A stretch of DNA of 64,000 nucleotides from NCBI RefSeq assembly GCF_020177265.1, contig NZ_JAIVMC010000004.1, forward strand, positions 248,001-312,000. Direction: 5' to 3'. A model generated the notes under the pieces. That model did no database searches and was not told where the DNA came from. It worked only from the letters and a program-made list of their open reading frames with translations. Origin of the DNA: Pseudooceanicola marinus (lineage in GTDB: Bacteria > Pseudomonadota > Alphaproteobacteria > Rhodobacterales > Rhodobacteraceae). Of this stretch, positions 1-64,000 are shown in pieces. Within the stretch, counting starts at the first letter, position 1. The number at the start of each line of letters is the position of its first letter. A program made the translations under genes and the position numbers.

Positions 1-448
1 TGTCGGGCATATGCGCCCGGTCGGTCATGATGACGAAGGTCAGGTCGTCGGGGAGGTGCTCGGCCACGGCGGCGATCACCGGCACGAAGGTTGTGTCGAG
101 GAACAGCAGTTTGTCCTCGGCGTGGTTGACGATGTAGATTAGCTGCTCGGCCGAGAGGCGGGGGTTAATCGTGTGACAGATCGCGCCGATGCCGCCCACG
201 GCGTAGTAGAGCTCGAAATGGCGGTAGCCGTTCCAGGCCAGGGTCGCCACGCGGTCGCCGATCTGCACGCCCCGGCGGCGCAGCCCGTGCGCCAGCTGCG
301 CGATGCGGGCGCCGGCCTCGGGGTAGGTGTAGGAATGGATGTCCCCCTCGGTCCGGACCGAGGTGATGCCCGCCTTGCGGTGCGCGTTCATGCCGTATTC
401 AAGAATATTCGACACCAGCAGCGGCCGGTGCATCATCATGCCTTCCAT
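1..448 (-). CDS. AMP-forming acyl-CoA ligase, N-terminal part (cut by window edge)
   Basis: The first 149 residues of an AMP-dependent acyl-CoA synthetase (fatty-acid or methylmercaptopropionate ligase type); the rest lies beyond base 1. The ATG at 448 begins MEGMMMHRPLLV and follows a strong GGGAGGAG ribosome site. The N-terminus, with the run VQIGDRVATLAWN followed by a stretch ending AICHTINPRL, is typical of the ANL-superfamily N-domain, and the start resembles DmdB-like ligases. The family forms acyl-AMP and then acyl-CoA in the cytoplasm. The ATP-binding SGTTG loop is off-window, so the substrate cannot be judged. It is divergent from the quinone-reductase-type gene, and a hairpin (459-478) overlaps its ribosome site. 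Confidence 0.85.
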   Translation of the reverse strand, partial: MEGMMMHRPLLVSNILEYGMNAHRKAGITSVRTEGDIHSYTYPEAGARIAQLAHGLRRRGVQIGDRVATLAWNGYRHFELYYAVGGIGAICHTINPRLSAEQLIYIVNHAEDKLLFLDTTFVPVIAAVAEHLPDDLTFVIMTDRAHMPD

Positions 449-458
449 GGCGGTTCTC

Positions 459-478
459 CTCCCAGAACTATCTGGGAG
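459..478 (-). promoter_or_regulatory. Inverted repeat that can sequester a Shine-Dalgarno site
   Basis: Perfect 8-bp arms CTCCCAGA and TCTGGGAG with a 4-nt loop. On the ligase mRNA the 3' arm contains most of the GGGAGGAG ribosome site, about 10 nt before the ATG at 448. A folded leader would hide that site, so this may be a translational control hairpin; it could also be a DNA operator. What is seen is the repeat and its position; the function is inferred. Confidence 0.5.
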
Positions 479-525
479 AAATGTAACCTCGCGCCGGGGC
501 GCCCCCAAGGGCGACGCAGCGTCTG

Positions 526-540
526 CGGAATATTTTTCCG
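526..540. promoter_or_regulatory. Candidate operator, CGGAA-N5-TTCCG, copy 1
   Basis: The 15-bp palindrome CGGAATATTTTTCCG lies in the divergent promoter between the partial ligase and the quinone-reductase-type gene. It differs at one base from the palindrome at 6823-6837 in the other divergent promoter of this locus. A second, everted pair (TTCCG-N5-CGGAA, 547-561) follows directly, so four half-sites repeat every 10-11 bp. Size and shape fit IclR-family operators, and an iclR-type gene lies at 1825-2643. Confidence 0.55.
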
Positions 541-715
541 TTTTAATTCCGCCCGTCGGAAATGCCGGGCGGTTTGCTGCGTTGCGGCGCCGGTTTTCGG
601 TGAATCTCCGCGCATTCCGTAGCGTTTTCAATGCCATATCCGGGCGCCTGGCCTAGTCTTGCGGCAGAAGCCCCGCGCGGGAGACGCGAGGCGCGAATCG
701 CAAGGGAGGCGCGAC

Positions 716-1684
716 GTGAAAGCCATCGTCTGTCATGAATTCGGACCGTTGGACGACCTGGCCTGGGAGGAGGTCGCCGACCCGCGGCCCGGCCCCGGCG
801 AGGTGCTGATCCGCACCGAGGCGGCGGGGGTGAACTACCCCGACGGCCTGCTGGTCCAGGGCCTCTACCAGGTGAAGCCCGAGCGCCCCTTTTCCCCGGG
901 GATGGAGGTCGCGGGAGAGATCGAGAGCGTCGGCGAGGGCGTCACCGGCCTGGCGCCGGGCGACCGGGTGCTGGCGGCGGTGCAGATGGGCGGCTACGCG
1001 GAAAAGGCGGTTTGCCCCGCCGCGCGCTGCATGCCCCTGCCCGAGGGGATGGACGCGGCGGAGGCCTGCGCCCTGCTGGTGGCCTATGGCACCTCGCACC
1101 ATGCGCTGAAACAGCGCGGGGCGCTGGCGGCGGGGGACTGGCTGGTGGTCTTCGGCGCGGCCGGCGCCACCGGGATCGCGGCGGTGCAGATCGGCAAGGT
1201 CATGGGCGCAAAGGTGATCGCCGTCTGCTCCACCGAGGAAAAGCGTGCCATCGCGCTGGAGAACGGGGCCGACCACGCCATCGGCTATGACGATCTGAAG
1301 GCTGAGGTGAAGGCGCTGACCGACGGCCATGGCGCCGATGTGGTCTACGATCCAGTCGGTGGCGCTGCTTTCGACGCGGCTGCGCGGTTCATGGCGCGCA
1401 ACGGGCGGCTGCTGGTGATCGGCTTTGCCAGTGGCGAGATCCCGCAGTTCCCGGTGAACCTGGCGCTGGTGAAGGAATATGCGGTGGTCGGCGTCTTCTG
1501 GGGCAACTGGACCCGGGCCGAGCCGGAGGCCTATCGCGCCAATATGGCCGAGTTGCTGGAGTGGTATGCCGAAGGCCGGGTAAAACCGCTGATCGAGGGG
1601 CGTTACCCGATGGCCGATGCGGCAAGCGTGCTGAGCCGGGTGCTGGGCCGCGGCGCCACGGGAAAGATCGCGCTGGTGCCCTGA
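716..1684 (+). CDS. NADPH:quinone oxidoreductase family protein (MDR, zinc-independent)
   Basis: A 322-residue medium-chain dehydrogenase/reductase of the QOR type. An N-terminal GroES-like domain is followed by a Rossmann domain with a nucleotide-binding stretch at about residues 144-160 (VVFGAAGATGIAAVQIGK). No structural-zinc cysteine cluster is visible, as expected for QOR. Such enzymes reduce quinones or, as in the AcuI/enoyl reductase branch, the double bond of an enoyl-CoA. The GTG at 716, seven bases after GGGAGG, is preferred over upstream in-frame starts that lack a ribosome site. It is divergent from an acyl-CoA ligase and shares the CGGAA operator region, so an enoyl-CoA reductase role is plausible but inferred. 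Confidence 0.85.
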   Translation: MKAIVCHEFGPLDDLAWEEVADPRPGPGEVLIRTEAAGVNYPDGLLVQGLYQVKPERPFSPGMEVAGEIESVGEGVTGLAPGDRVLAAVQMGGYAEKAVCPAARCMPLPEGMDAAEACALLVAYGTSHHALKQRGALAAGDWLVVFGAAGATGIAAVQIGKVMGAKVIAVCSTEEKRAIALENGADHAIGYDDLKAEVKALTDGHGADVVYDPVGGAAFDAAARFMARNGRLLVIGFASGEIPQFPVNLALVKEYAVVGVFWGNWTRAEPEAYRANMAELLEWYAEGRVKPLIEGRYPMADAASVLSRVLGRGATGKIALVP

Positions 1685-1718
1685 AAGGGGGCGCGGGGGG
1701 ATCGGCCTGGCGGCCGAT

Positions 1719-1760
1719 GCCTCCGGCGGGAGTATTTTGGGCAATCGGATAAGAGCAGGG
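1719..1760 (+). repeat. Intergenic GGAGTATTT repeat, copy 1
   Basis: The core CCTCCGGCGGGAGTATTTT is followed by a run ending AAGAGCAGGG, between the convergent quinone-reductase-type and iclR-type genes. It begins about 35 bp after the stop at 1684. This is the shorter form, without long GC hairpins directly before the core. Confidence 0.75.
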
Positions 1761-1824
1761 TCACGCGGGACGCGCGTTTATGAAACAGTCGCGAGACAGG
1801 CGCCTGGTGCCGGGCGCAGCGCGC

Positions 1825-2643
1825 TCAGTACCCCGTGCGGCTGACCATGCGGGACAGGTCGACCAGTTTCGGGCCCAGTTCATGCTCCAGCCGGTCGCGG
1901 GTCAACGAGAAGGCGTAGCCGCCCAGGTTGAAGGCCAGCATCGGCGTGTCGGGCTGGGGTGAGCGGTAGGGGACCGAAACCGCGTGCACGTCGCGCTGCC
2001 ATTCGCCGAAGTTGGCGTAGAAGCCCTTGCGGGCGATCTGGTCCTGGGCGTCCTCGATGCCGCGCAGCACCTCGGTCAGCTTGTCGCCCTCGTAGCGGTC
2101 GCGGATGCGGTCGAGAATCTCGGCCCGTTCGGCCTCGTGGGTGCCCGCGATATAAGCCCGGCCCATGGCCGAGCGCGCCAGAGAGATGCGCGAGCCGACG
2201 TTGAGTTGCAGCGAGATCACCCCTTCGGAGCGCGCCGCGGCGATATAGGTGACCGCCATGTCGTCGCGCCCGCCCAGGGCTACAAGCACCCCGTCACCGC
2301 AATCATCGGCCAGTTTCTGCATGTAGACCTGCGCCGTTTCGCGCACCTGCATGCCAGCCAGGCAGGCATAGCCCAGCGACAGCACCGGCAGGCCCATGCG
2401 GTAGCGGCCCGTGCCCTCGTCATAGACCAGGTAGCCGGATTTCAGCAGGGTGAAGGTCAGCCGCGACACGGTGGAATTGGGCAAGCCGGTGCGTTCGGCC
2501 AGTTCGGAATTGCCCAGCCCCGCCTTGTCCGCCGGGCGGAAGGCCTTGAGAATTTCCAGACCCCGGTAGAGCGCCGTTACGAACTGGCGGTCGCCATCGC
2601 CCTTCTCTGCCTCGGTCCCCGTCTCGCTTACCCGTTTCCGCAT
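1825..2643 (-). CDS. IclR family transcriptional regulator
   Basis: 272 residues. A winged helix-turn-helix at about residues 20-85 includes the recognition stretch LAERTGLPNSTVSRLTFTL and is followed by the IclR effector-binding (GAF-like) domain, with GYACLAGMQVRETAQ and MGRAYIAG. The family binds palindromic operators as dimers or tetramers and senses small carboxylic acids or aromatics. It is the last gene of a same-strand run (ligase, SDR, ligase, iclR) with an 80-bp gap before it. That gap holds a possible promoter (TTGACC) but no CGGAA palindrome. It is the natural candidate to read the palindromes at 526 and 6823. The ligand is unknown. Confidence 0.93.
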   Translation of the reverse strand: MRKRVSETGTEAEKGDGDRQFVTALYRGLEILKAFRPADKAGLGNSELAERTGLPNSTVSRLTFTLLKSGYLVYDEGTGRYRMGLPVLSLGYACLAGMQVRETAQVYMQKLADDCGDGVLVALGGRDDMAVTYIAAARSEGVISLQLNVGSRISLARSAMGRAYIAGTHEAERAEILDRIRDRYEGDKLTEVLRGIEDAQDQIARKGFYANFGEWQRDVHAVSVPYRSPQPDTPMLAFNLGGYAFSLTRDRLEHELGPKLVDLSRMVSRTGY

Positions 2644-2723
2644 GTACTCATATCCCCGATGCGCGTCTCGACGCAGCTACAAAGCGGCAGCCGGAGGGTC
2701 AAGGCACCCCGCCTGCCGCATGG

Positions 2724-4403
2724 TCACGTGACCGGCGCGCTGTCCCGGCGCGCCTCTTTTTCCGCCAGTTCCCGCCACAGCACCTTGCCGGATGCGGACT
2801 TCGGCAGGCTGTCCACGAAATCCACGGATTTCGGGCATTTATAGGCCGCCATCTGGCTCCGGCACCAGTCGATCACCCGGGCTTCGCTGAGGTTCTCGGC
2901 GCCCGCCCGTGGCACGGCCAGGGCCTTCACCGTCTCGCCACGGCGCGGATCGGGCGTGCCGATGATGCAGACCTCGGCCAGGTCCGGGTGGCCGTGCATC
3001 AGGGCCTCGACCTCCGCCGGCCAGACCTTGAAGCCCGAGGCGTTGATCATCCGTTTCACCCGGTCGACCATGAAGAAGTAGCCCTCTTCGTCATGATAGC
3101 CCAGATCGCCTGTGCGGAAGAAGCGTTTGCCGTCCCGCTCGATGAAGGCCGCCGCGGTCTCTTCGGGGCGGTTCCAGTAGCCGCGGAAGACCTGCGGCGC
3201 ATGAGTGATGATCTCGCCCGTTTCGCCGGGGGGCAGTTCCTCCAGCGTGTCGGGGTCGATCACCCGGCTGTCGACGCCCATCACCGGGATCCCCAGGCAT
3301 TGTCGTTTCGGCCGGTGGGTGGGATTGATGTGGGTGCCGGCCATGGTTTCCGACAACCCGTAGCCCTCGATATAGTCGAGCCCGGTCAGCGCGTGCAGCT
3401 TCGCCGCCACCGCCTCGGGCATGGCCGCGCCGCCGCCGCCTATGCCGCGCAGAGAGGTCAGGTCGTAGTCCGAGAGGTTCGGCACCTGCAACAGGTCGAT
3501 AGCCATGGTCGCGATCGAGCGCCAGCGGGTCACCCGGTGTCGGTCGATCAGAGCACAGGCGGCCTCGCGGTCCCAGCGGGACATCAGCACGATCTCCTGG
3601 CCGTTCAGGATCGGGATCGACATGCCGTTCTGCATCCCCGTCACATGGAACAGCGGCAGGGTGGTCAGATGCACCTCGTCCTCTTCCTCGGATGGGTTCC
3701 AGGCGGCGCCGCCGTGGATCGTGGCCTGAACCGAGGCATGGGTATGCACGCAGCCCTTGGGGTGGCCGGTGGTGCCCGAGGAATAGGGGATCACCGCCAG
3801 ATCCTCGGCCCCGGCGGTGATCGGCCCGGGGGCGTGACCGGCGGCCAGGGCCGCGCGGAAGGGCAGGGTGCCGGGGCCGCGCGCGCGCGTGTCGCTGTGC
3901 CCGCACAGCGTGTCGTGCAGGGGGATGTCGTGGTCGGGTTCGGCCATATCGGCATAGGCGGCGGCCAGGATGTGATCCAGCAGCCCGGCTTCGGCCAGGG
4001 GCTGCACATGGGCCAGCAGTTCAGTGCCGCAGATCGCCACCCGGGCGCCGGTGTCGCGGGCCAGGTGTTCCAGCTCGGCCTGGCGGTTCATCGGGTTCAC
4101 CGGGATCACGGCGGCATCGGCGCGCAGGGTGGCGTAGTAGGCGATGACGTATTGCGGCGCGTTCTGCATGTAGAGCAGGACACGGTCGCCTTTCACCACC
4201 CCATGGGCCTGAAGCCAGCCGGCCAGGCGTTGGACGGCGTCGTTCAGCTCGGCATAGCTCAGGCCGTGGCCGTGGTAGCTCAGCGCGGTCTGATCGGGCA
4301 CGCGGGCGGCAGATCGTTCCAGGTTCAGGGCCACCGACTCCTGCGGCAGCGGGAAATCCATCGGCAGATCGGGAGGCCAGTGGGCGTGGTGGCGCGTCGT
4401 CAT
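2724..4403 (-). CDS. AMP-dependent acyl-CoA synthetase (long-chain fatty-acid ligase type)
   Basis: 559 residues, full length for the ANL superfamily. The ATP/AMP loop YSSGTTGHPKG lies at about 207-217. It is followed by a GYGLSET motif, the hinge-region aspartate in FFRTGDLGY, the VKRMINASGFKVWPAEVE core motif, and the C-terminal catalytic lysine in PKSASGKVLWRE. It should activate a carboxylic acid to its CoA thioester in the cytoplasm. Its start overlaps the stop of the SDR gene upstream by 4 nt (ATGA), so translation is coupled. The substrate cannot be read from sequence. The locus has two complete ligases of different subtypes, suggesting successive or alternative acids. Confidence 0.92.
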   Translation of the reverse strand: MTTRHHAHWPPDLPMDFPLPQESVALNLERSAARVPDQTALSYHGHGLSYAELNDAVQRLAGWLQAHGVVKGDRVLLYMQNAPQYVIAYYATLRADAAVIPVNPMNRQAELEHLARDTGARVAICGTELLAHVQPLAEAGLLDHILAAAYADMAEPDHDIPLHDTLCGHSDTRARGPGTLPFRAALAAGHAPGPITAGAEDLAVIPYSSGTTGHPKGCVHTHASVQATIHGGAAWNPSEEEDEVHLTTLPLFHVTGMQNGMSIPILNGQEIVLMSRWDREAACALIDRHRVTRWRSIATMAIDLLQVPNLSDYDLTSLRGIGGGGAAMPEAVAAKLHALTGLDYIEGYGLSETMAGTHINPTHRPKRQCLGIPVMGVDSRVIDPDTLEELPPGETGEIITHAPQVFRGYWNRPEETAAAFIERDGKRFFRTGDLGYHDEEGYFFMVDRVKRMINASGFKVWPAEVEALMHGHPDLAEVCIIGTPDPRRGETVKALAVPRAGAENLSEARVIDWCRSQMAAYKCPKSVDFVDSLPKSASGKVLWRELAEKEARRDSAPVT

Positions 4404-5182
4404 ACCTTCATCCCCGGCAGGTTCAGCGAGGCGGTATTGCCGCCATCCACCGGCAGGGCCTGCCCGGTGATGAAGGAGGCGTCGTCGGAGGCGAGGAAGG
4501 CGATGGCCGCCGCAATCTCTTCGGGGTGGCCATAGCGGCGCAGCTCGGCCCGGGCGCCGAGGCGGTCTTCCTTGCCGTGCTCGCGGGCGTAGTCGAAGAC
4601 GGGGGCGGTCATGCCGGTTTCGATCAGCCCGGGGCAGACGGCGTTGACGCGCACCCCGTACTGGCCCAGGTCACAGGCCGCCGTCATGGTCAGCGAGATC
4701 ACCCCGGCCTTGGAGGCGGAGTAGGCATTGCCCCCGGCGCCGGATCGGATCCCCGCCACCGAGGCGGTGTTGACCACGGCGCCGGTGCCCTGCGCCTGCA
4801 TAACCTTGCCCACATGCTTCAGCATCATCGCCGCACCGATCAGGTTGACCCCCAGGGTGCGTTCCCAGGTGGCCTTGTCCGTCTCGGTGATGGGCGAGCG
4901 ATCGCAGATGATGCCGGCGTTGTTGGCCAGCGCGTCGATGCGGCCGAAGTGGGCCTGGGCAAAGGCCACGGCCTCGGCCACCTGGGCCTCGTCCGAGACA
5001 TCGCAAGTGCGGGTCAGGTGGTCGCCTTCGGGGGTAGCTGCCTCAAGGGCTTCGGCGTTGCGGTCCAGCAGCAGGACACGGGCACCTTCCTCGGCCAGGC
5101 GTGCGGCGGTGGCGCGCCCAATGCCCGAGGCGGCCCCGGTGACGATGGCATATTTGCCGTCAAAACGTGTGATCGCGGGCAT
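4400..5182 (-). CDS. SDR family NAD(P)-dependent oxidoreductase
   Basis: 260 residues, a classical short-chain dehydrogenase. The cofactor motif TGAASGIG is at 15-22, NNAG at 87-90, the catalytic serine near 141, and YxxxK at 154-158 (YSASK). Asp-40 after the second strand favours NAD over NADP. It probably oxidises or reduces a hydroxy- or keto-acyl intermediate made by the flanking acyl-CoA enzymes; this role is inferred. The gene follows the 517-residue ligase by 3 nt and overlaps the downstream ligase by 4 nt, so the three form one transcription unit. Confidence 0.93.
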   Translation of the reverse strand: MPAITRFDGKYAIVTGAASGIGRATAARLAEEGARVLLLDRNAEALEAATPEGDHLTRTCDVSDEAQVAEAVAFAQAHFGRIDALANNAGIICDRSPITETDKATWERTLGVNLIGAAMMLKHVGKVMQAQGTGAVVNTASVAGIRSGAGGNAYSASKAGVISLTMTAACDLGQYGVRVNAVCPGLIETGMTAPVFDYAREHGKEDRLGARAELRRYGHPEEIAAAIAFLASDDASFITGQALPVDGGNTASLNLPGMKV

Positions 5183-5185
5183 GGC

Positions 5186-6739
5186 TCAGAAGACCTCCTC
5201 TGCCGTCTTCACCGCGTCCCAGTAGGGCACGCGCAGCTCTCGCTTCAGGATCTTGCCGATCTCGGAGCGGGGCAGGTGGTCGCGGAATTCGACCTCGGAA
5301 ATGCGTTGCAGCTTGCCAAGGCGGGCGTTGGCCCAGGTGCGGATTTCTTCCGGATCGAGGCTACCCTCGGGCACCACCAGGGCCAGGGGCGTTTCGCCCC
5401 AGTCCTCGGACGGCACGGCGATCACCGCCACATCGGCCACCGCCGGGTGGTGGCGCAACACGGCCTCCAGATCGGCGGCATAGACGTTGAAGCCGCCGGA
5501 AATGATCATGTCCTTGCGGCGGTCCATCAGGTGCAGGAAGCCGTCCTCGTCGATCCGGCCCATGTCGCCGGTGCGGATGAAATCGCGGCCCTCGGCGTCG
5601 CGCCACAGCAGTTCGGCGGTCTTGTCAGGCAGGTTCAGGTAGCCCGGCGTCATGGAACCCGAACGGCCCACGATCTCACCGAAATCGCCGGGGGGCAGCT
5701 CGCGGCCCTCTTCGTCGATGATCTTGACCTCGTTGCCGTCGGGGACGATCCCGGCGGTGTCCCATTTGTCGGGGTGCGCGGCGCAATCCAGCACCGTGGT
5801 CACGCCGCCCTCGGTCATGCCGTAGAATTCCACCAGGTTGCCGGGCCAGCGGGTCATCACCTGCTTGATCAGCACGCCGGGCAGGGGGGCGGAGGTGGAG
5901 AATTTGCACTGGAAGGCCGACAGGTCGAAGTCGTCGAACTGCTCTTCCTTCATCAGGCGCATGTACTGGACCGGGACCAGCATGGCGTGGGTGGCGCGGT
6001 GGCGCGCCGCCAGATCGAGGAAGCCCAGCGTGTCGAACTTGGCCATGGACACCACGTGCCCGCCGCCCACCAGGCCTGACAGGACGGCGACCAGGGTGGT
6101 GTTGGAATAAAGTGGGGTCGACATGATCTGCACCGCCTCGGTGTCCAGCCCGAAGACGGTGAAACGCCCGAACTGCCGCGACCGGAAGCTATGGTCGTGC
6201 TGGATGCCCTTGGGGGTGCCGGTGGTGCCCGAGGAATAGATGATGTCGAACAGATCGTCCGGGGTCACGTCGCGGGGCGCGGCCTCGGGGCCCTCGGCCC
6301 AGGTAGCCAGATCCTCCAGCGCCACGACCTCGGCGCCCAGGGTGGCGGCCCGGCCTGCCTGGGGGGCCGAGGCAAAGAGCAGCTCCGCCTCGCAATCGGC
6401 ACGCATCTTCGCCAGCGCCTCGTCCGAGGCAGAGAAGGGCAGCGGCACCATGCAGGCCCCCGCCGACAGGACGCCCGCATAAAGCGCCAGGTGCGCGACG
6501 GAGTTCTCCGACAGCGAGGCGACGCGATGACCCGGCCCTATGCCGTGCTCGGCCAGCCGCCCGGCGATCCGCGCGGCCAGCGCGGCGAAGTCGGCCCAAC
6601 TCATCGTGCCGGTCTCGTCGGTCACCGCCGGGCGGTCGCCCAGGCGGGCGCCGTTCTCCGCGATCACCTTGCCGAAGGTCACGAATATCTCGTCCGGTAC
6701 CTGCGCCGCGCGCAGCCGGACCTCTGTCATGTCGGTCAT
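5186..6739 (-). CDS. AMP-dependent acyl-CoA synthetase (class I adenylate-forming ligase)
   Basis: 517 residues. The ATP loop YSSGTTGTPKG is at 168-178; FYGMTEGG, the IRTGDMGRIDEDG hinge motif, DRRKDMIISGGFNVYAADLE and the C-terminal lysine in RSEIGKILKRE follow. The ATG at 6739 is chosen because GGAGGAGGGG lies just before it; a longer in-frame reading lacks a ribosome site. It is the first gene of the ligase-SDR-ligase(-iclR) unit. Its promoter region contains the CGGAA palindrome at 6823-6837 and is shared with the divergent acyl-CoA dehydrogenase. The substrate is unknown. Confidence 0.92.
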   Translation of the reverse strand: MTDMTEVRLRAAQVPDEIFVTFGKVIAENGARLGDRPAVTDETGTMSWADFAALAARIAGRLAEHGIGPGHRVASLSENSVAHLALYAGVLSAGACMVPLPFSASDEALAKMRADCEAELLFASAPQAGRAATLGAEVVALEDLATWAEGPEAAPRDVTPDDLFDIIYSSGTTGTPKGIQHDHSFRSRQFGRFTVFGLDTEAVQIMSTPLYSNTTLVAVLSGLVGGGHVVSMAKFDTLGFLDLAARHRATHAMLVPVQYMRLMKEEQFDDFDLSAFQCKFSTSAPLPGVLIKQVMTRWPGNLVEFYGMTEGGVTTVLDCAAHPDKWDTAGIVPDGNEVKIIDEEGRELPPGDFGEIVGRSGSMTPGYLNLPDKTAELLWRDAEGRDFIRTGDMGRIDEDGFLHLMDRRKDMIISGGFNVYAADLEAVLRHHPAVADVAVIAVPSEDWGETPLALVVPEGSLDPEEIRTWANARLGKLQRISEVEFRDHLPRSEIGKILKRELRVPYWDAVKTAEEVF

Positions 6740-6822
6740 GATGGACCCCTCCTCCCCAGGAGTTCTCCTCTGATCCATGGAGACTGGCACGGGGTCAGCG
6801 CGCGCGTCAATATCCCGCATAT

Positions 6823-6837
6823 CGGAAAAGTATTCCG
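6823..6837. promoter_or_regulatory. Candidate operator, CGGAA-N5-TTCCG, copy 2
   Basis: The palindrome CGGAA-AAGTA-TTCCG lies 84 bp upstream of the ligase start at 6739 and 60 bp upstream of the acyl-CoA dehydrogenase start at 6897. Read on the minus strand it matches copy 1 (526-540) at 14 of 15 bases, and the preceding TG is also conserved. A shared regulator for both divergent promoters is inferred. Confidence 0.55.
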
Positions 6838-6896
6838 CAACTTGACGGGCGGGGGCGGGCCGGGCATCAAGGAGGGCAAGAGTGGAGGAGACAAAG

Positions 6897-8117
<1,221 letters not shown>

Positions 8118-8138
8118 GCGCCCGGCCCGGATGGGGGT

Positions 8139-8207
8139 GGGGGCTCTGCCCCCGTCGCGCGGGGCGCGACTCCCCCGGAGTATTTCGGACGACGTGAAGC
8201 AGGGGGC
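8139..8207 (+). repeat. Intergenic GGAGTATTT repeat, copy 2 (full form)
   Basis: The full architecture is present: hairpin GGGGGC-TCT-GCCCCC (8139-8153), hairpin GTCGCG/CGCGAC (8154-8170), then the core CCCCCGGAGTATTT and a tail ending GTGAAGCAGGGG. It starts 22 bp after the acyl-CoA dehydrogenase stop. Confidence 0.8.
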
Positions 8208-8399
8208 GGGGCGCGCAAGGCCGGGGCGCGCGCCCTTTGACGCAGGGGCGGGGCGGCCTCTGGCCAAAGGAGGGCACGCCGGGACCGGGACGGGGCGGTT
8301 TTGCGCGCGTTAGCGTTCTCATCTCCGTGCCGGGCGGAAAAGCCGTTTTTCCCTTGCGGGGGATGTGGAATAACGCTGGCGAAGCCCAAGGAGTTTTCC

Positions 8400-9341
8400 A
8401 TGCCCGCCATTGATCCCGCCCGCCTTCCCGCCGACCTTTTCCCCGTCATCGATGCGCTCTGCGCCACCGGCGCCGCCGTCGCGCGCATTGTCGCGCGTGG
8501 ACCCCTGGGCCAAGCCCTGGGCGCGGGCGTGGGGGAGAACAGCGACGGCGACCAGCAGAAGGCGCTGGACGTGCTGGCCGATGAGATGTTCGAGGCGGCG
8601 CTGCGCGAGGCCGGGGTGAAATACTATGCCTCCGAGGAGCAGGAAGAGGTGCTGAGCCTCAACGCCTCCGGGCGCTACGCCGTGGCCGCCGATCCCTTGG
8701 ATGGCTCGTCCAACATCGACGTCAACGTGACCATCGGCACCATTTTTTCGGTCTTCGAGGCGAAGGAGGACGCGAACGAGAGCTTCCTGCGGCCTGCGTC
8801 GGAGCAAGTGGCGGCGGGCTACATCGCCTATGGGCCGCAATGCCTGCTGGCGCTGACATGGGGTGAGGGCACCCTGCTTTACGTGCTGGATCCCGAAACC
8901 GGCGCCTTTGCCCTGGCCGACGAGAAGATGGCTCTGCCCAAGGCTGCGAAGGAGTTCTCGATCAACAGCTCCAACCGCCGCCACTGGACGGCGCCGGTGC
9001 GCGCCTATGTCGAGGAGAACGAGGCGGGCAAGACCGGTGCCAAGGGCAAGGACATGAACTTCCGCTGGGTCGGGTCCCTGGTGGCGGAAACGCACCGCAT
9101 CCTGACCCGGGGCGGCACCTTCCTCTACCCGTCTGACGCGCGCCCGGGCTATGAAAACGGCCGGTTGCGCATGGTCTACGAGGTGGCGCCCATGGCCTTC
9201 CTTGTCGAACAGGCGGGCGGGCTGGCCACCGATGGTGTGGCTCCGATCCTGTCGCTGACGGCCGAACAGCTGCACGAGCGCCGCCCCTTCGTCTTCGGCT
9301 CTGCCGAAGAGGTGGAGCGCATCGCGGCGTTGCACGGCTGA
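8400..9341 (+). CDS. fbp: Class I fructose-1,6-bisphosphatase
   Basis: 313 residues. The metal-binding motif DPLDGSSNIDVN (about residues 98-109) is diagnostic of class I enzymes, and the C-terminal half contains FRWVGSLVAETHRIL and the sugar-phosphate-site stretch GGTFLYPSDAR. It hydrolyses fructose 1,6-bisphosphate to fructose 6-phosphate for gluconeogenesis and, where present, the Calvin cycle. The ATG at 8400 follows AAGGAG. rpe lies downstream after a repeat element. No cbb gene is in the window, so a link to CO2 fixation is not shown. Confidence 0.96.
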   Translation: MPAIDPARLPADLFPVIDALCATGAAVARIVARGPLGQALGAGVGENSDGDQQKALDVLADEMFEAALREAGVKYYASEEQEEVLSLNASGRYAVAADPLDGSSNIDVNVTIGTIFSVFEAKEDANESFLRPASEQVAAGYIAYGPQCLLALTWGEGTLLYVLDPETGAFALADEKMALPKAAKEFSINSSNRRHWTAPVRAYVEENEAGKTGAKGKDMNFRWVGSLVAETHRILTRGGTFLYPSDARPGYENGRLRMVYEVAPMAFLVEQAGGLATDGVAPILSLTAEQLHERRPFVFGSAEEVERIAALHG

Positions 9342-9389
9342 GCCGCGGCGCAGGCGAAGGCGCCCCGCTCGCCCCCGGCGCCGCGCCCC

Positions 9390-9460
9390 TCCCATACGTT
9401 GGCCGGAAATACTCTGGGGGGAATTGAGCCCGGCACGGGCTCAAGGGGGGCAAGGCCCCC
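9390..9460 (-). repeat. Intergenic GGAGTATTT repeat, copy 3 (full form)
   Basis: Read on the minus strand: hairpin GGGGGC-CTT-GCCCCC, then a 9-bp hairpin (arms at 9424-9432 and 9436-9444), then the core AGAGTATTTCCGG and the tail CCAACGTATGG. It lies between fbp and rpe. Its core and tail are nearly identical to those of copy 6 at 22085. Confidence 0.78.
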
Positions 9461-9530
9461 ACGCCCTTTGGCTTCCCATACGGCTCGGGCGGCGCTATAG
9501 GGGCGCCAGACCCAGCAGGAGGCCCGCCCC

Positions 9531-10220
9531 ATGTCCCTTGATCGCACCCTGAAGATCGCGCCCTCGATCCTTTCTGCCGATTTCGCCAACTTCGGCGCCG
9601 AGATCGAGGCGGTGGAGGCGCAGGGTGCCGACTGGATCCATGTTGATGTGATGGACGGGCATTTCGTGCCCAACCTGACCTTCGGCCCGCCGCTGGTGAA
9701 GGCGATCCGCAAGCACATCAAGACGGTCATGGACGTGCACCTGATGATTGCCCCCGTCGATCCCTACATCGACGCCTTCGTCGACGCCGGCGCCGATGTG
9801 CTGACCGCGCATCTGGAGGCCGGGCCGCATATCCACCGCACCCTGCAGGCCATCCGTGGCGCGGGCTGCAAGGCGGGTCTGGCGCTGAACCCCGGCACGC
9901 CCATCGACGCGGTGGAACACCTGCTGGACATGATCGACCTGATCTGCGTGATGACCGTGAACCCCGGCTTCGGCGGGCAGAAGTTCATCCATTCCCAGAT
10001 CGCCAAGGTCGAGAAACTGCGCGCCATGATCGGTGACCGTCCCATCCATATCGAGATCGACGGCGGCATCACCCCCGAAACCGCCCCGCTGATGCGCGCG
10101 GCGGGCGCCGACGTGCTGGTGGCAGGCTCAGCCGTCTTCAAGGGCGGTTCGGTCGCGGACCCCGCGCCCTATGGCGCCAACATCCGCGCGATCCGCACCA
10201 GTTGCGACACGTTGGTCTGA
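9531..10220 (+). CDS. rpe: Ribulose-phosphate 3-epimerase
   Basis: 229 residues, a TIM-barrel epimerase. It opens with IAPSILSADFANFG, the metal site HVDVMDGHFVPNLTFGP and DVHLMI follow, with the catalytic region around VMTVNPGFGGQKF and the phosphate site IEIDGGI. It interconverts ribulose 5-phosphate and xylulose 5-phosphate in the pentose phosphate/Calvin pathways. AGGAGG precedes the ATG by about 9 nt. A strong hairpin terminator follows at 10239-10263. Confidence 0.97.
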   Translation: MSLDRTLKIAPSILSADFANFGAEIEAVEAQGADWIHVDVMDGHFVPNLTFGPPLVKAIRKHIKTVMDVHLMIAPVDPYIDAFVDAGADVLTAHLEAGPHIHRTLQAIRGAGCKAGLALNPGTPIDAVEHLLDMIDLICVMTVNPGFGGQKFIHSQIAKVEKLRAMIGDRPIHIEIDGGITPETAPLMRAAGADVLVAGSAVFKGGSVADPAPYGANIRAIRTSCDTLV

Positions 10221-10238
10221 GCGGTCTGAACCGACGAC

Positions 10239-10263
10239 AAGGGCGCCCGGGAGGCGCCCTTTT
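10239..10263 (+). terminator. Rho-independent terminator after rpe
   Basis: A 9-bp perfect stem (AAGGGCGCC/GGCGCCCTT) with loop CGGGA and a short T-tract, 18 bp after the rpe stop. It separates rpe from the hydrolase gene. Confidence 0.8.
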
Positions 10264-10280
10264 GCTTGGGGAGAGAGGCG

Positions 10281-10895
10281 ATGGAATTTCTGATCGAAGG
10301 CGAGGGGCCGACCCTGCTGCTGGCCCATGGGGCGGGCGCCGCGATGGACACGCCCTGGATGACCGCCCTGACCGCCGCGCTGACGGGCCATGGCCTGCGC
10401 GTGGCGCGGTTTGAATTCGCTTACATGGCCGGGCGCCGCACCGGCGGATCGAAACGCCCGCCGCCGAAGGTTGACCAGCTGCAGGAAGAATACCGGGCGG
10501 CCATCGCGGCGCTGGCGCCGGAGGGGCCACTTTTCATCGGCGGCAAGAGCATGGGCGGGCGTGTCGCCAGCCTGATTGCCGACAGCGCGGGCGTGGCGGG
10601 CCTCGTCTGCCTGGGCTATCCCTTCCACCCTCAGGGGCAGCCGGAGAAATTGCGCACCGAACATTTGGCGGACCTCGCGACGCCCACGCTGATCTGCCAG
10701 GGCACCCGCGATCCCTTTGGCACGGCGGAGGAGGTGGCAGGCTACGCCCTGTCCGACGCCATAGAGCTGCACTGGCTCGATGACGGCGACCACGATCTGA
10801 AGCCGCGCAAGCGGGAAACGGGCCGGACGCTCGACGATTACCTGGCCGAGACCGCGCAGTTCGTGGCGAACTGGATCAAGCACCAAGCCGGCTGA
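10281..10895 (+). CDS. Alpha/beta hydrolase, KANL3/TEX30-like family
   Basis: 204 residues, a compact alpha/beta hydrolase. An oxyanion-region LLLAHGAGAAMD is near the N-terminus, and the nucleophile elbow GGKSMGGR gives Ser near 88. TLICQGTRDPFG and WLDDGDHDLKPRK hold the expected acid and His. The ATG at 10281 follows GGGGAGAGAGG; the earlier TTG at 10266 has no ribosome site. The substrate is unknown; bacterial members are usually annotated dienelactone-hydrolase-like. It stands alone between a terminator and a flavin oxidoreductase gene. Confidence 0.88.
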   Translation: MEFLIEGEGPTLLLAHGAGAAMDTPWMTALTAALTGHGLRVARFEFAYMAGRRTGGSKRPPPKVDQLQEEYRAAIAALAPEGPLFIGGKSMGGRVASLIADSAGVAGLVCLGYPFHPQGQPEKLRTEHLADLATPTLICQGTRDPFGTAEEVAGYALSDAIELHWLDDGDHDLKPRKRETGRTLDDYLAETAQFVANWIKHQAG

Positions 10896-11015
10896 ACGAC
10901 CTCCCCGCACAGCGCCTGTGCGATGACCCCCGGTGGCGCGCCGCACGCCGCTGCCCTAGCTTGGCGCCCAAGGGCCCGGCGGCAGGCGCGGGGCAAACAG
11001 CCACGGAGGACACCC

Positions 11016-12044
11016 ATGGAAGTCGGTCTGTACACATTCGGCGATGTCGGGCGGAACCCGGTCACAGGCGAGCAGGTGGATGCGCCCACCCGGCTGACCC
11101 GCCTGCTGGAAGAGATCCGGCTGGCGGACGAGCTGGGCCTCGACCTCTTCGGTCTGGGCGAACACCACCGTCCCAACTACGCCATCTCCAGCCCGGCCAC
11201 GGTGCTGGCCGCCGCCGCCGCGCAGACCCGGCAGATCAAGCTCAGCAGCGCCGTGACCGTCCTCAGCTCCGAGGACCCGGTGCGTGTCTATCAGCAGTTC
11301 GCCACCATCGACGGCCTCTCCGGCGGGCGGGCCGAGATCATGGTCGGGCGCGGCAGCTTCATCGAGAGTTTCCCTCTCTTCGGCTATGATCTGCGCGATT
11401 ACGACGACCTCTTTGAGGAGAAGCTGGCCATGCTGATGGCCCTGAACGAGGGCGAGAAACTCTCCTGGCAGGGCACGAAGCACACCCAGGCGGTGGAAAG
11501 CCTCGGCATCTACCCGCGCCCGGTGCACGACAAGCTGCCGATCTGGATCGCTGCCGGGGGCACGCCGCAGTCGATGGTGCGCGCGGGGGCCTATGGCGCG
11601 CCGCTGGCGCTCGCGATCATCGGAGGCCAGCCGCGCCGCTTCGCGCCCCTGGCGGATCTCTACCGTCGCGCTGCGGACCAGGCGGGCCACGCAGACAAGG
11701 CGCGCGTGTCGCTGAACGTGCACGGTTTCGTCCACGAGGACAGCCAGAAGGCCGCCGACATCTTCTTCCCGGCGCAGAAACAGGTGATGGACCAGATCGG
11801 CCGCGAACGCGGCTGGCCGCCGCAGAGCCGAGCGCAGTTCGATGCCTCGATCACGCCCGAGGGCGCCAATTTCGTCGGCAGCCCGGCACAGATCGTCGAC
11901 AAGATCCTGGGCCTGAAGGAGGACCTGGGCTTCGACCGGGTGACCCTGCAGATGGCCATCGGCGTGATCGACCACGCCGAGATGCTGAAGGCGATCGAAA
12001 CCGTGGGCACCAAGGTCCTGCCCGAGCTGCGCAAGGCGGGCTGA
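11016..12044 (+). CDS. LLM-class (luciferase-like) flavin-dependent oxidoreductase
   Basis: 342 residues, a TIM-barrel flavin oxidoreductase of the bacterial luciferase-like family (close in type to the Atu2307/SP_0267 group). Motifs include GLGEHHRPNYAISSPATVLAAAAAQT, DGLSGGRAEIMVGRGSF and the WIAAGGTPQS stretch. It would use FMNH2 from a partner reductase, or bound flavin, to oxidise an unknown small molecule. The ATG at 11016 follows CACGGAGGACACCC. It converges on the histidine kinase gene, with repeat copy 4 between them. Confidence 0.9.
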   Translation: MEVGLYTFGDVGRNPVTGEQVDAPTRLTRLLEEIRLADELGLDLFGLGEHHRPNYAISSPATVLAAAAAQTRQIKLSSAVTVLSSEDPVRVYQQFATIDGLSGGRAEIMVGRGSFIESFPLFGYDLRDYDDLFEEKLAMLMALNEGEKLSWQGTKHTQAVESLGIYPRPVHDKLPIWIAAGGTPQSMVRAGAYGAPLALAIIGGQPRRFAPLADLYRRAADQAGHADKARVSLNVHGFVHEDSQKAADIFFPAQKQVMDQIGRERGWPPQSRAQFDASITPEGANFVGSPAQIVDKILGLKEDLGFDRVTLQMAIGVIDHAEMLKAIETVGTKVLPELRKAG

Positions 12045-12067
12045 GGGGCGTCGCGCCCCTGTCCCTG

Positions 12068-12114
12068 TTCTACGGCTGGAAATGCTCCGGGGGTCCGGGG
12101 GCTGGCCCCCGGAC
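12068..12114 (-). repeat. Intergenic GGAGTATTT repeat, copy 4 (variant GGAGCATTT)
   Basis: On the minus strand, directly after the histidine kinase stop: a 9-bp hairpin (GTCCGGGGG/CCCCCGGAC, 12093-12114), then the core CCCGGAGCATTTCC and a tail ending ACAGGG. It sits between convergent genes and may act as a terminator. There is no T-tract. Confidence 0.65.
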
Positions 12115-12119
12115 CTCGC

Positions 12120-13232
12120 TCAGGTTCCGGGCGTCGCCTCGGCCTCCTGCAGGGGGAAGTCGAGGGTGATCCGCGTCCCGTCCGGGCCGGAGGCCAGGGC
12201 GAAGGTGCCGCCCAGCTGACGCGCCGAGGCCTCGATCACCTGCATCCCCAACCCCTGTTTCGCCGTGACGCCTTCCGGCAGGCCCACGCCGTTGTCGGCC
12301 AGGGTCAGCTTGCAGCGCCCCTCGACCGGCGGATCGACCCGGCAGGAGATCGTGCCGGCCTGGCCATCTGGGAAGGCATGCTTGATCGCGTTGGAGGCGA
12401 ACTCGTTCAGGATTACCCCCAGGGCGGCGGCGACGCTCGGGTCCAGGTCCGCCGCCGGCCAGTCGGCGCTGAGGGTGATGTTGGGCGGAGCAGACTGGCC
12501 GATCAGGCGGCAGACCGACGGGCCGAAGCTGGCCAGCGAGATCGTCTCCGCCCGGTCGGCGCGGTACAGCTGTTCGTGCAGGGCCGCCACCGTCTCGATC
12601 CGGCGGCCGACCTGCAGCAGGGCCAGGCGGGTTTCCTCGTTCGAGGCGCTGCGCGCCTGCATCCGGGTCAGGGCCGACACCGACTGCAACGAGTTCTTCA
12701 CCCGGTGGTCCACCTCGTGACGCATCAGCTCGGCCTTGGACAGGGCGCGCTTCAGCTCCATCTGGGCGATGACCTGGGCGGCCAGCACCCGCAGGGCATC
12801 GCGTTGCAGCGGCGTCAGGCGGTTGGGCTCGCGGTCGATCACGCACAGGGACCCGACGGGCGACCCTTCCTCGCTGCGCAGCACGACCCCGGCGTAGAAC
12901 CGCAGGTGTTCGTCGCCCAGAACCAGCGGATTGTCGGCGGTGCGCGGGTCCTTGGTGGCGTCGGGCACCTCCAGGAAATCGTCGTCCTGCAGGATCGCAT
13001 GGGCACAGATCGACTGCTCGCGCGGGGTGCTGTCGATGTCCAGGCCGTGGCGCGCCTTGAACCACTGCCGGTCTTCGTCGACCAAGCTGATCAGTGACAC
13101 CGGCGTGCCGCAGAGCGCCGAGGCCAGTTTCACCACGTCATCGAAAGGCGCCTCGGGATCCGTGTCGAGGATCTCGAAGGAGCGCAGGATAGAGAGGCGG
13201 TGTGCCTCATCGGGATGCAGAGGGGGCTTCAT
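12120..13232 (-). CDS. GAF-domain sensor histidine kinase (HisKA_2 type)
   Basis: 370 residues, soluble. An N-terminal GAF domain (about 20-160) opens with the SILRSFEILDTDPEAPFDD region common in such kinases. A HisKA_2 dimerisation helix carries the phospho-accepting His-176 (HRVKNSLQ). A HATPase domain follows, with an N-box around residues 277-290 (ILNEFASNAIKHAF), G1 DNGVGLPEG and a late GPDGTRITLDFP. No transmembrane segment or receiver domain is present, so it is probably a cytoplasmic sensor acting on an unlinked response regulator. Kinases of this class often feed alphaproteobacterial stress or light responses; the signal here is unknown. An inverted repeat lies upstream at 13285-13302. 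Confidence 0.93.
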   Translation of the reverse strand: MKPPLHPDEAHRLSILRSFEILDTDPEAPFDDVVKLASALCGTPVSLISLVDEDRQWFKARHGLDIDSTPREQSICAHAILQDDDFLEVPDATKDPRTADNPLVLGDEHLRFYAGVVLRSEEGSPVGSLCVIDREPNRLTPLQRDALRVLAAQVIAQMELKRALSKAELMRHEVDHRVKNSLQSVSALTRMQARSASNEETRLALLQVGRRIETVAALHEQLYRADRAETISLASFGPSVCRLIGQSAPPNITLSADWPAADLDPSVAAALGVILNEFASNAIKHAFPDGQAGTISCRVDPPVEGRCKLTLADNGVGLPEGVTAKQGLGMQVIEASARQLGGTFALASGPDGTRITLDFPLQEAEATPGT

Positions 13233-13284
13233 CAGTCCATCCGTTCACGGGAAGAGAGCAGGAGCGCGTCGAAAAGCCTTAGCC

Positions 13285-13302
13285 TGCAAAGGCGCGTTTG
13301 CA
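13285..13302. promoter_or_regulatory. Inverted repeat TGCAAA-N6-TTTGCA upstream of histidine kinase
   Basis: A perfect 6-bp arm palindrome with a GGCGCG spacer, 53 bp upstream of the kinase start at 13232, followed by an AT-rich run. Position and symmetry fit a transcription-factor site; the factor is unknown. Confidence 0.35.
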
Positions 13303-13464
13303 AAATCTTTTATCCCCATACGGAGCAATTGACGTAAGGGAATGATGGCGCCGAAAGTCGAGTGTATACAGGTGGTTGCGTATGTTGTGCTTGAAAGGCC
13401 GTGGGCCCGGTCCGGGCGCCTGCCTCCTCAGGGCACCACGGATCGGCCTCGCTGACGGCCCCGA

Positions 13465-14022
13465 CTACAGCCCCGGCCCCGCCAGTCGCCGGATCAGCCC
13501 GGCGGCATTGCGCACTCCGTATTTCTTCAGCAGGCGCGCGCGGACATCTTCGACCGTGCGGGGCGACAGCCCCAGGCGGCGCGCCATCTCCTTCGAGGTC
13601 TCGCCGCGTTCCAGCCCCGCCACCACGTCGCGTTCGCGCGGGGTCAGGCGGCTGTCCTCTGCCCGCGAAAGCGGCGCGAAACTCATCACCACGCTGGACA
13701 GGGGCGCCTCGGGCGTCTGCGTGCGGGCGCGGAACCGCACCCAGAAGGCGCCGGTTTCCGGGTGCCGCATCATGCGTTCGTCGGAATAGATGCCCGTTTC
13801 CGCCAGCGCGGCCAGGCCCACGTCACGGATCGTCTGGAACTCCTGGTCGGAGGAATAGAGGACGCGGAAACTCTGCCCCACAAGGGCCTCGCGCGTCCGG
13901 CCCACCATCCGGGCGAAGGGCAGGTTGCAGGCGCGGATCACCCGGTCCTGGGCCAGTACAAGGCCCATGGGGGCGTGATCCCAGGCCAGGCGTTCCATTG
14001 CGTCGAGAGGGGGCAGAGACAT
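13465..14022 (-). CDS. PAS-LuxR transcriptional regulator
   Basis: 185 residues. An N-terminal PAS domain (about 8-118; VIRACNLPFARMVGRTREALVGQ) joins a C-terminal LuxR/FixJ-type helix-turn-helix (about 122-180; LTPRERDVVAGLERGETSKEMARRLGLSPRTVEDVRARLLKKYG). There is no receiver domain, so the regulator probably senses a ligand, cofactor or redox state directly through PAS. It is divergent from the M20 peptidase gene. A 20-bp palindrome of the size bound by LuxR-family dimers lies in that gap at 14050-14069. Confidence 0.92.
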   Translation of the reverse strand: MSLPPLDAMERLAWDHAPMGLVLAQDRVIRACNLPFARMVGRTREALVGQSFRVLYSSDQEFQTIRDVGLAALAETGIYSDERMMRHPETGAFWVRFRARTQTPEAPLSSVVMSFAPLSRAEDSRLTPRERDVVAGLERGETSKEMARRLGLSPRTVEDVRARLLKKYGVRNAAGLIRRLAGPGL

Positions 14023-14049
14023 GCTGTTATACTATTTCACACCGTGGTT

Positions 14050-14069
14050 CTACGGTATTGAGACCGTAG
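14050..14069. promoter_or_regulatory. 20-bp palindrome CTACGGT-N6-ACCGTAG, candidate LuxR-type box
   Basis: Perfect 7-bp arms with a 6-bp spacer, 28 bp upstream of the PAS-LuxR start (14022) and 26 bp upstream of the M20 gene start (14095). A TATACTAT-like AT-rich element lies at about 14031-14038. The 20-bp length matches lux-box-type sites, so autoregulation and control of the divergent gene are plausible. Confidence 0.5.
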
Positions 14070-14094
14070 CCCGTCCCGGCAAAAGCTGGAACCC

Positions 14095-15378
14095 ATGACT
14101 GAGCCCCAAGTGAAAATGCGCCTGCACGAGGCGATCCTGGCCCGCCGCGACGAGTTGATCGCGTTGACCCAGGACCTGATCCGCATCCCGACCCTGAACC
14201 CGCCGGGGGAGAACTACCGGGAGATCTGCGACTACCTGGACCGCCGGCTGCGCGGCAAGGGGTTCGAGACCCAGCTGGTCCGCGCCGAGGGCGCCGTGGG
14301 CGACAGCGACAAGTATCCCCGCTGGAACATCGTGGCCCGCAAGGAGGGTGCGCGGTCCGGCGAATGCGTGCATTTCAACAGCCATATCGACGTGGTTGAC
14401 GTGGGCCGCGGCTGGACGACCGACCCCTTCGGCGGAGAGCTGAAGGACGGCAAGATCTATGGCCGGGGCGCCTGCGACATGAAGGGGGGCCTCGCCGCCT
14501 CGATCATCGCGGCCGAGGCCTTCATCGACGTCTGCCCCGACTTCTCCGGTGCCATCGAGATCTCCGGCACGGCGGATGAGGAATCGGGCGGCTTCGGCGG
14601 TGTGGCCTACCTGGCGGAGAAGGGGTTCTACGCCAAGGTCGATCACGTCATCATCCCCGAGCCGCTGAACAAGGACCGCATCTGCCTGGGCCACCGTGGC
14701 GTCTGGTGGGCGGAGATCGAGACCCATGGCGAGATCGCCCATGGCTCGATGCCTTTCCTCGGCGATTGCGCCGTGCGCCACATGGGCGCCGTGCTGCACG
14801 AGATGGAGGAAAGCCTCTTCCCGGCCCTGGCCCAGAAGCGCACCGAGATGCCCGTGGTCCCCGAGGGTGCGAAGCAGTCGACGCTGAACATCAATTCGCT
14901 GCACGGCGGCCAGGCGGAAATCCCGCGCGACGCCAATGCGCTGCCCTCGCCTTGCGTCCCCGACAGCGCGCGGATGGTCATCGACCGCCGCTTCCTGATC
15001 GAGGAAAGCATCGACGAGGTCATCGGCGAGATGAAGACGGTGCTGGACAAGGTGAAGGGCGAGCGCCCGAACTTCAGCTACGAGATGCGCGAGATGATGC
15101 GCGTGCTGCCCACCATGACCGAGCGCGAGGCGCCGGTGGTGCAGTCGGTGACCCGTGCCATCCAGGACACCATGGGCACCGCGCCGCAATACGTGGTCAG
15201 CCCCGGCACCTACGACCAGAAGCATATCGACCGCATCGGCCGCCTGAAGAACTGCATCGCCTATGGCCCCGGCATCCTCGACCTGGCGCACAAGCCCGAC
15301 GAATACGTCGGCGTCGACGACATGCTGCAATCGGCCGAGGTCATGGCGCTGTCGCTGGCCGACCTGCTGACCGGCTGA
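14095..15378 (+). CDS. M20 family metallohydrolase (ArgE/DapE-like deacylase)
   Basis: 427 residues. The metal-site motifs are in order: HFNSHIDVVDVG (His, Asp), GRGACDMKGG (bridging Asp), ISGTADEESGG (catalytic Glu-Glu), IIPEP, and a late LDLAHKPDEYV with the last His. Members deacylate N-acetylornithine, N-succinyl-diaminopimelate or other N-acyl amino acids. It is longer than typical ArgE/DapE (about 375-385) and matches the roughly 420-residue family annotated acetylornithine deacetylase/succinyl-diaminopimelate desuccinylase-like, so the true substrate is open. A PAS-LuxR gene is divergent, and panC converges downstream. Confidence 0.9.
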   Translation: MTEPQVKMRLHEAILARRDELIALTQDLIRIPTLNPPGENYREICDYLDRRLRGKGFETQLVRAEGAVGDSDKYPRWNIVARKEGARSGECVHFNSHIDVVDVGRGWTTDPFGGELKDGKIYGRGACDMKGGLAASIIAAEAFIDVCPDFSGAIEISGTADEESGGFGGVAYLAEKGFYAKVDHVIIPEPLNKDRICLGHRGVWWAEIETHGEIAHGSMPFLGDCAVRHMGAVLHEMEESLFPALAQKRTEMPVVPEGAKQSTLNINSLHGGQAEIPRDANALPSPCVPDSARMVIDRRFLIEESIDEVIGEMKTVLDKVKGERPNFSYEMREMMRVLPTMTEREAPVVQSVTRAIQDTMGTAPQYVVSPGTYDQKHIDRIGRLKNCIAYGPGILDLAHKPDEYVGVDDMLQSAEVMALSLADLLTG

Positions 15379-15451
15379 ACGGATGGGCGCGGCGCGGCAT
15401 AACTGGCCCCGGCGGCGGGCCCCGGCCCGCCGGTTGTCCGCCCATGCCTGT

Positions 15452-16342
15452 TCAGGTGCTTTCGCCGGAGACCGGGATATTGTCGATCAGCCGCACATCG
15501 CCCAGCCAGGCGGCGGCGAAGAGGCGCGTGGCGCCTGTCGCGTGGTCGCGGGCCTCCAGCGTGCTGGCCTCGCGCAGCTCCAGGTAGTCGATGGCGCCGA
15601 AGCCGGCCTCGGCCAGACGGGCGTGGGCCCCGGGCAGCAGATCGGTCAGCGCCGCGCCGTCGCGCAGGGCCGCGGCCATGTCGCGTATCACCGCGCCGAG
15701 GGACGGCGCCCGGGCGCGGGCCTCGGCATCCAGCCGCAGGTTGCGCGAGGACATGGCCAGACCGTCGGCCTCGCGCACCGTGGGACAGCCCACCACCTCG
15801 ATCTCCATGTCCAGGTCGCGGGCCATGCGTCGCACGACCTGCAACTGCTGCCAGTCCTTGCGCCCGAAATAGGCGCGGTGCGCGGCAGTCTGCGCGAAGA
15901 GTTTCGCCACCACAGTCGCCATGCCGTCGAAATGGCCCGGCCGGTGCGCGCCACACAGGACCTGCGTCAGCCCCTCGACACTGACGGTGCTGGCGAAGCC
16001 CGACGGATAGACCTGGTCGCCATCCGGGACGTAGATCACGTCGACGCCGAAGGGGGCGAGCTTGGCGGCATCCTCGATCTCGGTGCGGGGGTAGTTCGCC
16101 AGGTCTTCGGGGCTGTTGAACTGGCGCGGGTTGACGAAGATCGTCACGATCACCCGGTCGCAATCGGCGCAGGCCGCGCGGACCAGCGACAGGTGCCCCT
16201 CGTGCAGGGCGCCCATGGTGGGCACGACGCCGATGACCTCGCCCCGGCGGCGCCAGGTACGGGTGCGGTCGCGCAAGCTGTCCAGGCGACGCAGGATCGT
16301 CCCTTCGCCCTCGGGCGGGGACATCGGTTCGGGCGCGGTCAT
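15452..16342 (-). CDS. panC: Pantoate--beta-alanine ligase
   Basis: 296 residues. Adenylate-forming HIGH-type motif VPTMGALHEGHLSLVR near 36-51, FVNPRQFNSPEDLANYPRT, the ATP/pantoate-site stretch YFGRKDWQQLQVVRRM and the KMSKS-like VREADGLAMSSRNLRL. It condenses pantoate with beta-alanine to pantothenate for CoA synthesis. The ATG at 16342 is chosen because TGGAGGAG precedes it; an upstream extension lacks such a site. No panB or panD is nearby. It is divergent from the ABC importer's binding protein. Confidence 0.96.
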   Translation of the reverse strand: MTAPEPMSPPEGEGTILRRLDSLRDRTRTWRRRGEVIGVVPTMGALHEGHLSLVRAACADCDRVIVTIFVNPRQFNSPEDLANYPRTEIEDAAKLAPFGVDVIYVPDGDQVYPSGFASTVSVEGLTQVLCGAHRPGHFDGMATVVAKLFAQTAAHRAYFGRKDWQQLQVVRRMARDLDMEIEVVGCPTVREADGLAMSSRNLRLDAEARARAPSLGAVIRDMAAALRDGAALTDLLPGAHARLAEAGFGAIDYLELREASTLEARDHATGATRLFAAAWLGDVRLIDNIPVSGEST

Positions 16343-16514
16343 GCTCTGCTCCTCCAACAGCACTCGGGCGGTTGGCGGGGTAACAATATTGCGCGCCCGG
16401 GTCCAGAGATTACAGAAGCCGTAAAGGCTTGACCCTGCCCCGGCAGGAGACAAGCATGCGGACACAACAGGGAAGGGCGCCGGAAAAGGCCCCGCAGAGA
16501 CAGGAGTTGACCCC

Positions 16515-18014
16515 ATGACCAACACGTTGAGAAGTGTGGCGAAGACAGCGGCGGCGGCCAGCGTGATCGCGCTGACGGCCGGCGCAGGGGCGGCGATGGC
16601 CCAGGACAGCCTGACGCTGGGCCTGCAGCTGGAACCGCCGCACATGGACCCGACCTCGGCCGCCGCGGGCGCCATCGACCAGGTGGTCTATGCCAACGTC
16701 TTCGAGGGGCTGACCCGCTTCGGCTCCGACGGGTCGGTGAACCCCGGCCTGGCGAAAAGCTGGGACATCTCCGAGGATGGTCTGACCTACACCTTCCACC
16801 TGGTGGAGGGCGCCAAGTTCCATGACGGCACCGATTTCGAGGCGACCGACGTGGTCTTCACCCTCGACCGCGCCCGCGCCGAGGACAGCGTGAATGCGCA
16901 GAAATCCCTCTTTGCCGGCATCGAAAGCGTCGAGGCGCTGGACCCGGCCACCGTGCAGGTGACCCTGTCGGCCCCCGACGGCATGTTCCTGTTCAAGATG
17001 GCCTGGGGGGACGCCGTGATCGTCGCGCCCGAGTCGATCGAGGACATCACAACCAACCCCGTGGGCACCGGCGCCTTCACCTTCGGCAACTGGGTGCAGG
17101 GCGATTCGATCACCCTGCAGAAGAACCCCGAGTACTGGGGCGAGCCGGCCATGCTGGACAGCGCCACCTTCAAGTTCATCTCGGACCCGACCGCGGCCTT
17201 TGCGGCGATGATGGCCGGCGACGTCGACGTCTTCGTGGCCTTCCCCGCGCCGGAAAACCTGCCGCAGTTCGACGCCGACCCGCGCTACAACGTGCTGATC
17301 GGCAACACCGAGGGCGAGACCATCGTGGCGATGAACAACGCCCGCCCGCCCTTCGACAACAAGATGGTGCGCGAGGCGGTGGCCCATGCCATCAACCGCC
17401 AGGACATCATCGACGGCGCCATGTTCGGCTACGGTACTCCGATCGGCACGTTCTTCGCCCCGCACAACCCTGACTACGTCGATCTGACTGAGATGTCGGC
17501 CTACGACCCCGAGGCCGCCAAGGCGCTGCTGGAAGAGGCGGGTGTCGAGCTGCCGCTGTCGGTCAAGATGACCCTGCCGCCGACCTCCTATGCCCGTCGC
17601 GGCGGCGAGATCGTGGCGGCGCAGCTGCGCGAGGTCGGCATCGAGGCGCAGATCGAGAACGTCGAATGGGCCCAGTGGCTGGAAAACACCTTCCGCAACG
17701 CCCATGACTACGACCTGACGATCATCAGCCACACCGAACCGATGGACATCGCCTCGCTGGCCGATCCGGACTACTACACCGGCTATGACAACTCCGCCTT
17801 CCGCGAGGTGATCGACCAGATCGCCGTGGAAAGCGATCCGGAGGTGCGTTCGGACCTGCTGGGCCAGGCCCAGACCATGCTGGCCGAGGACTATGTCGCG
17901 GGCTTCCTCTTCGAACTGCCGCTGCACACGGTTGCCAAGACCGGCGTCGAGGGCCTGTGGGTCAACATGCCGACCCAGGCCACCGACCTGACCGCCGTCT
18001 ACTGGGACAACTGA
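16515..18014 (+). CDS. ABC transporter substrate-binding protein, peptide/opine/nickel family (SBP_bac_5)
   Basis: 499 residues. A Sec signal peptide spans about residues 1-29 (cleavage after AMAQ region). The mature protein has the cluster-C binding-protein features: SLTLGLQLEPPHMDPTS, NVFEGLTRFGSDGSVNPGLAKSW, YTFHLVEGAKFHDG, and ATDVVFTLDRA. It captures a peptide-like ligand in the periplasm for the two permeases and double ATPase downstream. AGGAGTTGACCCC precedes the ATG. A 220-bp gap with an inverted pair of repeats separates it from the permease genes, so it may be made in larger amounts than they are. Confidence 0.94.
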   Translation: MTNTLRSVAKTAAAASVIALTAGAGAAMAQDSLTLGLQLEPPHMDPTSAAAGAIDQVVYANVFEGLTRFGSDGSVNPGLAKSWDISEDGLTYTFHLVEGAKFHDGTDFEATDVVFTLDRARAEDSVNAQKSLFAGIESVEALDPATVQVTLSAPDGMFLFKMAWGDAVIVAPESIEDITTNPVGTGAFTFGNWVQGDSITLQKNPEYWGEPAMLDSATFKFISDPTAAFAAMMAGDVDVFVAFPAPENLPQFDADPRYNVLIGNTEGETIVAMNNARPPFDNKMVREAVAHAINRQDIIDGAMFGYGTPIGTFFAPHNPDYVDLTEMSAYDPEAAKALLEEAGVELPLSVKMTLPPTSYARRGGEIVAAQLREVGIEAQIENVEWAQWLENTFRNAHDYDLTIISHTEPMDIASLADPDYYTGYDNSAFREVIDQIAVESDPEVRSDLLGQAQTMLAEDYVAGFLFELPLHTVAKTGVEGLWVNMPTQATDLTAVYWDN

Positions 18015-18100
18015 TCCCCTGTGATCATCTGCGGGGGCCACACGCATGTGGCCCCCGTTTCCATGTCCCGGCCGGGCCGCCCGTGGCCTGCGTCGCACCG

Positions 18101-18139
18101 CCTCCGGCGGGAGTATTTCAAACGAGATGAAGCCAGGGG
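18101..18139 (+). repeat. Intergenic GGAGTATTT repeat, copy 5a
   Basis: The core CCTCCGGCGGGAGTATTTC is followed by AAACGAGATGAAGCCAGGGG. It faces copy 5b in inverted orientation; bases 18112-18131 pair with 18153-18172 at 19 of 20 positions. Confidence 0.8.
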
Positions 18140-18172
18140 TGCGGCGCTCCTTTTCATCTCGTTTCAAATACT
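18112..18172 (+). promoter_or_regulatory. Long stem-loop between binding-protein and permease genes
   Basis: The two inverted repeat copies give 20-nt arms (19 of 20 paired) around a 21-nt loop, 97 bp after the binding-protein stop and 63 bp before the first permease start. In other importers, stem-loops at this position protect the binding-protein mRNA 3' end and lower downstream expression; that role is inferred here. No T-tract makes a complete terminator less likely. Confidence 0.55.
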
Positions 18173-18187
18173 TCCGGGGGTGCGGGG
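18151..18187 (-). repeat. Intergenic GGAGTATTT repeat, copy 5b
   Basis: On the minus strand: CACCCCCGGAAGTATTTG followed by AAACGAGATGAAAAGG. It has one extra base in the core compared with other copies (GGAAGTATTT). It forms an inverted pair with copy 5a. Confidence 0.75.
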
Positions 18188-18234
18188 GCAGCGTCCCCGC
18201 GTCCCGACCTCAACAAGTGGACCGCTGAAAAGAC

Positions 18235-19179
18235 ATGCTGCGCTTTACGCTGACCCGGCTTCTTTCGCTCTGCCTCAGCCTGGCGGTGGCCTCGGTGGTG
18301 ATCTTCGCCGCCATCGAGGTGCTGCCGGGCGATCCGGCCTCGATCATGCTGGGCGTCAACGCCCAGCCCGACACCCTGGCGGCCCTGCGGGCCGAGCTGG
18401 GGCTGGATCAGCCCATGGCGGCCCGCTACCTCGACTGGATCGGCGGACTGCTGCAGGGCGATTTCGGCATTTCCTACACCTACCGCACCCCGGTGGTGGA
18501 GATGATCGGGGACCGCCTGGCCGTGTCGCTGCCGCTGGCGCTGTTCTCGCTGGCGCTGACCGTCGTCATCGCCTTTCCGGTGGGGATCTGGGCCGCCGCC
18601 CGGCGCGGATCGGTGGCCGATGTCGCCATCATGGGGCTGACCCAGCTGGGCGTCGCCATCCCGAATTTCTGGTTCGCCATGCTGATGGTGCTGGTCTTTG
18701 CCATCAACCTGCAATGGTTCAGCGCCGGCGGCTTCGCCGGCTGGGATGCCGGGCTGTTCCCGGCGCTGAAATCGCTCACGTTGCCGGCCATCGCCCTGGC
18801 CCTGCCGCAGGCCTCGATCCTGGCGCGGGTCATGCGGTCCGCCCTGCTGGACACGCTGTCGGAGGACTTCATCCGCACCGCCCGCGCCAAGGGCCTGTCG
18901 CGGCGCGAGGCGCTGTGGCGCCATGCCCTGCGCAATGCGCTGATCCCGGTGCTGACGATCATCGGCATGCAGTTTTCCTTCCTGCTGGCGGGGGGCATCA
19001 TCATCGAGAACGTCTTCTACCTGCCGGGCCTCGGCCGGCTGATCTTCCAGGCGATTTCGGCCCGTGACCTGATCGTGGTGGAAAGCGTGGTAATGCTGCT
19101 GGTCTTCGCCGTGATCGTCGTGAACTTCCTGGTCGAGCTGGCCTATGCCGCCGTCGACCCCCGACTGAGGGCCCGCTGA
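18235..19179 (+). CDS. ABC transporter permease, DppB/OppB type
   Basis: 314 residues with about six hydrophobic segments. It starts with the family's N-terminal helix (LRFTLTRLLSLCLSLAVASVVIF) and has LPGDPA near residue 31, as in OppB. The cytoplasmic EAA coupling loop reads EDFIRTARAKGLSRREALWRHALRNALIPVLT (about 214-245). It forms half of the inner-membrane channel for the peptide-type importer. It overlaps the next permease gene by 1 nt (TGATG). Confidence 0.95.
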   Translation: MLRFTLTRLLSLCLSLAVASVVIFAAIEVLPGDPASIMLGVNAQPDTLAALRAELGLDQPMAARYLDWIGGLLQGDFGISYTYRTPVVEMIGDRLAVSLPLALFSLALTVVIAFPVGIWAAARRGSVADVAIMGLTQLGVAIPNFWFAMLMVLVFAINLQWFSAGGFAGWDAGLFPALKSLTLPAIALALPQASILARVMRSALLDTLSEDFIRTARAKGLSRREALWRHALRNALIPVLTIIGMQFSFLLAGGIIIENVFYLPGLGRLIFQAISARDLIVVESVVMLLVFAVIVVNFLVELAYAAVDPRLRAR

Positions 19180-20057
19180 TGTCCCATAGCCAAACCGACA
19201 CCGCCGCCCCCACCGAACAGGGCACGCTGGCCGCCGCCCTGCGCAATCGCAACCTGATCCTGGGCGGCCTGCTGACCTTGGTCTTCCTGGGCGCGGCGCT
19301 GCTGAGTTTCCTCTGGGTGCCTTATGACGTCACCCAGATGGCGATCGCCAACAAGATCAAGCCACCCTATGCCGACCACCTGCTGGGCACCGATCATTAC
19401 GGGCGCGATATCCTGTCGATGCTGATGGTGGGCGCGCGCACCTCCATCGCCGTGGCGGTTCTGGCCGTGGGCATCGGGATGGTCATCGGCGTGCCCCTCG
19501 GCCTCTGGGCCGCGGCCAAGCGCGGCTCACTGCTGGATGAGGTGATCATGCGTGGCAACGACCTGGTCTTCGCCTTCCCCAGCCTGGTCATCGCGGTGAT
19601 GATCACGGCGGCCTTCGGCCCCTCGGCCACCAATGCCATCGTCGCCATCGGCATCTTCAACATCCCCGTCTTCGCCCGGATCACCCGCTCCGGCGCGCTG
19701 ACCCTGTGGAACCGCGATTTCATCCTGGCCGCTCGCGTGGCCGGCAAGGGATCGGCGCGGATCAGTTTTGAACACATCCTGCCCAATGTGCTGAACCTGC
19801 TGATCGTGCAGGGCACCATCCAGTTCAGCCTAGGCATCCTGGCCGAGGCGGGCCTCAGCTACGTGGGCCTGGGCGCGCAGCCCCCCACGCCCAGCTGGGG
19901 CCGGATGCTGGCCGACAGCCAGACCTTCATCAGCTTCGCCCCGCACATGGCTCTGTTCCCGGGGCTGGCAATCCTGCTGACCGTGCTGGGCCTGAACCTG
20001 ATGGGCGACGGGCTGCGCGACCTCTTCGATCCCAAGCTGCGGAGGGGCCGCACATGA
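19179..20057 (+). CDS. ABC transporter permease, DppC/OppC type
   Basis: 292 residues. The OppC-type N-terminal extension comes before the first membrane helix. PYADHLLGTDHYGRDILSMLMVGARTS is the family signature, and the EAA loop is around RDFILAARVAGKGSARISFEHILPNVLNLLIV. It is the partner of the preceding permease. It overlaps the following ATPase gene by 4 nt (ATGA at 20054-20057), consistent with translational coupling. Confidence 0.95.
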   Translation: MSHSQTDTAAPTEQGTLAAALRNRNLILGGLLTLVFLGAALLSFLWVPYDVTQMAIANKIKPPYADHLLGTDHYGRDILSMLMVGARTSIAVAVLAVGIGMVIGVPLGLWAAAKRGSLLDEVIMRGNDLVFAFPSLVIAVMITAAFGPSATNAIVAIGIFNIPVFARITRSGALTLWNRDFILAARVAGKGSARISFEHILPNVLNLLIVQGTIQFSLGILAEAGLSYVGLGAQPPTPSWGRMLADSQTFISFAPHMALFPGLAILLTVLGLNLMGDGLRDLFDPKLRRGRT

Positions 20058-21643
20058 GCCTTTTGGACGTTCGCAATCTGTCGCTGGCCATCCACGGCAC
20101 GCCGATCCTGCACGACGTCTCCCTGACGCTGGAGGCGGGCCGCATCCTGGGCGTGATCGGCGAAAGCGGTTCGGGCAAGTCGATGACCGCCTTTTCCACC
20201 ATGCAGTTGCTGCCGCAGGGGGCCGAACCGACCGGGCAAATCCTGCTCGACGGGCAGGACATCCTGACCCGGACCGAACGCGACATGTGTTCCGTGCGCG
20301 GGCGCGAGATCGGCATGGTCTTCCAGGAGCCGATGACGGCGTTGAACCCGCTGAAGCGGATCGGCGACCAGGTGGCCGAAACGATCACCCAGCACGAACG
20401 GGTCCCCCGCCGCGCCGCGATGGAACGGGCGGCTGATGCCCTGCGCCGGGCCGAACTGCCCCCCGAGAAATTCCCCATGTCTCGCTTCCCGCATGAGCTG
20501 TCGGGCGGCCAGCGCCAGCGGGTCGTCATCGCCATGGCCATCGCCCTGCGCCCGCGCCTGCTGATCGCGGATGAACCCACGACCGCGCTGGACGTCACCA
20601 CCCAGGCCCAGATCCTCGCCCTGCTGAAGAAGCTGGTGCGCGAGGAAGGCATGGGGCTGATGATGATCTCGCATGACCTCGCCGTGGTGGCCGACATGGC
20701 CGATGAGATCGCGATCATGCAGAAGGGCAGGGTGGTCGAAACCGGCCCGGCCGAGACGCTCTTCTGCGAGATGCGGCATCCCTATTCCAAGGCCCTGCTG
20801 GCGGCCTCCACCCATGCGCCGGAACGCGGTTCGGAGGTGGCGGAGACGCCCCTTCTGGAGGTGCGCAAGGTGCGCCGCAGCTATGCCCTGCCGGCCAAGA
20901 CGCCCTTCGGCGCGCGGCGCGAGATCGAGGCGGTGAAGGGCGTCTCCTTCACCCTGAAGCGCGGCGAAAGCCTCGGGCTGGTGGGCGAATCGGGTTGCGG
21001 CAAGTCCACCCTGACCCGCGCGATTCTGGGGCTGGAAGAGGTCCAGTCGGGAGAGATCGCGCTCGCGGGTGCCCCGGTCTTCACCGGGCACAAGCCCAAC
21101 CCGGAGGTGCGGCGCAAGATGCAGGTGGTCTTCCAGGACCCCTATGGCAGCTTCAACCCGCGTCACAGGGTGGCCCGCCTGGTGGCCGAACCCTTCCACC
21201 TGCTGCCCGACACGCCCCGGGCGGAGCGTGACAGCGCCGTGGCCGAGGCGCTGGAGGCCGTGGGACTGTCGGCCGCCGACGGCGCCAAGTACATCCACGA
21301 GTTCTCCGGCGGGCAACGTCAGCGGATCGCCATCGCCCGCGCCCTGATCACCCGGCCCGAGCTGATCCTGCTGGACGAGGCGGTCAGCGCGCTGGACGTG
21401 CAGGTCCGGGCGCAGATCCTCGACCTGCTGGCGGATCTGTCGGATCGCTTCGGCCTCAGCTACCTCTTCATCTCGCACGACCTGTCGGTGGTACGTTCGA
21501 TCACTGATCGGGTCCTGGTGATGAAGTCCGGCGAGATCGTCGAGGAGGGGCCGACCGAACAGGTCTTCGACAGCCCGCAGCACCCCTATACTCAGGCGCT
21601 GGTGGCCGCGGCCCCGGTGCTGCCCGACGACGTGGCGGCCTGA
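20054..21643 (+). CDS. Fused dual ATP-binding ABC protein (DppD-DppF type)
   Basis: 529 residues, two complete nucleotide-binding domains in one chain. NBD1: Walker A GESGSGKS at 36-43, Q-loop FQEPMTALNPL, signature LSGGQRQR, Walker B LLIADEPTTALD. NBD2: Walker A GESGCGKST near 311, FQDPYGSFNPR, signature FSGGQRQR, Walker B LILLDEAVSALD. It powers the importer formed with the upstream permeases, replacing the separate DppD and DppF of E. coli. NBD2's Walker B motif reads DEA rather than DEP, with the catalytic Glu retained, and both domains look active. Confidence 0.95.
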   Translation: MSLLDVRNLSLAIHGTPILHDVSLTLEAGRILGVIGESGSGKSMTAFSTMQLLPQGAEPTGQILLDGQDILTRTERDMCSVRGREIGMVFQEPMTALNPLKRIGDQVAETITQHERVPRRAAMERAADALRRAELPPEKFPMSRFPHELSGGQRQRVVIAMAIALRPRLLIADEPTTALDVTTQAQILALLKKLVREEGMGLMMISHDLAVVADMADEIAIMQKGRVVETGPAETLFCEMRHPYSKALLAASTHAPERGSEVAETPLLEVRKVRRSYALPAKTPFGARREIEAVKGVSFTLKRGESLGLVGESGCGKSTLTRAILGLEEVQSGEIALAGAPVFTGHKPNPEVRRKMQVVFQDPYGSFNPRHRVARLVAEPFHLLPDTPRAERDSAVAEALEAVGLSAADGAKYIHEFSGGQRQRIAIARALITRPELILLDEAVSALDVQVRAQILDLLADLSDRFGLSYLFISHDLSVVRSITDRVLVMKSGEIVEEGPTEQVFDSPQHPYTQALVAAAPVLPDDVAA

Positions 21644-21812
21644 TCAGGACTGCCTGATCGGGGCCGCCTGACCGGGACGGCCTGAGGCGGGCCCCGCCTA
21701 CCCGAGCGTCGGCGCGACCGGATGACGCCGCGGCGGGGCATTGGCATTTCGGGGCGTCCGGTGCAGAAGGGCGCCCCCAAGTCCCCCACCGATTCGTCCA
21801 GGTCCGCCTTTC

Positions 21813-22049
21813 ATGTCCGCGCAACGCAAGACCGCCCTTCTGGCCGCTGTCCTCATGTCGGGGATCATGTCCTTCTGCCTGTCCGGTTTCCTAAGCTGGC
21901 TGCCGCGCGGCTTCACCGCTGACTGGCCCGGCGCCTGGATGCGCAGTTGGCTGACCGCCTGGCCGCTGGCCTGTGCGCTGGTGATCGTTCTGGGGCCGCG
22001 TGTCGGCGGGGTCTCGGCCCGTCTGGTGGCGCGTTACAGCCCGGAGTGA
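21813..22049 (+). CDS. DUF2798 small membrane protein
   Basis: 78 residues with two hydrophobic helices separated by a short polar loop. The pattern KTALLAAVLMSGIMSFCLSGFLS ... WPGAWMRSWLTAWPLACALVIVLGPRVG fits the DUF2798 family. The ATG at 21813 follows only a weak AGGT ribosome site. An inner-membrane location is predicted; the family's function is unknown. It follows the ABC operon by 170 bp and precedes repeat copy 6. Confidence 0.8.
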   Translation: MSAQRKTALLAAVLMSGIMSFCLSGFLSWLPRGFTADWPGAWMRSWLTAWPLACALVIVLGPRVGGVSARLVARYSPE

Positions 22050-22084
22050 CGGCGCGCCCCGGCTGATCCCGGGCGCCCGCCCGT

Positions 22085-22148
22085 CCCCATACGTTGGCCG
22101 GAAATACTCCGGGGGATGCGCCGTCCAGGCGCCGGGGGCAGCGCCCCC
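22085..22148 (-). repeat. Intergenic GGAGTATTT repeat, copy 6 (full form)
   Basis: On the minus strand: hairpin GGGGGC-GCT-GCCCCC (22134-22148), an imperfect GGCGCC-rich stem, the core CCCCCGGAGTATTTCCGG, then the tail CCAACGTATGGGG. Core plus tail match copy 3 (9390) at nearly every base. It lies between DUF2798 and asd. Confidence 0.8.
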
Positions 22149-22283
22149 TCCGGCGTCGCCGCGCAGGCCCCCATGCAGGCCCCCATATCGCATCCCTTGA
22201 TATCGCCCATCACCGCAATACCCTTTCATGCCATCCGTACATGGGGTATGCACCCCCGTCCCTATTGAAAGGAGTCATCCATT

Positions 22284-23306
22284 ATGGGCTATAAGGTCGT
22301 CGTCGCAGGCGCCACGGGCAACGTGGGCCGCGAAATGCTGAACATCCTGGCCGAGCGCCACTTCCCGGTGGACGAGATTGCCGTGCTCGCATCCCGGAAG
22401 TCGCTGGGCACCGAGGTGAGCTTTGGCGACAAGACCCTCAAGACCCAGGATCTGGATACCTTCGATTTCACCGGCTGGGACATCGCGCTCTTCGCCGTGG
22501 GCTCCGGCCCGACGGAGAAGTACGCCCCCAAGGCCGCGGCCTCGGGCTGCATCGTGATCGACAACTCCTCGCTCTACCGCTACGACCCGGACATCCCGCT
22601 GGTCGTGCCGGAAGTGAACCCCGAGGCGGTCGACGGCTACGCCAAGAAGAACATCATCGCCAACCCCAACTGCTCCACCGCGCAGATGGTCGTGGCGCTG
22701 AAGCCGCTGCATGATCGCGCCAAGATCAAGCGCGTCGTCGTCTCCACCTACCAGGCCGTTTCCGGCTCGGGCAAGGATGCCATCGACGAGCTCTGGGATC
22801 AGACCAAGTCGATCTACAACCCGACCGACGACTACGAAGCCAAGGTCTACCCCAAGCAGATCGCATTCAACGTGATCCCGCATATCGACAAGTTCCTCGA
22901 CAGCGGCGACACCAAGGAAGAATGGAAGATGGTCACGGAGACGAAGAAGATCGTCGATCCGTCGATCAAGGTCACCGCGACCTGCGTGCGCGTGCCGGTC
23001 TTCGTCGGCCACTCGGAATCGATCAACATCGAGTTCGAGGACTTCCTCGACGAGGACGAGGCCCGTGACATCCTGCGCGAGGCGCCGGGCATCATGGTGA
23101 TCGACAAGCGCGAGGACGGTGGCTACGTCACCCCCATCGAATGCGTCGGCGATTTCGCCACCTTCATCAGCCGCATCCGTCAGGACGTGACCGTCGAGAA
23201 TGGCATCAACCTGTGGTGCGTCTCGGACAACCTGCGCAAGGGCGCGGCCCTGAACGCCGTGCAGATCGCCGAGACCCTGGGCAAGCGCGTGCTGCAGAAG
23301 GGCTGA
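22284..23306 (+). CDS. asd: Aspartate-semialdehyde dehydrogenase
   Basis: 340 residues. N-terminal Rossmann motif GATGNVGREML; active-site cysteine in NPNCSTAQMVVALKPLHD (Cys near 131); substrate/NADP residues around STYQAVSGSGKD; RVPVFVGHSE in the C-terminal half. It reduces aspartyl phosphate to the semialdehyde, the branch point for lysine/diaminopimelate, threonine and methionine. AAAGGAG precedes the ATG. It appears to be a single-gene unit. Confidence 0.97.
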   Translation: MGYKVVVAGATGNVGREMLNILAERHFPVDEIAVLASRKSLGTEVSFGDKTLKTQDLDTFDFTGWDIALFAVGSGPTEKYAPKAAASGCIVIDNSSLYRYDPDIPLVVPEVNPEAVDGYAKKNIIANPNCSTAQMVVALKPLHDRAKIKRVVVSTYQAVSGSGKDAIDELWDQTKSIYNPTDDYEAKVYPKQIAFNVIPHIDKFLDSGDTKEEWKMVTETKKIVDPSIKVTATCVRVPVFVGHSESINIEFEDFLDEDEARDILREAPGIMVIDKREDGGYVTPIECVGDFATFISRIRQDVTVENGINLWCVSDNLRKGAALNAVQIAETLGKRVLQKG

Positions 23307-23479
23307 CGCCCCGCCTGACGGCCCCAGATTTCCAAAGCGGCGTCCCCTGCGAAGGGGGCGCCGTTCTGCTTTTGGCGGCGTGCCGAAACCCGCCCATCAC
23401 CGCTGGTAACGCAAAACGTCACTTGGCCTTTCCGGCGCGCTCATGTCCTCTGGGGAAAAGACCACCCGGAGGAGAGCCG

Positions 23480-25159
23480 ATGACCACCCGCCCCCTGTTT
23501 GCCCGTTCCCCCTTTGCCCGCCCCCTCACCGCGCGGACCACCAGCGCCCTGGCCCTGGCCGCCGCCCTGGCGGGCAGCGCCGCCATGGCCGACAGCTTTG
23601 ACGCCGACAGCGCCGTGACCGAGGCGGTGCTCTACCCCCAAGGCGCCACGCTGACGCGGGAGGCCGCCTTCGACCTGCCCGCCGGGCGGCACACCCTGGT
23701 GCTGACCGACATGCCGCTGATCGAGCTGGACAGCCTGCGCCTGGCGGCCGAGGGGCTGACCATCGGCACCCTGTCCTACCGCGACCGCCAGGTGCCCCCG
23801 TCGGGCGCCGAGGAGCCGGCCGAGATCGCCGCGGCCCGCGACCGGATCGAGGAGATAGAGGACCGGATCCAGGCGGTCGAGGACCGCGCCCGGGCGGCCG
23901 AACTGGAAGCCGAAGCAAGCCGCGACCGCATCGCCTTCCTCACCGGGCTGGGCGGATCCGACGCCGCCGGCGGCGCCGATCGGGACCGGTTGCAGATGCT
24001 GCTGGAACTGGTGGGAGAGGAGGGTCTTGCCGCCCGCCGCGCCGCCCGCGAGGCGGACCTGCGGGCCCGCGAGATCCGCGAGGAGAAGACCCCGCTGGAA
24101 GAGGATCTGGCCGAGGCCGAGGCCGCCCTGGATGCGCTGCTGACCGCCTCCGGGGACGAAAGCGTTCTGGCGGTGGAGGTCATCGCCGAGGCCCCGGTTT
24201 CCGGCGTGCTGACCCTGCACTACACCAGCTGGGAGGCTTCCTGGTATCCCGCCTATGACCTGCATCTGCAGACGGGCGAGACGCCGGCGCTGCAGGTCCG
24301 CCGTGGCGCCTACCTCAGCCAGGCCACCGGCGAGGACTGGTCGGAGGTGGCGGTGACCCTCTCGACCGCGCGCCCCTCGGGGCGGATCGCGCCCAGCGGG
24401 ATCTCGGGGCAACTGTTGCGCATCGTCGACCCGGAAGCACCGCAACCCAAGGCGCCGGAGCTCTTCTCCCGCGCGGCTGGCGCCGACATGGCGATGGCCC
24501 CCATGGCTGAGCCGGTGATGGAGGAAGCGCAGGCCGGTTTCGACGGGATCAACGTGACCTATGCCGCGCCGCAGCCCGTCAGCCTGGCCAATGGCGCCGA
24601 TGCCGCCAAGATCGAGCTGGGCCGGCTGGAGATGACCCCGGAGGTCTTCGCCCGTGCGGTGCCGCTTTACGATCCGTCGGCCTACCTCGTGGCGCAGTTG
24701 ACCAACGACAGCGGCGAGATGCTGCTGCCCGGCCCGGCGCAGCTGTTCCGCGATGGCACCTATGTCGGGCGCACGCATCTCGACATGCTGCCGGTGGACG
24801 AGGAGGTCGAATGGGCCTTCGGTCCCATCGACGGGCTGCGCGTCACCCGCCGGCTGGACGACCGGATGGAAGGTGACCGGGGCGTCATCCGCCGCGCCAA
24901 CGACCGCCGCGAGGCAGTGACGATCACGGCCGAGAACCGCACCGATCAGGCCTGGGATCTGCGCCTGCTGGACCGCGTGCCCTATTCCGAGCAGGAGGAC
25001 CTGGATATCGCCTGGGAGGCCACGCCGATGCCCGACGTGCAGGATTTCGACGACCGGCGCGGGGTGCTGGAATGGCAGTTCGAGCTGGCGCCGGGGGCCG
25101 AGCAGGAGATCGCCCTGTCGCACGAGGTGACCTGGCCCGAGGACATGGTCCTGCGCTGA
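23480..25159 (+). CDS. DUF4139 domain-containing exported protein
   Basis: 559 residues. A signal peptide of about 35 residues ends near the AMADSF region. An N-terminal DUF4140-like domain (about 36-95; VTEAVLYPQGATLTREAAFDLPAG) is followed by a charged, predicted coiled coil (about 105-215, rich in E, A, R). The C-terminal DUF4139 region carries the hallmark SWYPAYDLHL and a late segment around DRVPYSEQEDLDI. Predicted periplasmic or outer-surface; function unknown in the family. The ATG at 23480 follows GGAGGAGAG. Monocistronic by spacing. Confidence 0.9.
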   Translation: MTTRPLFARSPFARPLTARTTSALALAAALAGSAAMADSFDADSAVTEAVLYPQGATLTREAAFDLPAGRHTLVLTDMPLIELDSLRLAAEGLTIGTLSYRDRQVPPSGAEEPAEIAAARDRIEEIEDRIQAVEDRARAAELEAEASRDRIAFLTGLGGSDAAGGADRDRLQMLLELVGEEGLAARRAAREADLRAREIREEKTPLEEDLAEAEAALDALLTASGDESVLAVEVIAEAPVSGVLTLHYTSWEASWYPAYDLHLQTGETPALQVRRGAYLSQATGEDWSEVAVTLSTARPSGRIAPSGISGQLLRIVDPEAPQPKAPELFSRAAGADMAMAPMAEPVMEEAQAGFDGINVTYAAPQPVSLANGADAAKIELGRLEMTPEVFARAVPLYDPSAYLVAQLTNDSGEMLLPGPAQLFRDGTYVGRTHLDMLPVDEEVEWAFGPIDGLRVTRRLDDRMEGDRGVIRRANDRREAVTITAENRTDQAWDLRLLDRVPYSEQEDLDIAWEATPMPDVQDFDDRRGVLEWQFELAPGAEQEIALSHEVTWPEDMVLR

Positions 25160-25213
25160 ACCGTGCGTCCTGGCGCCTCCCGGCCCTCATAGGGGCGCGG
25201 GTGGCGCCGGGCC

Positions 25214-25246
25214 GACCCCCGGCTGCCAGCGAGGAAACCGGGGGTC
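25214..25246. other. Stem-loop after DUF4139 gene
   Basis: Perfect 9-bp arms GACCCCCGG/CCGGGGGTC around a 15-nt loop, 54 bp after the stop at 25159. The 299-bp gap to the carbonic anhydrase gene holds this stem-loop and repeat copy 7, and nothing else I can recognise. There is no T-tract, so it is a weak terminator candidate at best. Confidence 0.4.
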
Positions 25247-25372
25247 CATTTATGCGCGGTTTTCGGCATTGCTGCCTGTCCCGCAGAGCCGAGACTGCGC
25301 TGGCAGGGTTAACTTTCCATTGAAATGACTGGGCGGGCACGGGCCATCGGCTATGCGCGTCCCGGCGTTTCC

Positions 25373-25412
25373 TTGCCAAAAAATATCCCCGCCGGAGGCA
25401 TCCGACGGGGCC
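25373..25412 (-). repeat. Intergenic GGAGTATTT repeat, copy 7 (diverged core)
   Basis: On the minus strand: CCCCGTCGGATGCCTCCGGC then GGGGATATTTTTTGGCAAGG. The core reads GGGATATTT rather than GGAGTATTT. It lies 3' of the carbonic anhydrase gene, in that gene's orientation. Confidence 0.6.
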
Positions 25413-25458
25413 ATTTGGTTCAGGCTGTGCCGCGGCGCCTATCGGCGCCGTGGCCGGA

Positions 25459-26109
25459 TCAGATCACGGCGAAGCTGTCTTCGCTGGGCAGATACTGTTC
25501 CAGGGTGCCGTTGCCGATGTCGTGCCACAGCCCGTGCACCGACAGGTCGCCCGATTCCACGCGGTCGCGCAAGAAGGGGAAGGTCATCAGGTTCTCCAGC
25601 GAGATCAGCACCGCCTGGCGTTCCAGCGCATCACGCTGCGCCTGCTCGCCCTCGATGTCCTTCACCCGCTCGTAGCCCGGGCGCAGCAGATCCATCCAGC
25701 GACCGACGAAGGAGGATTTCTCGTCCAGCTCGGGCGCCTGGCCGGAACACATGGCATGGCACCCGGCGACACCCCCGCAGGAGCTGTGGCCCATGACGAT
25801 CAGATGCGCCACCTTCAGCGCCGTCACGGCGTATTCCACTGCCGCCGAGGTGCCGTGCTGGTTGCCGTCGGGTTCGTAGGGCGGGACCAGGTTGGCGATG
25901 TTGCGGTGAATGAAGAACTCCCCCTGGTCGGCGCCGAAGAGAGAGGTCACATGCACGCGGCTGTCGCAGCAGGAAATGATCATGGTCTTCGGGCGCTGGC
26001 CTTCGTCGGCCAGGCGTTTGTACCACGACTTGTTCTCCGTATAGGTCGTCGCTTTCCAGCCATGGTAGCGCTGGACCAGCAGCGAGGGCAGGGGCTTGGC
26101 TCTGTGCAT
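25459..26109 (-). CDS. Beta-class carbonic anhydrase
   Basis: 216 residues. Zinc ligands fit Cys-48 in CCDSR (48-51, with the Asp/Arg dyad), His-108 and Cys-111 in GHSSCGG. HRNIANLVPPYE is typical of the plant-type beta clade. It hydrates CO2 to bicarbonate in the cytoplasm, supplying carboxylases such as the acetyl-CoA carboxylase whose accD lies in this window. TAGGAGTC precedes the ATG; the upstream region has TATAAT-like sequence (ATTATAACG on its strand). It is divergent from the HPt-like gene. Confidence 0.95.
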   Translation of the reverse strand: MHRAKPLPSLLVQRYHGWKATTYTENKSWYKRLADEGQRPKTMIISCCDSRVHVTSLFGADQGEFFIHRNIANLVPPYEPDGNQHGTSAAVEYAVTALKVAHLIVMGHSSCGGVAGCHAMCSGQAPELDEKSSFVGRWMDLLRPGYERVKDIEGEQAQRDALERQAVLISLENLMTFPFLRDRVESGDLSVHGLWHDIGNGTLEQYLPSEDSFAVI

Positions 26110-26203
26110 GAACGACTCCTAAGGATGCTATACGTGACGGTCGTTATAATCTTCTGCCGCCCCACGGCAAATGGGAATGGGCGTTCTGACGGGGGCGGAT
26201 GGG

Positions 26204-26236
26204 CACCTGGCTGGCCTGATCGGGGCCAGCCGGGTG
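26204..26236. other. 13-bp stem-loop between divergent genes
   Basis: Arms CACCTGGCTGGCC and GGCCAGCCGGGTG pair over 13 positions with one G-T wobble and a 7-nt loop. It lies about 145 bp upstream of the HPt-like gene and 95 bp upstream of the carbonic anhydrase start, so it could be a leader structure or a DNA site. No T-tract. Confidence 0.4.
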
Positions 26237-26379
26237 GTCGACAGGGCGGCAGACCGGACAAATCCCCCTAAAACACCTGCAAAATCCGGCGCGTTTGCCG
26301 GCCCGCTTTCAAGGAATTGAGAACTTCCGCCCGCCATGGTGTCTGCCGCCGTGGGGGTGAATGGGAAAGGGGTGAAACC

Positions 26380-26760
26380 GTGGAGCATATCCTGGTGCTG
26401 ACGCAGGACGAACCGGTCCGGGTGGACCCGGAGCGGCTGCGCGAGCTGTACATGCGGCTGGGAGAGGCCGGCGCCGAAGACGTGGTCTGTCGCGCGATGG
26501 AGGAGATCGCCGTGCGCCTGTCGCATACCGAACGGCTCTACCGCCAGGACCGGCTGCGCGAGATGCGCAAATCCGCCCGGTCGCTGGTGGCCATCGCCGA
26601 CCAGGTGGGGATGAAGAACCTGGCCGCTGTGGCCGAGGATGTGACCCGCTGTATCGACGATTGCGATCCGGTCGCCCTGGCCGCGACGCTGGCCCGGCTG
26701 CTGCGCGTGGGCGAACGATCTCTCACCGCCGTCTGGGACCTGCAGGACGCGTCTCTCTGA
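26380..26760 (+). CDS. Small HPt-like helical protein, unknown function
   Basis: 126 residues if started at the GTG (26380) after GGGAAAGGGG. It is predicted almost wholly alpha-helical and soluble. The stretch LREMRKSARSLVAIADQVGMKNLAAVAEDVTRCI resembles the core helices of histidine phosphotransfer (HPt) domains. The residue three before the lysine, His in true HPt domains, is Glu here, so phosphotransfer through the usual His is unlikely. The resemblance is a judgement from pattern, not a search. It may be a structural or pseudo-HPt partner in signalling, or unrelated. Confidence 0.6.
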   Translation: MEHILVLTQDEPVRVDPERLRELYMRLGEAGAEDVVCRAMEEIAVRLSHTERLYRQDRLREMRKSARSLVAIADQVGMKNLAAVAEDVTRCIDDCDPVALAATLARLLRVGERSLTAVWDLQDASL

Positions 26761-26883
26761 ACCCGGTGCCGGACCGCAGCGGTCCGACCAGGTTTCGGGC
26801 GGTGATGCGCCGGCCGGTCGAAGGCCCTTGCGGCGGGCGATGCCCGGGCTAGGCTGAGGGGCGAACAAGATCCGGAGCCCGCT

Positions 26884-28286
<1,403 letters not shown>

Positions 28287-28290
<4 letters not shown>

Positions 28291-29135
28291 GCCCCGTTCC
28301 CGCCGGCGAGGACCGGCGCCGCTGGCCCGCCAATACCCGTGTCGCCGCCCTGCGCCTGAAGGGGCGTGCGGGGGAGGTGTCCCATACCGAGGGCACGCGG
28401 CGGGTGCTGGGCGCTGCGGCCGCCGACCTGCTGGCCGCCCCCGGCGGGGCGCGGGATCGCCAGCTGCTGCGCGGTGCCGCGCTGCGGGTCTACGAGATCC
28501 ACGAGGGCCATGCCTTCGTCGAGGCCGAATACGACGGCTACACCGGCTATGTCGTGGCCGAGGCGCTGGCGCCGGAGGGCGCGCCGGCGCCGTCGGCCTG
28601 GGTGGCGATCCGCGAAACCCTGGCCTGGGAGGCGCCGAAGGCCCGGGCCATGGCGCAGGCGCGTCTGTCCTTCGGGGCGGGGGTGACCGTGCTGGGTGCG
28701 GCCGACGGCTGGGCAGAGACCGATGCGGGCCATGTTCCCCTGTCGCACCTCAGCCAGTCCGCGGTGCAGGGCGCCGATCCGGTGGCCCTGGCGGAACGCC
28801 TGCTGGGCCTGCCCTATCTCTGGGGCGCCAATGGTGCCGGCGGCATCGACTGTTCCGGACTGGTGCAGGAAGCCTGCCGCGCCTGCGGCATCGACTGTCC
28901 GGGCGACAGCGACCAGCAGGCGGCGGAACTGGGCGAGGCCCTGCCCGAGGAGGCGCCCCTGCGGCGTGGCGATTTGGTGTTCTGGAAAGGCCACGTGGCC
29001 TGGGTGTCGGGACCGGACCGGATCCTGCACGCCAATGCCCACACGATGAGCGTCGCACATGAGGCGCTGTCGGGCGCCATCCACCGCATCGCGGCGGCAG
29101 GCGAGGGGCCGGTGACAGCGCGGCGGCGCCTCTAG
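28287..29135 (+). CDS. NlpC/P60 family peptidase with SH3-like domains
   Basis: 282 residues. An N-terminal half of two SH3b-like modules (about 20-95 and 105-155) precedes a C-terminal NlpC/P60 domain. The catalytic Cys-189 is in GGIDCSGLVQEAC, and a His near 236 is in FWKGHVAWV. The family cleaves murein peptide stems (gamma-D-Glu-diamino-acid bonds). No clear signal peptide is seen, so it may act on recycled peptides in the cytoplasm, fitting its coupling to an aminopeptidase. The proposed TTG start overlaps the aminopeptidase stop by 3 nt; a downstream start is possible but less well placed. Confidence 0.9.
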
Positions 29136-29142
29136 ACGGGCA

Positions 29143-29493
29143 TCAGTCGGGCGTATCGACCGAACGGATCAGCTTGCGTTCCAGGACCCGCAGCACCGTC
29201 TTCAGGTCGTGACCCCGGCGCAGCACCTGCCCGTCCATGCCGACCACCGCGTACATGCCCTGCTTGTTGCGCAGCTTGGGGCGCTTCTCGATCCGGTAAA
29301 GGGGATATTCGGCCGAGCGGCGGAAGACCGAGAAGATCGCCACCTCCCGCAGGCTGGAAATGCCGTAGTCGCGCCATTCGCCGGCGGCGACAAAGCGGCC
29401 GTAGAGCGACAGGATGACGTTCAGCTCGGTCCGGTGGAACACCACCTGGTCGGCGGAGACACCCGGGATCGGGGCATTGGTCTGCATGTTCAT
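29143..29493 (-). CDS. DUF2794 domain-containing protein
   Basis: 116 residues. It matches the alphaproteobacterial DUF2794 family by the stretch VVFHRTELNVILSLYGRFVAAGEWRDYGIS and a C-terminal KTVLRVLERKL. No signal peptide or membrane segment; function unknown. The ATG at 29493 is chosen over a longer reading that begins in poor context. It converges on the NlpC/P60 gene with 7 bp between stops. Confidence 0.88.
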   Translation of the reverse strand: MNMQTNAPIPGVSADQVVFHRTELNVILSLYGRFVAAGEWRDYGISSLREVAIFSVFRRSAEYPLYRIEKRPKLRNKQGMYAVVGMDGQVLRRGHDLKTVLRVLERKLIRSVDTPD

Positions 29494-29736
29494 GGCCCAA
29501 GCCTGCGCCCGGCAGGGGGCAAAAGCAAGCGGGTTTCCCGGACAGAAGGCCCGCCCCGGCGCGCGCGATGCCTCAAATGAGGGCGAAATCTTCGTGAGCG
29601 GAGCCCTGCGGGCGCGGCGCGCAACGGTCCCACGGGCTCTGACCTTTTCGTGATGCGCCGCACGCGGCGTTTGGCGGATCCCGCAATGCCTGTAAGGTGA
29701 CGGCAACGCGCACCCTAGCAACGTGGAGACCCTCCG

Positions 29737-30174
29737 ATGCAGCTGAAGACCCTCGCCCTTGCGGCCGTCACCGTCACCATGGGCGCCGCCGCCCTGGCCC
29801 ATGCCGATGTCGAGAACCCCGTCGTCAAGGAACGGATGGACCTGATGGGCGATATCCGCGCTTCCTTCGCGACCCTGGGCGGCATGGTGCAGGGCAAGAC
29901 CGCCTTCGACGCCGAAGCCGCAGCCGATGCCAAGGCAACGCTGGAGGCCTCCGCCGCGATGATCCCGACGAAGTTCGAGGCCAACGAGATGGACCCCGAA
30001 TCCGAAGCCGCCCCGGCGATCTGGGAAGACTGGGACGGGTTCACCACCATCGCGTCCGAAATGCAGACCGCCGTGGCGGCGCTGGACACCGGATCGCTGG
30101 AAGGGGTGCAGGCCGGGTTCCGCCCGATCGGCGCGGCCTGTGGCGCCTGCCACCAGGGCTATCGCGTCGACTGA
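29737..30174 (+). CDS. Cytochrome c-prime (class II cytochrome c)
   Basis: 145 residues. A signal peptide spans about residues 1-23 (cleavage near AHA-DVE). A four-helix-bundle mature part carries the heme motif at the C-terminus, C135-G-A-C138-H139, typical of class II cytochromes. It is periplasmic; relatives bind NO or CO and may buffer nitrosative stress. Helix 1 contains the conserved-type VVKERMDLMGDIRASFATLGGM. It appears to be transcribed alone and converges on the I78-like lipoprotein gene. Confidence 0.93.
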   Translation: MQLKTLALAAVTVTMGAAALAHADVENPVVKERMDLMGDIRASFATLGGMVQGKTAFDAEAAADAKATLEASAAMIPTKFEANEMDPESEAAPAIWEDWDGFTTIASEMQTAVAALDTGSLEGVQAGFRPIGAACGACHQGYRVD

Positions 30175-30200
30175 GGCGCGCCAGGGTCGCGGAAGCGAGC

Positions 30201-30223
30201 GCGCTGCGGTTCAGCCGCAGCGC
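30201..30223. terminator. Hairpin at convergent gene ends
   Basis: A perfect 9-bp stem GCGCTGCGG/CCGCAGCGC with loop TTCAG, just after the cytochrome c-prime gene and overlapping the last codons of the lipoprotein gene. It could stop transcription from either side. There is no T-tract, so this is tentative. Confidence 0.4.
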
Positions 30224-30477
30224 AGCTCGCTCACCCGGTCCTCATCGTCGAGATGCACGTTCAGCCGCTCCGGCAGGTGCTCCATCGTCATCATGTCACC
30301 GGGCCGCAGGACCCGCACACGGCCGTCGCGCGGCGGCAGCAGGTCTTCGGACCAGGGCTGGCCGATGACATGGTCGAGCGTTTCCAGGCCGCAGGGCGTC
30401 TTGGGGCCCGGGCTCATGGCGGTGGCACAGGCCGAGGTCAGCAGGACCAGGGCCAGGGCGAGCGGGGCAGGTTTCAT
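30211..30477 (-). CDS. Lipoprotein, I78-type peptidase-inhibitor-like
   Basis: 88 residues. A lipoprotein signal ends in the lipobox LLTSAC (lipidated Cys at about residue 17). The mature part fits the inhibitor I78 fold: CGLETLDHVIGQPWSEDLL, VRVLRPGDMMTMEHLPERLNVHLDDEDRVSELRCG, with the two cysteines at its ends. Members are potato-inhibitor-like and may inhibit serine proteases, but the target here is unknown. Its ATG overlaps the stop of the TetR gene by 4 nt, so the two are co-translated. Confidence 0.85.
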   Translation of the reverse strand: MKPAPLALALVLLTSACATAMSPGPKTPCGLETLDHVIGQPWSEDLLPPRDGRVRVLRPGDMMTMEHLPERLNVHLDDEDRVSELRCG

Positions 30478-31109
30478 GCGGTTTCCTTGGTGGGGGCGCC
30501 GTAGCGGCAGAGGAAGGTCTTCACGGCCTCGTCGGCAATTCTTTCGCCCTCGGCGGCGGGCAGGGCGTCGATCATACCGAATTGCAGCTTCAGCATCAGC
30601 GTGCTCTTGCACAGGCCGAGGAATTGGTCGGCGGCCAGACCCGGGTCGTGCACCTGCAGCTCGCCCCGCTCGGTCGCTTCCGCCAGGTAGGTCGAAAGCT
30701 TCGTCAAGGTCAGCTGCGGCCCGGCCTCGTAGAAGGCCTGGGCCAGATCCGGAAAGCGGTTCGATTCCGAGGTCGCCAGCCGGTACATCGACACGACGAT
30801 CGGGTGGCTGAGGTCCTGCACGGTGCGCCGGGCGATGGCCGTCAGCATTTCCTCGGCGGGCAGGTCGGGCAGGACGAAGTGCTTCGCCTGATCCGCGTGG
30901 CGGTGGCATTCGCTGCGGGCAATCTCGATGAACAGCAGCCGCTTGTCGGGGAAGTAGCTGTAAAGTGTCGCCTTCGACACCCCGGCCTCCCGGGCGATGT
31001 CATCGACGTTGGCATTGTCGAACCCGTCCTTCAGGAAGATGCGCCGGGCGCCTTCCAGAACCTGATCGTATTTCCGCCCCCGACGACCGGGGGATGTTTG
31101 ACGGGTCAT
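30474..31109 (-). CDS. TetR/AcrR family transcriptional regulator
   Basis: 211 residues. The N-terminal TetR helix-turn-helix (about 10-60) is clear: ILEGARRIFLKDGF-type opening followed by NVDDIAREAGVSKATLYSYFPDKRLLFIE. The C-terminal half is an AcrR-like TetR_C domain (helix-rich, LATSESNRFPDLAQAFYEAGP). GGAGGT lies just before the ATG. It is divergent from a nitroreductase and coupled to the I78-like lipoprotein gene. It probably controls both units through the 138-bp shared promoter region; the ligand is unknown. Confidence 0.94.
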   Translation of the reverse strand: MTRQTSPGRRGRKYDQVLEGARRIFLKDGFDNANVDDIAREAGVSKATLYSYFPDKRLLFIEIARSECHRHADQAKHFVLPDLPAEEMLTAIARRTVQDLSHPIVVSMYRLATSESNRFPDLAQAFYEAGPQLTLTKLSTYLAEATERGELQVHDPGLAADQFLGLCKSTLMLKLQFGMIDALPAAEGERIADEAVKTFLCRYGAPTKETA

Positions 31110-31177
31110 GTAACCTCCGCGCTTGCCGGGGGATAATGGCGCTTGTGCCGGGCCGCGGCAAGGGGTGCGGCCAGAGG

Positions 31178-31206
31178 TTGACGCCACAGGCCTCTCTGCG
31201 ATGATC
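31178..31206 (+). promoter_or_regulatory. Candidate promoter of the nitroreductase gene
   Basis: TTGACG (31178-31183), a 17-bp spacer and ATGATC (31201-31206). The -35 box is good and the -10 box weak. It lies 42 bp before the nitroreductase ATG in the region shared with the divergent tetR gene. Confidence 0.35.
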
Positions 31207-31247
31207 CGGCGCAAAGGAAACGGGCGTTCCGGCCCGAGGGGGGATGG

Positions 31248-31940
31248 ATGTACAGCAAGGGCAAGGTGGCCTACCGGGCTTTGCCGCTGCCGGACCGGCG
31301 AGAGCTGGCGCCAGAGGAGATGCAGCAGGCGGCCGAGGCGTTCCGCGCGCTGATGGCGCAGCGCCATTCGGTGCGTGAGTTCAGCGACCGGCCCGTGGCG
31401 GCCGAGGTGATCTCCACCTGCGTTGCCGCCGCCGGGCTTGCGCCCTCAGGTGCGAACCACCAGCCTTGGCATTTCGTCGCCATTGCCGATCCGGCGATGA
31501 AGGCGCGCATCCGTGCTGCGGCCGAGGCGGAGGAGGAGAAGTTCTATGCCGGCGGGGCGGGCGACGAATGGTTGGCCGCGCTGGAACCCATCGGGACGGG
31601 GGTGGCCAAGCCGCATCTTGAGGTCGCGCCCTGGCTGATCGTCATCTTCGCGCAGCGCTACGGGCTGACCCAGGAGGGCGAGCGCTACAAGAACTACTAC
31701 GTGCCCGAAAGCGTCGGCATCGCCACGGGGATGCTGATCACCGCGCTGCACACCGCGGGCCTGTCCTGCCTGACCCATACGCCCAACCCGATGCGATTTC
31801 TGAACGAGCTGTGCGACCGGCCCGAGCACGAAAAGTCGGTGATGATCCTGGCCGTGGGCCACCCGGCGGCAGACGCCACCGTGCCCCAGGTGGCCAAGAT
31901 CAAGAAACCCCTGGACGAGATCCTGACCCTTTGTCCCTGA
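31248..31940 (+). CDS. Nitroreductase family FMN-dependent oxidoreductase
   Basis: 230 residues. FMN-binding N-terminal motif QRHSVREFSDRPV, then GLAPSGANHQPWHFVAI, and a C-terminal segment around ESVGIATGMLITALHTAGLSCLTHTPNP. The pattern is closest to the iodotyrosine deiodinase/BluB-like branch of the superfamily. It uses NAD(P)H via FMN to reduce nitro, quinone or halogenated compounds; the substrate is unknown. It is divergent from TetR and is followed after 30 bp by a YaiI-family gene, so it may head the following run. Confidence 0.9.
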   Translation: MYSKGKVAYRALPLPDRRELAPEEMQQAAEAFRALMAQRHSVREFSDRPVAAEVISTCVAAAGLAPSGANHQPWHFVAIADPAMKARIRAAAEAEEEKFYAGGAGDEWLAALEPIGTGVAKPHLEVAPWLIVIFAQRYGLTQEGERYKNYYVPESVGIATGMLITALHTAGLSCLTHTPNPMRFLNELCDRPEHEKSVMILAVGHPAADATVPQVAKIKKPLDEILTLCP

Positions 31941-31970
31941 CCCCTGATCCCTGACCTGAAACGGAGCCCG

Positions 31971-32423
31971 ATGACCGAGATCTACATTGATGCCGACGCC
32001 TGCCCGGTGAAGGCCGAGGCCGAGAAGGTGGCGACGCGCCACAAGGTGACCCTGTGGATGGTGTCGAACGGCGGGCTGCGCCCCTCGGCCAATCCCTACG
32101 TCCGGCATCAGATCGTGGCCGAAGGGCCGGACGTGGCCGATATGTGGATCGCTGACCGGGCTGGCCCGGGCGATGTGGTGGTCACCGGGGACATCCCGCT
32201 GGCGGCGAAATGCGTGGCCGCCGGGGCCACCTGCCTGCGCCACAACGGCGAGAAGTTCACCGCGGCCAACATCGGCCAGCAACTGGCGATGCGCGATCTG
32301 ATGGCCGATCTGCGCGCCGCCAATCCGCTGGGTGCGGGCGGCGGGGGCAAGGGCTTTACAAAGGCCGACCGCTCTCGTTTTCTGAACGCTCTGGAAACCG
32401 CACTGCGCAGCGCTGCGAAATAG
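31971..32423 (+). CDS. YaiI/YqxD family protein (DUF188)
   Basis: 150 residues, full length. It begins with the conserved acidic motif YIDADACPVKAEAEKVA and has the family motifs HQIVAEGPDVADMWIADRAGPGDVVVTGDIPLA and CLRHNGEKFT. The fold resembles PIN-like nucleases with conserved acidic residues, but no activity is established. It precedes an HAD phosphatase gene by 18 bp. Confidence 0.94.
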   Translation: MTEIYIDADACPVKAEAEKVATRHKVTLWMVSNGGLRPSANPYVRHQIVAEGPDVADMWIADRAGPGDVVVTGDIPLAAKCVAAGATCLRHNGEKFTAANIGQQLAMRDLMADLRAANPLGAGGGGKGFTKADRSRFLNALETALRSAAK

Positions 32424-32441
32424 CAAACGGACCCAAGACCT

Positions 32442-33071
32442 ATGACCGCAACGCCCATCAAGGCCGTCGTCTTTGACATCGGCAACGTGCTGCTGGAGTG
32501 GAACCCGGAGGCGCATTACGACGCCAAGTACGGGGAGGAGAAGCGGCGGGAGATCTTTGCCGCCGTCGATCTGGCGGCAATGAACGACCGCGTGGATCGC
32601 GGCGAGGACATGGGCGAGCTGACCCGCCGCCTGGCCGCCGATCATCCAGAATGGCATGACGAGATCATGACCTGGCACGAGGACTGGCTGACCATGTGCT
32701 CGCCCGCCATCCCGCATTCCTGGCGCCTGCTGCGCGCCCTGCGGGGCAAGGGCATCCCGGTCTTTTCGCTGTCCAACTTCGGCATCGGCACCTACGAGAT
32801 CGCCCGCGCCGAATACCCGGTGCTGAACGAATTCGACCAGGGCTATGTCTCCGGTCACCTGGGCGTGATCAAGCCCGATCCACGCATCTACGAGATCCTG
32901 GAAGAAGGCAGCGGGTTGTCGGGTGAGGCGCTGCTGTTCACCGACGACCGGGCCGACAACATCGCCGCCGCCGCCGCGCGCGGCTGGCGCACCCATCAAT
33001 TCGAGCACCCCGAGGGCTGGGCCGCGCGCCTGGTGGCGGAGGGGCTGCTGAGCGAAGAGGAGGCCGCATGA
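32442..33071 (+). CDS. HAD-IA family hydrolase (YihX-like)
   Basis: 209 residues. Motif I is VVFDIGNVLLEWN: the nucleophile Asp is present but the second position has Gly-Asn, as in YihX-type sugar phosphatases. Motif II is in FSLSNFG, and the conserved Lys and acidic residues are in GVIKPDPRIYEIL and FTDDRADN. It probably dephosphorylates a small sugar or cofactor phosphate in the cytoplasm. Its stop overlaps the next gene by 4 nt (ATGA). Confidence 0.92.
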   Translation: MTATPIKAVVFDIGNVLLEWNPEAHYDAKYGEEKRREIFAAVDLAAMNDRVDRGEDMGELTRRLAADHPEWHDEIMTWHEDWLTMCSPAIPHSWRLLRALRGKGIPVFSLSNFGIGTYEIARAEYPVLNEFDQGYVSGHLGVIKPDPRIYEILEEGSGLSGEALLFTDDRADNIAAAAARGWRTHQFEHPEGWAARLVAEGLLSEEEAA

Positions 33072-33988
33072 GCGACATTGCCATGATCTCTTATCAAGAG
33101 GGCGAGCGCGTCCTCGATTGGCTGCGGCTGACCGATGCGCTGGCTGCAGCGCATGATCTGCCCAAGGCCGAGATCGGGGATACCTTCCTCTATCGCGGCG
33201 AGGACACGCTGCTGACCCGCTCCGCCTGGATCGACGGGCTGGGCGTGGCGGTGAAGGCCGCGACGATCTACCCGGGCAACAAGGCGGTCGGCAAACCGGC
33301 GGTGAACGGTGCCGTCAACCTGATGTCCGATGAAGATGGCACGCTGGAGGCCATCGTCGATTTCCACCTGGTGACCAAGTGGAAGACCGCCGGCGACAGC
33401 CTGCTGGCCGCCCGCCGCCTGGCGCGGCCTGACAGCCGGGTGATCCTGATCGTGGGGGCAGGCGCCGTCGCGGCCTCTCTGCGCCAGGCCTACGGCGCGG
33501 CCTTCCCGGAGGCGCGCTTCCTGGTGTGGAACCGCACGCCCGCCGGCGCCGAGGCCCTGGCCCAGGGCGATCCGGCGATGGAGGCGGTGACCGACCTGCC
33601 CACCGCCGTGGGGCGGGCCGACATCGTGACCTGCGCGACCATGGCGACCGCGCCCTACCTGGACGGTGCCTGGCTGACGCCGGGCACCCATGTCGATCTG
33701 ATCGGCGCCTATCGCCCCGACATGCGCGAGGCGATGGACGGCGCGTTGCAGCGCGCCCGCATCTTCGTCGACAGTTTCGACACCACCGTCGGACATATCG
33801 GCGAGATCCAGATCCCGCTGGACAGCGGCGCGATCACCCGCGCCGATCTGGTGGCGGATTACTACGACCTCGCCGCCTTCACCCGGACAGACGACGAGGA
33901 GATCACCCTGTTCAAGAACGGCGGAGGCGCGCATCTGGACCTGATGACCGCCCGCCACGTCCTCGACGCCTGGCGCGAGGCGCGGTGA
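33068..33988 (+). CDS. Ornithine cyclodeaminase / mu-crystallin family protein
   Basis: 306 residues. The dinucleotide-binding motif VGAGAVAASLRQAYGAAFP is near 137-156, with VKAATIYPGNKAVGKPAVNG, THVDLIGAYRPDMREA and a late LFKNGGGAHLDLMTA. The family includes ornithine cyclodeaminase, ketimine reductases and imino-acid dehydrogenases, so cofactor use is likely but the exact reaction is uncertain. It overlaps the HAD gene upstream and the hydrolase gene downstream by 4 nt each. Confidence 0.91.
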   Translation: MSDIAMISYQEGERVLDWLRLTDALAAAHDLPKAEIGDTFLYRGEDTLLTRSAWIDGLGVAVKAATIYPGNKAVGKPAVNGAVNLMSDEDGTLEAIVDFHLVTKWKTAGDSLLAARRLARPDSRVILIVGAGAVAASLRQAYGAAFPEARFLVWNRTPAGAEALAQGDPAMEAVTDLPTAVGRADIVTCATMATAPYLDGAWLTPGTHVDLIGAYRPDMREAMDGALQRARIFVDSFDTTVGHIGEIQIPLDSGAITRADLVADYYDLAAFTRTDDEEITLFKNGGGAHLDLMTARHVLDAWREAR

Positions 33989-34923
33989 GCGTCGCGCCCC
34001 TGATCGGCCTGGTCCTGGGCGGCGGTGCGCTGGCCTGGGCGCCCTTCCTGCGCGAAGACCTGCGCCCCAAGGTGGCCGGGCGGCGCGACAGCCCCCCGGG
34101 TGAGATCGCGGATCTGCCCCGGGGGCGCATTCATTTCCAGTGGCACGGGGATGAGGATGACCCGGTTGCGGTGCTCGTCCACGGGCTGACCACGCCCGCC
34201 TATGCCTGGGACGGGGTCGTGCCGGGGCTGGTGGCCATGGGTTATCGCGTGCTGAGCTATGACCTCTACGGGCGCGGCTGGTCCGACCGGCCCGAGGGCG
34301 GGCAGGATGCCGATTTCTTCGTTGGCCAGCTCGTGGATCTGCTGGAGGCGCTGGACGTGGCCGAGCCGGTCACGCTCTTCGGTTATTCGATGGGCGGGGC
34401 CATCGCCGCCGCCTTTGCCGCGCGCTATCCGACGCAGATCGAGAAGCTGGTGCTGGTGGCGCCCGCCGGCATGGGGGGCTATCCGACCGGGCTGACCCGC
34501 CGCATCCGCGATGGCGGCGCGACCGGGCGCTGGCTGTTCTACCTGCTGTTCCCCGGTCAGCACCGCCGCGCCTCGCGCCGGGCCGAGGCCCAGGGCGTGC
34601 CGCGCAAATACGCCCGGATGCAGGCGGCGGAGGTCGACTGGCGCGGGTTTGCCCCCGCGGTCCTGTCCTCCCTGCGCGGCGTGCTGCGCGATCCGATGGA
34701 GCTGGAACACCGCAAGATCGCCAAGGCGGGCTTGCCGATGCTGTCGATCTGGGCCAGCGAGGATCAGGTGATTCCGCTGGACGGCATGGGCGTTATCTCG
34801 CGCTGGAACCGGGCCTCGGTGCAGAAGGAGGTGCCGGGCGCGGGGCACTGGCTGCCCCTGTCGCACCCCGAGGCGGTGGTGCGCGCCTTCCGCGACTGGC
34901 TGTGGGAAGACGGCGAGATCTGA
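33985..34923 (+). CDS. Alpha/beta fold hydrolase
   Basis: 312 residues from a GTG that overlaps the previous stop by 4 nt (GTGA). A hydrophobic N-terminal segment (about 3-22, APLIGLVLGGGALAWAPFL) may be a membrane anchor. The core has VLVHGLTTPAYAWDG, the nucleophile elbow FGYSMGGAIAAA (Ser near 134), and a late GAGHWLPLSHPE with the catalytic His. Substrate unknown; likely an esterase- or lipase-like enzyme facing the membrane. It ends the YaiI-HAD-OCD-hydrolase run. Confidence 0.88.
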   Translation: MSVAPLIGLVLGGGALAWAPFLREDLRPKVAGRRDSPPGEIADLPRGRIHFQWHGDEDDPVAVLVHGLTTPAYAWDGVVPGLVAMGYRVLSYDLYGRGWSDRPEGGQDADFFVGQLVDLLEALDVAEPVTLFGYSMGGAIAAAFAARYPTQIEKLVLVAPAGMGGYPTGLTRRIRDGGATGRWLFYLLFPGQHRRASRRAEAQGVPRKYARMQAAEVDWRGFAPAVLSSLRGVLRDPMELEHRKIAKAGLPMLSIWASEDQVIPLDGMGVISRWNRASVQKEVPGAGHWLPLSHPEAVVRAFRDWLWEDGEI

Positions 34924-34941
34924 TCCCGCCGCAACTTTCCC

Positions 34942-36192
34942 TCAGGCTGCGGCCGAGGTCGGCAGGCCGGGCCGGTTTTCCCGCACCGGCAGGTGGATCA
35001 GGGCCGAGAAGGCGCCGACGCCCACGCCGACCCACCAGACCAGCGTGTAATCGCCGTGGATGTCGTACATCTTGCCGCCCAGCCAGACCCCCAGGAAGCC
35101 GCCGATCTGGTGGCTGAGAAAGACGATCCCGTAGAGCGTACCCATGTAGCGCATCCCGTAGATATGGGCGATCAGACCGGAGGTCAGCGGCACCGTCGCC
35201 AGCCACAGCCCGCCCATCAGGGCCGAGAAAATCAGTACCGAGGCCGGCGTGATCGGCAGCACGATGAAGGTGCCCGCCACGATGGTCCGCAGGGTGTAGA
35301 TGCCCGCCAGAAGGTACTTCTTCGGCAGCCGATTGCCCAGCCAGCCGGCGAAGAGCGTGCCGCCGATGTTGAACACCCCGATCAGCGAGATGGCGATGGC
35401 GCCAAGCGCCGAGGTGGTGGTGATGCCCAGCGACGCCAGGATCCCGCCCGAGGCAATGGGCCCGCACAGCTCGGTCACGAAGGCCGGGAAATGCGCGGTG
35501 ATGAAGGCCAGCTGGTAGCCGCAGGAAAAGAAGCCAAGAAAGATCATGGCAAAGGTCGGATCCTTGCCCGCGCGCACCAGGATCTGGCCCAGGGTCTCCT
35601 CCAGCTCGGCCTTGGTCGCGGGCGGGGCCGGGCTGCGCATCATCGGCAGAAGCAGCAGCACGGCCAGGATGGCGGCGGCGAAGACCAGGAAGACGTTCTG
35701 CCAGGGCATCATCCCCAGCAGGAATTCGGCCACCGGTGCGCCGACGACCTGGCCCGCGCTGCCCGCCGCCGTGGCGATGGCCAGCGCCATGGACCGGTGT
35801 TCGGGTGCCGCCGCGCGGCCCACCACCGCCAGGATCACGCCAAAGCCCGTGCCGGCGATGCCGAAGCCCACCAGGATCTCCAGCCCCCAATGCGCCTCGG
35901 GCGTCACGGCGAAGGAGGAGGCCACGAGGCCCGCGGCATAGATCACCGCCCCCAGGATGATCGCCCGCCGGTCGCCCAGCTTCTCGGCGAAGGCGCCGAA
36001 CAGGGGCTGGCCGATCCCCCAGGCCAGGTTCTGGATCGCGATGGCCAGCGAGAAGTCGGCGCGCATCCAGTTGAATTCCTCGGCGATCGGGATCTGGAAG
36101 ACCCCGAAACTGGCGCGGATGGCGAAGTTCACCAGGATGATCAGGCAGCCCACGATCAGCACGGGGGTCAGCAGGCGCGGGGCGGCTGTCAT
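34942..36192 (-). CDS. MFS transporter
   Basis: 416 residues with about 12 hydrophobic segments. The first half has the loop motif GAFAEKLGDRRAIILGAVIYAAG (MFS motif A-like), and a longer cytoplasmic loop lies mid-protein (KAELEETLGQILVRAGKD). The pattern resembles the monocarboxylate/oxalate-formate exchanger branch, but the substrate is not readable. GGAGG lies just before the ATG, preceded by a CCCAA/TTGGG hairpin. It is divergent from zapE. Confidence 0.91.
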   Translation of the reverse strand: MTAAPRLLTPVLIVGCLIILVNFAIRASFGVFQIPIAEEFNWMRADFSLAIAIQNLAWGIGQPLFGAFAEKLGDRRAIILGAVIYAAGLVASSFAVTPEAHWGLEILVGFGIAGTGFGVILAVVGRAAAPEHRSMALAIATAAGSAGQVVGAPVAEFLLGMMPWQNVFLVFAAAILAVLLLLPMMRSPAPPATKAELEETLGQILVRAGKDPTFAMIFLGFFSCGYQLAFITAHFPAFVTELCGPIASGGILASLGITTTSALGAIAISLIGVFNIGGTLFAGWLGNRLPKKYLLAGIYTLRTIVAGTFIVLPITPASVLIFSALMGGLWLATVPLTSGLIAHIYGMRYMGTLYGIVFLSHQIGGFLGVWLGGKMYDIHGDYTLVWWVGVGVGAFSALIHLPVRENRPGLPTSAAA

Positions 36193-36269
36193 GTCGGAGG
36201 TCCTCCCAAAGATTGGGCGCAGATTAGACTTTGCCCGGGGACAGTCAATTCAGCCTTCGTGAGGCGGGT

Positions 36270-36281
36270 CATTCGCGAATG
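36270..36281. promoter_or_regulatory. 12-bp perfect palindrome in the MFS/zapE promoter gap
   Basis: CATTCGCGAATG lies 42 bp upstream of the zapE start and 78 bp upstream of the MFS start. An AT-rich TATTAT (-10-like) lies between it and zapE. It could be a dimeric repressor site; no named regulator is implied. Confidence 0.35.
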
Positions 36282-36322
36282 TGCGCTTTCCCAGCCGGGG
36301 GTGGCGTATTATCTAGCCCCCC

Positions 36323-37405
36323 ATGAGCCAGAGCATGTCCGACATCTACCACGCCCGCGTCGCCAGCGGAGAGATCCGCCCCGACCCCGCGCAGGAACAC
36401 GTCCTGCCCGAGTTCGACCGTATCCGCGAGGGGCTGACCGCCCAGCCGGTGAAGCGCGGCTTCTTCGGCCGCAGGAAGGCCCCCGAGGCGCCGAAGGGGC
36501 TGTATCTGTGGGGCGGTGTCGGGCGCGGCAAGTCGATGCTGATGGATCTCTTCGTCGAAAGCCTGGACGTGCCGGTGCGCCGGGTCCACTTCCACGCCTT
36601 CATGCAGGAGATCCACGAGGGCATGCATGCCGCCCGCAAGGCCAATACCGAGGACAGCCTGGCCCCCGTCGCCGCCAAGGTGGTCGAGGACGTGAAGGTG
36701 CTGGCCTTCGACGAGATGCAGATCACCGACATCACCGACGCGATGATCGTCGGCCGCCTGTTCGAGGCGCTGTTCGACGCGGGCGTGGTGGTGGTCACGA
36801 CCTCCAACCGGGTGCCCGATGACCTCTACAAGGACGGGCTGAACCGGCAGCTGTTCCTGCCCTTCATCGAGCTGATCAAGGACCGGCTGGTGGTGCATGA
36901 GCTGGAGAGCCCGCATGACTATCGCCAGCACCGCCTGTCCGGCCAGCAGGTCTATTTCACCCCCGCCAATGCCGAGGCGCGTCGCCAGATCGAGGCCTAC
37001 TGGCACGATCTGACCGGCGACACCGGCGCGGGCGAGCCGCTGGTGCTGAAGGTGAAGGGGCGCGAGGTGACGATCCCCGCCTATCGCTCCGGCGTGGGGC
37101 GGGCGTCCTTCCACGACCTCTGCGGCGCGATGCTGGGGCCGGGGGATTACCTGGCCGTGGCCGAGGCGGTCGAGGTGCTGATCCTCGAAGACATCCCCTG
37201 CCTGGGCCGGTCGAACTTCAACGAGGCGAAACGCTTCGTCACGCTGATCGACGCGCTTTACGAGGCGAAGGTGCGGCTGATCTGTTCCGCCGCCGACCAG
37301 CCCGAAAGCCTTTATCGCGAGGGCGAGGGGGTGTTCGAGTTCGAGCGCACGGCCAGCCGCCTGCGCGAGATGCAGGACAAGGACTGGGGCGCCGAGGACG
37401 ACTGA
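36323..37405 (+). CDS. zapE: Cell division ATPase ZapE (AFG1 family)
   Basis: 360 residues. Walker A GGVGRGKS near 65-72, Walker B LAFDEMQITD, VTTSNRVPDDLYKDGLNRQLFLPFI as sensor region, and YRSGVGRASFHDLCGAMLGPGDYL in the C-terminal part, all as in AFG1/ZapE. In E. coli ZapE acts on FtsZ rings under some conditions; mitochondrial AFG1 helps protein quality control. The ATG at 36323 has little ribosome site, and the ATG at 36335 (MSDIYHARV) is an equally possible start. In many alphaproteobacteria mdh-suc genes follow zapE; here they do not. Confidence 0.93.
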   Translation: MSQSMSDIYHARVASGEIRPDPAQEHVLPEFDRIREGLTAQPVKRGFFGRRKAPEAPKGLYLWGGVGRGKSMLMDLFVESLDVPVRRVHFHAFMQEIHEGMHAARKANTEDSLAPVAAKVVEDVKVLAFDEMQITDITDAMIVGRLFEALFDAGVVVVTTSNRVPDDLYKDGLNRQLFLPFIELIKDRLVVHELESPHDYRQHRLSGQQVYFTPANAEARRQIEAYWHDLTGDTGAGEPLVLKVKGREVTIPAYRSGVGRASFHDLCGAMLGPGDYLAVAEAVEVLILEDIPCLGRSNFNEAKRFVTLIDALYEAKVRLICSAADQPESLYREGEGVFEFERTASRLREMQDKDWGAEDD

Positions 37406-37475
37406 CCTTTGGGGCGGGGCGCCTGACTGCAAGAAGGGGGCCGTTGTCCGACCCGTCGACCTGAATGGCCGCCTG

Positions 37476-37506
37476 AAAAGAAAAAGGGGGTCGTTGTCCG
37501 ACCCCC
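37476..37506 (-). terminator. Rho-independent terminator on the minus strand
   Basis: On the minus strand, GGGGGTCG and CGACCCCC (37486-37506) form a perfect 8-bp stem with a 5-nt loop, followed by TTTTTCTTTT (37485-37476). folC ends 287 bp upstream on that strand, so it is either a distant accD-folC terminator or the end of a separate small RNA. Confidence 0.75.
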
Positions 37507-37604
37507 TGTGTTCTGCCCGATAGATCCCAAGTCTGCGACATGGTCCGACACGCGGTGATAGGCTGCTGTGCGAGCCGTCCCATGCAGATGAACGCCTGAT
37601 CTGT
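37480..37604 (-). ncRNA. Candidate small RNA between folC and zapE
   Basis: Inferred transcript of about 125 nt. The minus-strand promoter at 37611-37638 would start it near 37604 and the hairpin-plus-T-tract at 37476-37506 would end it. No open reading frame with a ribosome site fits inside. The whole 387-bp gap is clearly less GC-rich than its surroundings. Not recognised as any known RNA family. Confidence 0.4.
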
Positions 37605-37610
37605 AAGGAC

Positions 37611-37638
37611 TTTATGCGAATCGAATCGAAACGGTCAA
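37611..37638 (-). promoter_or_regulatory. Candidate promoter with GANTC sites in its spacer
   Basis: Minus strand: TTGACC (37638-37633), a 16-bp spacer, CATAAA (37616-37611). The spacer contains two GAATC (GANTC) sequences, so CcrM methylation could alter promoter use. Confidence 0.4.
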
Positions 37639-37750
37639 TGCAAAACGAATCGGTTTACGGGCGGTTTCGTCCCGCCGGTCAAGAAGTGATTCGGAAACCC
37701 GATTCGGAACAGCGTCTTACGAGTCACTCTTGAAGTGACGGAAATTTCCG
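37617..37750. repeat. CGAATC/GATTCG iteron and GANTC cluster
   Basis: CGAATC occurs at 37617, 37622 and 37646, and the inverse GATTCG at 37688 and 37701. GANTC occurs six times between 37618 and 37725. The arms CGAATCGGTTT (37646-37656) and AAACCCGATTCG (37695-37706) can pair around an inner GGCGG/CCGCC hairpin. Further out are GTCACT/AGTGAC and the perfect palindrome CGGAAATTTCCG (37739-37750). No gene is seen in 37406-37792. Confidence 0.6.
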
Positions 37751-37792
37751 CAGGCTCCGGGCCATGGGGGCTGTCGCCGCGCCGAAGCCGGG

Positions 37793-39067
37793 TCAGCCGT
37801 TGATCCGCAGCACGTCGCCCGCGAAATAAAGCGATCCGCAGAACATGATCCGTGCCTGGGGCGTCTCGGCGACGATGGCCGCCAGGGCTGCCTCTATGCT
37901 CGGGGCCGTCTGCGCCTGCATCCCGCATTCGCGCGCCGTTTGCGCCAGGGTGTCGGCGGGCAGGGCGGCATCCGCGCCCGCGATCGTCACCGCTGTCAGC
38001 CTGTCGGTGCAGGCGGCCAGGGGGCCGAGGTAGCCGCTGGCATCCTTGGTGTTCAGCATGCCGCAGATCAGGTGGGTCGGCCGCGCCGGGCGCGAGGACA
38101 GGAAGTCGGCCAGCGCCTTGCCGGCGGCCGGGTTGTGCCCGCCGTCGAGCCAGATCTCCGCCTCGGGGGCGGCCTCGGCCAGGGTGCCGGTCGTCAGCCG
38201 TTGCAGCCGCGCGGACCATGTGGCGCCGGTGACGGCGGCCTCGCAGGCGGCCTCGTCGAAGCCCAGGTAGCGCAGCGCGGCCAGGGCGGCGCCGGCGTTC
38301 TGGATCTGGTGGGCGCCGGGCAGGGCGGGCAGGGGCAGATCCAGCAGGCCGTTTTCGTCCTGGAAGATCAGCCGCCCACGTTCTTCCCAGGCATGCCAGT
38401 GCTGCCCGTAGGCCAGCAGCGGCGCGCCCAGGGCGGTGGCGCGGGCCTCGATCACCTCCAGAGCCTCCTCGGGCTGGGGGCCGACGACGCAGGGCACGCC
38501 CCGCTTGAGGATGCCGGCCTTCTCGGCGGCGATCCGGGCCAGGGTGTCGCCAAGGAAGGCCTCGTGATCCATGGAGATGGGGGTGATGATGGTCATCGCC
38601 GGCTGCGCCACGACGTTGGTGGCGTCCAGGCGTCCGCCCAGGCCGGTTTCCAGCAGGCACCAGTCGGCGGGCGTGCGGGCGAAGGCCAGCAGGGCGGCGA
38701 CGGTGGTGATCTCGAAATAGGTGATCGCCTCGGGGCCGTTGGCCGCCAGGCATTCATCGAGGATCGCCGTCAGCTCGTCCTCGGGGATCAGCGTGCCGGC
38801 CAGGCGGATGCGTTCATGGAAGCGCACCAGGTGCGGCGAGGTATAGGCATGGGTCGTCTTCCCCGCCCCCTCGATGCCCGCGCGCAGCATGGCCTGGGTC
38901 GACCCCTTGCCGTTGGTGCCCGCCAGGTGGATCACCGGCGGCAGCTTTTCCTCGGGATGATCCAGCGCGGCCAGCAGCCGCCAGACACGGTCCAGCACCA
39001 GGTCGATGACCTTGGGGTGCAACTGCATCATGCGCGCCAGAAGCGCGTCGGACGTCGCTGCCGTCAC
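37793..39067 (-). CDS. folC: Bifunctional folylpolyglutamate synthase / dihydrofolate synthase
   Basis: 424 residues. The Mur-ligase-type ATP loop [18 protein letters not shown] is near 46-63, then [17 protein letters not shown], the dihydropteroate-site stretch [15 protein letters not shown], and [14 protein letters not shown]. It makes dihydrofolate and extends folate polyglutamate tails. It starts with GTG and overlaps the accD stop by 4 nt (GTGA), so it is co-translated with accD, as in many bacteria. Confidence 0.96.
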
Positions 39068-40083
39068 TTTTCGGACTTGCTCTTCTTGCCGGCCTCGGCG
39101 GGCTTGGCCTCGGCCTTTGCATTCTCCGCCTCGGCCTCGGCGGCGGCCTTCGCTTCGGCGGCTTCGGCCTCGGCTTCCGCTTCGGTGGCCTCGGTCATCG
39201 GGGCGGGCGGGGGCAGGTCACCGGCCACGGCGGGCGGCAGACCCATCAGCATGCGCGTGATGGTGATCAGCTCTTCGCGCATCTTGGTGCGCGGGGTCAC
39301 GCGGTCCAGCATGCCGTGATCCAGCAGGTATTCCGCCCGTTGGAAGCCTTCGGGCAGCTGTTCGCGGATCGTCTGTTCGATCACCCGCGGCCCGGCGAAG
39401 CAGATCAGCGCATTGGGTTCGGCGATCTGCACGTCACCCAGCATCGCGTAGGAGGCGGTAACGCCCCCGGTGGTCGGGTGGGTCAGCACGACGATGTAGG
39501 GCAGCCCGGCCTCTTTCAGCATCTGCACGGCCACGGTGGTGCGCGGCATCTGCATCAGCGACAGGATGCCTTCCTGCATCCGCGCGCCCCCGGCGGCGGA
39601 GAACAGCACCAGCGGGCACTTCTTCTGCACGGCGCGTTCGGCGGCGGCGATGATCGCGTTGCCCACGTACATCCCCATGGAGCCACCCATGAAGGAGAAG
39701 TCCTGCGCGGCGGCGACGACCGGCGCGCGGCCCATCTCGCCCTCGGCCACCAGCATCGCCTCCTTCTCGGAGGTCTTGCGGCGCGCCTCGCGCATGCGGT
39801 CGGGGTATTTCTTCTGGTCGCGGAAATGCAGCGGGTCGGCCACGGGTTCCGGCACGGAGACCTCGGTGAAGATGCCGCCGTCGAACAGGTTGCGGAAGCG
39901 GTCGCGCGGCGAAATCCCCATGTGATGCCCGCAGCTGGTGCAGACGTTCAGGTTTTCCTTCAGCTCACGGTGGAACAGCATCGTCCCGCAACTGTCGCAC
40001 TTGGACCAGAGGTTCTCGGGCACTTCCCGGCGCGAGAAGATCGAGTTGATCCGCGGCCGGACGTAATTGCTGATCCAGTTCAT
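39064..40083 (-). CDS. accD: Acetyl-CoA carboxylase carboxyltransferase subunit beta
   Basis: 339 residues. The N-terminal zinc finger has Cys-29, Cys-32, Cys-48 and Cys-51, and the crotonase-like carboxyltransferase core includes [29 protein letters not shown] and [16 protein letters not shown]. It forms malonyl-CoA with AccA and biotinyl-AccB. An extra C-terminal tail of about 44 residues (296-339) is made almost only of A, E and K, absent from the roughly 304-residue E. coli protein. The ATG at 40083 begins [10 protein letters not shown], the usual alphaproteobacterial start. Confidence 0.96.
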
Positions 40084-40145
40084 CGTGGCCTCTTTGGGGC
40101 GTTTCCGTCGCGCCCTGAAATAAGCGTGCGGGGCGGGGATTGCAA

Positions 40146-41075
40146 TCAGCGCCTGATGGCAAGGCGGGCTGAAAGCCACGCGAGCGCCAGCACGAAGAGT
40201 TCCACGGCCAGCATCAGGGTCAGGATCGGCCCGTTGGCGCCCGCCCCGGCCATGTCCGGCATCTCGGGGGTGGCGGGGAAGAGGAACAGCGACAGCCCGC
40301 TGTCCAGCCCGCCCACCTCGCCGAAGAACAGGAAGGCATAGGCGTTGTTGGCCAGGTGCAACCCGATGGCGGGGCCGAGGTTGCCGGCCCGGGCCGTCAG
40401 GTCGGAACAGGCCAGGCCGAAACAGAAGGCCCAGATGACATATTGCCAGTTGTCGGCCCAGCCCGATCCCTCATTCCAGTGGACCGAAGCGAAGATCAGG
40501 TTGGGCACCACCATCCAGATCGCGGGATGGGCGAACCGCGCGGCGATCTGCTGTTGCAGGTAGCCGCGGTAGAGCAGCTCTTCGGAGGCGGTCTGCACCA
40601 GCAGCGCCGCCAGCGCCAGCGGCAGGGCCAGCAGCCAGGGACCGGCGGGGCGGATCTCCTCGATGGCGGCGAAGTCGCTCCAGGGCGGCATGAACTGCAC
40701 CACCATGTAGAAGGCCATGGCGCCGAGAAAGCCGCGGGTCATCAGTCGCAGGGCCTGTCCGCGCGCACCGATGAGGCTGCGCGCGGGGCGGCGGTGCAGC
40801 CGCTCGGTGACGAAGGCGGTGGCGAGGCCCAGGAAGCCGTAGCTGGCCAGTTGCACCATCAGCCCGGCGGGCGTCGTGCCCTCGAAGACGGCAATCGCCA
40901 GGGCCGGTGCCAGGCTGTCCAGCGCCGCGTCGAAGCCCCGGATCGCCAGGGCAAAGATCGCCTCGATCGCCGTCAGGCCAAGGACGATCCGCCACAACTC
41001 GGGGCTTTGCAGGGCGGGCGCGGCAAAGGCGCCGTGGCGGTGGTAGGCGCGGGCCGGGTCGAAGAAGGCGCTCAT
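40146..41075 (-). CDS. CPBP family intramembrane metalloprotease, copy 2
   Basis: 309 residues with about seven to eight membrane segments. The CPBP (Rce1-like/ABI) active-site motifs are [12 protein letters not shown] (EExxxR), IFASVHW (FxxxH) and IGLHLANN (HxxxN). Family members cleave or process membrane or prenylated substrates, or act in bacteriocin immunity; the substrate here is unknown. Its start overlaps the stop of another CPBP gene by 4 nt, and the two share motif sequences such as [16 protein letters not shown], indicating a tandem duplication. Confidence 0.92.
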
Positions 41076-41923
41076 CGCCGCAGGGCCAACCGTGCGGTCA
41101 GCCACAGCACGAAGGTGCTCGCCAGTTCCACCGGGATCAGCGGCAGCAGCGCCGGATCGTCCTGGCGGATCGTCAGGTGGTAAAGGGCCAGCCCGCCCAG
41201 TTCGTCGCCGAAGGACACCCCCAGCAGGGCGATGCAGTTATTGAGGAAATGCAGCGCCAGCGCCGGGCCCAGGCTGCCAGCCCGCGCCGTCAGGTCGCCG
41301 GCGGCCAGGCCGAAGGCGGCGGCAGAGACAACGAACCAGATGGCATTGTCGCCCGCGGTGGCGTCGAAATGCAGCGCCCCGAAGACCAGCGCGGGCAGGC
41401 CCAGCCACAGCGCGGGGTGATCCAGCCGCGCCTGCAGCCGTCCTTGCAGGTAGCCGCGGAACAGGAACTCCTCCGCCGAGACCTGGATCGCCACCGCCAC
41501 CAGCCCCGGCACCAGCCAGCGCAGCCAGGTGCCGGTCGACAGGTAGCGGCGCGGCTCCAGCGCCTCGGACATGGGCAGCAGCGAGATCACCAGGACCACC
41601 GGCAGCGCGTAAAGCAGGACCCGCCCGCCCTGGAGCAGGGTCAGGGGCAGCGATCCGATCAGCACGCCCAGCCCGCGCCCGTGCAGCAGCCGCAGCACCA
41701 GTTCCAGGGCCAGCAGCGCCACCGCGAAGGAGGACAGCATGACGAGGGTGGCCACCTGGCGCCCCGCCAGCATTGCCGAGATCATCGGCGTCAGCGCGAT
41801 GAACCACAACGACAGCAGCACCGCGTAGAAGACGACGAACATCAGCAGTCCCGCGCCGGTGCGCCACAGGGCGGGCGGGGTGTCCCGCCAGGGCGGTGTC
41901 GAGTCGGGGGAAGGGCCTGTCAT
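41072..41923 (-). CDS. CPBP family intramembrane metalloprotease, copy 1
   Basis: 283 residues with multiple membrane helices. Motifs EEFLFRGYLQGR (EExxxR), VFGALHF (FxxxH) and ALHFLNN (HxxxN) match those of the following gene in order and spacing. The ATG at 41923 is chosen because the upstream extension is an arginine/proline-rich shadow of the promoter region. Translation of copy 2 is coupled to it. It is divergent from ilvD with 179 bp between starts. Confidence 0.91.
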   Translation of the reverse strand: MTGPSPDSTPPWRDTPPALWRTGAGLLMFVVFYAVLLSLWFIALTPMISAMLAGRQVATLVMLSSFAVALLALELVLRLLHGRGLGVLIGSLPLTLLQGGRVLLYALPVVLVISLLPMSEALEPRRYLSTGTWLRWLVPGLVAVAIQVSAEEFLFRGYLQGRLQARLDHPALWLGLPALVFGALHFDATAGDNAIWFVVSAAAFGLAAGDLTARAGSLGPALALHFLNNCIALLGVSFGDELGGLALYHLTIRQDDPALLPLIPVELASTFVLWLTARLALRR

Positions 41924-42102
41924 GCGGGGCAAGCTAGCGCCCCCCCGGGGCGCCCGCAATCGCGCTTCTCGCGCCGTGCCCCGCGGCACAAAGGCGCCTG
42001 CGCCGGGCGGGCCGCCGTGTCGCATCTGCGCCGGACGGGCTTGTGCGGGGCGGGGCGGTCATTTATCCCCATGCCAGCCACAAGATCGGGGGAGCTGCTT
42101 CC

Positions 42103-43860
42103 ATGACGAAGTTCGACAAGTCCAAACTGCCCAGCCGCCATGTCACGGAAGGTCCGTCGCGCGCGCCGCACCGCTCCTACCTTTACGCGATGGGCCTCAG
42201 CGAGGACGAGATTCATCAGCCGCTGGTCGGCGTCGCGACCTGCTGGAACGAGGCCGCCCCCTGCAACATCGCCCTGAACCGTCAGGCCCAGGCCGTGAAA
42301 CTGGGCGTGAAGGCCGCCGAGGGCACGCCGCGCGAATTCACCACCATCACCGTCACCGACGGCATGGCCATGGGCCACGAGGGCATGCGCAGCTCGCTCG
42401 CCTCGCGCGAAGCCATCGCCGACACGGTGGAACTGACCATGCGCGGCCATTGCTACGACGCGGTCGTGGGCCTGGCTGGCTGTGACAAGTCGCTGCCGGG
42501 CATGATGATGGCCATGGTGCGCCTGAACGTGCCGTCGGTCTTCATCTACGGTGGCTCGATCCTGCCGGGCAAGGCGCCCCAGGTCGACGAAATCCCCGAG
42601 GACTTCCGTTCGCGCGATCTGACCGTGCAGGACATGTTCGAGGCCGTGGGCCGTCACCAGAACCACGACCTGAGCGATGCCGCGCTGGCGATGCTGGAAC
42701 GGGTGGCCTGCCCCTCCGCCGGGGCCTGCGGCGGCCAGTTCACCGCCAACACCATGGCCTGCGTGTCCGAGGCCATCGGCCTGGCGCTGATGAACTCGTC
42801 GGGCATGCCCGCCCCTTACGAATCCCGCGATCAGTACGGCGAGGCCTCGGGCCGCGCGGTGATGAACCTGATCGAGAAGAACATCCGCGCCCGCGACATC
42901 GTCACCAAGGAATCGCTGATCAACGCGGCCCGCGTCGTGGCCTGCACCGGCGGCTCGACCAACGCCGGTCTGCACCTGCCCGCGATTGCGCATGAGGCCG
43001 GGATCGACTTCAACCTGTTCGACGTCTGCGACATCTTCCACGACACCCCCTACTTCGTCGACCTCAAGCCCGGCGGCACCTATGTCGCCAAGGATCTGTT
43101 CGACGCCGGCGGCATCCCCGTGGTGATGAAGGAGCTGCGCAAGGCGGGCCTGATCTACGAGGACTGCATGACCGCCTCGGGCCGTTCGCTGGGCGAGGAA
43201 CTGGACCGTATCGACCGCGAGGCCGACGGCAAGGTGATCTATTCCATCGACACGCCGATCACCAAGACCGGCGGCGTCGTCGGCCTGAAGGGCAACATCG
43301 CCCCCGAGGGCGCCATCGTGAAGGTCGCCGGCATGGCCGCCGAGCAGCAGGTCTTCACCGGCCCCGCGCGCGTCTTCGAATGCGAGGAAGATGCCTTCGA
43401 GGCGGTGCAGAACCGTGGCTATGAGGAAGGCGAAGTGATCGTCATCCGCAACGAGGGCCCCTCCGGCGGTCCCGGCATGCGCGAGATGCTGGCCACCACC
43501 GCGGCCCTGTCGGGCCAGGGCATGGGCAAGAAGGTGGCGCTGATCACCGATGGCCGCTTCTCCGGCGCGACGCGCGGCTTCTGCGTCGGCCACGTCGGCC
43601 CCGAGGCGGCCCATGGCGGTCCGATCGCCCTGCTGAAGAACGGCGACATGATCACCATCGACGCCATCAAGGGTACCATCGATGTGGACCTGCCCGAGGC
43701 CGAGCTGGAGGCCCGCAAGGCCGACTGGGCCGGGCCGAAGGACACGATCTATGCCTCCGGTGCGTTGTGGAAATACGCCCAGCTCGTGGGCTCGACCTAC
43801 CTGGGCGCCGTGACCCATCCCGGCGGCAAGGCCGAGAAGCATGTCTACGCCGATCTTTGA
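42103..43860 (+). CDS. ilvD: Dihydroxy-acid dehydratase
   Basis: 585 residues. Iron-sulfur/active-site motifs: [13 protein letters not shown] (about 44-56), [35 protein letters not shown], and late [21 protein letters not shown]. It dehydrates dihydroxy-isovalerate and dihydroxy-methylvalerate in branched-chain amino-acid synthesis. GGGGGAG precedes the ATG. The following lipoprotein gene starts inside its last codons (20-nt overlap). Confidence 0.97.
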
Positions 43861-44656
43861 TCGGCTCCGGGCCGGGCGGGGCAGATCCCGCGCGGCCCGT
43901 GCCCTGATCACCGCCGCGCGCCCTTGGCGTGCGGCGTTTCTGCTGCCGCTCTGCCTGGTGCTGTCGGGCTGCCTGGAAACCGCCGGCACACCGTCTGCCG
44001 GGTTCCGCCAGGTTGAGGAACAGGGCCGGGGCGGCGGTTTCTTCGCCTCCATGCGGCGGCCCGTCGGGCCGGTCCTGGTCACGGCCGCCACCGCGGCGGG
44101 TGACGTGGTGATCCGCGGGCCGGAAGATTACTGCATCGAGGGGCGCAGTCTGAAGACCCGGGCGCGGGGCGGTTTCGCTCTGCTGGCCCGCTGTGACATC
44201 CTGTCGGGTGGCGAGATGGGCGACCCGGTGGCCCTGGCGCTGCTGACCGCGACGGTCACCCCCTACGAGGGCACGGAACTGCCCCCGGCACGCCAGCTGG
44301 CGGCGGATTTAGCCGCAATGGACGTGCTGGAGGTGATGGATCGCGATGGCGTGCGCCTGTTGCACCTGGGCAAGGGCGGCAATGCGCGCGTGCCGGCCGC
44401 CGATCCCCGGCAATGGCGGGCGACCTTCCTGCTGAACGGCTACGCGGTGTCGCTGGCGGCCTACGGGCCGAAGGACAGCTCGGTCGCCGGTGCCGCCGGA
44501 CGACCGATCCTGCTGGCCATGGCCCGGGCGATCCGGGCCGCCAGCCCCGACCGGCCGGGCGGCCAGGACCCGGCCGCCGAGGCCGCCACCGATGGGGCCG
44601 AACTGGCCGCGCAGGAGCCCGAAGGGTTGGGCACGACTCTGAACGCGCCCGATTGA
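43841..44656 (+). CDS. Putative lipoprotein, unknown function
   Basis: 271 residues. The N-terminus is positively charged (about 1-28) and is followed by a hydrophobic helix ending in lipobox LVLSGC (Cys near 44), so it is probably a lipoprotein with an unusually long n-region. The mature part shows no family I recognise; it includes [27 protein letters not shown], with two cysteines that could pair. Its ATG lies 20 nt inside the end of ilvD in another frame; a later start near 43880-43920 would shorten the n-region and is possible. Function unknown. Confidence 0.7.
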
Positions 44657-44837
44657 CGCGCCGACCGGCGCGGCAGAAAGGCCATAGACGGTGCTCTGCG
44701 ATGCAGCGCCGCCGCCGCACATGGTTGTTTCCCGGCCCGGCTGGGGTAACCTGATGCGGTGACCACGGGCGGCGATGCCCCTGGGGCCGGGAGAGTGCCC
44801 AGAGCGGCAGGCAGAGACAGGACGGACCGACGGCAAG

Positions 44838-45611
44838 ATGGCAGGACCACGACGCTCATTCCTCGACAGGCTGGTGAACCGGTCCGAACTGCGCCGCTGG
44901 AACGGTCGCGCGCGCAAGGTGCATACCGCGCCCCTGTCCGAGCTGCGCGCGCAGCGCAACCAGGCGCGGGCCCTGCGCGGCAACCTCGACTACCTGATCT
45001 ATTTCGGCGACAGCCGCCTGGCCCTGCCCAGCATCGGGTCGAACGCCTTCCCGGTGCCTCATGGCACCGACTGGTCCTGGCGGCCGCAGCTGTGGCGCGG
45101 CCCGCTGGCGCAGCACGGGCTGACCGCCGTCGCCTCCGGCGAGAAGCTGGGCGACGAGGTGACGATGTTCCACGATTGCGAAACGTCCGAGCTGACCCTG
45201 CGCCAGGTGCGCAACCACCGGGAAAGCGACCTGGCGCCCTATGCGCTGCGCATGGATGTCTTCGCCTTCGACGGGTCCTTCCTGTCGCTGGTGGTCAACC
45301 TGCCGGACGAGGCGCTGAAGGGGCTGCGCAAACGCCACCTGATCCGCCTCGACACGCTGGTGCAGATGGAAAAGCCGCTGGCGATCTTCGCCCGGCTCAA
45401 CATCAAGCACGGCCCCAACACCGAACAGCTGATCCGCGAACTGCCCCTGCACGAGGCCGACCGCATGGTCGAGTTCGACCTGGCCTATTCCGACATCAAC
45501 GAGAAGCGGATCGAAAAGGCCTGGATCGACCTGATCTTCGAGGGGCCGCAGATGAACGAGGTCACGCTGCGCGACTTCACCCTCAGCCGCCGGCCCCGCG
45601 CCGATCTGTGA
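44838..45611 (+). CDS. DUF6478-type family protein, unknown function
   Basis: 257 residues, soluble. It begins RRSFLDRLVNRSELRRWNG and has RLALPSIGSNAFPVPHGTDWSWRPQLWRGPL, then a beta-rich core with VTMFHDCETSELTLRQ and a late DFTLSRRPRADL. I recognise it as the Rhodobacteraceae protein usually annotated DUF6478 next to ilvD, from memory. The ATG at 44838 has only a weak ribosome site; an earlier in-frame start exists at 44775. Function unknown. Confidence 0.7.
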   Translation: MAGPRRSFLDRLVNRSELRRWNGRARKVHTAPLSELRAQRNQARALRGNLDYLIYFGDSRLALPSIGSNAFPVPHGTDWSWRPQLWRGPLAQHGLTAVASGEKLGDEVTMFHDCETSELTLRQVRNHRESDLAPYALRMDVFAFDGSFLSLVVNLPDEALKGLRKRHLIRLDTLVQMEKPLAIFARLNIKHGPNTEQLIRELPLHEADRMVEFDLAYSDINEKRIEKAWIDLIFEGPQMNEVTLRDFTLSRRPRADL

Positions 45612-45657
45612 CCCGGCCTCGCAGACCCCGCTCCCAATCCCCGATCAAGGTGCCCCG

Positions 45658-46041
45658 ATGACCAGCCAGACCACCCTGACCAAGACCCGCCTTTTCGCCG
45701 GCCAGTGGGAAGGGGTACTGTCCGTGCCCGACGGTGCGCCGGCGCCGCAGATCGAGGTTGTGGTGCATGATGAACGCATCGACGACGTGGCCGTGGCCAA
45801 GATGGAGGCGCCGGGCGACTGGGCCGTGACCGTGCCGATCCCGCCCGAGGTCCTGTCGGACGGCGTGCAGATCTTCCTGATACGCGACCGGGCCACCGAC
45901 GCGGTGCTGAATTCCTTCGTGGTCATGGCCGGGGAAGAGGTCAGCGATACCGTCCAGGCCGAGATCCTGTTGCTGCGGGCGGAACTGGACATGCTGAAAC
46001 GCGCCTTCCGCCGCCACTGCGTCGAAACCGGCGCCGCCTGA
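45658..46041 (+). CDS. Hypothetical protein, 127 aa
   Basis: 127 residues. A beta-rich middle (LFAGQWEGVLSVPDGAPAPQIEVVVHDERID, then DGVQIFLIRDR) is followed by a C-terminal amphipathic helix (VQAEILLLRAELDMLKRAFRRHC) suggesting a coiled-coil contact. No signal peptide or membrane segment. It lies 46 bp after the DUF6478-type gene in the same direction and is perhaps co-transcribed. Not recognised beyond this. Confidence 0.6.
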   Translation: MTSQTTLTKTRLFAGQWEGVLSVPDGAPAPQIEVVVHDERIDDVAVAKMEAPGDWAVTVPIPPEVLSDGVQIFLIRDRATDAVLNSFVVMAGEEVSDTVQAEILLLRAELDMLKRAFRRHCVETGAA

Positions 46042-46214
46042 CCGCAACCCCGGTCGCCGCGCGGGTTTTACCGGGGTGACGCCATTCGGCGCCGCCCGTT
46101 TCCTCAGTTGCAACTATCCCGCGGAAAATCGCGATATTGTCGGCTGCCTGCCCACTTCCTGCCTTGATCGACGCTGATAAACGTCGCTGACCACCCGGTA
46201 ATACAGGTAGGACT

Positions 46215-47120
46215 ATGGATCGGCTGACGGAAATGGAGGCGTTCGCGACGGTGGTGGACCAGGGCGGGTTCACCGACGCGGCGAAGAAGATGGGGATCTC
46301 GAAATCCGCCGTCTCGAAGCATGTCTCCTCGCTGGAGGCGCGCCTGGGCGCCCGCCTGCTGAACCGCACCACGCGCCGCGTCTCGCCGACGGAAATCGGC
46401 CTGGCCTACTACGACCGCGCCCGTCGCGTGCTGAATGACGCGGGCGAAGCCGATGCGCTGGTGACCTCGATGCAATCGGCGCCCTCGGGGATCCTGAGGA
46501 TTTCGGTCGCCACCGATTTCGGGGTCAACCACCTGTCGCCGGTACTGGGCCGCTTCCTGCAGGAATACCCCGACATCACCGTGAACATGGTGCTGAACAA
46601 CCGCTACGTCGAACTGATTTCCGAAGGGTTCGACATGGCGATTCGCATTGGCGAGCTGGAGGACAGCTCGTTGCGGGCCCGAAAGCTGACCGAGACGGCG
46701 CAGCGGATGATCGCCGCCCCGTCCTATTTCGAGAAATACGGCCGGCCCACCAAGATCGACGACCTGAACGAGCACAAGCTGCTGCACTACTCCAGCCAGG
46801 CCTCGGGCAACGTGTGGAAGCTGACGGCGCCCTCGGGCGAGAAACGCCAGATCCGCACCGCCGGCTGGCTGTCGGTTAATGACGGGCAGTCCCTGCTGAA
46901 CGCGGCCATCGCGGGGCTGGGCATCGCCTACCTGCCGTCCTTCCTCTACCACGAGGCGATGAAACAGGGCCTGGTCGAGGATGCGATCCCCGATCTGCCG
47001 ACCGAGATGCAGGGCATCTATGCGGTTTATCCGCCGGGCCGGTTCACTCAGCCCAAGGTGCGCGCCTTCATCGATTTCCTGGTCGAGGCCTTCCAGAACA
47101 AGGGCCCGCTCAACTGGTGA
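46215..47120 (+). CDS. LysR family transcriptional regulator
   Basis: 301 residues. N-terminal winged helix-turn-helix (about 4-62; FATVVDQGGFTDAAKKMGISKSAVSKHVSSLEARLGARLLNRTTRRV) and a C-terminal two-lobed effector domain (about 90-295). It is of the group often called AaeR/DmlR-like, which responds to small aromatic or organic acids. No gene is divergent within 170 bp, so its targets are not evident. The upstream gap has AGTTGCAACT (46106-46115), a possible self-binding site. A strong terminator follows at 47170. Confidence 0.95.
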   Translation: MDRLTEMEAFATVVDQGGFTDAAKKMGISKSAVSKHVSSLEARLGARLLNRTTRRVSPTEIGLAYYDRARRVLNDAGEADALVTSMQSAPSGILRISVATDFGVNHLSPVLGRFLQEYPDITVNMVLNNRYVELISEGFDMAIRIGELEDSSLRARKLTETAQRMIAAPSYFEKYGRPTKIDDLNEHKLLHYSSQASGNVWKLTAPSGEKRQIRTAGWLSVNDGQSLLNAAIAGLGIAYLPSFLYHEAMKQGLVEDAIPDLPTEMQGIYAVYPPGRFTQPKVRAFIDFLVEAFQNKGPLNW

Positions 47121-47169
47121 GCGGGCCCAGCCGATCCTCCCCCTCCCGTGTCTCAGTCACGGACCTTAC

Positions 47170-47198
47170 ACCCCGGCCACTGGCCGGGGTTTTCTTTT
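47170..47198 (+). terminator. Rho-independent terminator after LysR gene
   Basis: A 9-bp stem ACCCCGGCC/GGCCGGGGT with loop ACT and a TTTTCTTTT tract, between the convergent LysR-type and OmpA genes. Confidence 0.85.
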
Positions 47199-47211
47199 GC
47201 GATCAGGGGGG

Positions 47212-48240
47212 TCAGGGCAGCAGGATCGCCTCGACCCGGCGGTTGGCCTTGCGGCCGTCCTCGGTGGCGTTGCTGGCTATGGGGGCCAGGTAGCCGACGC
47301 CATGGGCCTCGATCCGATCGGGCGCGATGCCATGGGCTTGGATCAGCCGTTGCCGGACGGCCTCGGCCCGCTGGCGCGACAGGGTGCGGTTCGTGTCCAG
47401 GCTGCCCTCGCTGTCAGTATGACCGACCAGCAGCAGCCGTTGTGTCGGGCGCGCCGCCAGCACCTGTGCCAGCGCATCCAGCGAGGTGGCAGGGCCGTCC
47501 TCCAGCCGCACGGCGCCCGTGGCAAACCGCAGGTCCGACAGCACCACGCGCCCGTCGCGGTCCAGCGTGGCGATGACATCGGCAGCGGCGGCGTCCATTT
47601 TCGGCGTGACGCTGTTGATCGGGGGCAGGGCAGGCAGGCCCTTGGTCGGCGCGTCGTCGTCGCCATCGCCCGGATCGGGGGCTGTGTCGGCGCCCTTCGT
47701 GTCGGCCTCCACCACCTGCACGTAGCCTGCGCTGCTGCTGCGGCTGACCAGGACGAAGACCATCTGCGCGGGCGCCTCCGCCGTGCCGCCGCGGCGGGCG
47801 GTCAGGGCGCGATAGTCGAACAGATCGACGTTCATCGCCGGCGGTTCGATCACCTCCAGCGCGAAGCGGAAGTCGAAACCGCCGCAGCGCTGCGCGGCGC
47901 AGTCCAGCACCACCTCGAAGCCGTTGTCCTGCAGCCGCTCGCGCAGCGGGCGCAGCAATTGCAGGCTGGTCACGTCGGAGGCCGGGACGACCCAGGCGCG
48001 GCGACTGATGGCGCCCTCGATGGCCTGCATCGGGGGCGCGGCGGCGCCGGTGGCGGGGCCTGTGGGAAAGGCGTAGCTGTCGGGCGCGCGCCGGCTGGTG
48101 GCAGTCTGGCGCGCGGCATAGGGCAGGTCATCGGGCAGGACCTCGGCGCGCGCCCTGCCGGGCAGGGCCAGCGGGACGGCCAGCAGGCCGAGCGCAAGCG
48201 CCGCCAGGCGCCACCGCCGCTGTCCCCGCCCCGCCGCCAT
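47212..48240 (-). CDS. OmpA family protein
   Basis: 342 residues. Signal peptide about 1-32. A middle region (VVPASDVTSLQLLRPLRERLQDNGFEVVLDCAAQRCGGFDFRF, with two Cys) is followed by a Pro/Asp-rich linker. The C-terminal OmpA/MotB peptidoglycan-binding domain (about 220-342) carries LLLVGHTDSEGSLDTNRTLSRQRAEAVRQRL and RKANRRVEAILLP. It probably sits in the periplasm or at the outer membrane, bound to murein. Its start abuts the stop of the AhpD-like gene upstream, with no gap. Confidence 0.93.
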   Translation of the reverse strand: MAAGRGQRRWRLAALALGLLAVPLALPGRARAEVLPDDLPYAARQTATSRRAPDSYAFPTGPATGAAAPPMQAIEGAISRRAWVVPASDVTSLQLLRPLRERLQDNGFEVVLDCAAQRCGGFDFRFALEVIEPPAMNVDLFDYRALTARRGGTAEAPAQMVFVLVSRSSSAGYVQVVEADTKGADTAPDPGDGDDDAPTKGLPALPPINSVTPKMDAAAADVIATLDRDGRVVLSDLRFATGAVRLEDGPATSLDALAQVLAARPTQRLLLVGHTDSEGSLDTNRTLSRQRAEAVRQRLIQAHGIAPDRIEAHGVGYLAPIASNATEDGRKANRRVEAILLP

Positions 48241-48804
48241 TCAGCGTGCCTGGCCGTGGTATTCGGGGTTCGGGCGCATGTCGACGGCGCTGGCGATCCG
48301 GTTGGTCATGTTGAAGAAACCCGCCACGTTGGCGATGTCCCAGATGTCCCTGTCGCTGAAGCCTGCGTCGCGCAGGATCTGCCGGTCGGCCTCTTCGATC
48401 CGGGCGCTGGCCTCGGTCACCTTCACGGCGAAATCCAGCATGGCGCGCTGGCGCGGCTCCAGATCCGCCACGCGGTAGTTCATCACCATCATCTCGCCCA
48501 GCTCGGGCGTGCCCATTTCGCGCACGGCGGCGCCATGAGCGGTCTGGCAGTAGAAGCAGCTGTTGATCGAGCTGACGACCACCGCGATCATCTCGCGCTC
48601 CAGCTTCGACAGCCCGCTCTCGCCCAACATCAGGTCGTTATACAGGCCGGTGAAGGCCTCCAGCTTGGCGATGTCGAAGGCATGCGCCTTCAGCACGTTG
48701 GGCACCATCCCGAGCTTGTCCTGGCAGACATCGAAATACTTCTGCGTCCGTTCGGGCAGCGGGTCCACCATCGGCAGGTCGAGCGCGGTCACTTGGTCGG
48801 TCAT
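48241..48804 (-). CDS. Peroxidase-related protein (AhpD-like, carboxymuconolactone decarboxylase fold)
   Basis: 187 residues. The CxxC redox motif is in SSINSCFYCQTAHGAAVRE, followed by the conserved His, as in AhpD-family proteins and the peroxidase-related group. The C-terminus has SDRDIWDIANVAGFFNMTNRIASAVDMRPN, typical of that group. The ATG at 48804 follows GGAGAG on its strand. It could reduce peroxides with a dihydrolipoyl partner; the true role is uncertain. It is the third gene of the run MoCF-GNAT-AhpD-OmpA. Confidence 0.9.
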   Translation of the reverse strand: MTDQVTALDLPMVDPLPERTQKYFDVCQDKLGMVPNVLKAHAFDIAKLEAFTGLYNDLMLGESGLSKLEREMIAVVVSSINSCFYCQTAHGAAVREMGTPELGEMMVMNYRVADLEPRQRAMLDFAVKVTEASARIEEADRQILRDAGFSDRDIWDIANVAGFFNMTNRIASAVDMRPNPEYHGQAR

Positions 48805-48820
48805 GGGGTCTCTCCTCTCC

Positions 48821-49576
48821 TCATGACCCCTGACGGTAATGATACGTGCCGACCTGCGCCATGCCGAGCGCGCGATAAAGTGCGTTTCCGCCGGCATTGG
48901 CGCGGGTAACCACCACCGCCAGCTCGCGCGCGCCCTGGTCGCGGGCCCAGCGGGCGGCGTCGATCATCATCGCCCGGCCCATCCCGCGCCCGCGCACCTC
49001 CGGCGCGACCTCCAGCGCGTGCAGCATGGCGATGTCGCCGTCGATCCCGATATAGGCCGTGCCGCCGGGGCTGTTGTCGTAGCGTCCGATCAGCGAGGTC
49101 TTGGGGCAGGTGGCGCGGGCCATCACCTCCAGCCGGGCCGGGCCGATGCCGCCGGCGGCCCAGATCTCGCGCTGGATCGCCAACGGTTCCCAGGCGGTCA
49201 GGCTGACCCGTTCGGGGCTGGCGCCCTTGTCCAGCTCCGCCAGCTCGGTCGTGGCGCGGGCATAGATCCACACCGGGTCGAAGACGGCGTAGCCGCGCGC
49301 CTCCAGCGCGGCGTCCAGCGCCGCGTCGCCTGGCCGGAGGGAGAAGAGGGGCACCTGGCCCATCTCGCGCATCGCCGCCTCGGCGGCGTCGATCTGGGCC
49401 GCCGTCACCTCGCCGCGCAGGGCCGAGGCGGAAGAGACGCGCTTGCCCCCGCCACTGCCGCGACGCAGCACGAAGGGGTCGGCGCGGCGGATCTCGGCGG
49501 GGGGCCAGGTGGTATCGACCACCGACATCATCTCCTCGGTGCGGTCCGGGGCCTGCGCGGGGTCGGTCCCGGTCAC
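48821..49576 (-). CDS. GNAT family N-acetyltransferase
   Basis: 251 residues. The C-terminal GNAT domain has the acetyl-CoA loop LEVAPEVRGRGMGRAMMIDAARWARDQGARELAVVVTRANAGGNALYRALGM (motif A/B). The N-terminal part has diverged (ADPFVLRRGSGGGKRVSSA). The acceptor is unknown. It begins with GTG overlapping the MoCF-domain gene's stop by 4 nt (GTGA) and precedes the AhpD-like gene by 16 bp. Confidence 0.9.
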   Translation of the reverse strand: MTGTDPAQAPDRTEEMMSVVDTTWPPAEIRRADPFVLRRGSGGGKRVSSASALRGEVTAAQIDAAEAAMREMGQVPLFSLRPGDAALDAALEARGYAVFDPVWIYARATTELAELDKGASPERVSLTAWEPLAIQREIWAAGGIGPARLEVMARATCPKTSLIGRYDNSPGGTAYIGIDGDIAMLHALEVAPEVRGRGMGRAMMIDAARWARDQGARELAVVVTRANAGGNALYRALGMAQVGTYHYRQGS

Positions 49577-50292
49577 GGGAACATCCCGGCCAGTTCGGAC
49601 ATGGCGGCATCGACGCGGGCGCCATCGGTGCCGCGGATGACGATATTGGCGCCGTAGACCCCGTCACGCTGGTAGGGGTAGCTGCCGATGGACAGATCCG
49701 GATAGCGTTCCGCCAGGGCCGCCAAGGGCTCCGCGATCTCTCCCTCGCCACGCTCGATGCGCAGGTTCTGCGACATCAGCGGCGTGCCCCCGGTCAGGGT
49801 GGGCAGCACGGTGGCCACCATCGCCTCGAAGACGGCCGGCACACCGGCCATGACATGCACGTTCTCGATGGTGAAACCGGGTGCGATGGAAACCGGGTTG
49901 TCGATCAGCCGGGCACCGGCCGGGATGCGCGCCATGCGCAACCGCGCCTCATTCACCTCGACGCCGCGCGCCTCCCAGTGGGCCACCAGCAGGTCGCGGG
50001 CATCGTCGCGCACGTCGATGCTGCGGCCGAAGGCCTCGGCCACGCAATCGGCGGTGATGTCGTCATGGGTCGGCCCGATCCCGCCGGAGGTGAAGACGCT
50101 GTCGTACCTGTCCGACAGATCCCGCACCGCGCCGACGATGGCGGCCTGATCGTCGGAGACCACGCGCACCTCCATCAGGTCGATCCCCACCTTGGTCAGC
50201 TCGCAGGCCAGGTGGTGCATGTTCGCGTCCCGGGTGCGGCCCGACAGGATCTCGTCGCCGATCACGATCATCGCGGCTGTGGGGTTGCCCAT
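49573..50292 (-). CDS. Molybdopterin-binding domain protein (CinA N-terminal/MoCF type)
   Basis: 239 residues. MoCF_biosynth fold with MIVIGDEILSGRTRDANMHHLACELTKVGIDL and FTSGGIGPTHDDITADCVAEAFGR, as in CinA N-domains. The CinA C-terminal deamidase domain is absent, so this is the short form common in alphaproteobacteria. Relatives hydrolyse nucleotide-diphosphate linkages (ADP-ribose, NAD-derived) or handle pterins. The ATG at 50292 follows AGGAGAGGTGTC. First gene of the four-gene minus-strand run; divergent from sfsA. Confidence 0.92.
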   Translation of the reverse strand: MGNPTAAMIVIGDEILSGRTRDANMHHLACELTKVGIDLMEVRVVSDDQAAIVGAVRDLSDRYDSVFTSGGIGPTHDDITADCVAEAFGRSIDVRDDARDLLVAHWEARGVEVNEARLRMARIPAGARLIDNPVSIAPGFTIENVHVMAGVPAVFEAMVATVLPTLTGGTPLMSQNLRIERGEGEIAEPLAALAERYPDLSIGSYPYQRDGVYGANIVIRGTDGARVDAAMSELAGMFP

Positions 50293-50341
50293 GACACCTC
50301 TCCTTGCTTCTGGTGGGTGGACAAAGCTATAGGCCCGCACC

Positions 50342-51049
50342 ATGCGCTTTCAAACCCCTCTTCTGCCCGCGACGTTATTGCGCCGATACAAGCGGTTCCT
50401 GGCCGATATCCGGCTGGAGGACGGGCAGGAGGTGACGGCCCATTGCGCCAACCCCGGCTCGATGATGGGGCTGGCCGAGCCGGGCAGCCGGATCTGGGTG
50501 GAGCCCAACGACGATCCGAAGAAGAAGCTGAAATACGGCTGGCGTCTGGTGGAACATGCTGATGGCCATTTCACCGGCGTCGACACCGCCGTGCCCAATC
50601 GCGCCCTGCGCGAGGCGCTGCTGGCGGGTGGCGTGCCGGGGCTGGAGGGCTACGCCACGGTGCGCCCGGAACAGAAATACGGCGAGAAGAGCCGCATCGA
50701 TTTTCTGCTGAGCGACCCGGCGCGGGCCGATTGTTATGTCGAGGTGAAGTCGGTGACCCTGTCGCGCCAGCCCGGCCTGGCCGAGTTCCCCGACAGCGTG
50801 ACCGCGCGCGGGCTGAAGCATTTGCAGGAGCTGGCGCAGATGGCCCAGGCGGGGCACCGCGCGGTGATGCTGTTCTTGGTGCAGCGGACGGACGCGGAAC
50901 GCACGGGCCTGGCGGCCGACATCGACCCGGCCTATGCCGCCGGCTTCGCCGCCGCCCGCGCCGCCGGGGTCGAGGCGCTGGCCTTTGGCTGCAACATTTC
51001 TCCGCAGGAGATCACCCTGGGGGCGCCCCTGCCTGCGCCGGAGGGCTGA
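50342..51049 (+). CDS. sfsA: DNA/RNA nuclease SfsA
   Basis: 235 residues. Family motifs: RYKRFLADIRLEDGQEVTAHCANPGSMMGL, PNRALREALLAGGVPGLEGY and the PD-(D/E)XK-like RIDFLLSDPARADCYVEVKSVTL. First named for an effect on sugar fermentation in E. coli; the protein family has nuclease-type catalytic residues. It stands alone on the plus strand and shares a 49-bp divergent promoter region (CTATAG -10-like) with the MoCF gene. Confidence 0.95.
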   Translation: MRFQTPLLPATLLRRYKRFLADIRLEDGQEVTAHCANPGSMMGLAEPGSRIWVEPNDDPKKKLKYGWRLVEHADGHFTGVDTAVPNRALREALLAGGVPGLEGYATVRPEQKYGEKSRIDFLLSDPARADCYVEVKSVTLSRQPGLAEFPDSVTARGLKHLQELAQMAQAGHRAVMLFLVQRTDAERTGLAADIDPAYAAGFAAARAAGVEALAFGCNISPQEITLGAPLPAPEG

Positions 51050-51241
51050 GGGGCGGCGATATCGCTCACTCCGGGTCGCCGCTGCGCTCAGCGCCTATGG
51101 TCGGCGGCGCAGCTGTCTCCCCTCTCTGGCCTTTCCGGGCAAAAGCGCTTATTTCTGCCCCCGACGCGCATAGCGCCCCGCGCCGCCCTTCGGGGCCTGT
51201 CGCCCGGGCCCGCGCGCCCTATGGGCAAGCTTTCAGGGAAT

Positions 51242-52066
51242 ATGGTTTTGGAACAGGAACACAAAGGCCGCACGACGCGCGAAGGCATCCGCATTCACGA
51301 CGCCTCGGATTTCGAGGGCATGCGCAAGGCAGGCGCCGTTGCGGCGCAGATTCTCGATGACGTGATCCCGATGATCGAACCGGGCCGGACCACCGCCGAG
51401 ATCGACAAGTTCATCGAGGACAAGGTGACGGAATACGGCACCACCTCGGCCACCATCGGCTATCGCGGCTATCAGCACGCCTCCTGCATCTCGATCAACC
51501 ACGTGGTCTGTCACGGCATCCCGGGCGAGAAGAAGCTGAAGGATGGCGACATCCTGAACATCGACGTGACGGTGATCCTGGATGGCTGGTACGGCGACAG
51601 TTCCCGCATGTACGTGGCCGGCAAGCTGTCGCGCAAGGCGGAGCGGCTGCTGCAGGTGACCCACGACAGCCTGATGATCGGCATCGAGGCGGTGAAGCCC
51701 GGCAATACCTTCGGCGATATCGGCCATGCGATCCAGACCTATGTCGAGGCGCACCGCATGTCGGTGGTGCGCGACTTCTGCGGCCATGGCCTGGGCCAGG
51801 TGTTCCACGCGCCGCCGAACGTGCTGCACTATGGCCGTCCCGGCACCGGTGCGGTGCTGGAAGAGGGCATGTTCTTCACCATCGAGCCGATGGTGAATCT
51901 GGGCCGCGCCGAGACCAAGGTGTTGTCGGACGACTGGACCGCGGTCACCCGCGACAAGTCGCTGTCGGCGCAGTTCGAGCATTCGCTGGGCGTGACCGCG
52001 GACGGCTGCGAGATCTTCACCCTTTCGCCCGGTGGCCTGTTCCACCCGACCTACGCGCAGAACTGA
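51242..52066 (+). CDS. map: Type I methionine aminopeptidase
   Basis: 274 residues. The metal-binding series is complete: HGIPGEKKLKDGDILNIDVTVILDGWYGDSSRMY (Asp, Asp), CGHGLGQVFHAPP (His), FTIEPMVNLG (Glu) and QFEHSLGVT (Glu). It removes the initiator methionine from new proteins. The ATG at 51242 is preferred because AGGGAA lies just before it; an in-frame ATG at 51221 has no ribosome site. It is followed by repeat copy 8 at its convergent end with rsmD. Confidence 0.95.
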   Translation: MVLEQEHKGRTTREGIRIHDASDFEGMRKAGAVAAQILDDVIPMIEPGRTTAEIDKFIEDKVTEYGTTSATIGYRGYQHASCISINHVVCHGIPGEKKLKDGDILNIDVTVILDGWYGDSSRMYVAGKLSRKAERLLQVTHDSLMIGIEAVKPGNTFGDIGHAIQTYVEAHRMSVVRDFCGHGLGQVFHAPPNVLHYGRPGTGAVLEEGMFFTIEPMVNLGRAETKVLSDDWTAVTRDKSLSAQFEHSLGVTADGCEIFTLSPGGLFHPTYAQN

Positions 52067-52136
52067 GGCGCGGCGGGTTTGGCGTGAGGCGGCGGCCTGT
52101 CCCATCGGGGCGGGCCGTTTTGCGTTTGGAGAGGGG

Positions 52137-52211
52137 GAGGGGGCGCTGCCCCCTCTTGAGCCTGCGGCTCAATTCACCCCCGGAGGATTTTTGACGACGT
52201 GAAGACAGGGG
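52137..52211 (+). repeat. Intergenic GGAGTATTT repeat, copy 8 (variant GGAGGATTT)
   Basis: Hairpin GAGGGGGC-GCT-GCCCCCTC (52137-52155), then TTGAGCC-TGC-GGCTCAA (52156-52172), then the core CACCCCCGGAGGATTTTT and a tail ending GTGAAGACAGGGG. It lies 3' of map and converges on rsmD. Confidence 0.78.
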
Positions 52212-52243
52212 CGGGGGGCTGGCTGGAAGGCCGCGCGCTGGCC

Positions 52244-52804
52244 TCAGGCCTTTTCGAGGAAGGTCATGGCGCTGTCGCCGAAGCGGCGGCGGTCGAGGAT
52301 GTCCCAGCCCTCGGGCGGGGTGATCTCGGCGCTTTCTTCCCAGACGATCAGGGCGCTATCGTCGATCCATCCCTGCGAAAGGGCGCTGGCCAGGGCCGGT
52401 TCGCCCAGCGACTTGCCATAGGGCGGGTCGAGGAAGACCAGCGTCGCGGGGGCGTCGGCGCAGGGCGGCAGGCGGGTGGCGCTGGCGCGCAGGATCGTCG
52501 TGCGGTCCTTCACCCCCAACTCGCGGATGTTTTCCGCCAGCAGGCGCCCGGCGACGCGGCCATCGTCGACGAAGGTGGCCTGCGCCGCGCCGCGCGACAA
52601 GGCCTCCAGCCCCAGGGCGCCGGTGCCGGCGAAAAGGTCCAGCACGACCGCAGCCTCCAGCGGGTCGCCGAAACGGCCGCCGGTCAGGATCGAGAACAGG
52701 CTTTCACGCACCCGGTCGGTGGTGGGGCGCAGGTGGGCGCCCGCGTCGCCCTTGCCGAGCGCCGCCAGGCGGCGGCCGCGGAACTCTCCGGCGATGATCC
52801 TCAT
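52244..52804 (-). CDS. rsmD: 16S rRNA (guanine(966)-N2)-methyltransferase
   Basis: 186 residues. It begins MRIIAGEFRGRRLA, with LRPTTDRVRESLFSIL, the SAM-binding VLDLFAGTGALGLEALSRGA, and the catalytic DPPY motif in FLDPPYGKSLGEP. It methylates G966 in the 30S subunit during assembly. It overlaps the FAD oxidoreductase stop by 4 nt (ATGA), so it is co-translated with it; the two functions are not obviously related. Confidence 0.96.
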   Translation of the reverse strand: MRIIAGEFRGRRLAALGKGDAGAHLRPTTDRVRESLFSILTGGRFGDPLEAAVVLDLFAGTGALGLEALSRGAAQATFVDDGRVAGRLLAENIRELGVKDRTTILRASATRLPPCADAPATLVFLDPPYGKSLGEPALASALSQGWIDDSALIVWEESAEITPPEGWDILDRRRFGDSAMTFLEKA

Positions 52805-54012
52805 GGGGTCAGAAGCTCCTTCAGGTTAGTGGCGGGATCGGCGATGCGCCCAGGGTCGGCGGTGCGGCCCGCCTCGATCAGGCGCTTGCCCACCATGTAG
52901 CCGCGCGGGTCGTTCATCGCGTCGACGGCCAGAAGCTGGTCGCCGGCGTAGTACCAGTGCGACCGGGCGCCCCGGTCGTCCCGGCGCGTGACCAGCCGGT
53001 CATAGCCGGTCGACAGGCCCGCGATCTGCAGCTTCACGTCGTATTGGTCGGACCAGAACCACGGATGGGGCGCATAGTCGCGCCCGGCGCCCAGCATGTT
53101 GTCGGCGACACATTCGGCCATGTCGATGGCGTTCTGCACGCTTTCCAGCCGCAGCCGCCCGACGCCGTGCGGGATGCTGGCACAATCGCCCGCCGCCCAG
53201 ATATGCGGATCCGAGGTGCGGCCCGTCGCGTCGCAGGCGATCCCGTTGTCGAGCAGCAGGCCCGCCTCTTCGGCCAGCCGCGTCCGGGGCAGGATGCCGG
53301 TGCCGACGATCACCAGGTCCAGATCCAGATGCGTGCCGTCGCTGAGGATGGCGCCGCTGGCCGCGTCGTCGCCCAGCAGACGTTCCAGGCCGGTGCCTTC
53401 GCGGATCTGCACGCCGTTTGCCTGGTGGAGGGCGCGGAAATAGGCGGCGGTTTCGGGGGCGGCGACACGGCCCAGGATCCGCTCGGCCTGTTCGATCAGG
53501 GTGACCTGCATTCCCTTCTGTGCGGCCACCGCCGCGGCCTCCAGCCCGATATAGCCGCCGCCGACGATCAGGACGCGGGCGCCGGGCACCACATGGGGCG
53601 CCAGCCGGCGGATGTCATCCAGGGCGCGGACGCAAAAGACATTGGCCAGGTCCCCGCCGATGGCGCCGGGCAGGGGGCGGGGCCGCGCGCCGGTGGTCAG
53701 GGCAAGCGTGTCGTAGCGCAGGACCTCGCCGCCCGTCAGGACGATCTCGCGGGCGGCGGGCAGGAGGGCCTCGACCTCGCATCCGGGGCGCAGGGTGATG
53801 CCGTTGTCGGCGTACCAGGCCTCGGGCCGCAGGTAGAGCCGCTCTTCGGCCATCTCGCCCAGCAGGAACTTCTTCGACAGCGGCGGGCGCTGATAGGGGG
53901 GCACGGGTTCATCGCCCAGCAGGGTGATCTGCCCGTCGAAGCCCTGCGCGCGCAGACGAGCCACCAGGCTGGCCCCGGCCTGACCGGCCCCGATCACGGC
54001 AAAATGGCTCAC
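52801..54012 (-). CDS. FAD-dependent oxidoreductase (ferredoxin/rubredoxin reductase-like)
   Basis: 403 residues. Two dinucleotide folds: FAD site VIGAGQAGASLVARLR near 5-20 and NAD site ARVLIVGGGYIGLEAAAVAA near 145-165; GDCA in IWAAGDCASIPHG near residue 280; a C-terminal reductase domain. This is the BphA4/ferredoxin-reductase type that passes electrons from NADH to a ferredoxin or thioredoxin partner. It starts with GTG after GGGGAGGTG. Divergent from the peroxiredoxin gene, so it may support peroxide or oxygenase chemistry; no ferredoxin gene is nearby. Confidence 0.93.
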   Translation of the reverse strand: MSHFAVIGAGQAGASLVARLRAQGFDGQITLLGDEPVPPYQRPPLSKKFLLGEMAEERLYLRPEAWYADNGITLRPGCEVEALLPAAREIVLTGGEVLRYDTLALTTGARPRPLPGAIGGDLANVFCVRALDDIRRLAPHVVPGARVLIVGGGYIGLEAAAVAAQKGMQVTLIEQAERILGRVAAPETAAYFRALHQANGVQIREGTGLERLLGDDAASGAILSDGTHLDLDLVIVGTGILPRTRLAEEAGLLLDNGIACDATGRTSDPHIWAAGDCASIPHGVGRLRLESVQNAIDMAECVADNMLGAGRDYAPHPWFWSDQYDVKLQIAGLSTGYDRLVTRRDDRGARSHWYYAGDQLLAVDAMNDPRGYMVGKRLIEAGRTADPGRIADPATNLKELLTP

Positions 54013-54096
54013 TTTTTCACCTCCCCGCTGGTTGTCGGCGCGCAGGCAGCTATAGTCCTTCGCAGGGAAAACGCAAATCAACCACAGGACGGACAG

Positions 54097-54582
54097 ATGA
54101 CCATTTCCACCGGCGATACGCTCCCCGAGGCGACCCTGCTGACCATGACCGACCAGGGCCCGACGCCCGTGTCGATGGCCGAGAAGACCAAGGGCCGCAA
54201 GGTTGCGCTCTTTGGCCTGCCTGGCGCCTTTACCGGCGTCTGCACCACCGCCCATGTGCCCAGCTTCCTGCGCAACGCGCCCGCCTTCGCCGAGAAGGGC
54301 GTGGACGAGATCATCTGCATCTCGGTCAACGATCCCTTCGTGATGGCCGCCTGGGCCGGCGCCACCGGCGCGGACGAGGCGATTACCTTCCTGGCCGATG
54401 CCCAGTCGGAGCTGACCAAGGCCCTGGGCCTGGACTTCTCCGCCCCGCCGGCGGGCCTGATCGACCGCTGCAAGCGGTTCTCGATGCTGGTCGAGGATGG
54501 CGTGGTGAAGGTGCTGCACCTGGAAGAGAACCCCGGCGCCTGCGAGATTTCCGCCGGTGAGACCCTGCTGGCCGAGCTGTAA
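54097..54582 (+). CDS. Peroxiredoxin (Prx5/AhpC-TSA, glutaredoxin-type)
   Basis: 161 residues. The peroxidatic Cys-49 is in LPGAFTGVCTTAHVPSF, with the conserved ICISVNDPFVMAAW segment of Prx5. It reduces hydroperoxides using thiol donors (glutaredoxin or glutathione) in the cytoplasm. GGAC before the ATG is a weak ribosome site. Divergent from a flavin reductase by 84 bp. A strong terminator follows. Confidence 0.94.
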   Translation: MTISTGDTLPEATLLTMTDQGPTPVSMAEKTKGRKVALFGLPGAFTGVCTTAHVPSFLRNAPAFAEKGVDEIICISVNDPFVMAAWAGATGADEAITFLADAQSELTKALGLDFSAPPAGLIDRCKRFSMLVEDGVVKVLHLEENPGACEISAGETLLAEL

Positions 54583-54634
54583 CTCCGCGCGCCGCTCCCG
54601 ACGGGCGCGGTGACAGACCTGGATGAAAAGAGAA

Positions 54635-54669
54635 CGCCCGGAGCCTTGGTGGAGGCTCCGGGCGCTTTT
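54635..54669 (+). terminator. Rho-independent terminator after peroxiredoxin gene
   Basis: A perfect 11-bp stem CGCCCGGAGCC/GGCTCCGGGCG with an 8-nt loop and a CTTTT tail, 52 bp after the stop. Confidence 0.85.
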
Positions 54670-54840
54670 GAAGGGCCGCAGTCCCGATACGGCGCTTCTA
54701 CCCCGTCCGCACCTGGGCGCGCGGGTATGTCCCCTACCCGGCAGGCCCATTGCAATTGGATCGGTGCGATCCGCCAACCCCCGGTGTGCCCAGTGAGCTG
54801 ACGTGGGGACAGGCTAAACTGTATACAGGCGAGAGGTCAA

Positions 54841-55440
54841 TCACTTGTTTGAATGCGAATGTTGGCCACGGGTCTGGCCAGGCGTCCCGGTGACGGCGCC
54901 AGGCGCGCGCGACTGCAGGAACTTCAGCTGCGCCTCGCTTTCCACGGCTTCCTCGAAATGGCTGCGGACCAGCGCCACGGCAGCGGGGGCGTCCAGGCCC
55001 TGTTCGATCAGCAGCCAGGCGGCGGTCAGACCGCTGCGCCCGGCGCCGTACTGACAGCAGGCGGCGATGCGGCCGCCCTCGGCCATGATGTGGTGCAAGG
55101 TGGGGCCCAGATCGGCCCACTCCTGCAGGAAGTCGGCATCGGGCGCGTGAAAATCCGCCACCGGCAGGAACAGCCCCTCGATCCCCTGGCGCGCCAGCTG
55201 CGCGCGTAGCAAGGCGAAGCTGCCCTCGGGAAGTTCGCATTCCTCGGGCAGGACCAGCAGCAGGCGGACCCCGTGATCGGCCAGATCGGCAAAGGTGTCT
55301 TCCAGCGCGATCGGGTCGATATAGCCGCTGCCATCCACCCCGGTTTCCAGACCTGGAAACCCGGTCATCAGGCAGGCGCCCCCCCGGGGCATGGGGATGG
55401 CGGCCCTGACGGCAGAGCTGTCACGAGTGGCAATCCGCAC
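54841..55440 (-). CDS. Protein tyrosine / dual-specificity phosphatase-like protein
   Basis: 199 residues. The phosphatase loop CX5R is complete: C129-Q-Y-G-A-G-R135 followed by Ser, inside EGGRIAACCQYGAGRSGLTAAWLLIEQG. An Asp in LPVADFHAP (near 96) is a candidate general acid. No signal peptide. The GTG at 55440 is preferred because AAGGAG lies 7 nt before it, though in-frame upstream codons exist. The substrate could be phosphoprotein, phosphoinositide or nucleotide. Divergent from a GntR-type gene, which probably controls it. Confidence 0.85.
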   Translation of the reverse strand: MRIATRDSSAVRAAIPMPRGGACLMTGFPGLETGVDGSGYIDPIALEDTFADLADHGVRLLLVLPEECELPEGSFALLRAQLARQGIEGLFLPVADFHAPDADFLQEWADLGPTLHHIMAEGGRIAACCQYGAGRSGLTAAWLLIEQGLDAPAAVALVRSHFEEAVESEAQLKFLQSRAPGAVTGTPGQTRGQHSHSNK

Positions 55441-55564
55441 TGATATCTCCTTCAAAAGTTGCCCATTGCTTGCCAAGCTCAACCCAAAGGGACATAAATA
55501 TCCCCTGCTGTGAATGCTTTTCCAAAGGAACGGGCCGGGTGGCCGCGTACGAGTGACCTGAACG

Positions 55565-56200
55565 ATGCGCAAGACCAACGCCGAGATCGCCGCCGAGGTC
55601 CGAGAACGGATCTGCCTGAACGGGGGCGCCGGCGAAATTCTGCTGCACGAGGGACAGCTGGCCACGGAGTTCGGGGTGTCGCGCACGCCGATCCGCCAGG
55701 TCTTGCAGATGCTGGCCTATGAAAACCTGGTCGAGACCCGGTCCGGCATTGGCACCATCGCCACCCCGCTGGATCCAGGCAAGATGGAGGCCGATTTCCG
55801 CGCCTTCGCCGCCATCCTCACCGCCTGCGGCAAATGCCCGACCGATCAGGAACACATCGCGGGGCAGGTCCTGGACCGGCTGCGGGATGCACGGCGTTTT
55901 CTGGACCGCTCGGTCGGCGCCGATTCCGCGCTGATCCGGGCGCTGTCGGCCTACCTGGAGGCAACCGTCTGGCTGGTGGGCGATCATATCCTGGCCACCG
56001 CCCTGCGGTCCGCCTACTGGCGGCAGGTCCGCTGGGGCCTTCATCCCGACCGGCCGAAGCTGGATGATCGCTTCGCGATCTTCCGGGACAGGCTGGACGA
56101 TTGCGTGGCCCTGGCAGAGGCCGGGGACCCCATCCCGCTGTTGGCCAAGCTGACGGAGCTGCCGGTGTCGCACATGACGGGCCTCGACCCACAGGGCTGA
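55565..56200 (+). CDS. GntR family transcriptional regulator
   Basis: 211 residues. N-terminal GntR winged helix (about 3-65; EIAAEVRERICLNGG...GQLATEFGVSRTPIRQVLQMLAYENLVETRSGIGT). The C-terminal half is helical (FCD-like in length) but lacks an obvious metal-binding DxxxH set, so its ligand is unclear. Divergent from the phosphatase gene with a 124-bp gap holding the ATAAAT-rich promoter sequence. No other catabolic gene is linked. A bidirectional terminator lies after it. Confidence 0.9.
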   Translation: MRKTNAEIAAEVRERICLNGGAGEILLHEGQLATEFGVSRTPIRQVLQMLAYENLVETRSGIGTIATPLDPGKMEADFRAFAAILTACGKCPTDQEHIAGQVLDRLRDARRFLDRSVGADSALIRALSAYLEATVWLVGDHILATALRSAYWRQVRWGLHPDRPKLDDRFAIFRDRLDDCVALAEAGDPIPLLAKLTELPVSHMTGLDPQG

Positions 56201-56261
56201 GGGCGAGCCCGACGCGGGGGCGTCGCGCATCCGGCCACGCCCTGACAGCGAGCGCAACGAA

Positions 56262-56286
56262 AAAGGGGGCCACCGTGGCCCCCTTT
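56262..56286. terminator. Bidirectional terminator between GntR and mscS genes
   Basis: An 11-bp perfect stem AAAGGGGGCCA/TGGCCCCCTTT with loop CCG. An A-run precedes it and T-rich DNA follows on each strand (TTTCGTTTG one way, TTTTTCGTTG the other). It serves both convergent genes. Confidence 0.8.
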
Positions 56287-56316
56287 CGTTTGTCGCAGGT
56301 GCAAGGTGGCCCTGGC

Positions 56317-57195
56317 TCAGTCCTTCTTGCCGGCCTCGACATCGGGCTGCAGCAGGGTGCGCGTGGGGAAGGGGATGTCGACACCGCCCTCGTCCAGCGC
56401 CTCTTTCACCTTGCGTTTCATGTCCGCCTGGAAGGCGAAGAAATCGCCGCTGTCGCACCAGACACGCACCAGAAAATCGACGCTGAAATCGCCCAGGTTG
56501 TTCACCTGGATGAAGGGCTCGGGCGTCTTGTGGGCGCGGGGATCGGACAGAATCGTGTCGCGGATGATCTGCTCGGCATCCTTCAGGTTGGCACCGTAGC
56601 CCACGCCAAAGGTCCACTCGGCGCGGCGCGTCGGGTAGATCGAGTAGTTGACGATCGTGTTCCCCCAGACCTCGCTGTTGGGAATGATGATCTGGGTGTT
56701 GCTGAGGCTCGCCAGCTCGGTGAAGTTCAGGCTGATGTTCTTCACCGTGCCCATCTGGCCGTTGACCTCGACGAAGTCGCCGTTCTTGATCGGGCGGAAG
56801 AAGATGATCATCACGCCCGCGGCCACGTTCGACAGGGTTCCTTGCAGGGCCAGACCGATGGCCAGCCCGGCGGCACCGATGACGGCGACGACGCTGGTGG
56901 TCTGCACCCCGAAGGTATTGAGGACAAAGAGGAAGGCAAAGGCGATGATCGCGTAGCGCAGGATCGAGCCCAGGAACTCGAACAGCGTGTCATCCAGCTG
57001 TTCGTAGCGTTCCGAGATATGGGTGATCCGCCGCTTCGCCCAGCCGGCGATGAAGAAGCCCACGAAGAGGATGACCAGCGCGGCCAGCACATTGCCGACG
57101 ATGCCGGCGAGGAAATCCAGGGTCAGAAGATCGCCCAGGGTTCGTCCGTTCCAGATTTCGGTTTGCAGCAGGCCGTTCAGGCTATCCATGTTCAT
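56317..57195 (-). CDS. Mechanosensitive ion channel, MscS family
   Basis: 292 residues. Three membrane helices (about 24-48, 66-85, 90-120) come first, the third being the pore-lining VVAVIGAAGLAIGLALQGTLSNVAAGVMIIFFRPI with the Gly/Ala packing pattern of MscS TM3. Then the beta domain DFVEVNGQMGTVKNISLNFTEL and a C-terminal alpha/beta domain with the VDIPFPTRTL stretch. It releases osmolytes on hypo-osmotic shock. It overlaps the pterin dehydratase stop by 1 nt and ends the five-gene minus-strand run. Confidence 0.95.
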   Translation of the reverse strand: MNMDSLNGLLQTEIWNGRTLGDLLTLDFLAGIVGNVLAALVILFVGFFIAGWAKRRITHISERYEQLDDTLFEFLGSILRYAIIAFAFLFVLNTFGVQTTSVVAVIGAAGLAIGLALQGTLSNVAAGVMIIFFRPIKNGDFVEVNGQMGTVKNISLNFTELASLSNTQIIIPNSEVWGNTIVNYSIYPTRRAEWTFGVGYGANLKDAEQIIRDTILSDPRAHKTPEPFIQVNNLGDFSVDFLVRVWCDSGDFFAFQADMKRKVKEALDEGGVDIPFPTRTLLQPDVEAGKKD

Positions 57196-57488
57196 TACGC
57201 CAATTGATCCATTTTTCGTGCAAGTTTCGCGTCAGCTGCCGTGATGCCGCCCATGTCATGAGTGGTCAAGCGCACAGTGACCGTCTTGTAGACATTGCTC
57301 CAGTCCGGGTGGTGGTCCCACTTCTCCGCCCAGAGGGCGGCGCGGGTCATGAAGGCGAAGGCCTCGGTGAAATCGGCGAAGGTGAAGGTCTTGACCAGCA
57401 CGTCGCCGTCACGTTCGACCTCCCAGCCGGTGTCGAAGAGGGGCCCCAGCAGGGTTGCCCTTACGGATTCGTCGAGAATTTCAGTCAC
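57195..57488 (-). CDS. 4a-hydroxytetrahydrobiopterin dehydratase (pterin-4-alpha-carbinolamine dehydratase)
   Basis: 97 residues, usual family length. Signature [31 protein letters not shown] contains the catalytic HHPxW and a late His. It dehydrates 4a-hydroxytetrahydropterin, helping recycle pterin used by phenylalanine hydroxylase-type enzymes; none is in the window. It starts with GTG overlapping the stop of the GNAT gene by 4 nt (GTGA), with GGAGG upstream. Confidence 0.92.
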
Positions 57489-58723
57489 TCCTGTTCCTCC
57501 TGTCTGTCGCGGCGGAAGGGGCCGTAGGCGGTCAGGACCTCGATGTCCTCGTCCACGGCGCGGGCTTCGGCCTCCAGGTATTGCGCGATCGCGCGGGCAA
57601 AGCCCTGATCGGCAACCCAGTGGACCGAATGGGTGACGCTGGGCATGTAGCCCCGCGCCAGTTTGTGTTCGCCCTGCGCCCCGGCCTCGACCCGTTTCAG
57701 CCCGCGGGCGATGGCGGCGTCGATGGCCTGATAGTAGCACAGTTCGAAATGCAGGCAGGGATGGTGCTCCAGCGCGCCCCAGTAGCGGCCGAAGAGCGCC
57801 TCGCGCCCGATGAAGTTCAGCGCCCCCGCGACGGGTTCGCCGTCGCGCAGGGCCAGCACCAGCAGCACGTCGTCGCGCATGCGGTCCTGCACCAGGTCGA
57901 AGAAGGCGCGCGTCAGATAGGGCGTGCCCCATTTGCGCGCGCCGGTGTCCTGGTAGAAGCCCCAGAAGGCGTCCCAGTGTTCGGGGCGCAGGGCGTCGCC
58001 GGTCAGTGCCAGGATCTCGCCGCCGAAGGCCTGGGCCTGGGCGCGTTCCTTGCGGATGTTCTTGCGCTTGCGCGAGCTGAGGTTCGACAGGAAGTCGTCG
58101 AAATCGCTGTAGCCGTCATTCAGCCAGTGAAACTGCTGGCTGGTGCGGTGCATCAACCCCATGGCCTTGGCGGCCAGCGCCTCTCCTTCCGTGCAGAAGG
58201 TGGCATGCAGGCTGGACAGCCCGTTATCGGCGGCGATCTGTACCGCGCCCTGGATCAGCGCGCTCATCCCCGCGGCCTCGTGGCCCGGTTTCACCAGGAA
58301 ACGGCGGCCGGTGGCGGGGGTGAAGGGCACGGCGATCTGCAGCTTCGGGTAATAGTCGCCGCCGGCCTGTTCATAGGCATGGGCCCAGTTGAAATCGAAG
58401 ATGTATTCGCCCTGGCTGTGCCCCTTGGCATAAAGCGGCGCCACGGCGATCAGCTCGCCGCCCTGGCGGGCCAACAGGTAGTGCGGCTCCCACCCCGTAC
58501 CGGGGCCGACGGATCCGCTGTCTTCCAGCGATTTCAGGAAGCGCCAGGTGGTAAAGGGATCGACGGGAGGGCCGCCGTCCGCGGCCTCGGGACAGGCGCA
58601 GCCGTCCCACTCGGCCTCGGCAATGCCGCCAAGGCTGTTGAGCGTGCTGATCTCGATCTCCGCCGTGGCGCCGGGGGCGGTATCGGCAGCGGTCGGGTCC
58701 TGGGTGGGGTCGGGGCGTTCCAT
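57485..58723 (-). CDS. GNAT/FemAB-like acyltransferase (DUF482 type)
   Basis: 412 residues. The family is recognisable by [34 protein letters not shown], a mid-region with [37 protein letters not shown] and a late [17 protein letters not shown]. Long GNAT-like proteins of this type are peptidogalycan-biosynthesis/recognition proteins of uncertain substrate. The ATG at 58723 begins [10 protein letters not shown]; a longer reading upstream is a low-quality extension. The variable first 35 residues are acidic and low-complexity. Confidence 0.88.
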
Positions 58724-58755
58724 TTCGCGATAATCTGGCGCGCCCCGCCCGGTGT

Positions 58756-59523
58756 TCAAGCGGGAACTTCGGCCGCGAAGTGCTCGAAGGTCACATTGTC
58801 GGCATGGATCCGCGCCTGTGCCTCTTCCTCCGCCGAGCGGATGGTCCAGCAGAAGACCGGCAGGCCCTTCGCCCGCAGGGCTGTCACGCTGTCGCGGGTC
58901 AGGTCCTTCCATTCGTGGCTGATGAAGGACGACCCCGTCGGTTCGACCGCGCCCAGGGCCTGCATGTAGGCCTTCTCCTCCGCCGAGAGATGGGCGAAAT
59001 GCTCTCCCTCGTAGGCGCAGGTGGTCAGGCCACGCGGCCAGTCGGGGGCCAGCTCGGCCAAGCGGCCGACCATGCGCGGGTTGAAGGACATGAAGGCCAG
59101 CGGCCCGTCATACCCCTCGACCAGTTGGGCGGCGCGGGCCTCCAGCGTGCCGGGGGCATGGGCGTCGCGCCCGTCCTGGTCCTTTAGTTCCACCAGCAGG
59201 GGCACGCGGCCCGCGACCTGGGCCAGGACCTCGGCGAAGGTCGGGATGCCGGCCTCGCCGCCCGACAGCGGGATGGCGGACAGCGTCGCCGCGTCCCGGG
59301 CGTCCACGTCGCCCGTCTCCGCCGTCACCCGGTTCAGCGTGTAGTCGTGAAAGACCATCGCCTCGCCGTCCGCCGACAGCTGCAGGTCGATCTCGATCCC
59401 GTAGCCTGCCGCCACGGCGGCCTCGATCGCCTCGCGGCTGTTCTCGGGGCGGCCCGCGTCCCGGTCATGGTAGGCCCGGTGGGCGATCGGCAGGCGCAGG
59501 AAGTCCTGGGGCAGGGCGGTCAT
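58756..59523 (-). CDS. Glycerophosphodiester phosphodiesterase family protein
   Basis: 255 residues, a TIM-barrel GDPD. Opening motif PIAHRAYHDRDAGRPENS (catalytic His and Glu), IEIDLQLSADGEAMVFHDYTLNRVT (metal ligands and second His) and PLLVELKDQDG with the Lys. The C-terminal LPVFCWTIRSAEE is typical. It hydrolyses glycerophosphodiesters to glycerol 3-phosphate and an alcohol. No signal peptide, so cytoplasmic. It follows the RidA gene by 1 nt. Confidence 0.94.
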   Translation of the reverse strand: MTALPQDFLRLPIAHRAYHDRDAGRPENSREAIEAAVAAGYGIEIDLQLSADGEAMVFHDYTLNRVTAETGDVDARDAATLSAIPLSGGEAGIPTFAEVLAQVAGRVPLLVELKDQDGRDAHAPGTLEARAAQLVEGYDGPLAFMSFNPRMVGRLAELAPDWPRGLTTCAYEGEHFAHLSAEEKAYMQALGAVEPTGSSFISHEWKDLTRDSVTALRAKGLPVFCWTIRSAEEEAQARIHADNVTFEHFAAEVPA

Positions 59524-59524
59524 G

Positions 59525-59989
59525 TCATTCGATCTCGAAGATGCCTTCGATCTCGACCGCGACGCCGAAGGGCAGCGAGGCGGCGGAGACGGCAGAGCGC
59601 GCATGGCGGCCAGCATCGCCCAGCACCTCGACCAGGAAGTCGGAGGCGCCGTTGACCACCTTGGGCTGGTCGCCGAAGTCCAGCGTCGAGTTCACGAAGC
59701 CGGTCAGTTTCACCGCGCGCTTCAGCTTGGTGAAATCGCCCCCACAGGCGGCCTTCACCTGGGCCAGAAGGCCGATGGCGCACAGCTTGGCGGCGGCGGC
59801 GCCGGCCTCGACATCCATGTCGTCGCCCAGCTTGCCCTTCACCAGGCCGCTGGCGTCCATGCTGACCTGGCCGGAGATGTGCAGCAGGTTGCCGACCTGC
59901 ACGAAGGGCACGTAGTTGGCGGCGGGGGCGGCGGCGTCGGGCAGGGTCACGCCCAGCTCGGCCAGGCGGGTTTCGATCGCATTGCTCAT
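59525..59989 (-). CDS. RidA family protein
   Basis: 154 residues, longer than the classic roughly 128-residue RidA, matching the YjgF-like subgroup with an N-terminal lead (SNAIETRLAELGVTLPDAAAPAANYVPFVQVGNLLHISGQVS). The C-terminal RSAVSAASLPFGVAVEIEGIFEIE contains the conserved Arg near the active site. RidA proteins hydrolyse reactive enamine/imine intermediates made by PLP enzymes. First gene of the RidA-GDPD-GNAT-PCD-MscS run. Confidence 0.93.
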   Translation of the reverse strand: MSNAIETRLAELGVTLPDAAAPAANYVPFVQVGNLLHISGQVSMDASGLVKGKLGDDMDVEAGAAAAKLCAIGLLAQVKAACGGDFTKLKRAVKLTGFVNSTLDFGDQPKVVNGASDFLVEVLGDAGRHARSAVSAASLPFGVAVEIEGIFEIE

Positions 59990-60607
59990 GGGTAGCTCCT
60001 CTCAGGCTGTCGGCCGCGACGCTAGCGGGCAGACCTGCGATTGCAAGCCCAAAGGCCCGTCTGTTGCTGGGCGTTGCGGATCGGCCATGCGCCGCCGAAG
60101 GGAGGGCGCCTGTGCGCGGTGGCTACCGGGGCGAAGCGGGTGATCCATAGCGCTGGTCTCCCTGGCCATAAGGTCCGGGCCGTATGCCTGTCATGGGCTG
60201 CCGTCGTATGCCGTGTCGGAAGGGCCCTCTCGATGGCCTGGGCGGTTGCGACTGCCGGGGCTTGGCCCATCTCTTCCGGGGCGGGCCTCGGGCGCGCGGG
60301 AGACGGGACGTGCGGTCCGATGCGGCGCACCAATCCTGACATCGCCGAGGCTTCATCGGCCAGTTCTCCCGGGACTTCCGACGGGCAAGGATGAAAGGCG
60401 CTACCCGGCATCGCCCACCCCCGGCTTTCCCGCTTCAGGGCCAACCACACTTCGAAGCGCCGCAAGCCGCGCCAAGCCCCGTGCGGTAACCTCTCCATCC
60501 CGCCGCAGGTCTGCGTCTTCCTGCGCCCCGCCCTGTCTTCACCTTGTCGCAAATACTTACGCCGGAGGCACCGCCCGGCACGGGCGGTCCCTTGTGCAAC
60601 GGGGCTG
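59990..60607. other. Gene-poor 618-bp gap
   Basis: I find no reading frame with a ribosome site and family-like protein here. The minus- and plus-strand readings of about 115-175 residues are Arg/Ala/Pro-rich without motifs. The gap holds repeat copy 9 near its right end and, on its left, the promoter region of ridA. It may be an eroded gene or untranslated leader DNA. Confidence 0.5.
60531..60588 (-). repeat. Intergenic GGAGTATTT repeat, copy 9
   Basis: On the minus strand, just after the adaptor gene's stop: 8-bp hairpin ACCGCCCG/CGGGCGGT (60570-60588), then TGCCTCCGGCGTAAGTATTTG and a tail with GGTGAAGACAGGGCGG. The core reads GTAAGTATTT. It lies 3' of the type I secretion genes in their orientation. 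Confidence 0.7.
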
Positions 60608-61918
60608 CTATTCGACGAAGGCCCGGGCCAGGTAGTCGCCGAAGGGCTTCACCAGGTAGGCCAGCGGTGTGCGATCCTCGGTGCGCAGGAAGGCCTCCAC
60701 CGGCATGCCGGGGATCAGCACCAGCCCCTCGGGCAGCCGCTCCCGCTCCCCCTCGGCCAGGCGGATCTCGGCCCGGTAGAAGTTGCGCCCCGTGACCTCG
60801 TCGGTGAAGGCATCGGCGGAGATGCGGGTCAGCGTCCCGGTCAGTTCGGGCGTGCTGCGCCGGTCGAAGCCGGAAAACCGCAGCCGCACCTCCTGGCCGA
60901 GGTGCAGGGCGTCTACGTGAATCGGTTCGACCCGGGCGGCGATCAGCAGCGGCCGGTCCTGCGGCACGAGGTACAGCAGCGGTTCCGCCGGGCGGATCAC
61001 CGCGCCGGGGCCGAAGACACGCAGCCCGTGAACGACGCCTGCGACCGGCGCCGTGATCTCCAGCCGGTCGAGGCGATCGCGCAGGGCGCGGCGGCGCTCG
61101 GCCAGCTCCAATTCGCGCACGCGCAGGTCGCGCAGGGTGGCAATGGCCTCCTCGCGGCGGGCAGTGGCGCGGGCCAGGATCTGAAGCTCGATCTCGGTGA
61201 TGCGCCCCTCCGCCTCGGCGCGGGCCGCGGCCAGCTCGCCCAGCTGGCCCTCCTGCCGGGCGGCCTCCCGGCGCAGGGCCAGAACCCGGGCCAGCTGGCT
61301 CAACCCGCGGTCCAGCAGGTTCTGCTGCACTGCCAGCTCTTCGCCGACCAGAGCGGCCTGGGTGCCAAGCGCCGCCTCCTGGGCGCGCAGCCCGGACAGC
61401 TGGGCCCGGATCTGGCCCTGGCGTTTCTCCAGCTGGGCCCCCTCCTGCGCGGCGGCCTCGCGGCGGGTCAGGAGCAGGCGGCGCTGTCCCTCCATCAGGG
61501 CGCGGACCTCCGGCGTGGGATTGGCTGTCAGCTCGGGATCGAACCGGGGCGCGTCCAGCCCGTCACGTTCCGCCTCCAGCCGGGCGCGGCGGGCCATCAG
61601 CTCATGCAGCTGGCCTTCCACGATGGCCAGTTCCGAACGCAGCGCCCCGGGGTCGAGCCGCGCCAGCGTGGCGCCGCGCGGGACCGTCTGGCCCTCTTCG
61701 ACCAGCATCTGATCGACCCGGCCGCCATCGGCGTGCTGCACGACTTGGCGGTTGCTTTCGACCTCGATCTGGCCCGGGGCGATCACCGCGCCGGCGATCT
61801 GCGTCAATACCGACCAGCCGCCGAAGCCGCCGATCAGAAGCGCCAGGGTCACCAGCCCGGCGATGACCGGGCCGCGCACGACCAGGGGATCGGGGCCGCG
61901 CCCGTCGCGGCGGCTCAT
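60608..61918 (-). CDS. HlyD-family type I secretion periplasmic adaptor
   Basis: 436 residues. One N-terminal membrane helix (about 14-38; VVRGPVIAGLVTLALLIGGFGGWSVL), a beta-barrel/lipoyl segment (VIAPGQIEVESNRQVVQHADGGRVDQMLVEEGQTV), a long alpha-helical hairpin (about 95-275), and a C-terminal barrel with LEITAPVAGVVHGLRVFGPGAVI. It links the inner-membrane ABC exporter to an outer-membrane TolC-type channel. The ATG at 61918 overlaps the exporter's stop by 4 nt. No tolC-like gene is in the window. Confidence 0.95.
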   Translation of the reverse strand: MSRRDGRGPDPLVVRGPVIAGLVTLALLIGGFGGWSVLTQIAGAVIAPGQIEVESNRQVVQHADGGRVDQMLVEEGQTVPRGATLARLDPGALRSELAIVEGQLHELMARRARLEAERDGLDAPRFDPELTANPTPEVRALMEGQRRLLLTRREAAAQEGAQLEKRQGQIRAQLSGLRAQEAALGTQAALVGEELAVQQNLLDRGLSQLARVLALRREAARQEGQLGELAAARAEAEGRITEIELQILARATARREEAIATLRDLRVRELELAERRRALRDRLDRLEITAPVAGVVHGLRVFGPGAVIRPAEPLLYLVPQDRPLLIAARVEPIHVDALHLGQEVRLRFSGFDRRSTPELTGTLTRISADAFTDEVTGRNFYRAEIRLAEGERERLPEGLVLIPGMPVEAFLRTEDRTPLAYLVKPFGDYLARAFVE

Positions 61919-63654
61919 CTCAGCCCCCCCGCGCCGTTGCCGGCGCTGGCCTGGATCTGGCTGTGGTTGGCCACCACCTTGCGCAGCACTTCGTCGCGGG
62001 GCCCGAAGGCGACCCGCTGGCCGTTGTCGAGCATCAGCAGCAGGTCGCATTCCTGGATCGCCGCCGGCCGGTGCGCCATAATCAGCACCGCGCCGCCCTC
62101 GGCCCTGAGGGCGCGGATCGCCTGGTTGAGCGCCTGGCTGCCCTCGTTGTCGAGGTTGGAATTGGGTTCATCCAGCACCAGAAGCACCGGCGTGCCGTAT
62201 AGGGCGCGGGCCAGGCCGATGCGCTGGATCTGCCCACCCGACAGCCGCCCGCCGCGGGGGCTGACCCGGGTGTCGTAGCCCTCGGGCATCTTGACGATCA
62301 TCTCGTGGGCATCGGCCTTCTGCGCCGCGGCGACGACGGCGGCATCGTCGGGGTTTTCGGCCATGCGCGCGATGTTCTCGGCGATCGTGCCTTCGAACAG
62401 TTCCACCCGTTGCGGCAGGTAGCCGATCAGCGTGCCGCGCGTGTCGGGGTCGTATTGATCCAGCGTTGCGCCATCCAGCCGGATCGTGCCGCCCGCGCAG
62501 GGCCAGGCGCCGGTCAGGGCGCGCGCCAGCGTCGACTTGCCCGCGCCGGAGGGGCCGATGACGCCGCAGGCCTGTCCCGGGGAAAGCGTGAAGGTGACCA
62601 TGCGAAGCGCCGCCTGCCGGTCGCCCGGGGGCACGATGCTGGCCTGGGCCACCTCCAGCCGGGCCTTGGGGCGGGGCAGGGCGGTTTGCGGTGGCGCGGG
62701 CGGTGCTTCTCCCAGCAGGGTGGCGAGCGAGGCCCAGCCCCGGCGCGCGCGGCTCATCAGCGGCCACTGGCCGACCAGGGTTTCCACCGGGGCCAGCGCC
62801 CGGCCCAGCAGGACGGACCCGGCGATCATGGCGCCCGGCGACAGCAGTTCCCGCAGGGCCAGCCAGGCGCCCAGGCCCAGCATCGCCGATTGCAGGAAGA
62901 GGCGCAGCGCCCGGCTCATCGCCGTCAGCGCGGAGGTCAGATCGGCGGCCCCGGTCATCTGCGACAGCGCGTCCGAGCGCAGGTGCTGCCAGCGGCGCCA
63001 GGCGGCGCCCTGCATGCCCATGGCGCGCACCAGGCCGGCCTCGGCGCGCATCTGGTCGGCCTGGGCCTGCGCGGCGAACCCGGCCGACAACCCCGCCGCC
63101 TGCCGGTCGCGGCCGAAGCCCTGGCCCAGGGCCGCAAGCGTCACCAGCGCCGCGCCGCCGGCAAGGGCCAGCAGGCCGAGGGCCGGGTGGAAGAGGGCGA
63201 TGCCGCCCAGGAAGAGCGGCGTCCAGGGCAGATCGGCCAGGGCGGCGGGCACCGGCGAGCCGAGCAGGGCGCGAATCGCGTCGAGATCCTGCAGCGCCGT
63301 CTCCGCCCTAGGATCGCGCCGGTCGGAGGCGCGGAGCAGGGACGCCTCGTAGACCCGCCGGTCCAGGCGTGCCTGGAAACGCGCGCCGATCCGCGCCATC
63401 AGCCGCGACCGCGCCCCGTCGAGCACGCCCATGACGGCGAAGAGGAAAGCCACCAGCGCCGTCAGCGCGATCAGCGTCTCGACCGAGCGGGACGACAGAA
63501 CCCGGTCATAGACCAGCAGCATGTAGAGTGGTCCTGTCAGCATCAGCAGGTTGCAGAAGACGGAAAACAGGCCGATCAGCCAGTAGAGGTGCCGGTTCTC
63601 GGCCCTGATCCGGCGCAGTTCCCTTGCGCCTTCCTGCCGCTGGTCTGTCGTCAC
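61915..63654 (-). CDS. Type I secretion system permease/ATPase (PrtD-like ABC exporter)
   Basis: 579 residues from a GTG after GAGAGGAG. A six-helix membrane domain (about 20-310) starts with HLYWLIGLFSVFCNLLMLTGPLYMLLVYDRVLSSRSVETL, with no N-terminal C39 peptidase domain, as in PrtD/AprD types. The nucleotide-binding domain has Walker A GPSGAGKST (near 360), signature LSGGQIQRIGLARAL and Walker B VLLVLDEPNSNLD. It exports an unknown repeat or hydrolase protein with HlyD and TolC. The substrate gene is not within the window. Confidence 0.94.
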   Translation of the reverse strand: MTTDQRQEGARELRRIRAENRHLYWLIGLFSVFCNLLMLTGPLYMLLVYDRVLSSRSVETLIALTALVAFLFAVMGVLDGARSRLMARIGARFQARLDRRVYEASLLRASDRRDPRAETALQDLDAIRALLGSPVPAALADLPWTPLFLGGIALFHPALGLLALAGGAALVTLAALGQGFGRDRQAAGLSAGFAAQAQADQMRAEAGLVRAMGMQGAAWRRWQHLRSDALSQMTGAADLTSALTAMSRALRLFLQSAMLGLGAWLALRELLSPGAMIAGSVLLGRALAPVETLVGQWPLMSRARRGWASLATLLGEAPPAPPQTALPRPKARLEVAQASIVPPGDRQAALRMVTFTLSPGQACGVIGPSGAGKSTLARALTGAWPCAGGTIRLDGATLDQYDPDTRGTLIGYLPQRVELFEGTIAENIARMAENPDDAAVVAAAQKADAHEMIVKMPEGYDTRVSPRGGRLSGGQIQRIGLARALYGTPVLLVLDEPNSNLDNEGSQALNQAIRALRAEGGAVLIMAHRPAAIQECDLLLMLDNGQRVAFGPRDEVLRKVVANHSQIQASAGNGAGGLR

Positions 63655-64000
63655 GCGCCACTCCTCTCTGATTGCGGGCTGGCTGGTCCCCGGTTGCCCA
63701 CTGCGTAGGCATCTGTCCGATAACGCCGCTACCTGCGTCCCCTCGGGCCGGTGACCGACGCCGCAAGCCGCACGGCCCCCAATGCGGAGCGCGCCGGTGC
63801 GCCCCTTCGATCCTGCATTGCGCACGCCCGCGCAGGGCGTTGCGCGGAAATGCCCGGTTTCCCTCGCACCGCCGGTGCCTTACCTCCGGCCTGCAGGCTC
63901 GGGGTTCAGTCAGAGCTGGTCCCACCCGCCCGGCACTACGGTGCAGATCCAGGAACGACACGCTGCGATGCCGGCGTTTCGGCCCGGTCCGCGAGCGGCG
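63655..64000. other. Window end without a supported gene
   Basis: The 346 bp upstream of the exporter gene show no reading frame with clear family features on either strand; the longest (about 150 residues, minus strand) is Arg/Gly-rich and without a ribosome site. It probably holds the promoter of the secretion operon. Confidence 0.5.

Follow-up and report, generated by a model that had tools for sequence, protein, structure and literature searches.

Why should a genome that otherwise avoids the sequence GANTC carry six copies of it within 108 bp, in the gap between zapE and folC of Pseudooceanicola marinus? The window, by which we mean the whole 64,000-nucleotide stretch of DNA that was analysed, holds these six sites exactly where a preliminary description had placed them (37618, 37623, 37647, 37688, 37701 and 37721), three of them reading GAATC, two GATTC and one GAGTC. 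The expectation of roughly one GANTC per 300 bp given in that description was too generous: shuffled sequence gave about one per 257 bp, but a real sample of the same genome (19 other 20-kb stretches, 380 kb) contained 297, or one per 1279 bp. In the window 37 sites were counted against 249 expected from dinucleotide-preserving shuffles, a depletion of about 7-fold, and in window and sample together GANTC was the rarest of eight palindromes of the 2-N-2 form (334 occurrences against 452 to 1164). At the rate of one per 1279 bp, six sites in 108 bp have a Poisson probability of about 5e-10 per place, equivalent to about 0.002 expected per genome. No 110-bp stretch of the 380 kb sampled held six sites, and the maximum in any of 7011 half-overlapping 108-bp segments of the sample was four. 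The GC content of the cluster is 52%, and the 294 sample segments with GC of 56% or less likewise contained four sites at most, so that the idea that clusters of this density are common in AT-richer gaps was not borne out.

The sites were found to be conserved among relatives in the genus alignment. Two other features of the preliminary description fared less well. The GGCGG/CCGCC hairpin seen among the sites is disrupted already in the nearest relative, and the adjoining palindrome CGGAAATTTCCG, which is indeed present at 37740-37751, is whole only in the window and its nearest relative among nine loci aligned. The RNA fold of 191 nt around the cluster was no better than shuffles (z of -0.55 and -1.21), and no second strong match to the cluster region was found elsewhere in the same genome.

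Read on the minus strand, the cluster looks like a sigma70-type promoter, as predicted from its -35 and -10 elements and from the positions of the sites relative to them. The promoter character suggested in the preliminary description was thus supported, and to it are added here the minus-strand orientation, the -35 and -10 elements, a terminator and a predicted RNA. The features are as follows.

36323 to 37405, plus strand: zapE (AFG1-like ATPase), the convergent neighbour; Pfam PF03969, NCBIfam NF040713.
37480 to 37602, minus strand: predicted small RNA of about 120 nt, delimited by promoter and terminator, its start placed from the -10.
37485 to 37507, minus strand: intrinsic terminator, AGGGGGTCG-GACAA-CGACCCCCT then TTTTTCTTTT.
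37538 to 37585, minus strand: RNA hairpin, its loop nearly invariant in six rows.
37610 to 37615, minus strand: -10 region ATAAAG, separated from the -35 by 17 bp; in alignment it corresponds to CTATA(T) of other genera.
37618 to 37622: GANTC within the spacer, about -16 to -20; 18 of the 19 genus rows have it.
37623 to 37627: spacer GANTC at about -21 to -25; the window reads GTTTC at the usual -26 to -30 site.
37633 to 37638, minus strand: -35 element TTGACC from a promoter scan, TTGACY in the 19 genus rows keeping the promoter.
37647 to 37651: a third GANTC, close upstream of the -35 (about -45 to -49), which all 19 genus rows retain.
37688 to 37705: upstream GANTC pair (37688 and 37701), each site within a TTCCGAATC-type repeat and the repeats 13 bp apart; 9 of the 19 genus rows have the pair.
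37721 to 37725: sixth GANTC (GAGTC), at equal spacing only in L020 and L021.
37793 to 39067, minus strand: folC, the upstream neighbour on the same strand as the RNA; NCBIfam TIGR01499.

All site positions are counted from the RNA start at 37602, which was deduced from the -10, and on this count the upstream TTCCGAATC-type pair falls at about -86 to -103. The promoter scan itself chose a different -10, TAAAGT with an 18-bp spacer, from the alignment-based one at 37615-37610. Many promoters of other genera have CTATAT after 17 bp, and the consensus over 57 distinct promoters is CTATANN. The -10 of the window is weak, and its -26 GANTC has been lost. That site, at -26 to -30, is GANTC in 17 of 19 genus rows; the window and L027 are without it and both have a GANTC 5 bp further on, a pattern that selection for two spacer sites would produce. 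Two or more spacer sites were present in 18 of the 19 rows, with one in L024. The promoter points towards the 3' end of zapE and the terminator at 37507-37485.

Since zapE is convergent with this promoter, its own promoter lies elsewhere, and the link to zapE that the preliminary description had thought suggestive was dropped together with the reading of the cluster as a zapE regulatory element. The CGAATC repeats described as iterons are irregularly spaced and run in both directions. An iteron-type origin or other replication-linked site was rejected on these irregular repeats and on the absence from the window of any DnaA box (TTWTNCACA) or clear GC-skew switch. The locus has no CtrA-type site, the single match with one mismatch being at 25309.

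Conservation was followed first by zapE, which was found in 21 of 22 Pseudooceanicola genomes (some of which carry other genus names) as 22 pieces. One piece ending at a contig end (L039) was left out, and 19 of the 21 usable zapE loci had the promoter. By pattern with up to 2 mismatches, 19 of the 22 genomes were matched and the reversed control gave 0; a variant with one spacer site in G021 brings the count to 20 of 22. Each matched genome has one such place, except G007 with a second, weak match (at most 2 mismatches). In G020 the zapE locus (L038) retains the RNA body with different letters upstream, on a contig that stops 263 bp after zapE, and the promoter was matched (at most 2 mismatches) on another contig. 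The promoter was absent from G001 (99% complete), whose locus L034 is without GANTC there, and from G014 (66% complete). Across the genus the core promoter had a mean pairwise identity of 79%, the upstream site 84% and the 7 bases separating them 35%; for the RNA body it was 45%, for the terminator 75%, and the CGGGCA which precedes the terminator was 85% alike.

A link to the methyltransferase CcrM, made in the preliminary description on general grounds, held up in this genome, which shows GANTC avoidance of the CcrM type and has both CcrM-type and GcrA genes. The CcrM-type gene is a 370-aa ORF with a RAMA domain, for which the best NCBIfam match was CcrM at 638 bits, below the model cut-off of 830. 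A search for GcrA (PF07750), whose controls also matched in Sulfolobus, detected it in 21 of the 22 genus genomes. GcrA works with sigma70 and has been proposed, in the excerpted text of PMC7987155, as an activator of methylated promoters with YGAKTCG. The spacer sites read YGATTCG, and CGATTCG occurs twice in the spacer of the window, fitting this motif. For Brevundimonas subvibrioides the same excerpts report no extended-motif preference, save a slight one for C before the site (PMC7987155). In Caulobacter, a GANTC between -10 and -35 was associated with activation at 40-60 min, with sites at -29/-28 in ctrA P1 and -24 in podJ P2, and only 31% of GcrA-enriched cell-cycle starts have a GANTC within 50 bp, according to the portions of PMC4287350 consulted. 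The usual spacer site of the genus, at about -26 to -30, agrees in position with these Caulobacter sites. In the studied genome TTGACNGANTC was not enriched (7 places, with 15 for the reversed pattern), and none of the 7 had a second GANTC within 60 bases.

The sample of 380 kb contained two places with four GANTC in 110 bp, and in each the last site lies inside a reading frame. One, L268:2174-2289, stands at the start of a DivIC/FtsB-like gene (PF04977) and holds TGATTCGCCTACAC, much like the studied promoter; it is likely, judging by its letters, to be a further CcrM/GcrA-type promoter. The other, L260:6649-6756, lies where a RodZ-like gene (PF13413, PF13464) begins, and its letters include GACTCGAATC. 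Three GANTC in 110 bp were found at four further places (L270, L273 twice and L276).

The predicted RNA is intergenic, with its own promoter and an intrinsic terminator, as a stand-alone small RNA would be. The nearest relative by FolC is also P. marinus (98%), and against it 37485-37602 was identical at 117 of 118 positions and the promoter with its upstream site differed at 2 of 50; identity in the flanks was 71% on the zapE side (37406-37484) and 90% on the folC side. Six related rows share a hairpin of 15 pairs which, taken together with the terminator, had 92% of cells paired, a level that 0 of 500 shuffles matched. The covariation score of 0.154 was likewise reached by 0 of 500 shuffles. 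Changes on both sides were seen in five cells (1 of 500 shuffles reached this) and in four pairs (11 of 500), and eight further pair types occurred (95 of 500). These shuffle statistics ignore relatedness and the covariation leans mainly on the divergent row L024, and a shift of the alignment by one column still left three pairs changed on both sides. The compensatory changes belong to one subclade of six rows, the folds of other subclades being different. A consensus fold of 20 genus rows gave only the terminator and the GANTC inverted repeat, and the claim for the hairpin is therefore confined to the six rows.

Ten rows were read for a shared closed reading frame in the RNA and none was found: an ATG frame in five rows crosses the terminator and is absent in L024, and an 11-codon TTG frame is closed in three. 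A 12-nt antisense of the hairpin loop, used to look for targets, matched only its own locus in four of six genomes, with one extra match in each of the other two. No tRNA or tmRNA was found in the window. A known RNA family was also rejected, as an Rfam search of 36000-39500 at E up to 5 returned no family match and only three unrelated sub-threshold matches. On the zapE side a 38-nt direct repeat (37417-37454 and 37467-37504, 82% alike) takes in the hairpin of the terminator together with a second, terminator-like copy nearer zapE, an arrangement in which the RNA could end at tandem terminators or have terminators in common with zapE.

To see what lies behind the promoter elsewhere, 84,980 genomes were scanned for exact matches to the pattern TTGACYGATTCNNNNYGATTCG. 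The scan gave 85 stretches; the analysis used the 80 loci listed among them and set aside 17 of these that had no folC or zapE match (other phyla, three Sphingobium and one Aminobacter). Of the remaining 63 matches listed, 58 were preceded by a same-strand folC match, which in 53 of the 58 lies 15-188 bp ahead of the -35, and the five without folC (L077, L080, L104, L129 and L132) were retained on titles and promoter letters. A script sorted these 63 listed loci into 28 with a terminator only, 16 with a rhodanese-like ORF and 4 with LysM, leaving 13 unsorted and 2 too short. Several of the unsorted loci are Pseudooceanicola or Primorskyibacter with a GGGGACCG-type terminator which the search pattern missed, and L091 has a LysM match at greater distance; L108 and L110 are identical in sequence. 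A LysM match follows the rhodanese-like ORF in 15 of the 16 listed loci, L100 ending first. Pfam scans found Rhodanese (PF00581) in 3 of 3 and LysM (PF01476) in 3 of 3 proteins scanned. One such rhodanese-like protein (L097:1510-2139, minus strand) is about 210 aa long with a signal-peptide-like start and the motifs CPPFC and FCNGPWCDQ, and lies beside LysM proteins; no NCBIfam model matched its family at E up to 0.001.

Near zapE, on the strand of the RNA, a GGGGCCG-N3-CAA-CGGCCCC hairpin was present in 6 of the 12 rhodanese loci in which the zapE end is visible, two of the six being of identical sequence, and in five of the six GGCAGG stands 13-19 nt ahead of it. The same arrangement of GGCAGG and hairpin also occurs before zapE in gene-free loci, for example L105, L136 and many other rows.

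Across the family, 20 of 394 genomes, representing 19 of 393 genera, matched the pattern with up to 1 mismatch and the reversed control gave 0, so most genera are without the promoter at this threshold. Besides the studied genome there were 19 matches, 17 with folC in place, one with the rhodanese gene and one, L242, that has the look of a chance match. Sampling free of the pattern gave a similar picture: 61 family genomes were searched with FolC and 58 downstream stretches read, of which six scored above 25 with a promoter matrix (window included), three scored 2 to 18 and the rest fell below -10. The promoter is nearly fixed in Pseudooceanicola and patchy across the family. About 600 nt past the end of folC in L208, from another genus, a TTTGACAGGCGAATCGCGATTCGCCTAAGC stretch resembles a differently spaced version of the promoter. 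A plasmid collection gave only two distant Ruegeria matches, which cover the zapE end.

A FolC tree was built from 72 proteins, to which named loci contributed 50, the window one, and family loci chosen by hand as lacking the promoter 21, with loci having neither rhodanese nor LysM labelled RNA-only and two left out of the labelling. The four cargo states required 14 changes on this tree (shuffled mean 31.5); on strongly supported branches at least 5 changes were needed for RNA-only and at least 4 for rhodanese, and the LysM-only state was not clustered. As the tree is of one gene with many weak forks, it does not settle the direction of cargo change.

The reading that we consider probable, with appreciable room for doubt, is that the locus is a CcrM/GcrA-type promoter whose protein genes were lost and whose leader and trailer are left as a probably functional small RNA. 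CcrM would methylate the GANTC sites in the spacer and at the upstream edge of the minus-strand promoter, and GcrA bound to sigma70 would use these sites, so that transcription would track the local methylation state and hence the cell cycle. Passage of replication would leave the sites hemimethylated, GcrA-sigma70 would respond with a pulse of RNA, and CcrM would then reset the sites. The product at this locus would be a terminated, structured RNA of about 120 nt made between folC and zapE, most likely acting by base-pairing in trans; in related genera the promoter would drive a periplasmic rhodanese-like gene and a LysM gene. Because the zapE-side terminator also stands behind the rhodanese-LysM genes in about half of those loci, the RNA can be understood as the leader and trailer of an operon after gene loss, and the sharing of the terminator favours loss as the direction of cargo change.

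The same evidence could mean that the promoter is simply orphaned, with the rhodanese-LysM genes gone and a functionless short by-product halting at the old operon terminator. Elsewhere this promoter does precede rhodanese-LysM or LysM genes, the RNA body is variable across the genus, and the RNA has no exclusive claim to the GGGGCCG...CGGCCCC terminator, which 6 of 12 rhodanese loci also have. A useless transcript would sit less easily with an RNA and terminator matching the nearest relative at 117 of 118 positions against 71% for the zapE-side flank, with compensatory hairpin changes in one subclade, with CGGGCA ahead of the terminator at 85% against 45% for the body, and with retention of the promoter in 19 of 21 genus zapE loci although zapE comes directly after. 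The near-identity and the covariation favour a functional RNA over a remnant of gene loss, and we hold the orphaned promoter to be unlikely while giving it real weight.

Two further explanations take the transcript or the sites out of the account. The DNA cluster itself could be a protein binding site timed by hemimethylation and linked to the origin or to segregation, transcription being incidental; up to six sites, with the -86 to -103 pair in 9 of 19 rows, exceed what a promoter needs. We find this quite improbable, as the conserved sites are locked to the -35 and -10, the sites of relatives directly precede genes, and there is neither a DnaA box or clear skew switch in the window nor, at the locus, a site of CtrA type. 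If instead the promoter were of the plain constitutive sigma70 kind and its GANTC letters accidental, TTGACC and a -10-like hexamer would suffice for the promoter call, and the lack of enrichment of TTGACNGANTC in the genome would agree with this reading. Set against it are the depletion of GANTC in the window by about 7-fold, the pair of spacer sites in 18 of 19 rows, a site being shifted by 5 bp in two rows, and the 20 of 394 family genomes with the pattern against 0 for its reverse, and we regard it as very improbable indeed.

The promoter resembles ctrA P1 and podJ P2 of Caulobacter in being of sigma70 type with GANTC in the -10/-35 spacer and YGAKTCG, in a genome with GcrA and CcrM-type genes (excerpted text of PMC4287350 and PMC7987155). 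It is unlike the Caulobacter GcrA/CcrM promoters in usually having two spacer GANTC 10 bp apart, a third at -45 to -49 and a predicted short RNA as its product; in Caulobacter 11 of 96 GANTC-bearing cell-cycle starts have more than one GANTC within 50 bp, by the excerpts of PMC4287350. CcnA of Caulobacter is likewise short and noncoding and is connected with the cell-cycle network of alphaproteobacteria, the RNA here being a predicted one; CcnA is located in the replication origin, and CtrA is its proposed activator (excerpts of PMC8959179), whereas here a GANTC promoter lies beside folC without a CtrA-type site. EcpR1 and GspR of Sinorhizobium are described in the parts of PMC4414408 and PMC5928217 consulted as alphaproteobacterial sRNAs acting on dnaA/gcrA or ctrA mRNAs; their neighbourhood differs from that of the present RNA, which matched no Rfam sRNA family at E up to 5. 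For RepE of Agrobacterium an influence of GcrA was suggested by its authors, which is a point of likeness, but RepE is an antisense RNA of a repABC operon and suggested to be repressed (excerpts of PMC11514494), and the RNA here is predicted to be stand-alone and terminated. A literature search over titles and the starts of abstracts, with subscription papers outside its scope, found no paper describing the folC-zapE promoter or RNA locus and no mapped CcrM/GcrA regulon for roseobacters.

We propose more tentatively, leaning somewhat towards doubt, that the promoter has been kept as a unit while its cargo was swapped several times, between rhodanese-LysM genes, LysM by itself and a structured RNA formed from the former leader and trailer, and that it yields an undescribed regulatory RNA in a pulse timed by replication, once per cell cycle, in Pseudooceanicola and other roseobacters. 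Roseobacters are abundant marine bacteria. What the locus provides is a sharply defined promoter, as a rule in one copy per genome, whose several GANTC hold fixed positions, and as lineages differ by single sites it can be asked how many methylated sites GcrA reads and which of them count. It is also a case of a regulatory element persisting while the genes behind it change. The predicted small RNA is undescribed, and DNA methylation probably sets the time of its synthesis in the cell cycle; the locus would in this way link DNA methylation to noncoding RNA.
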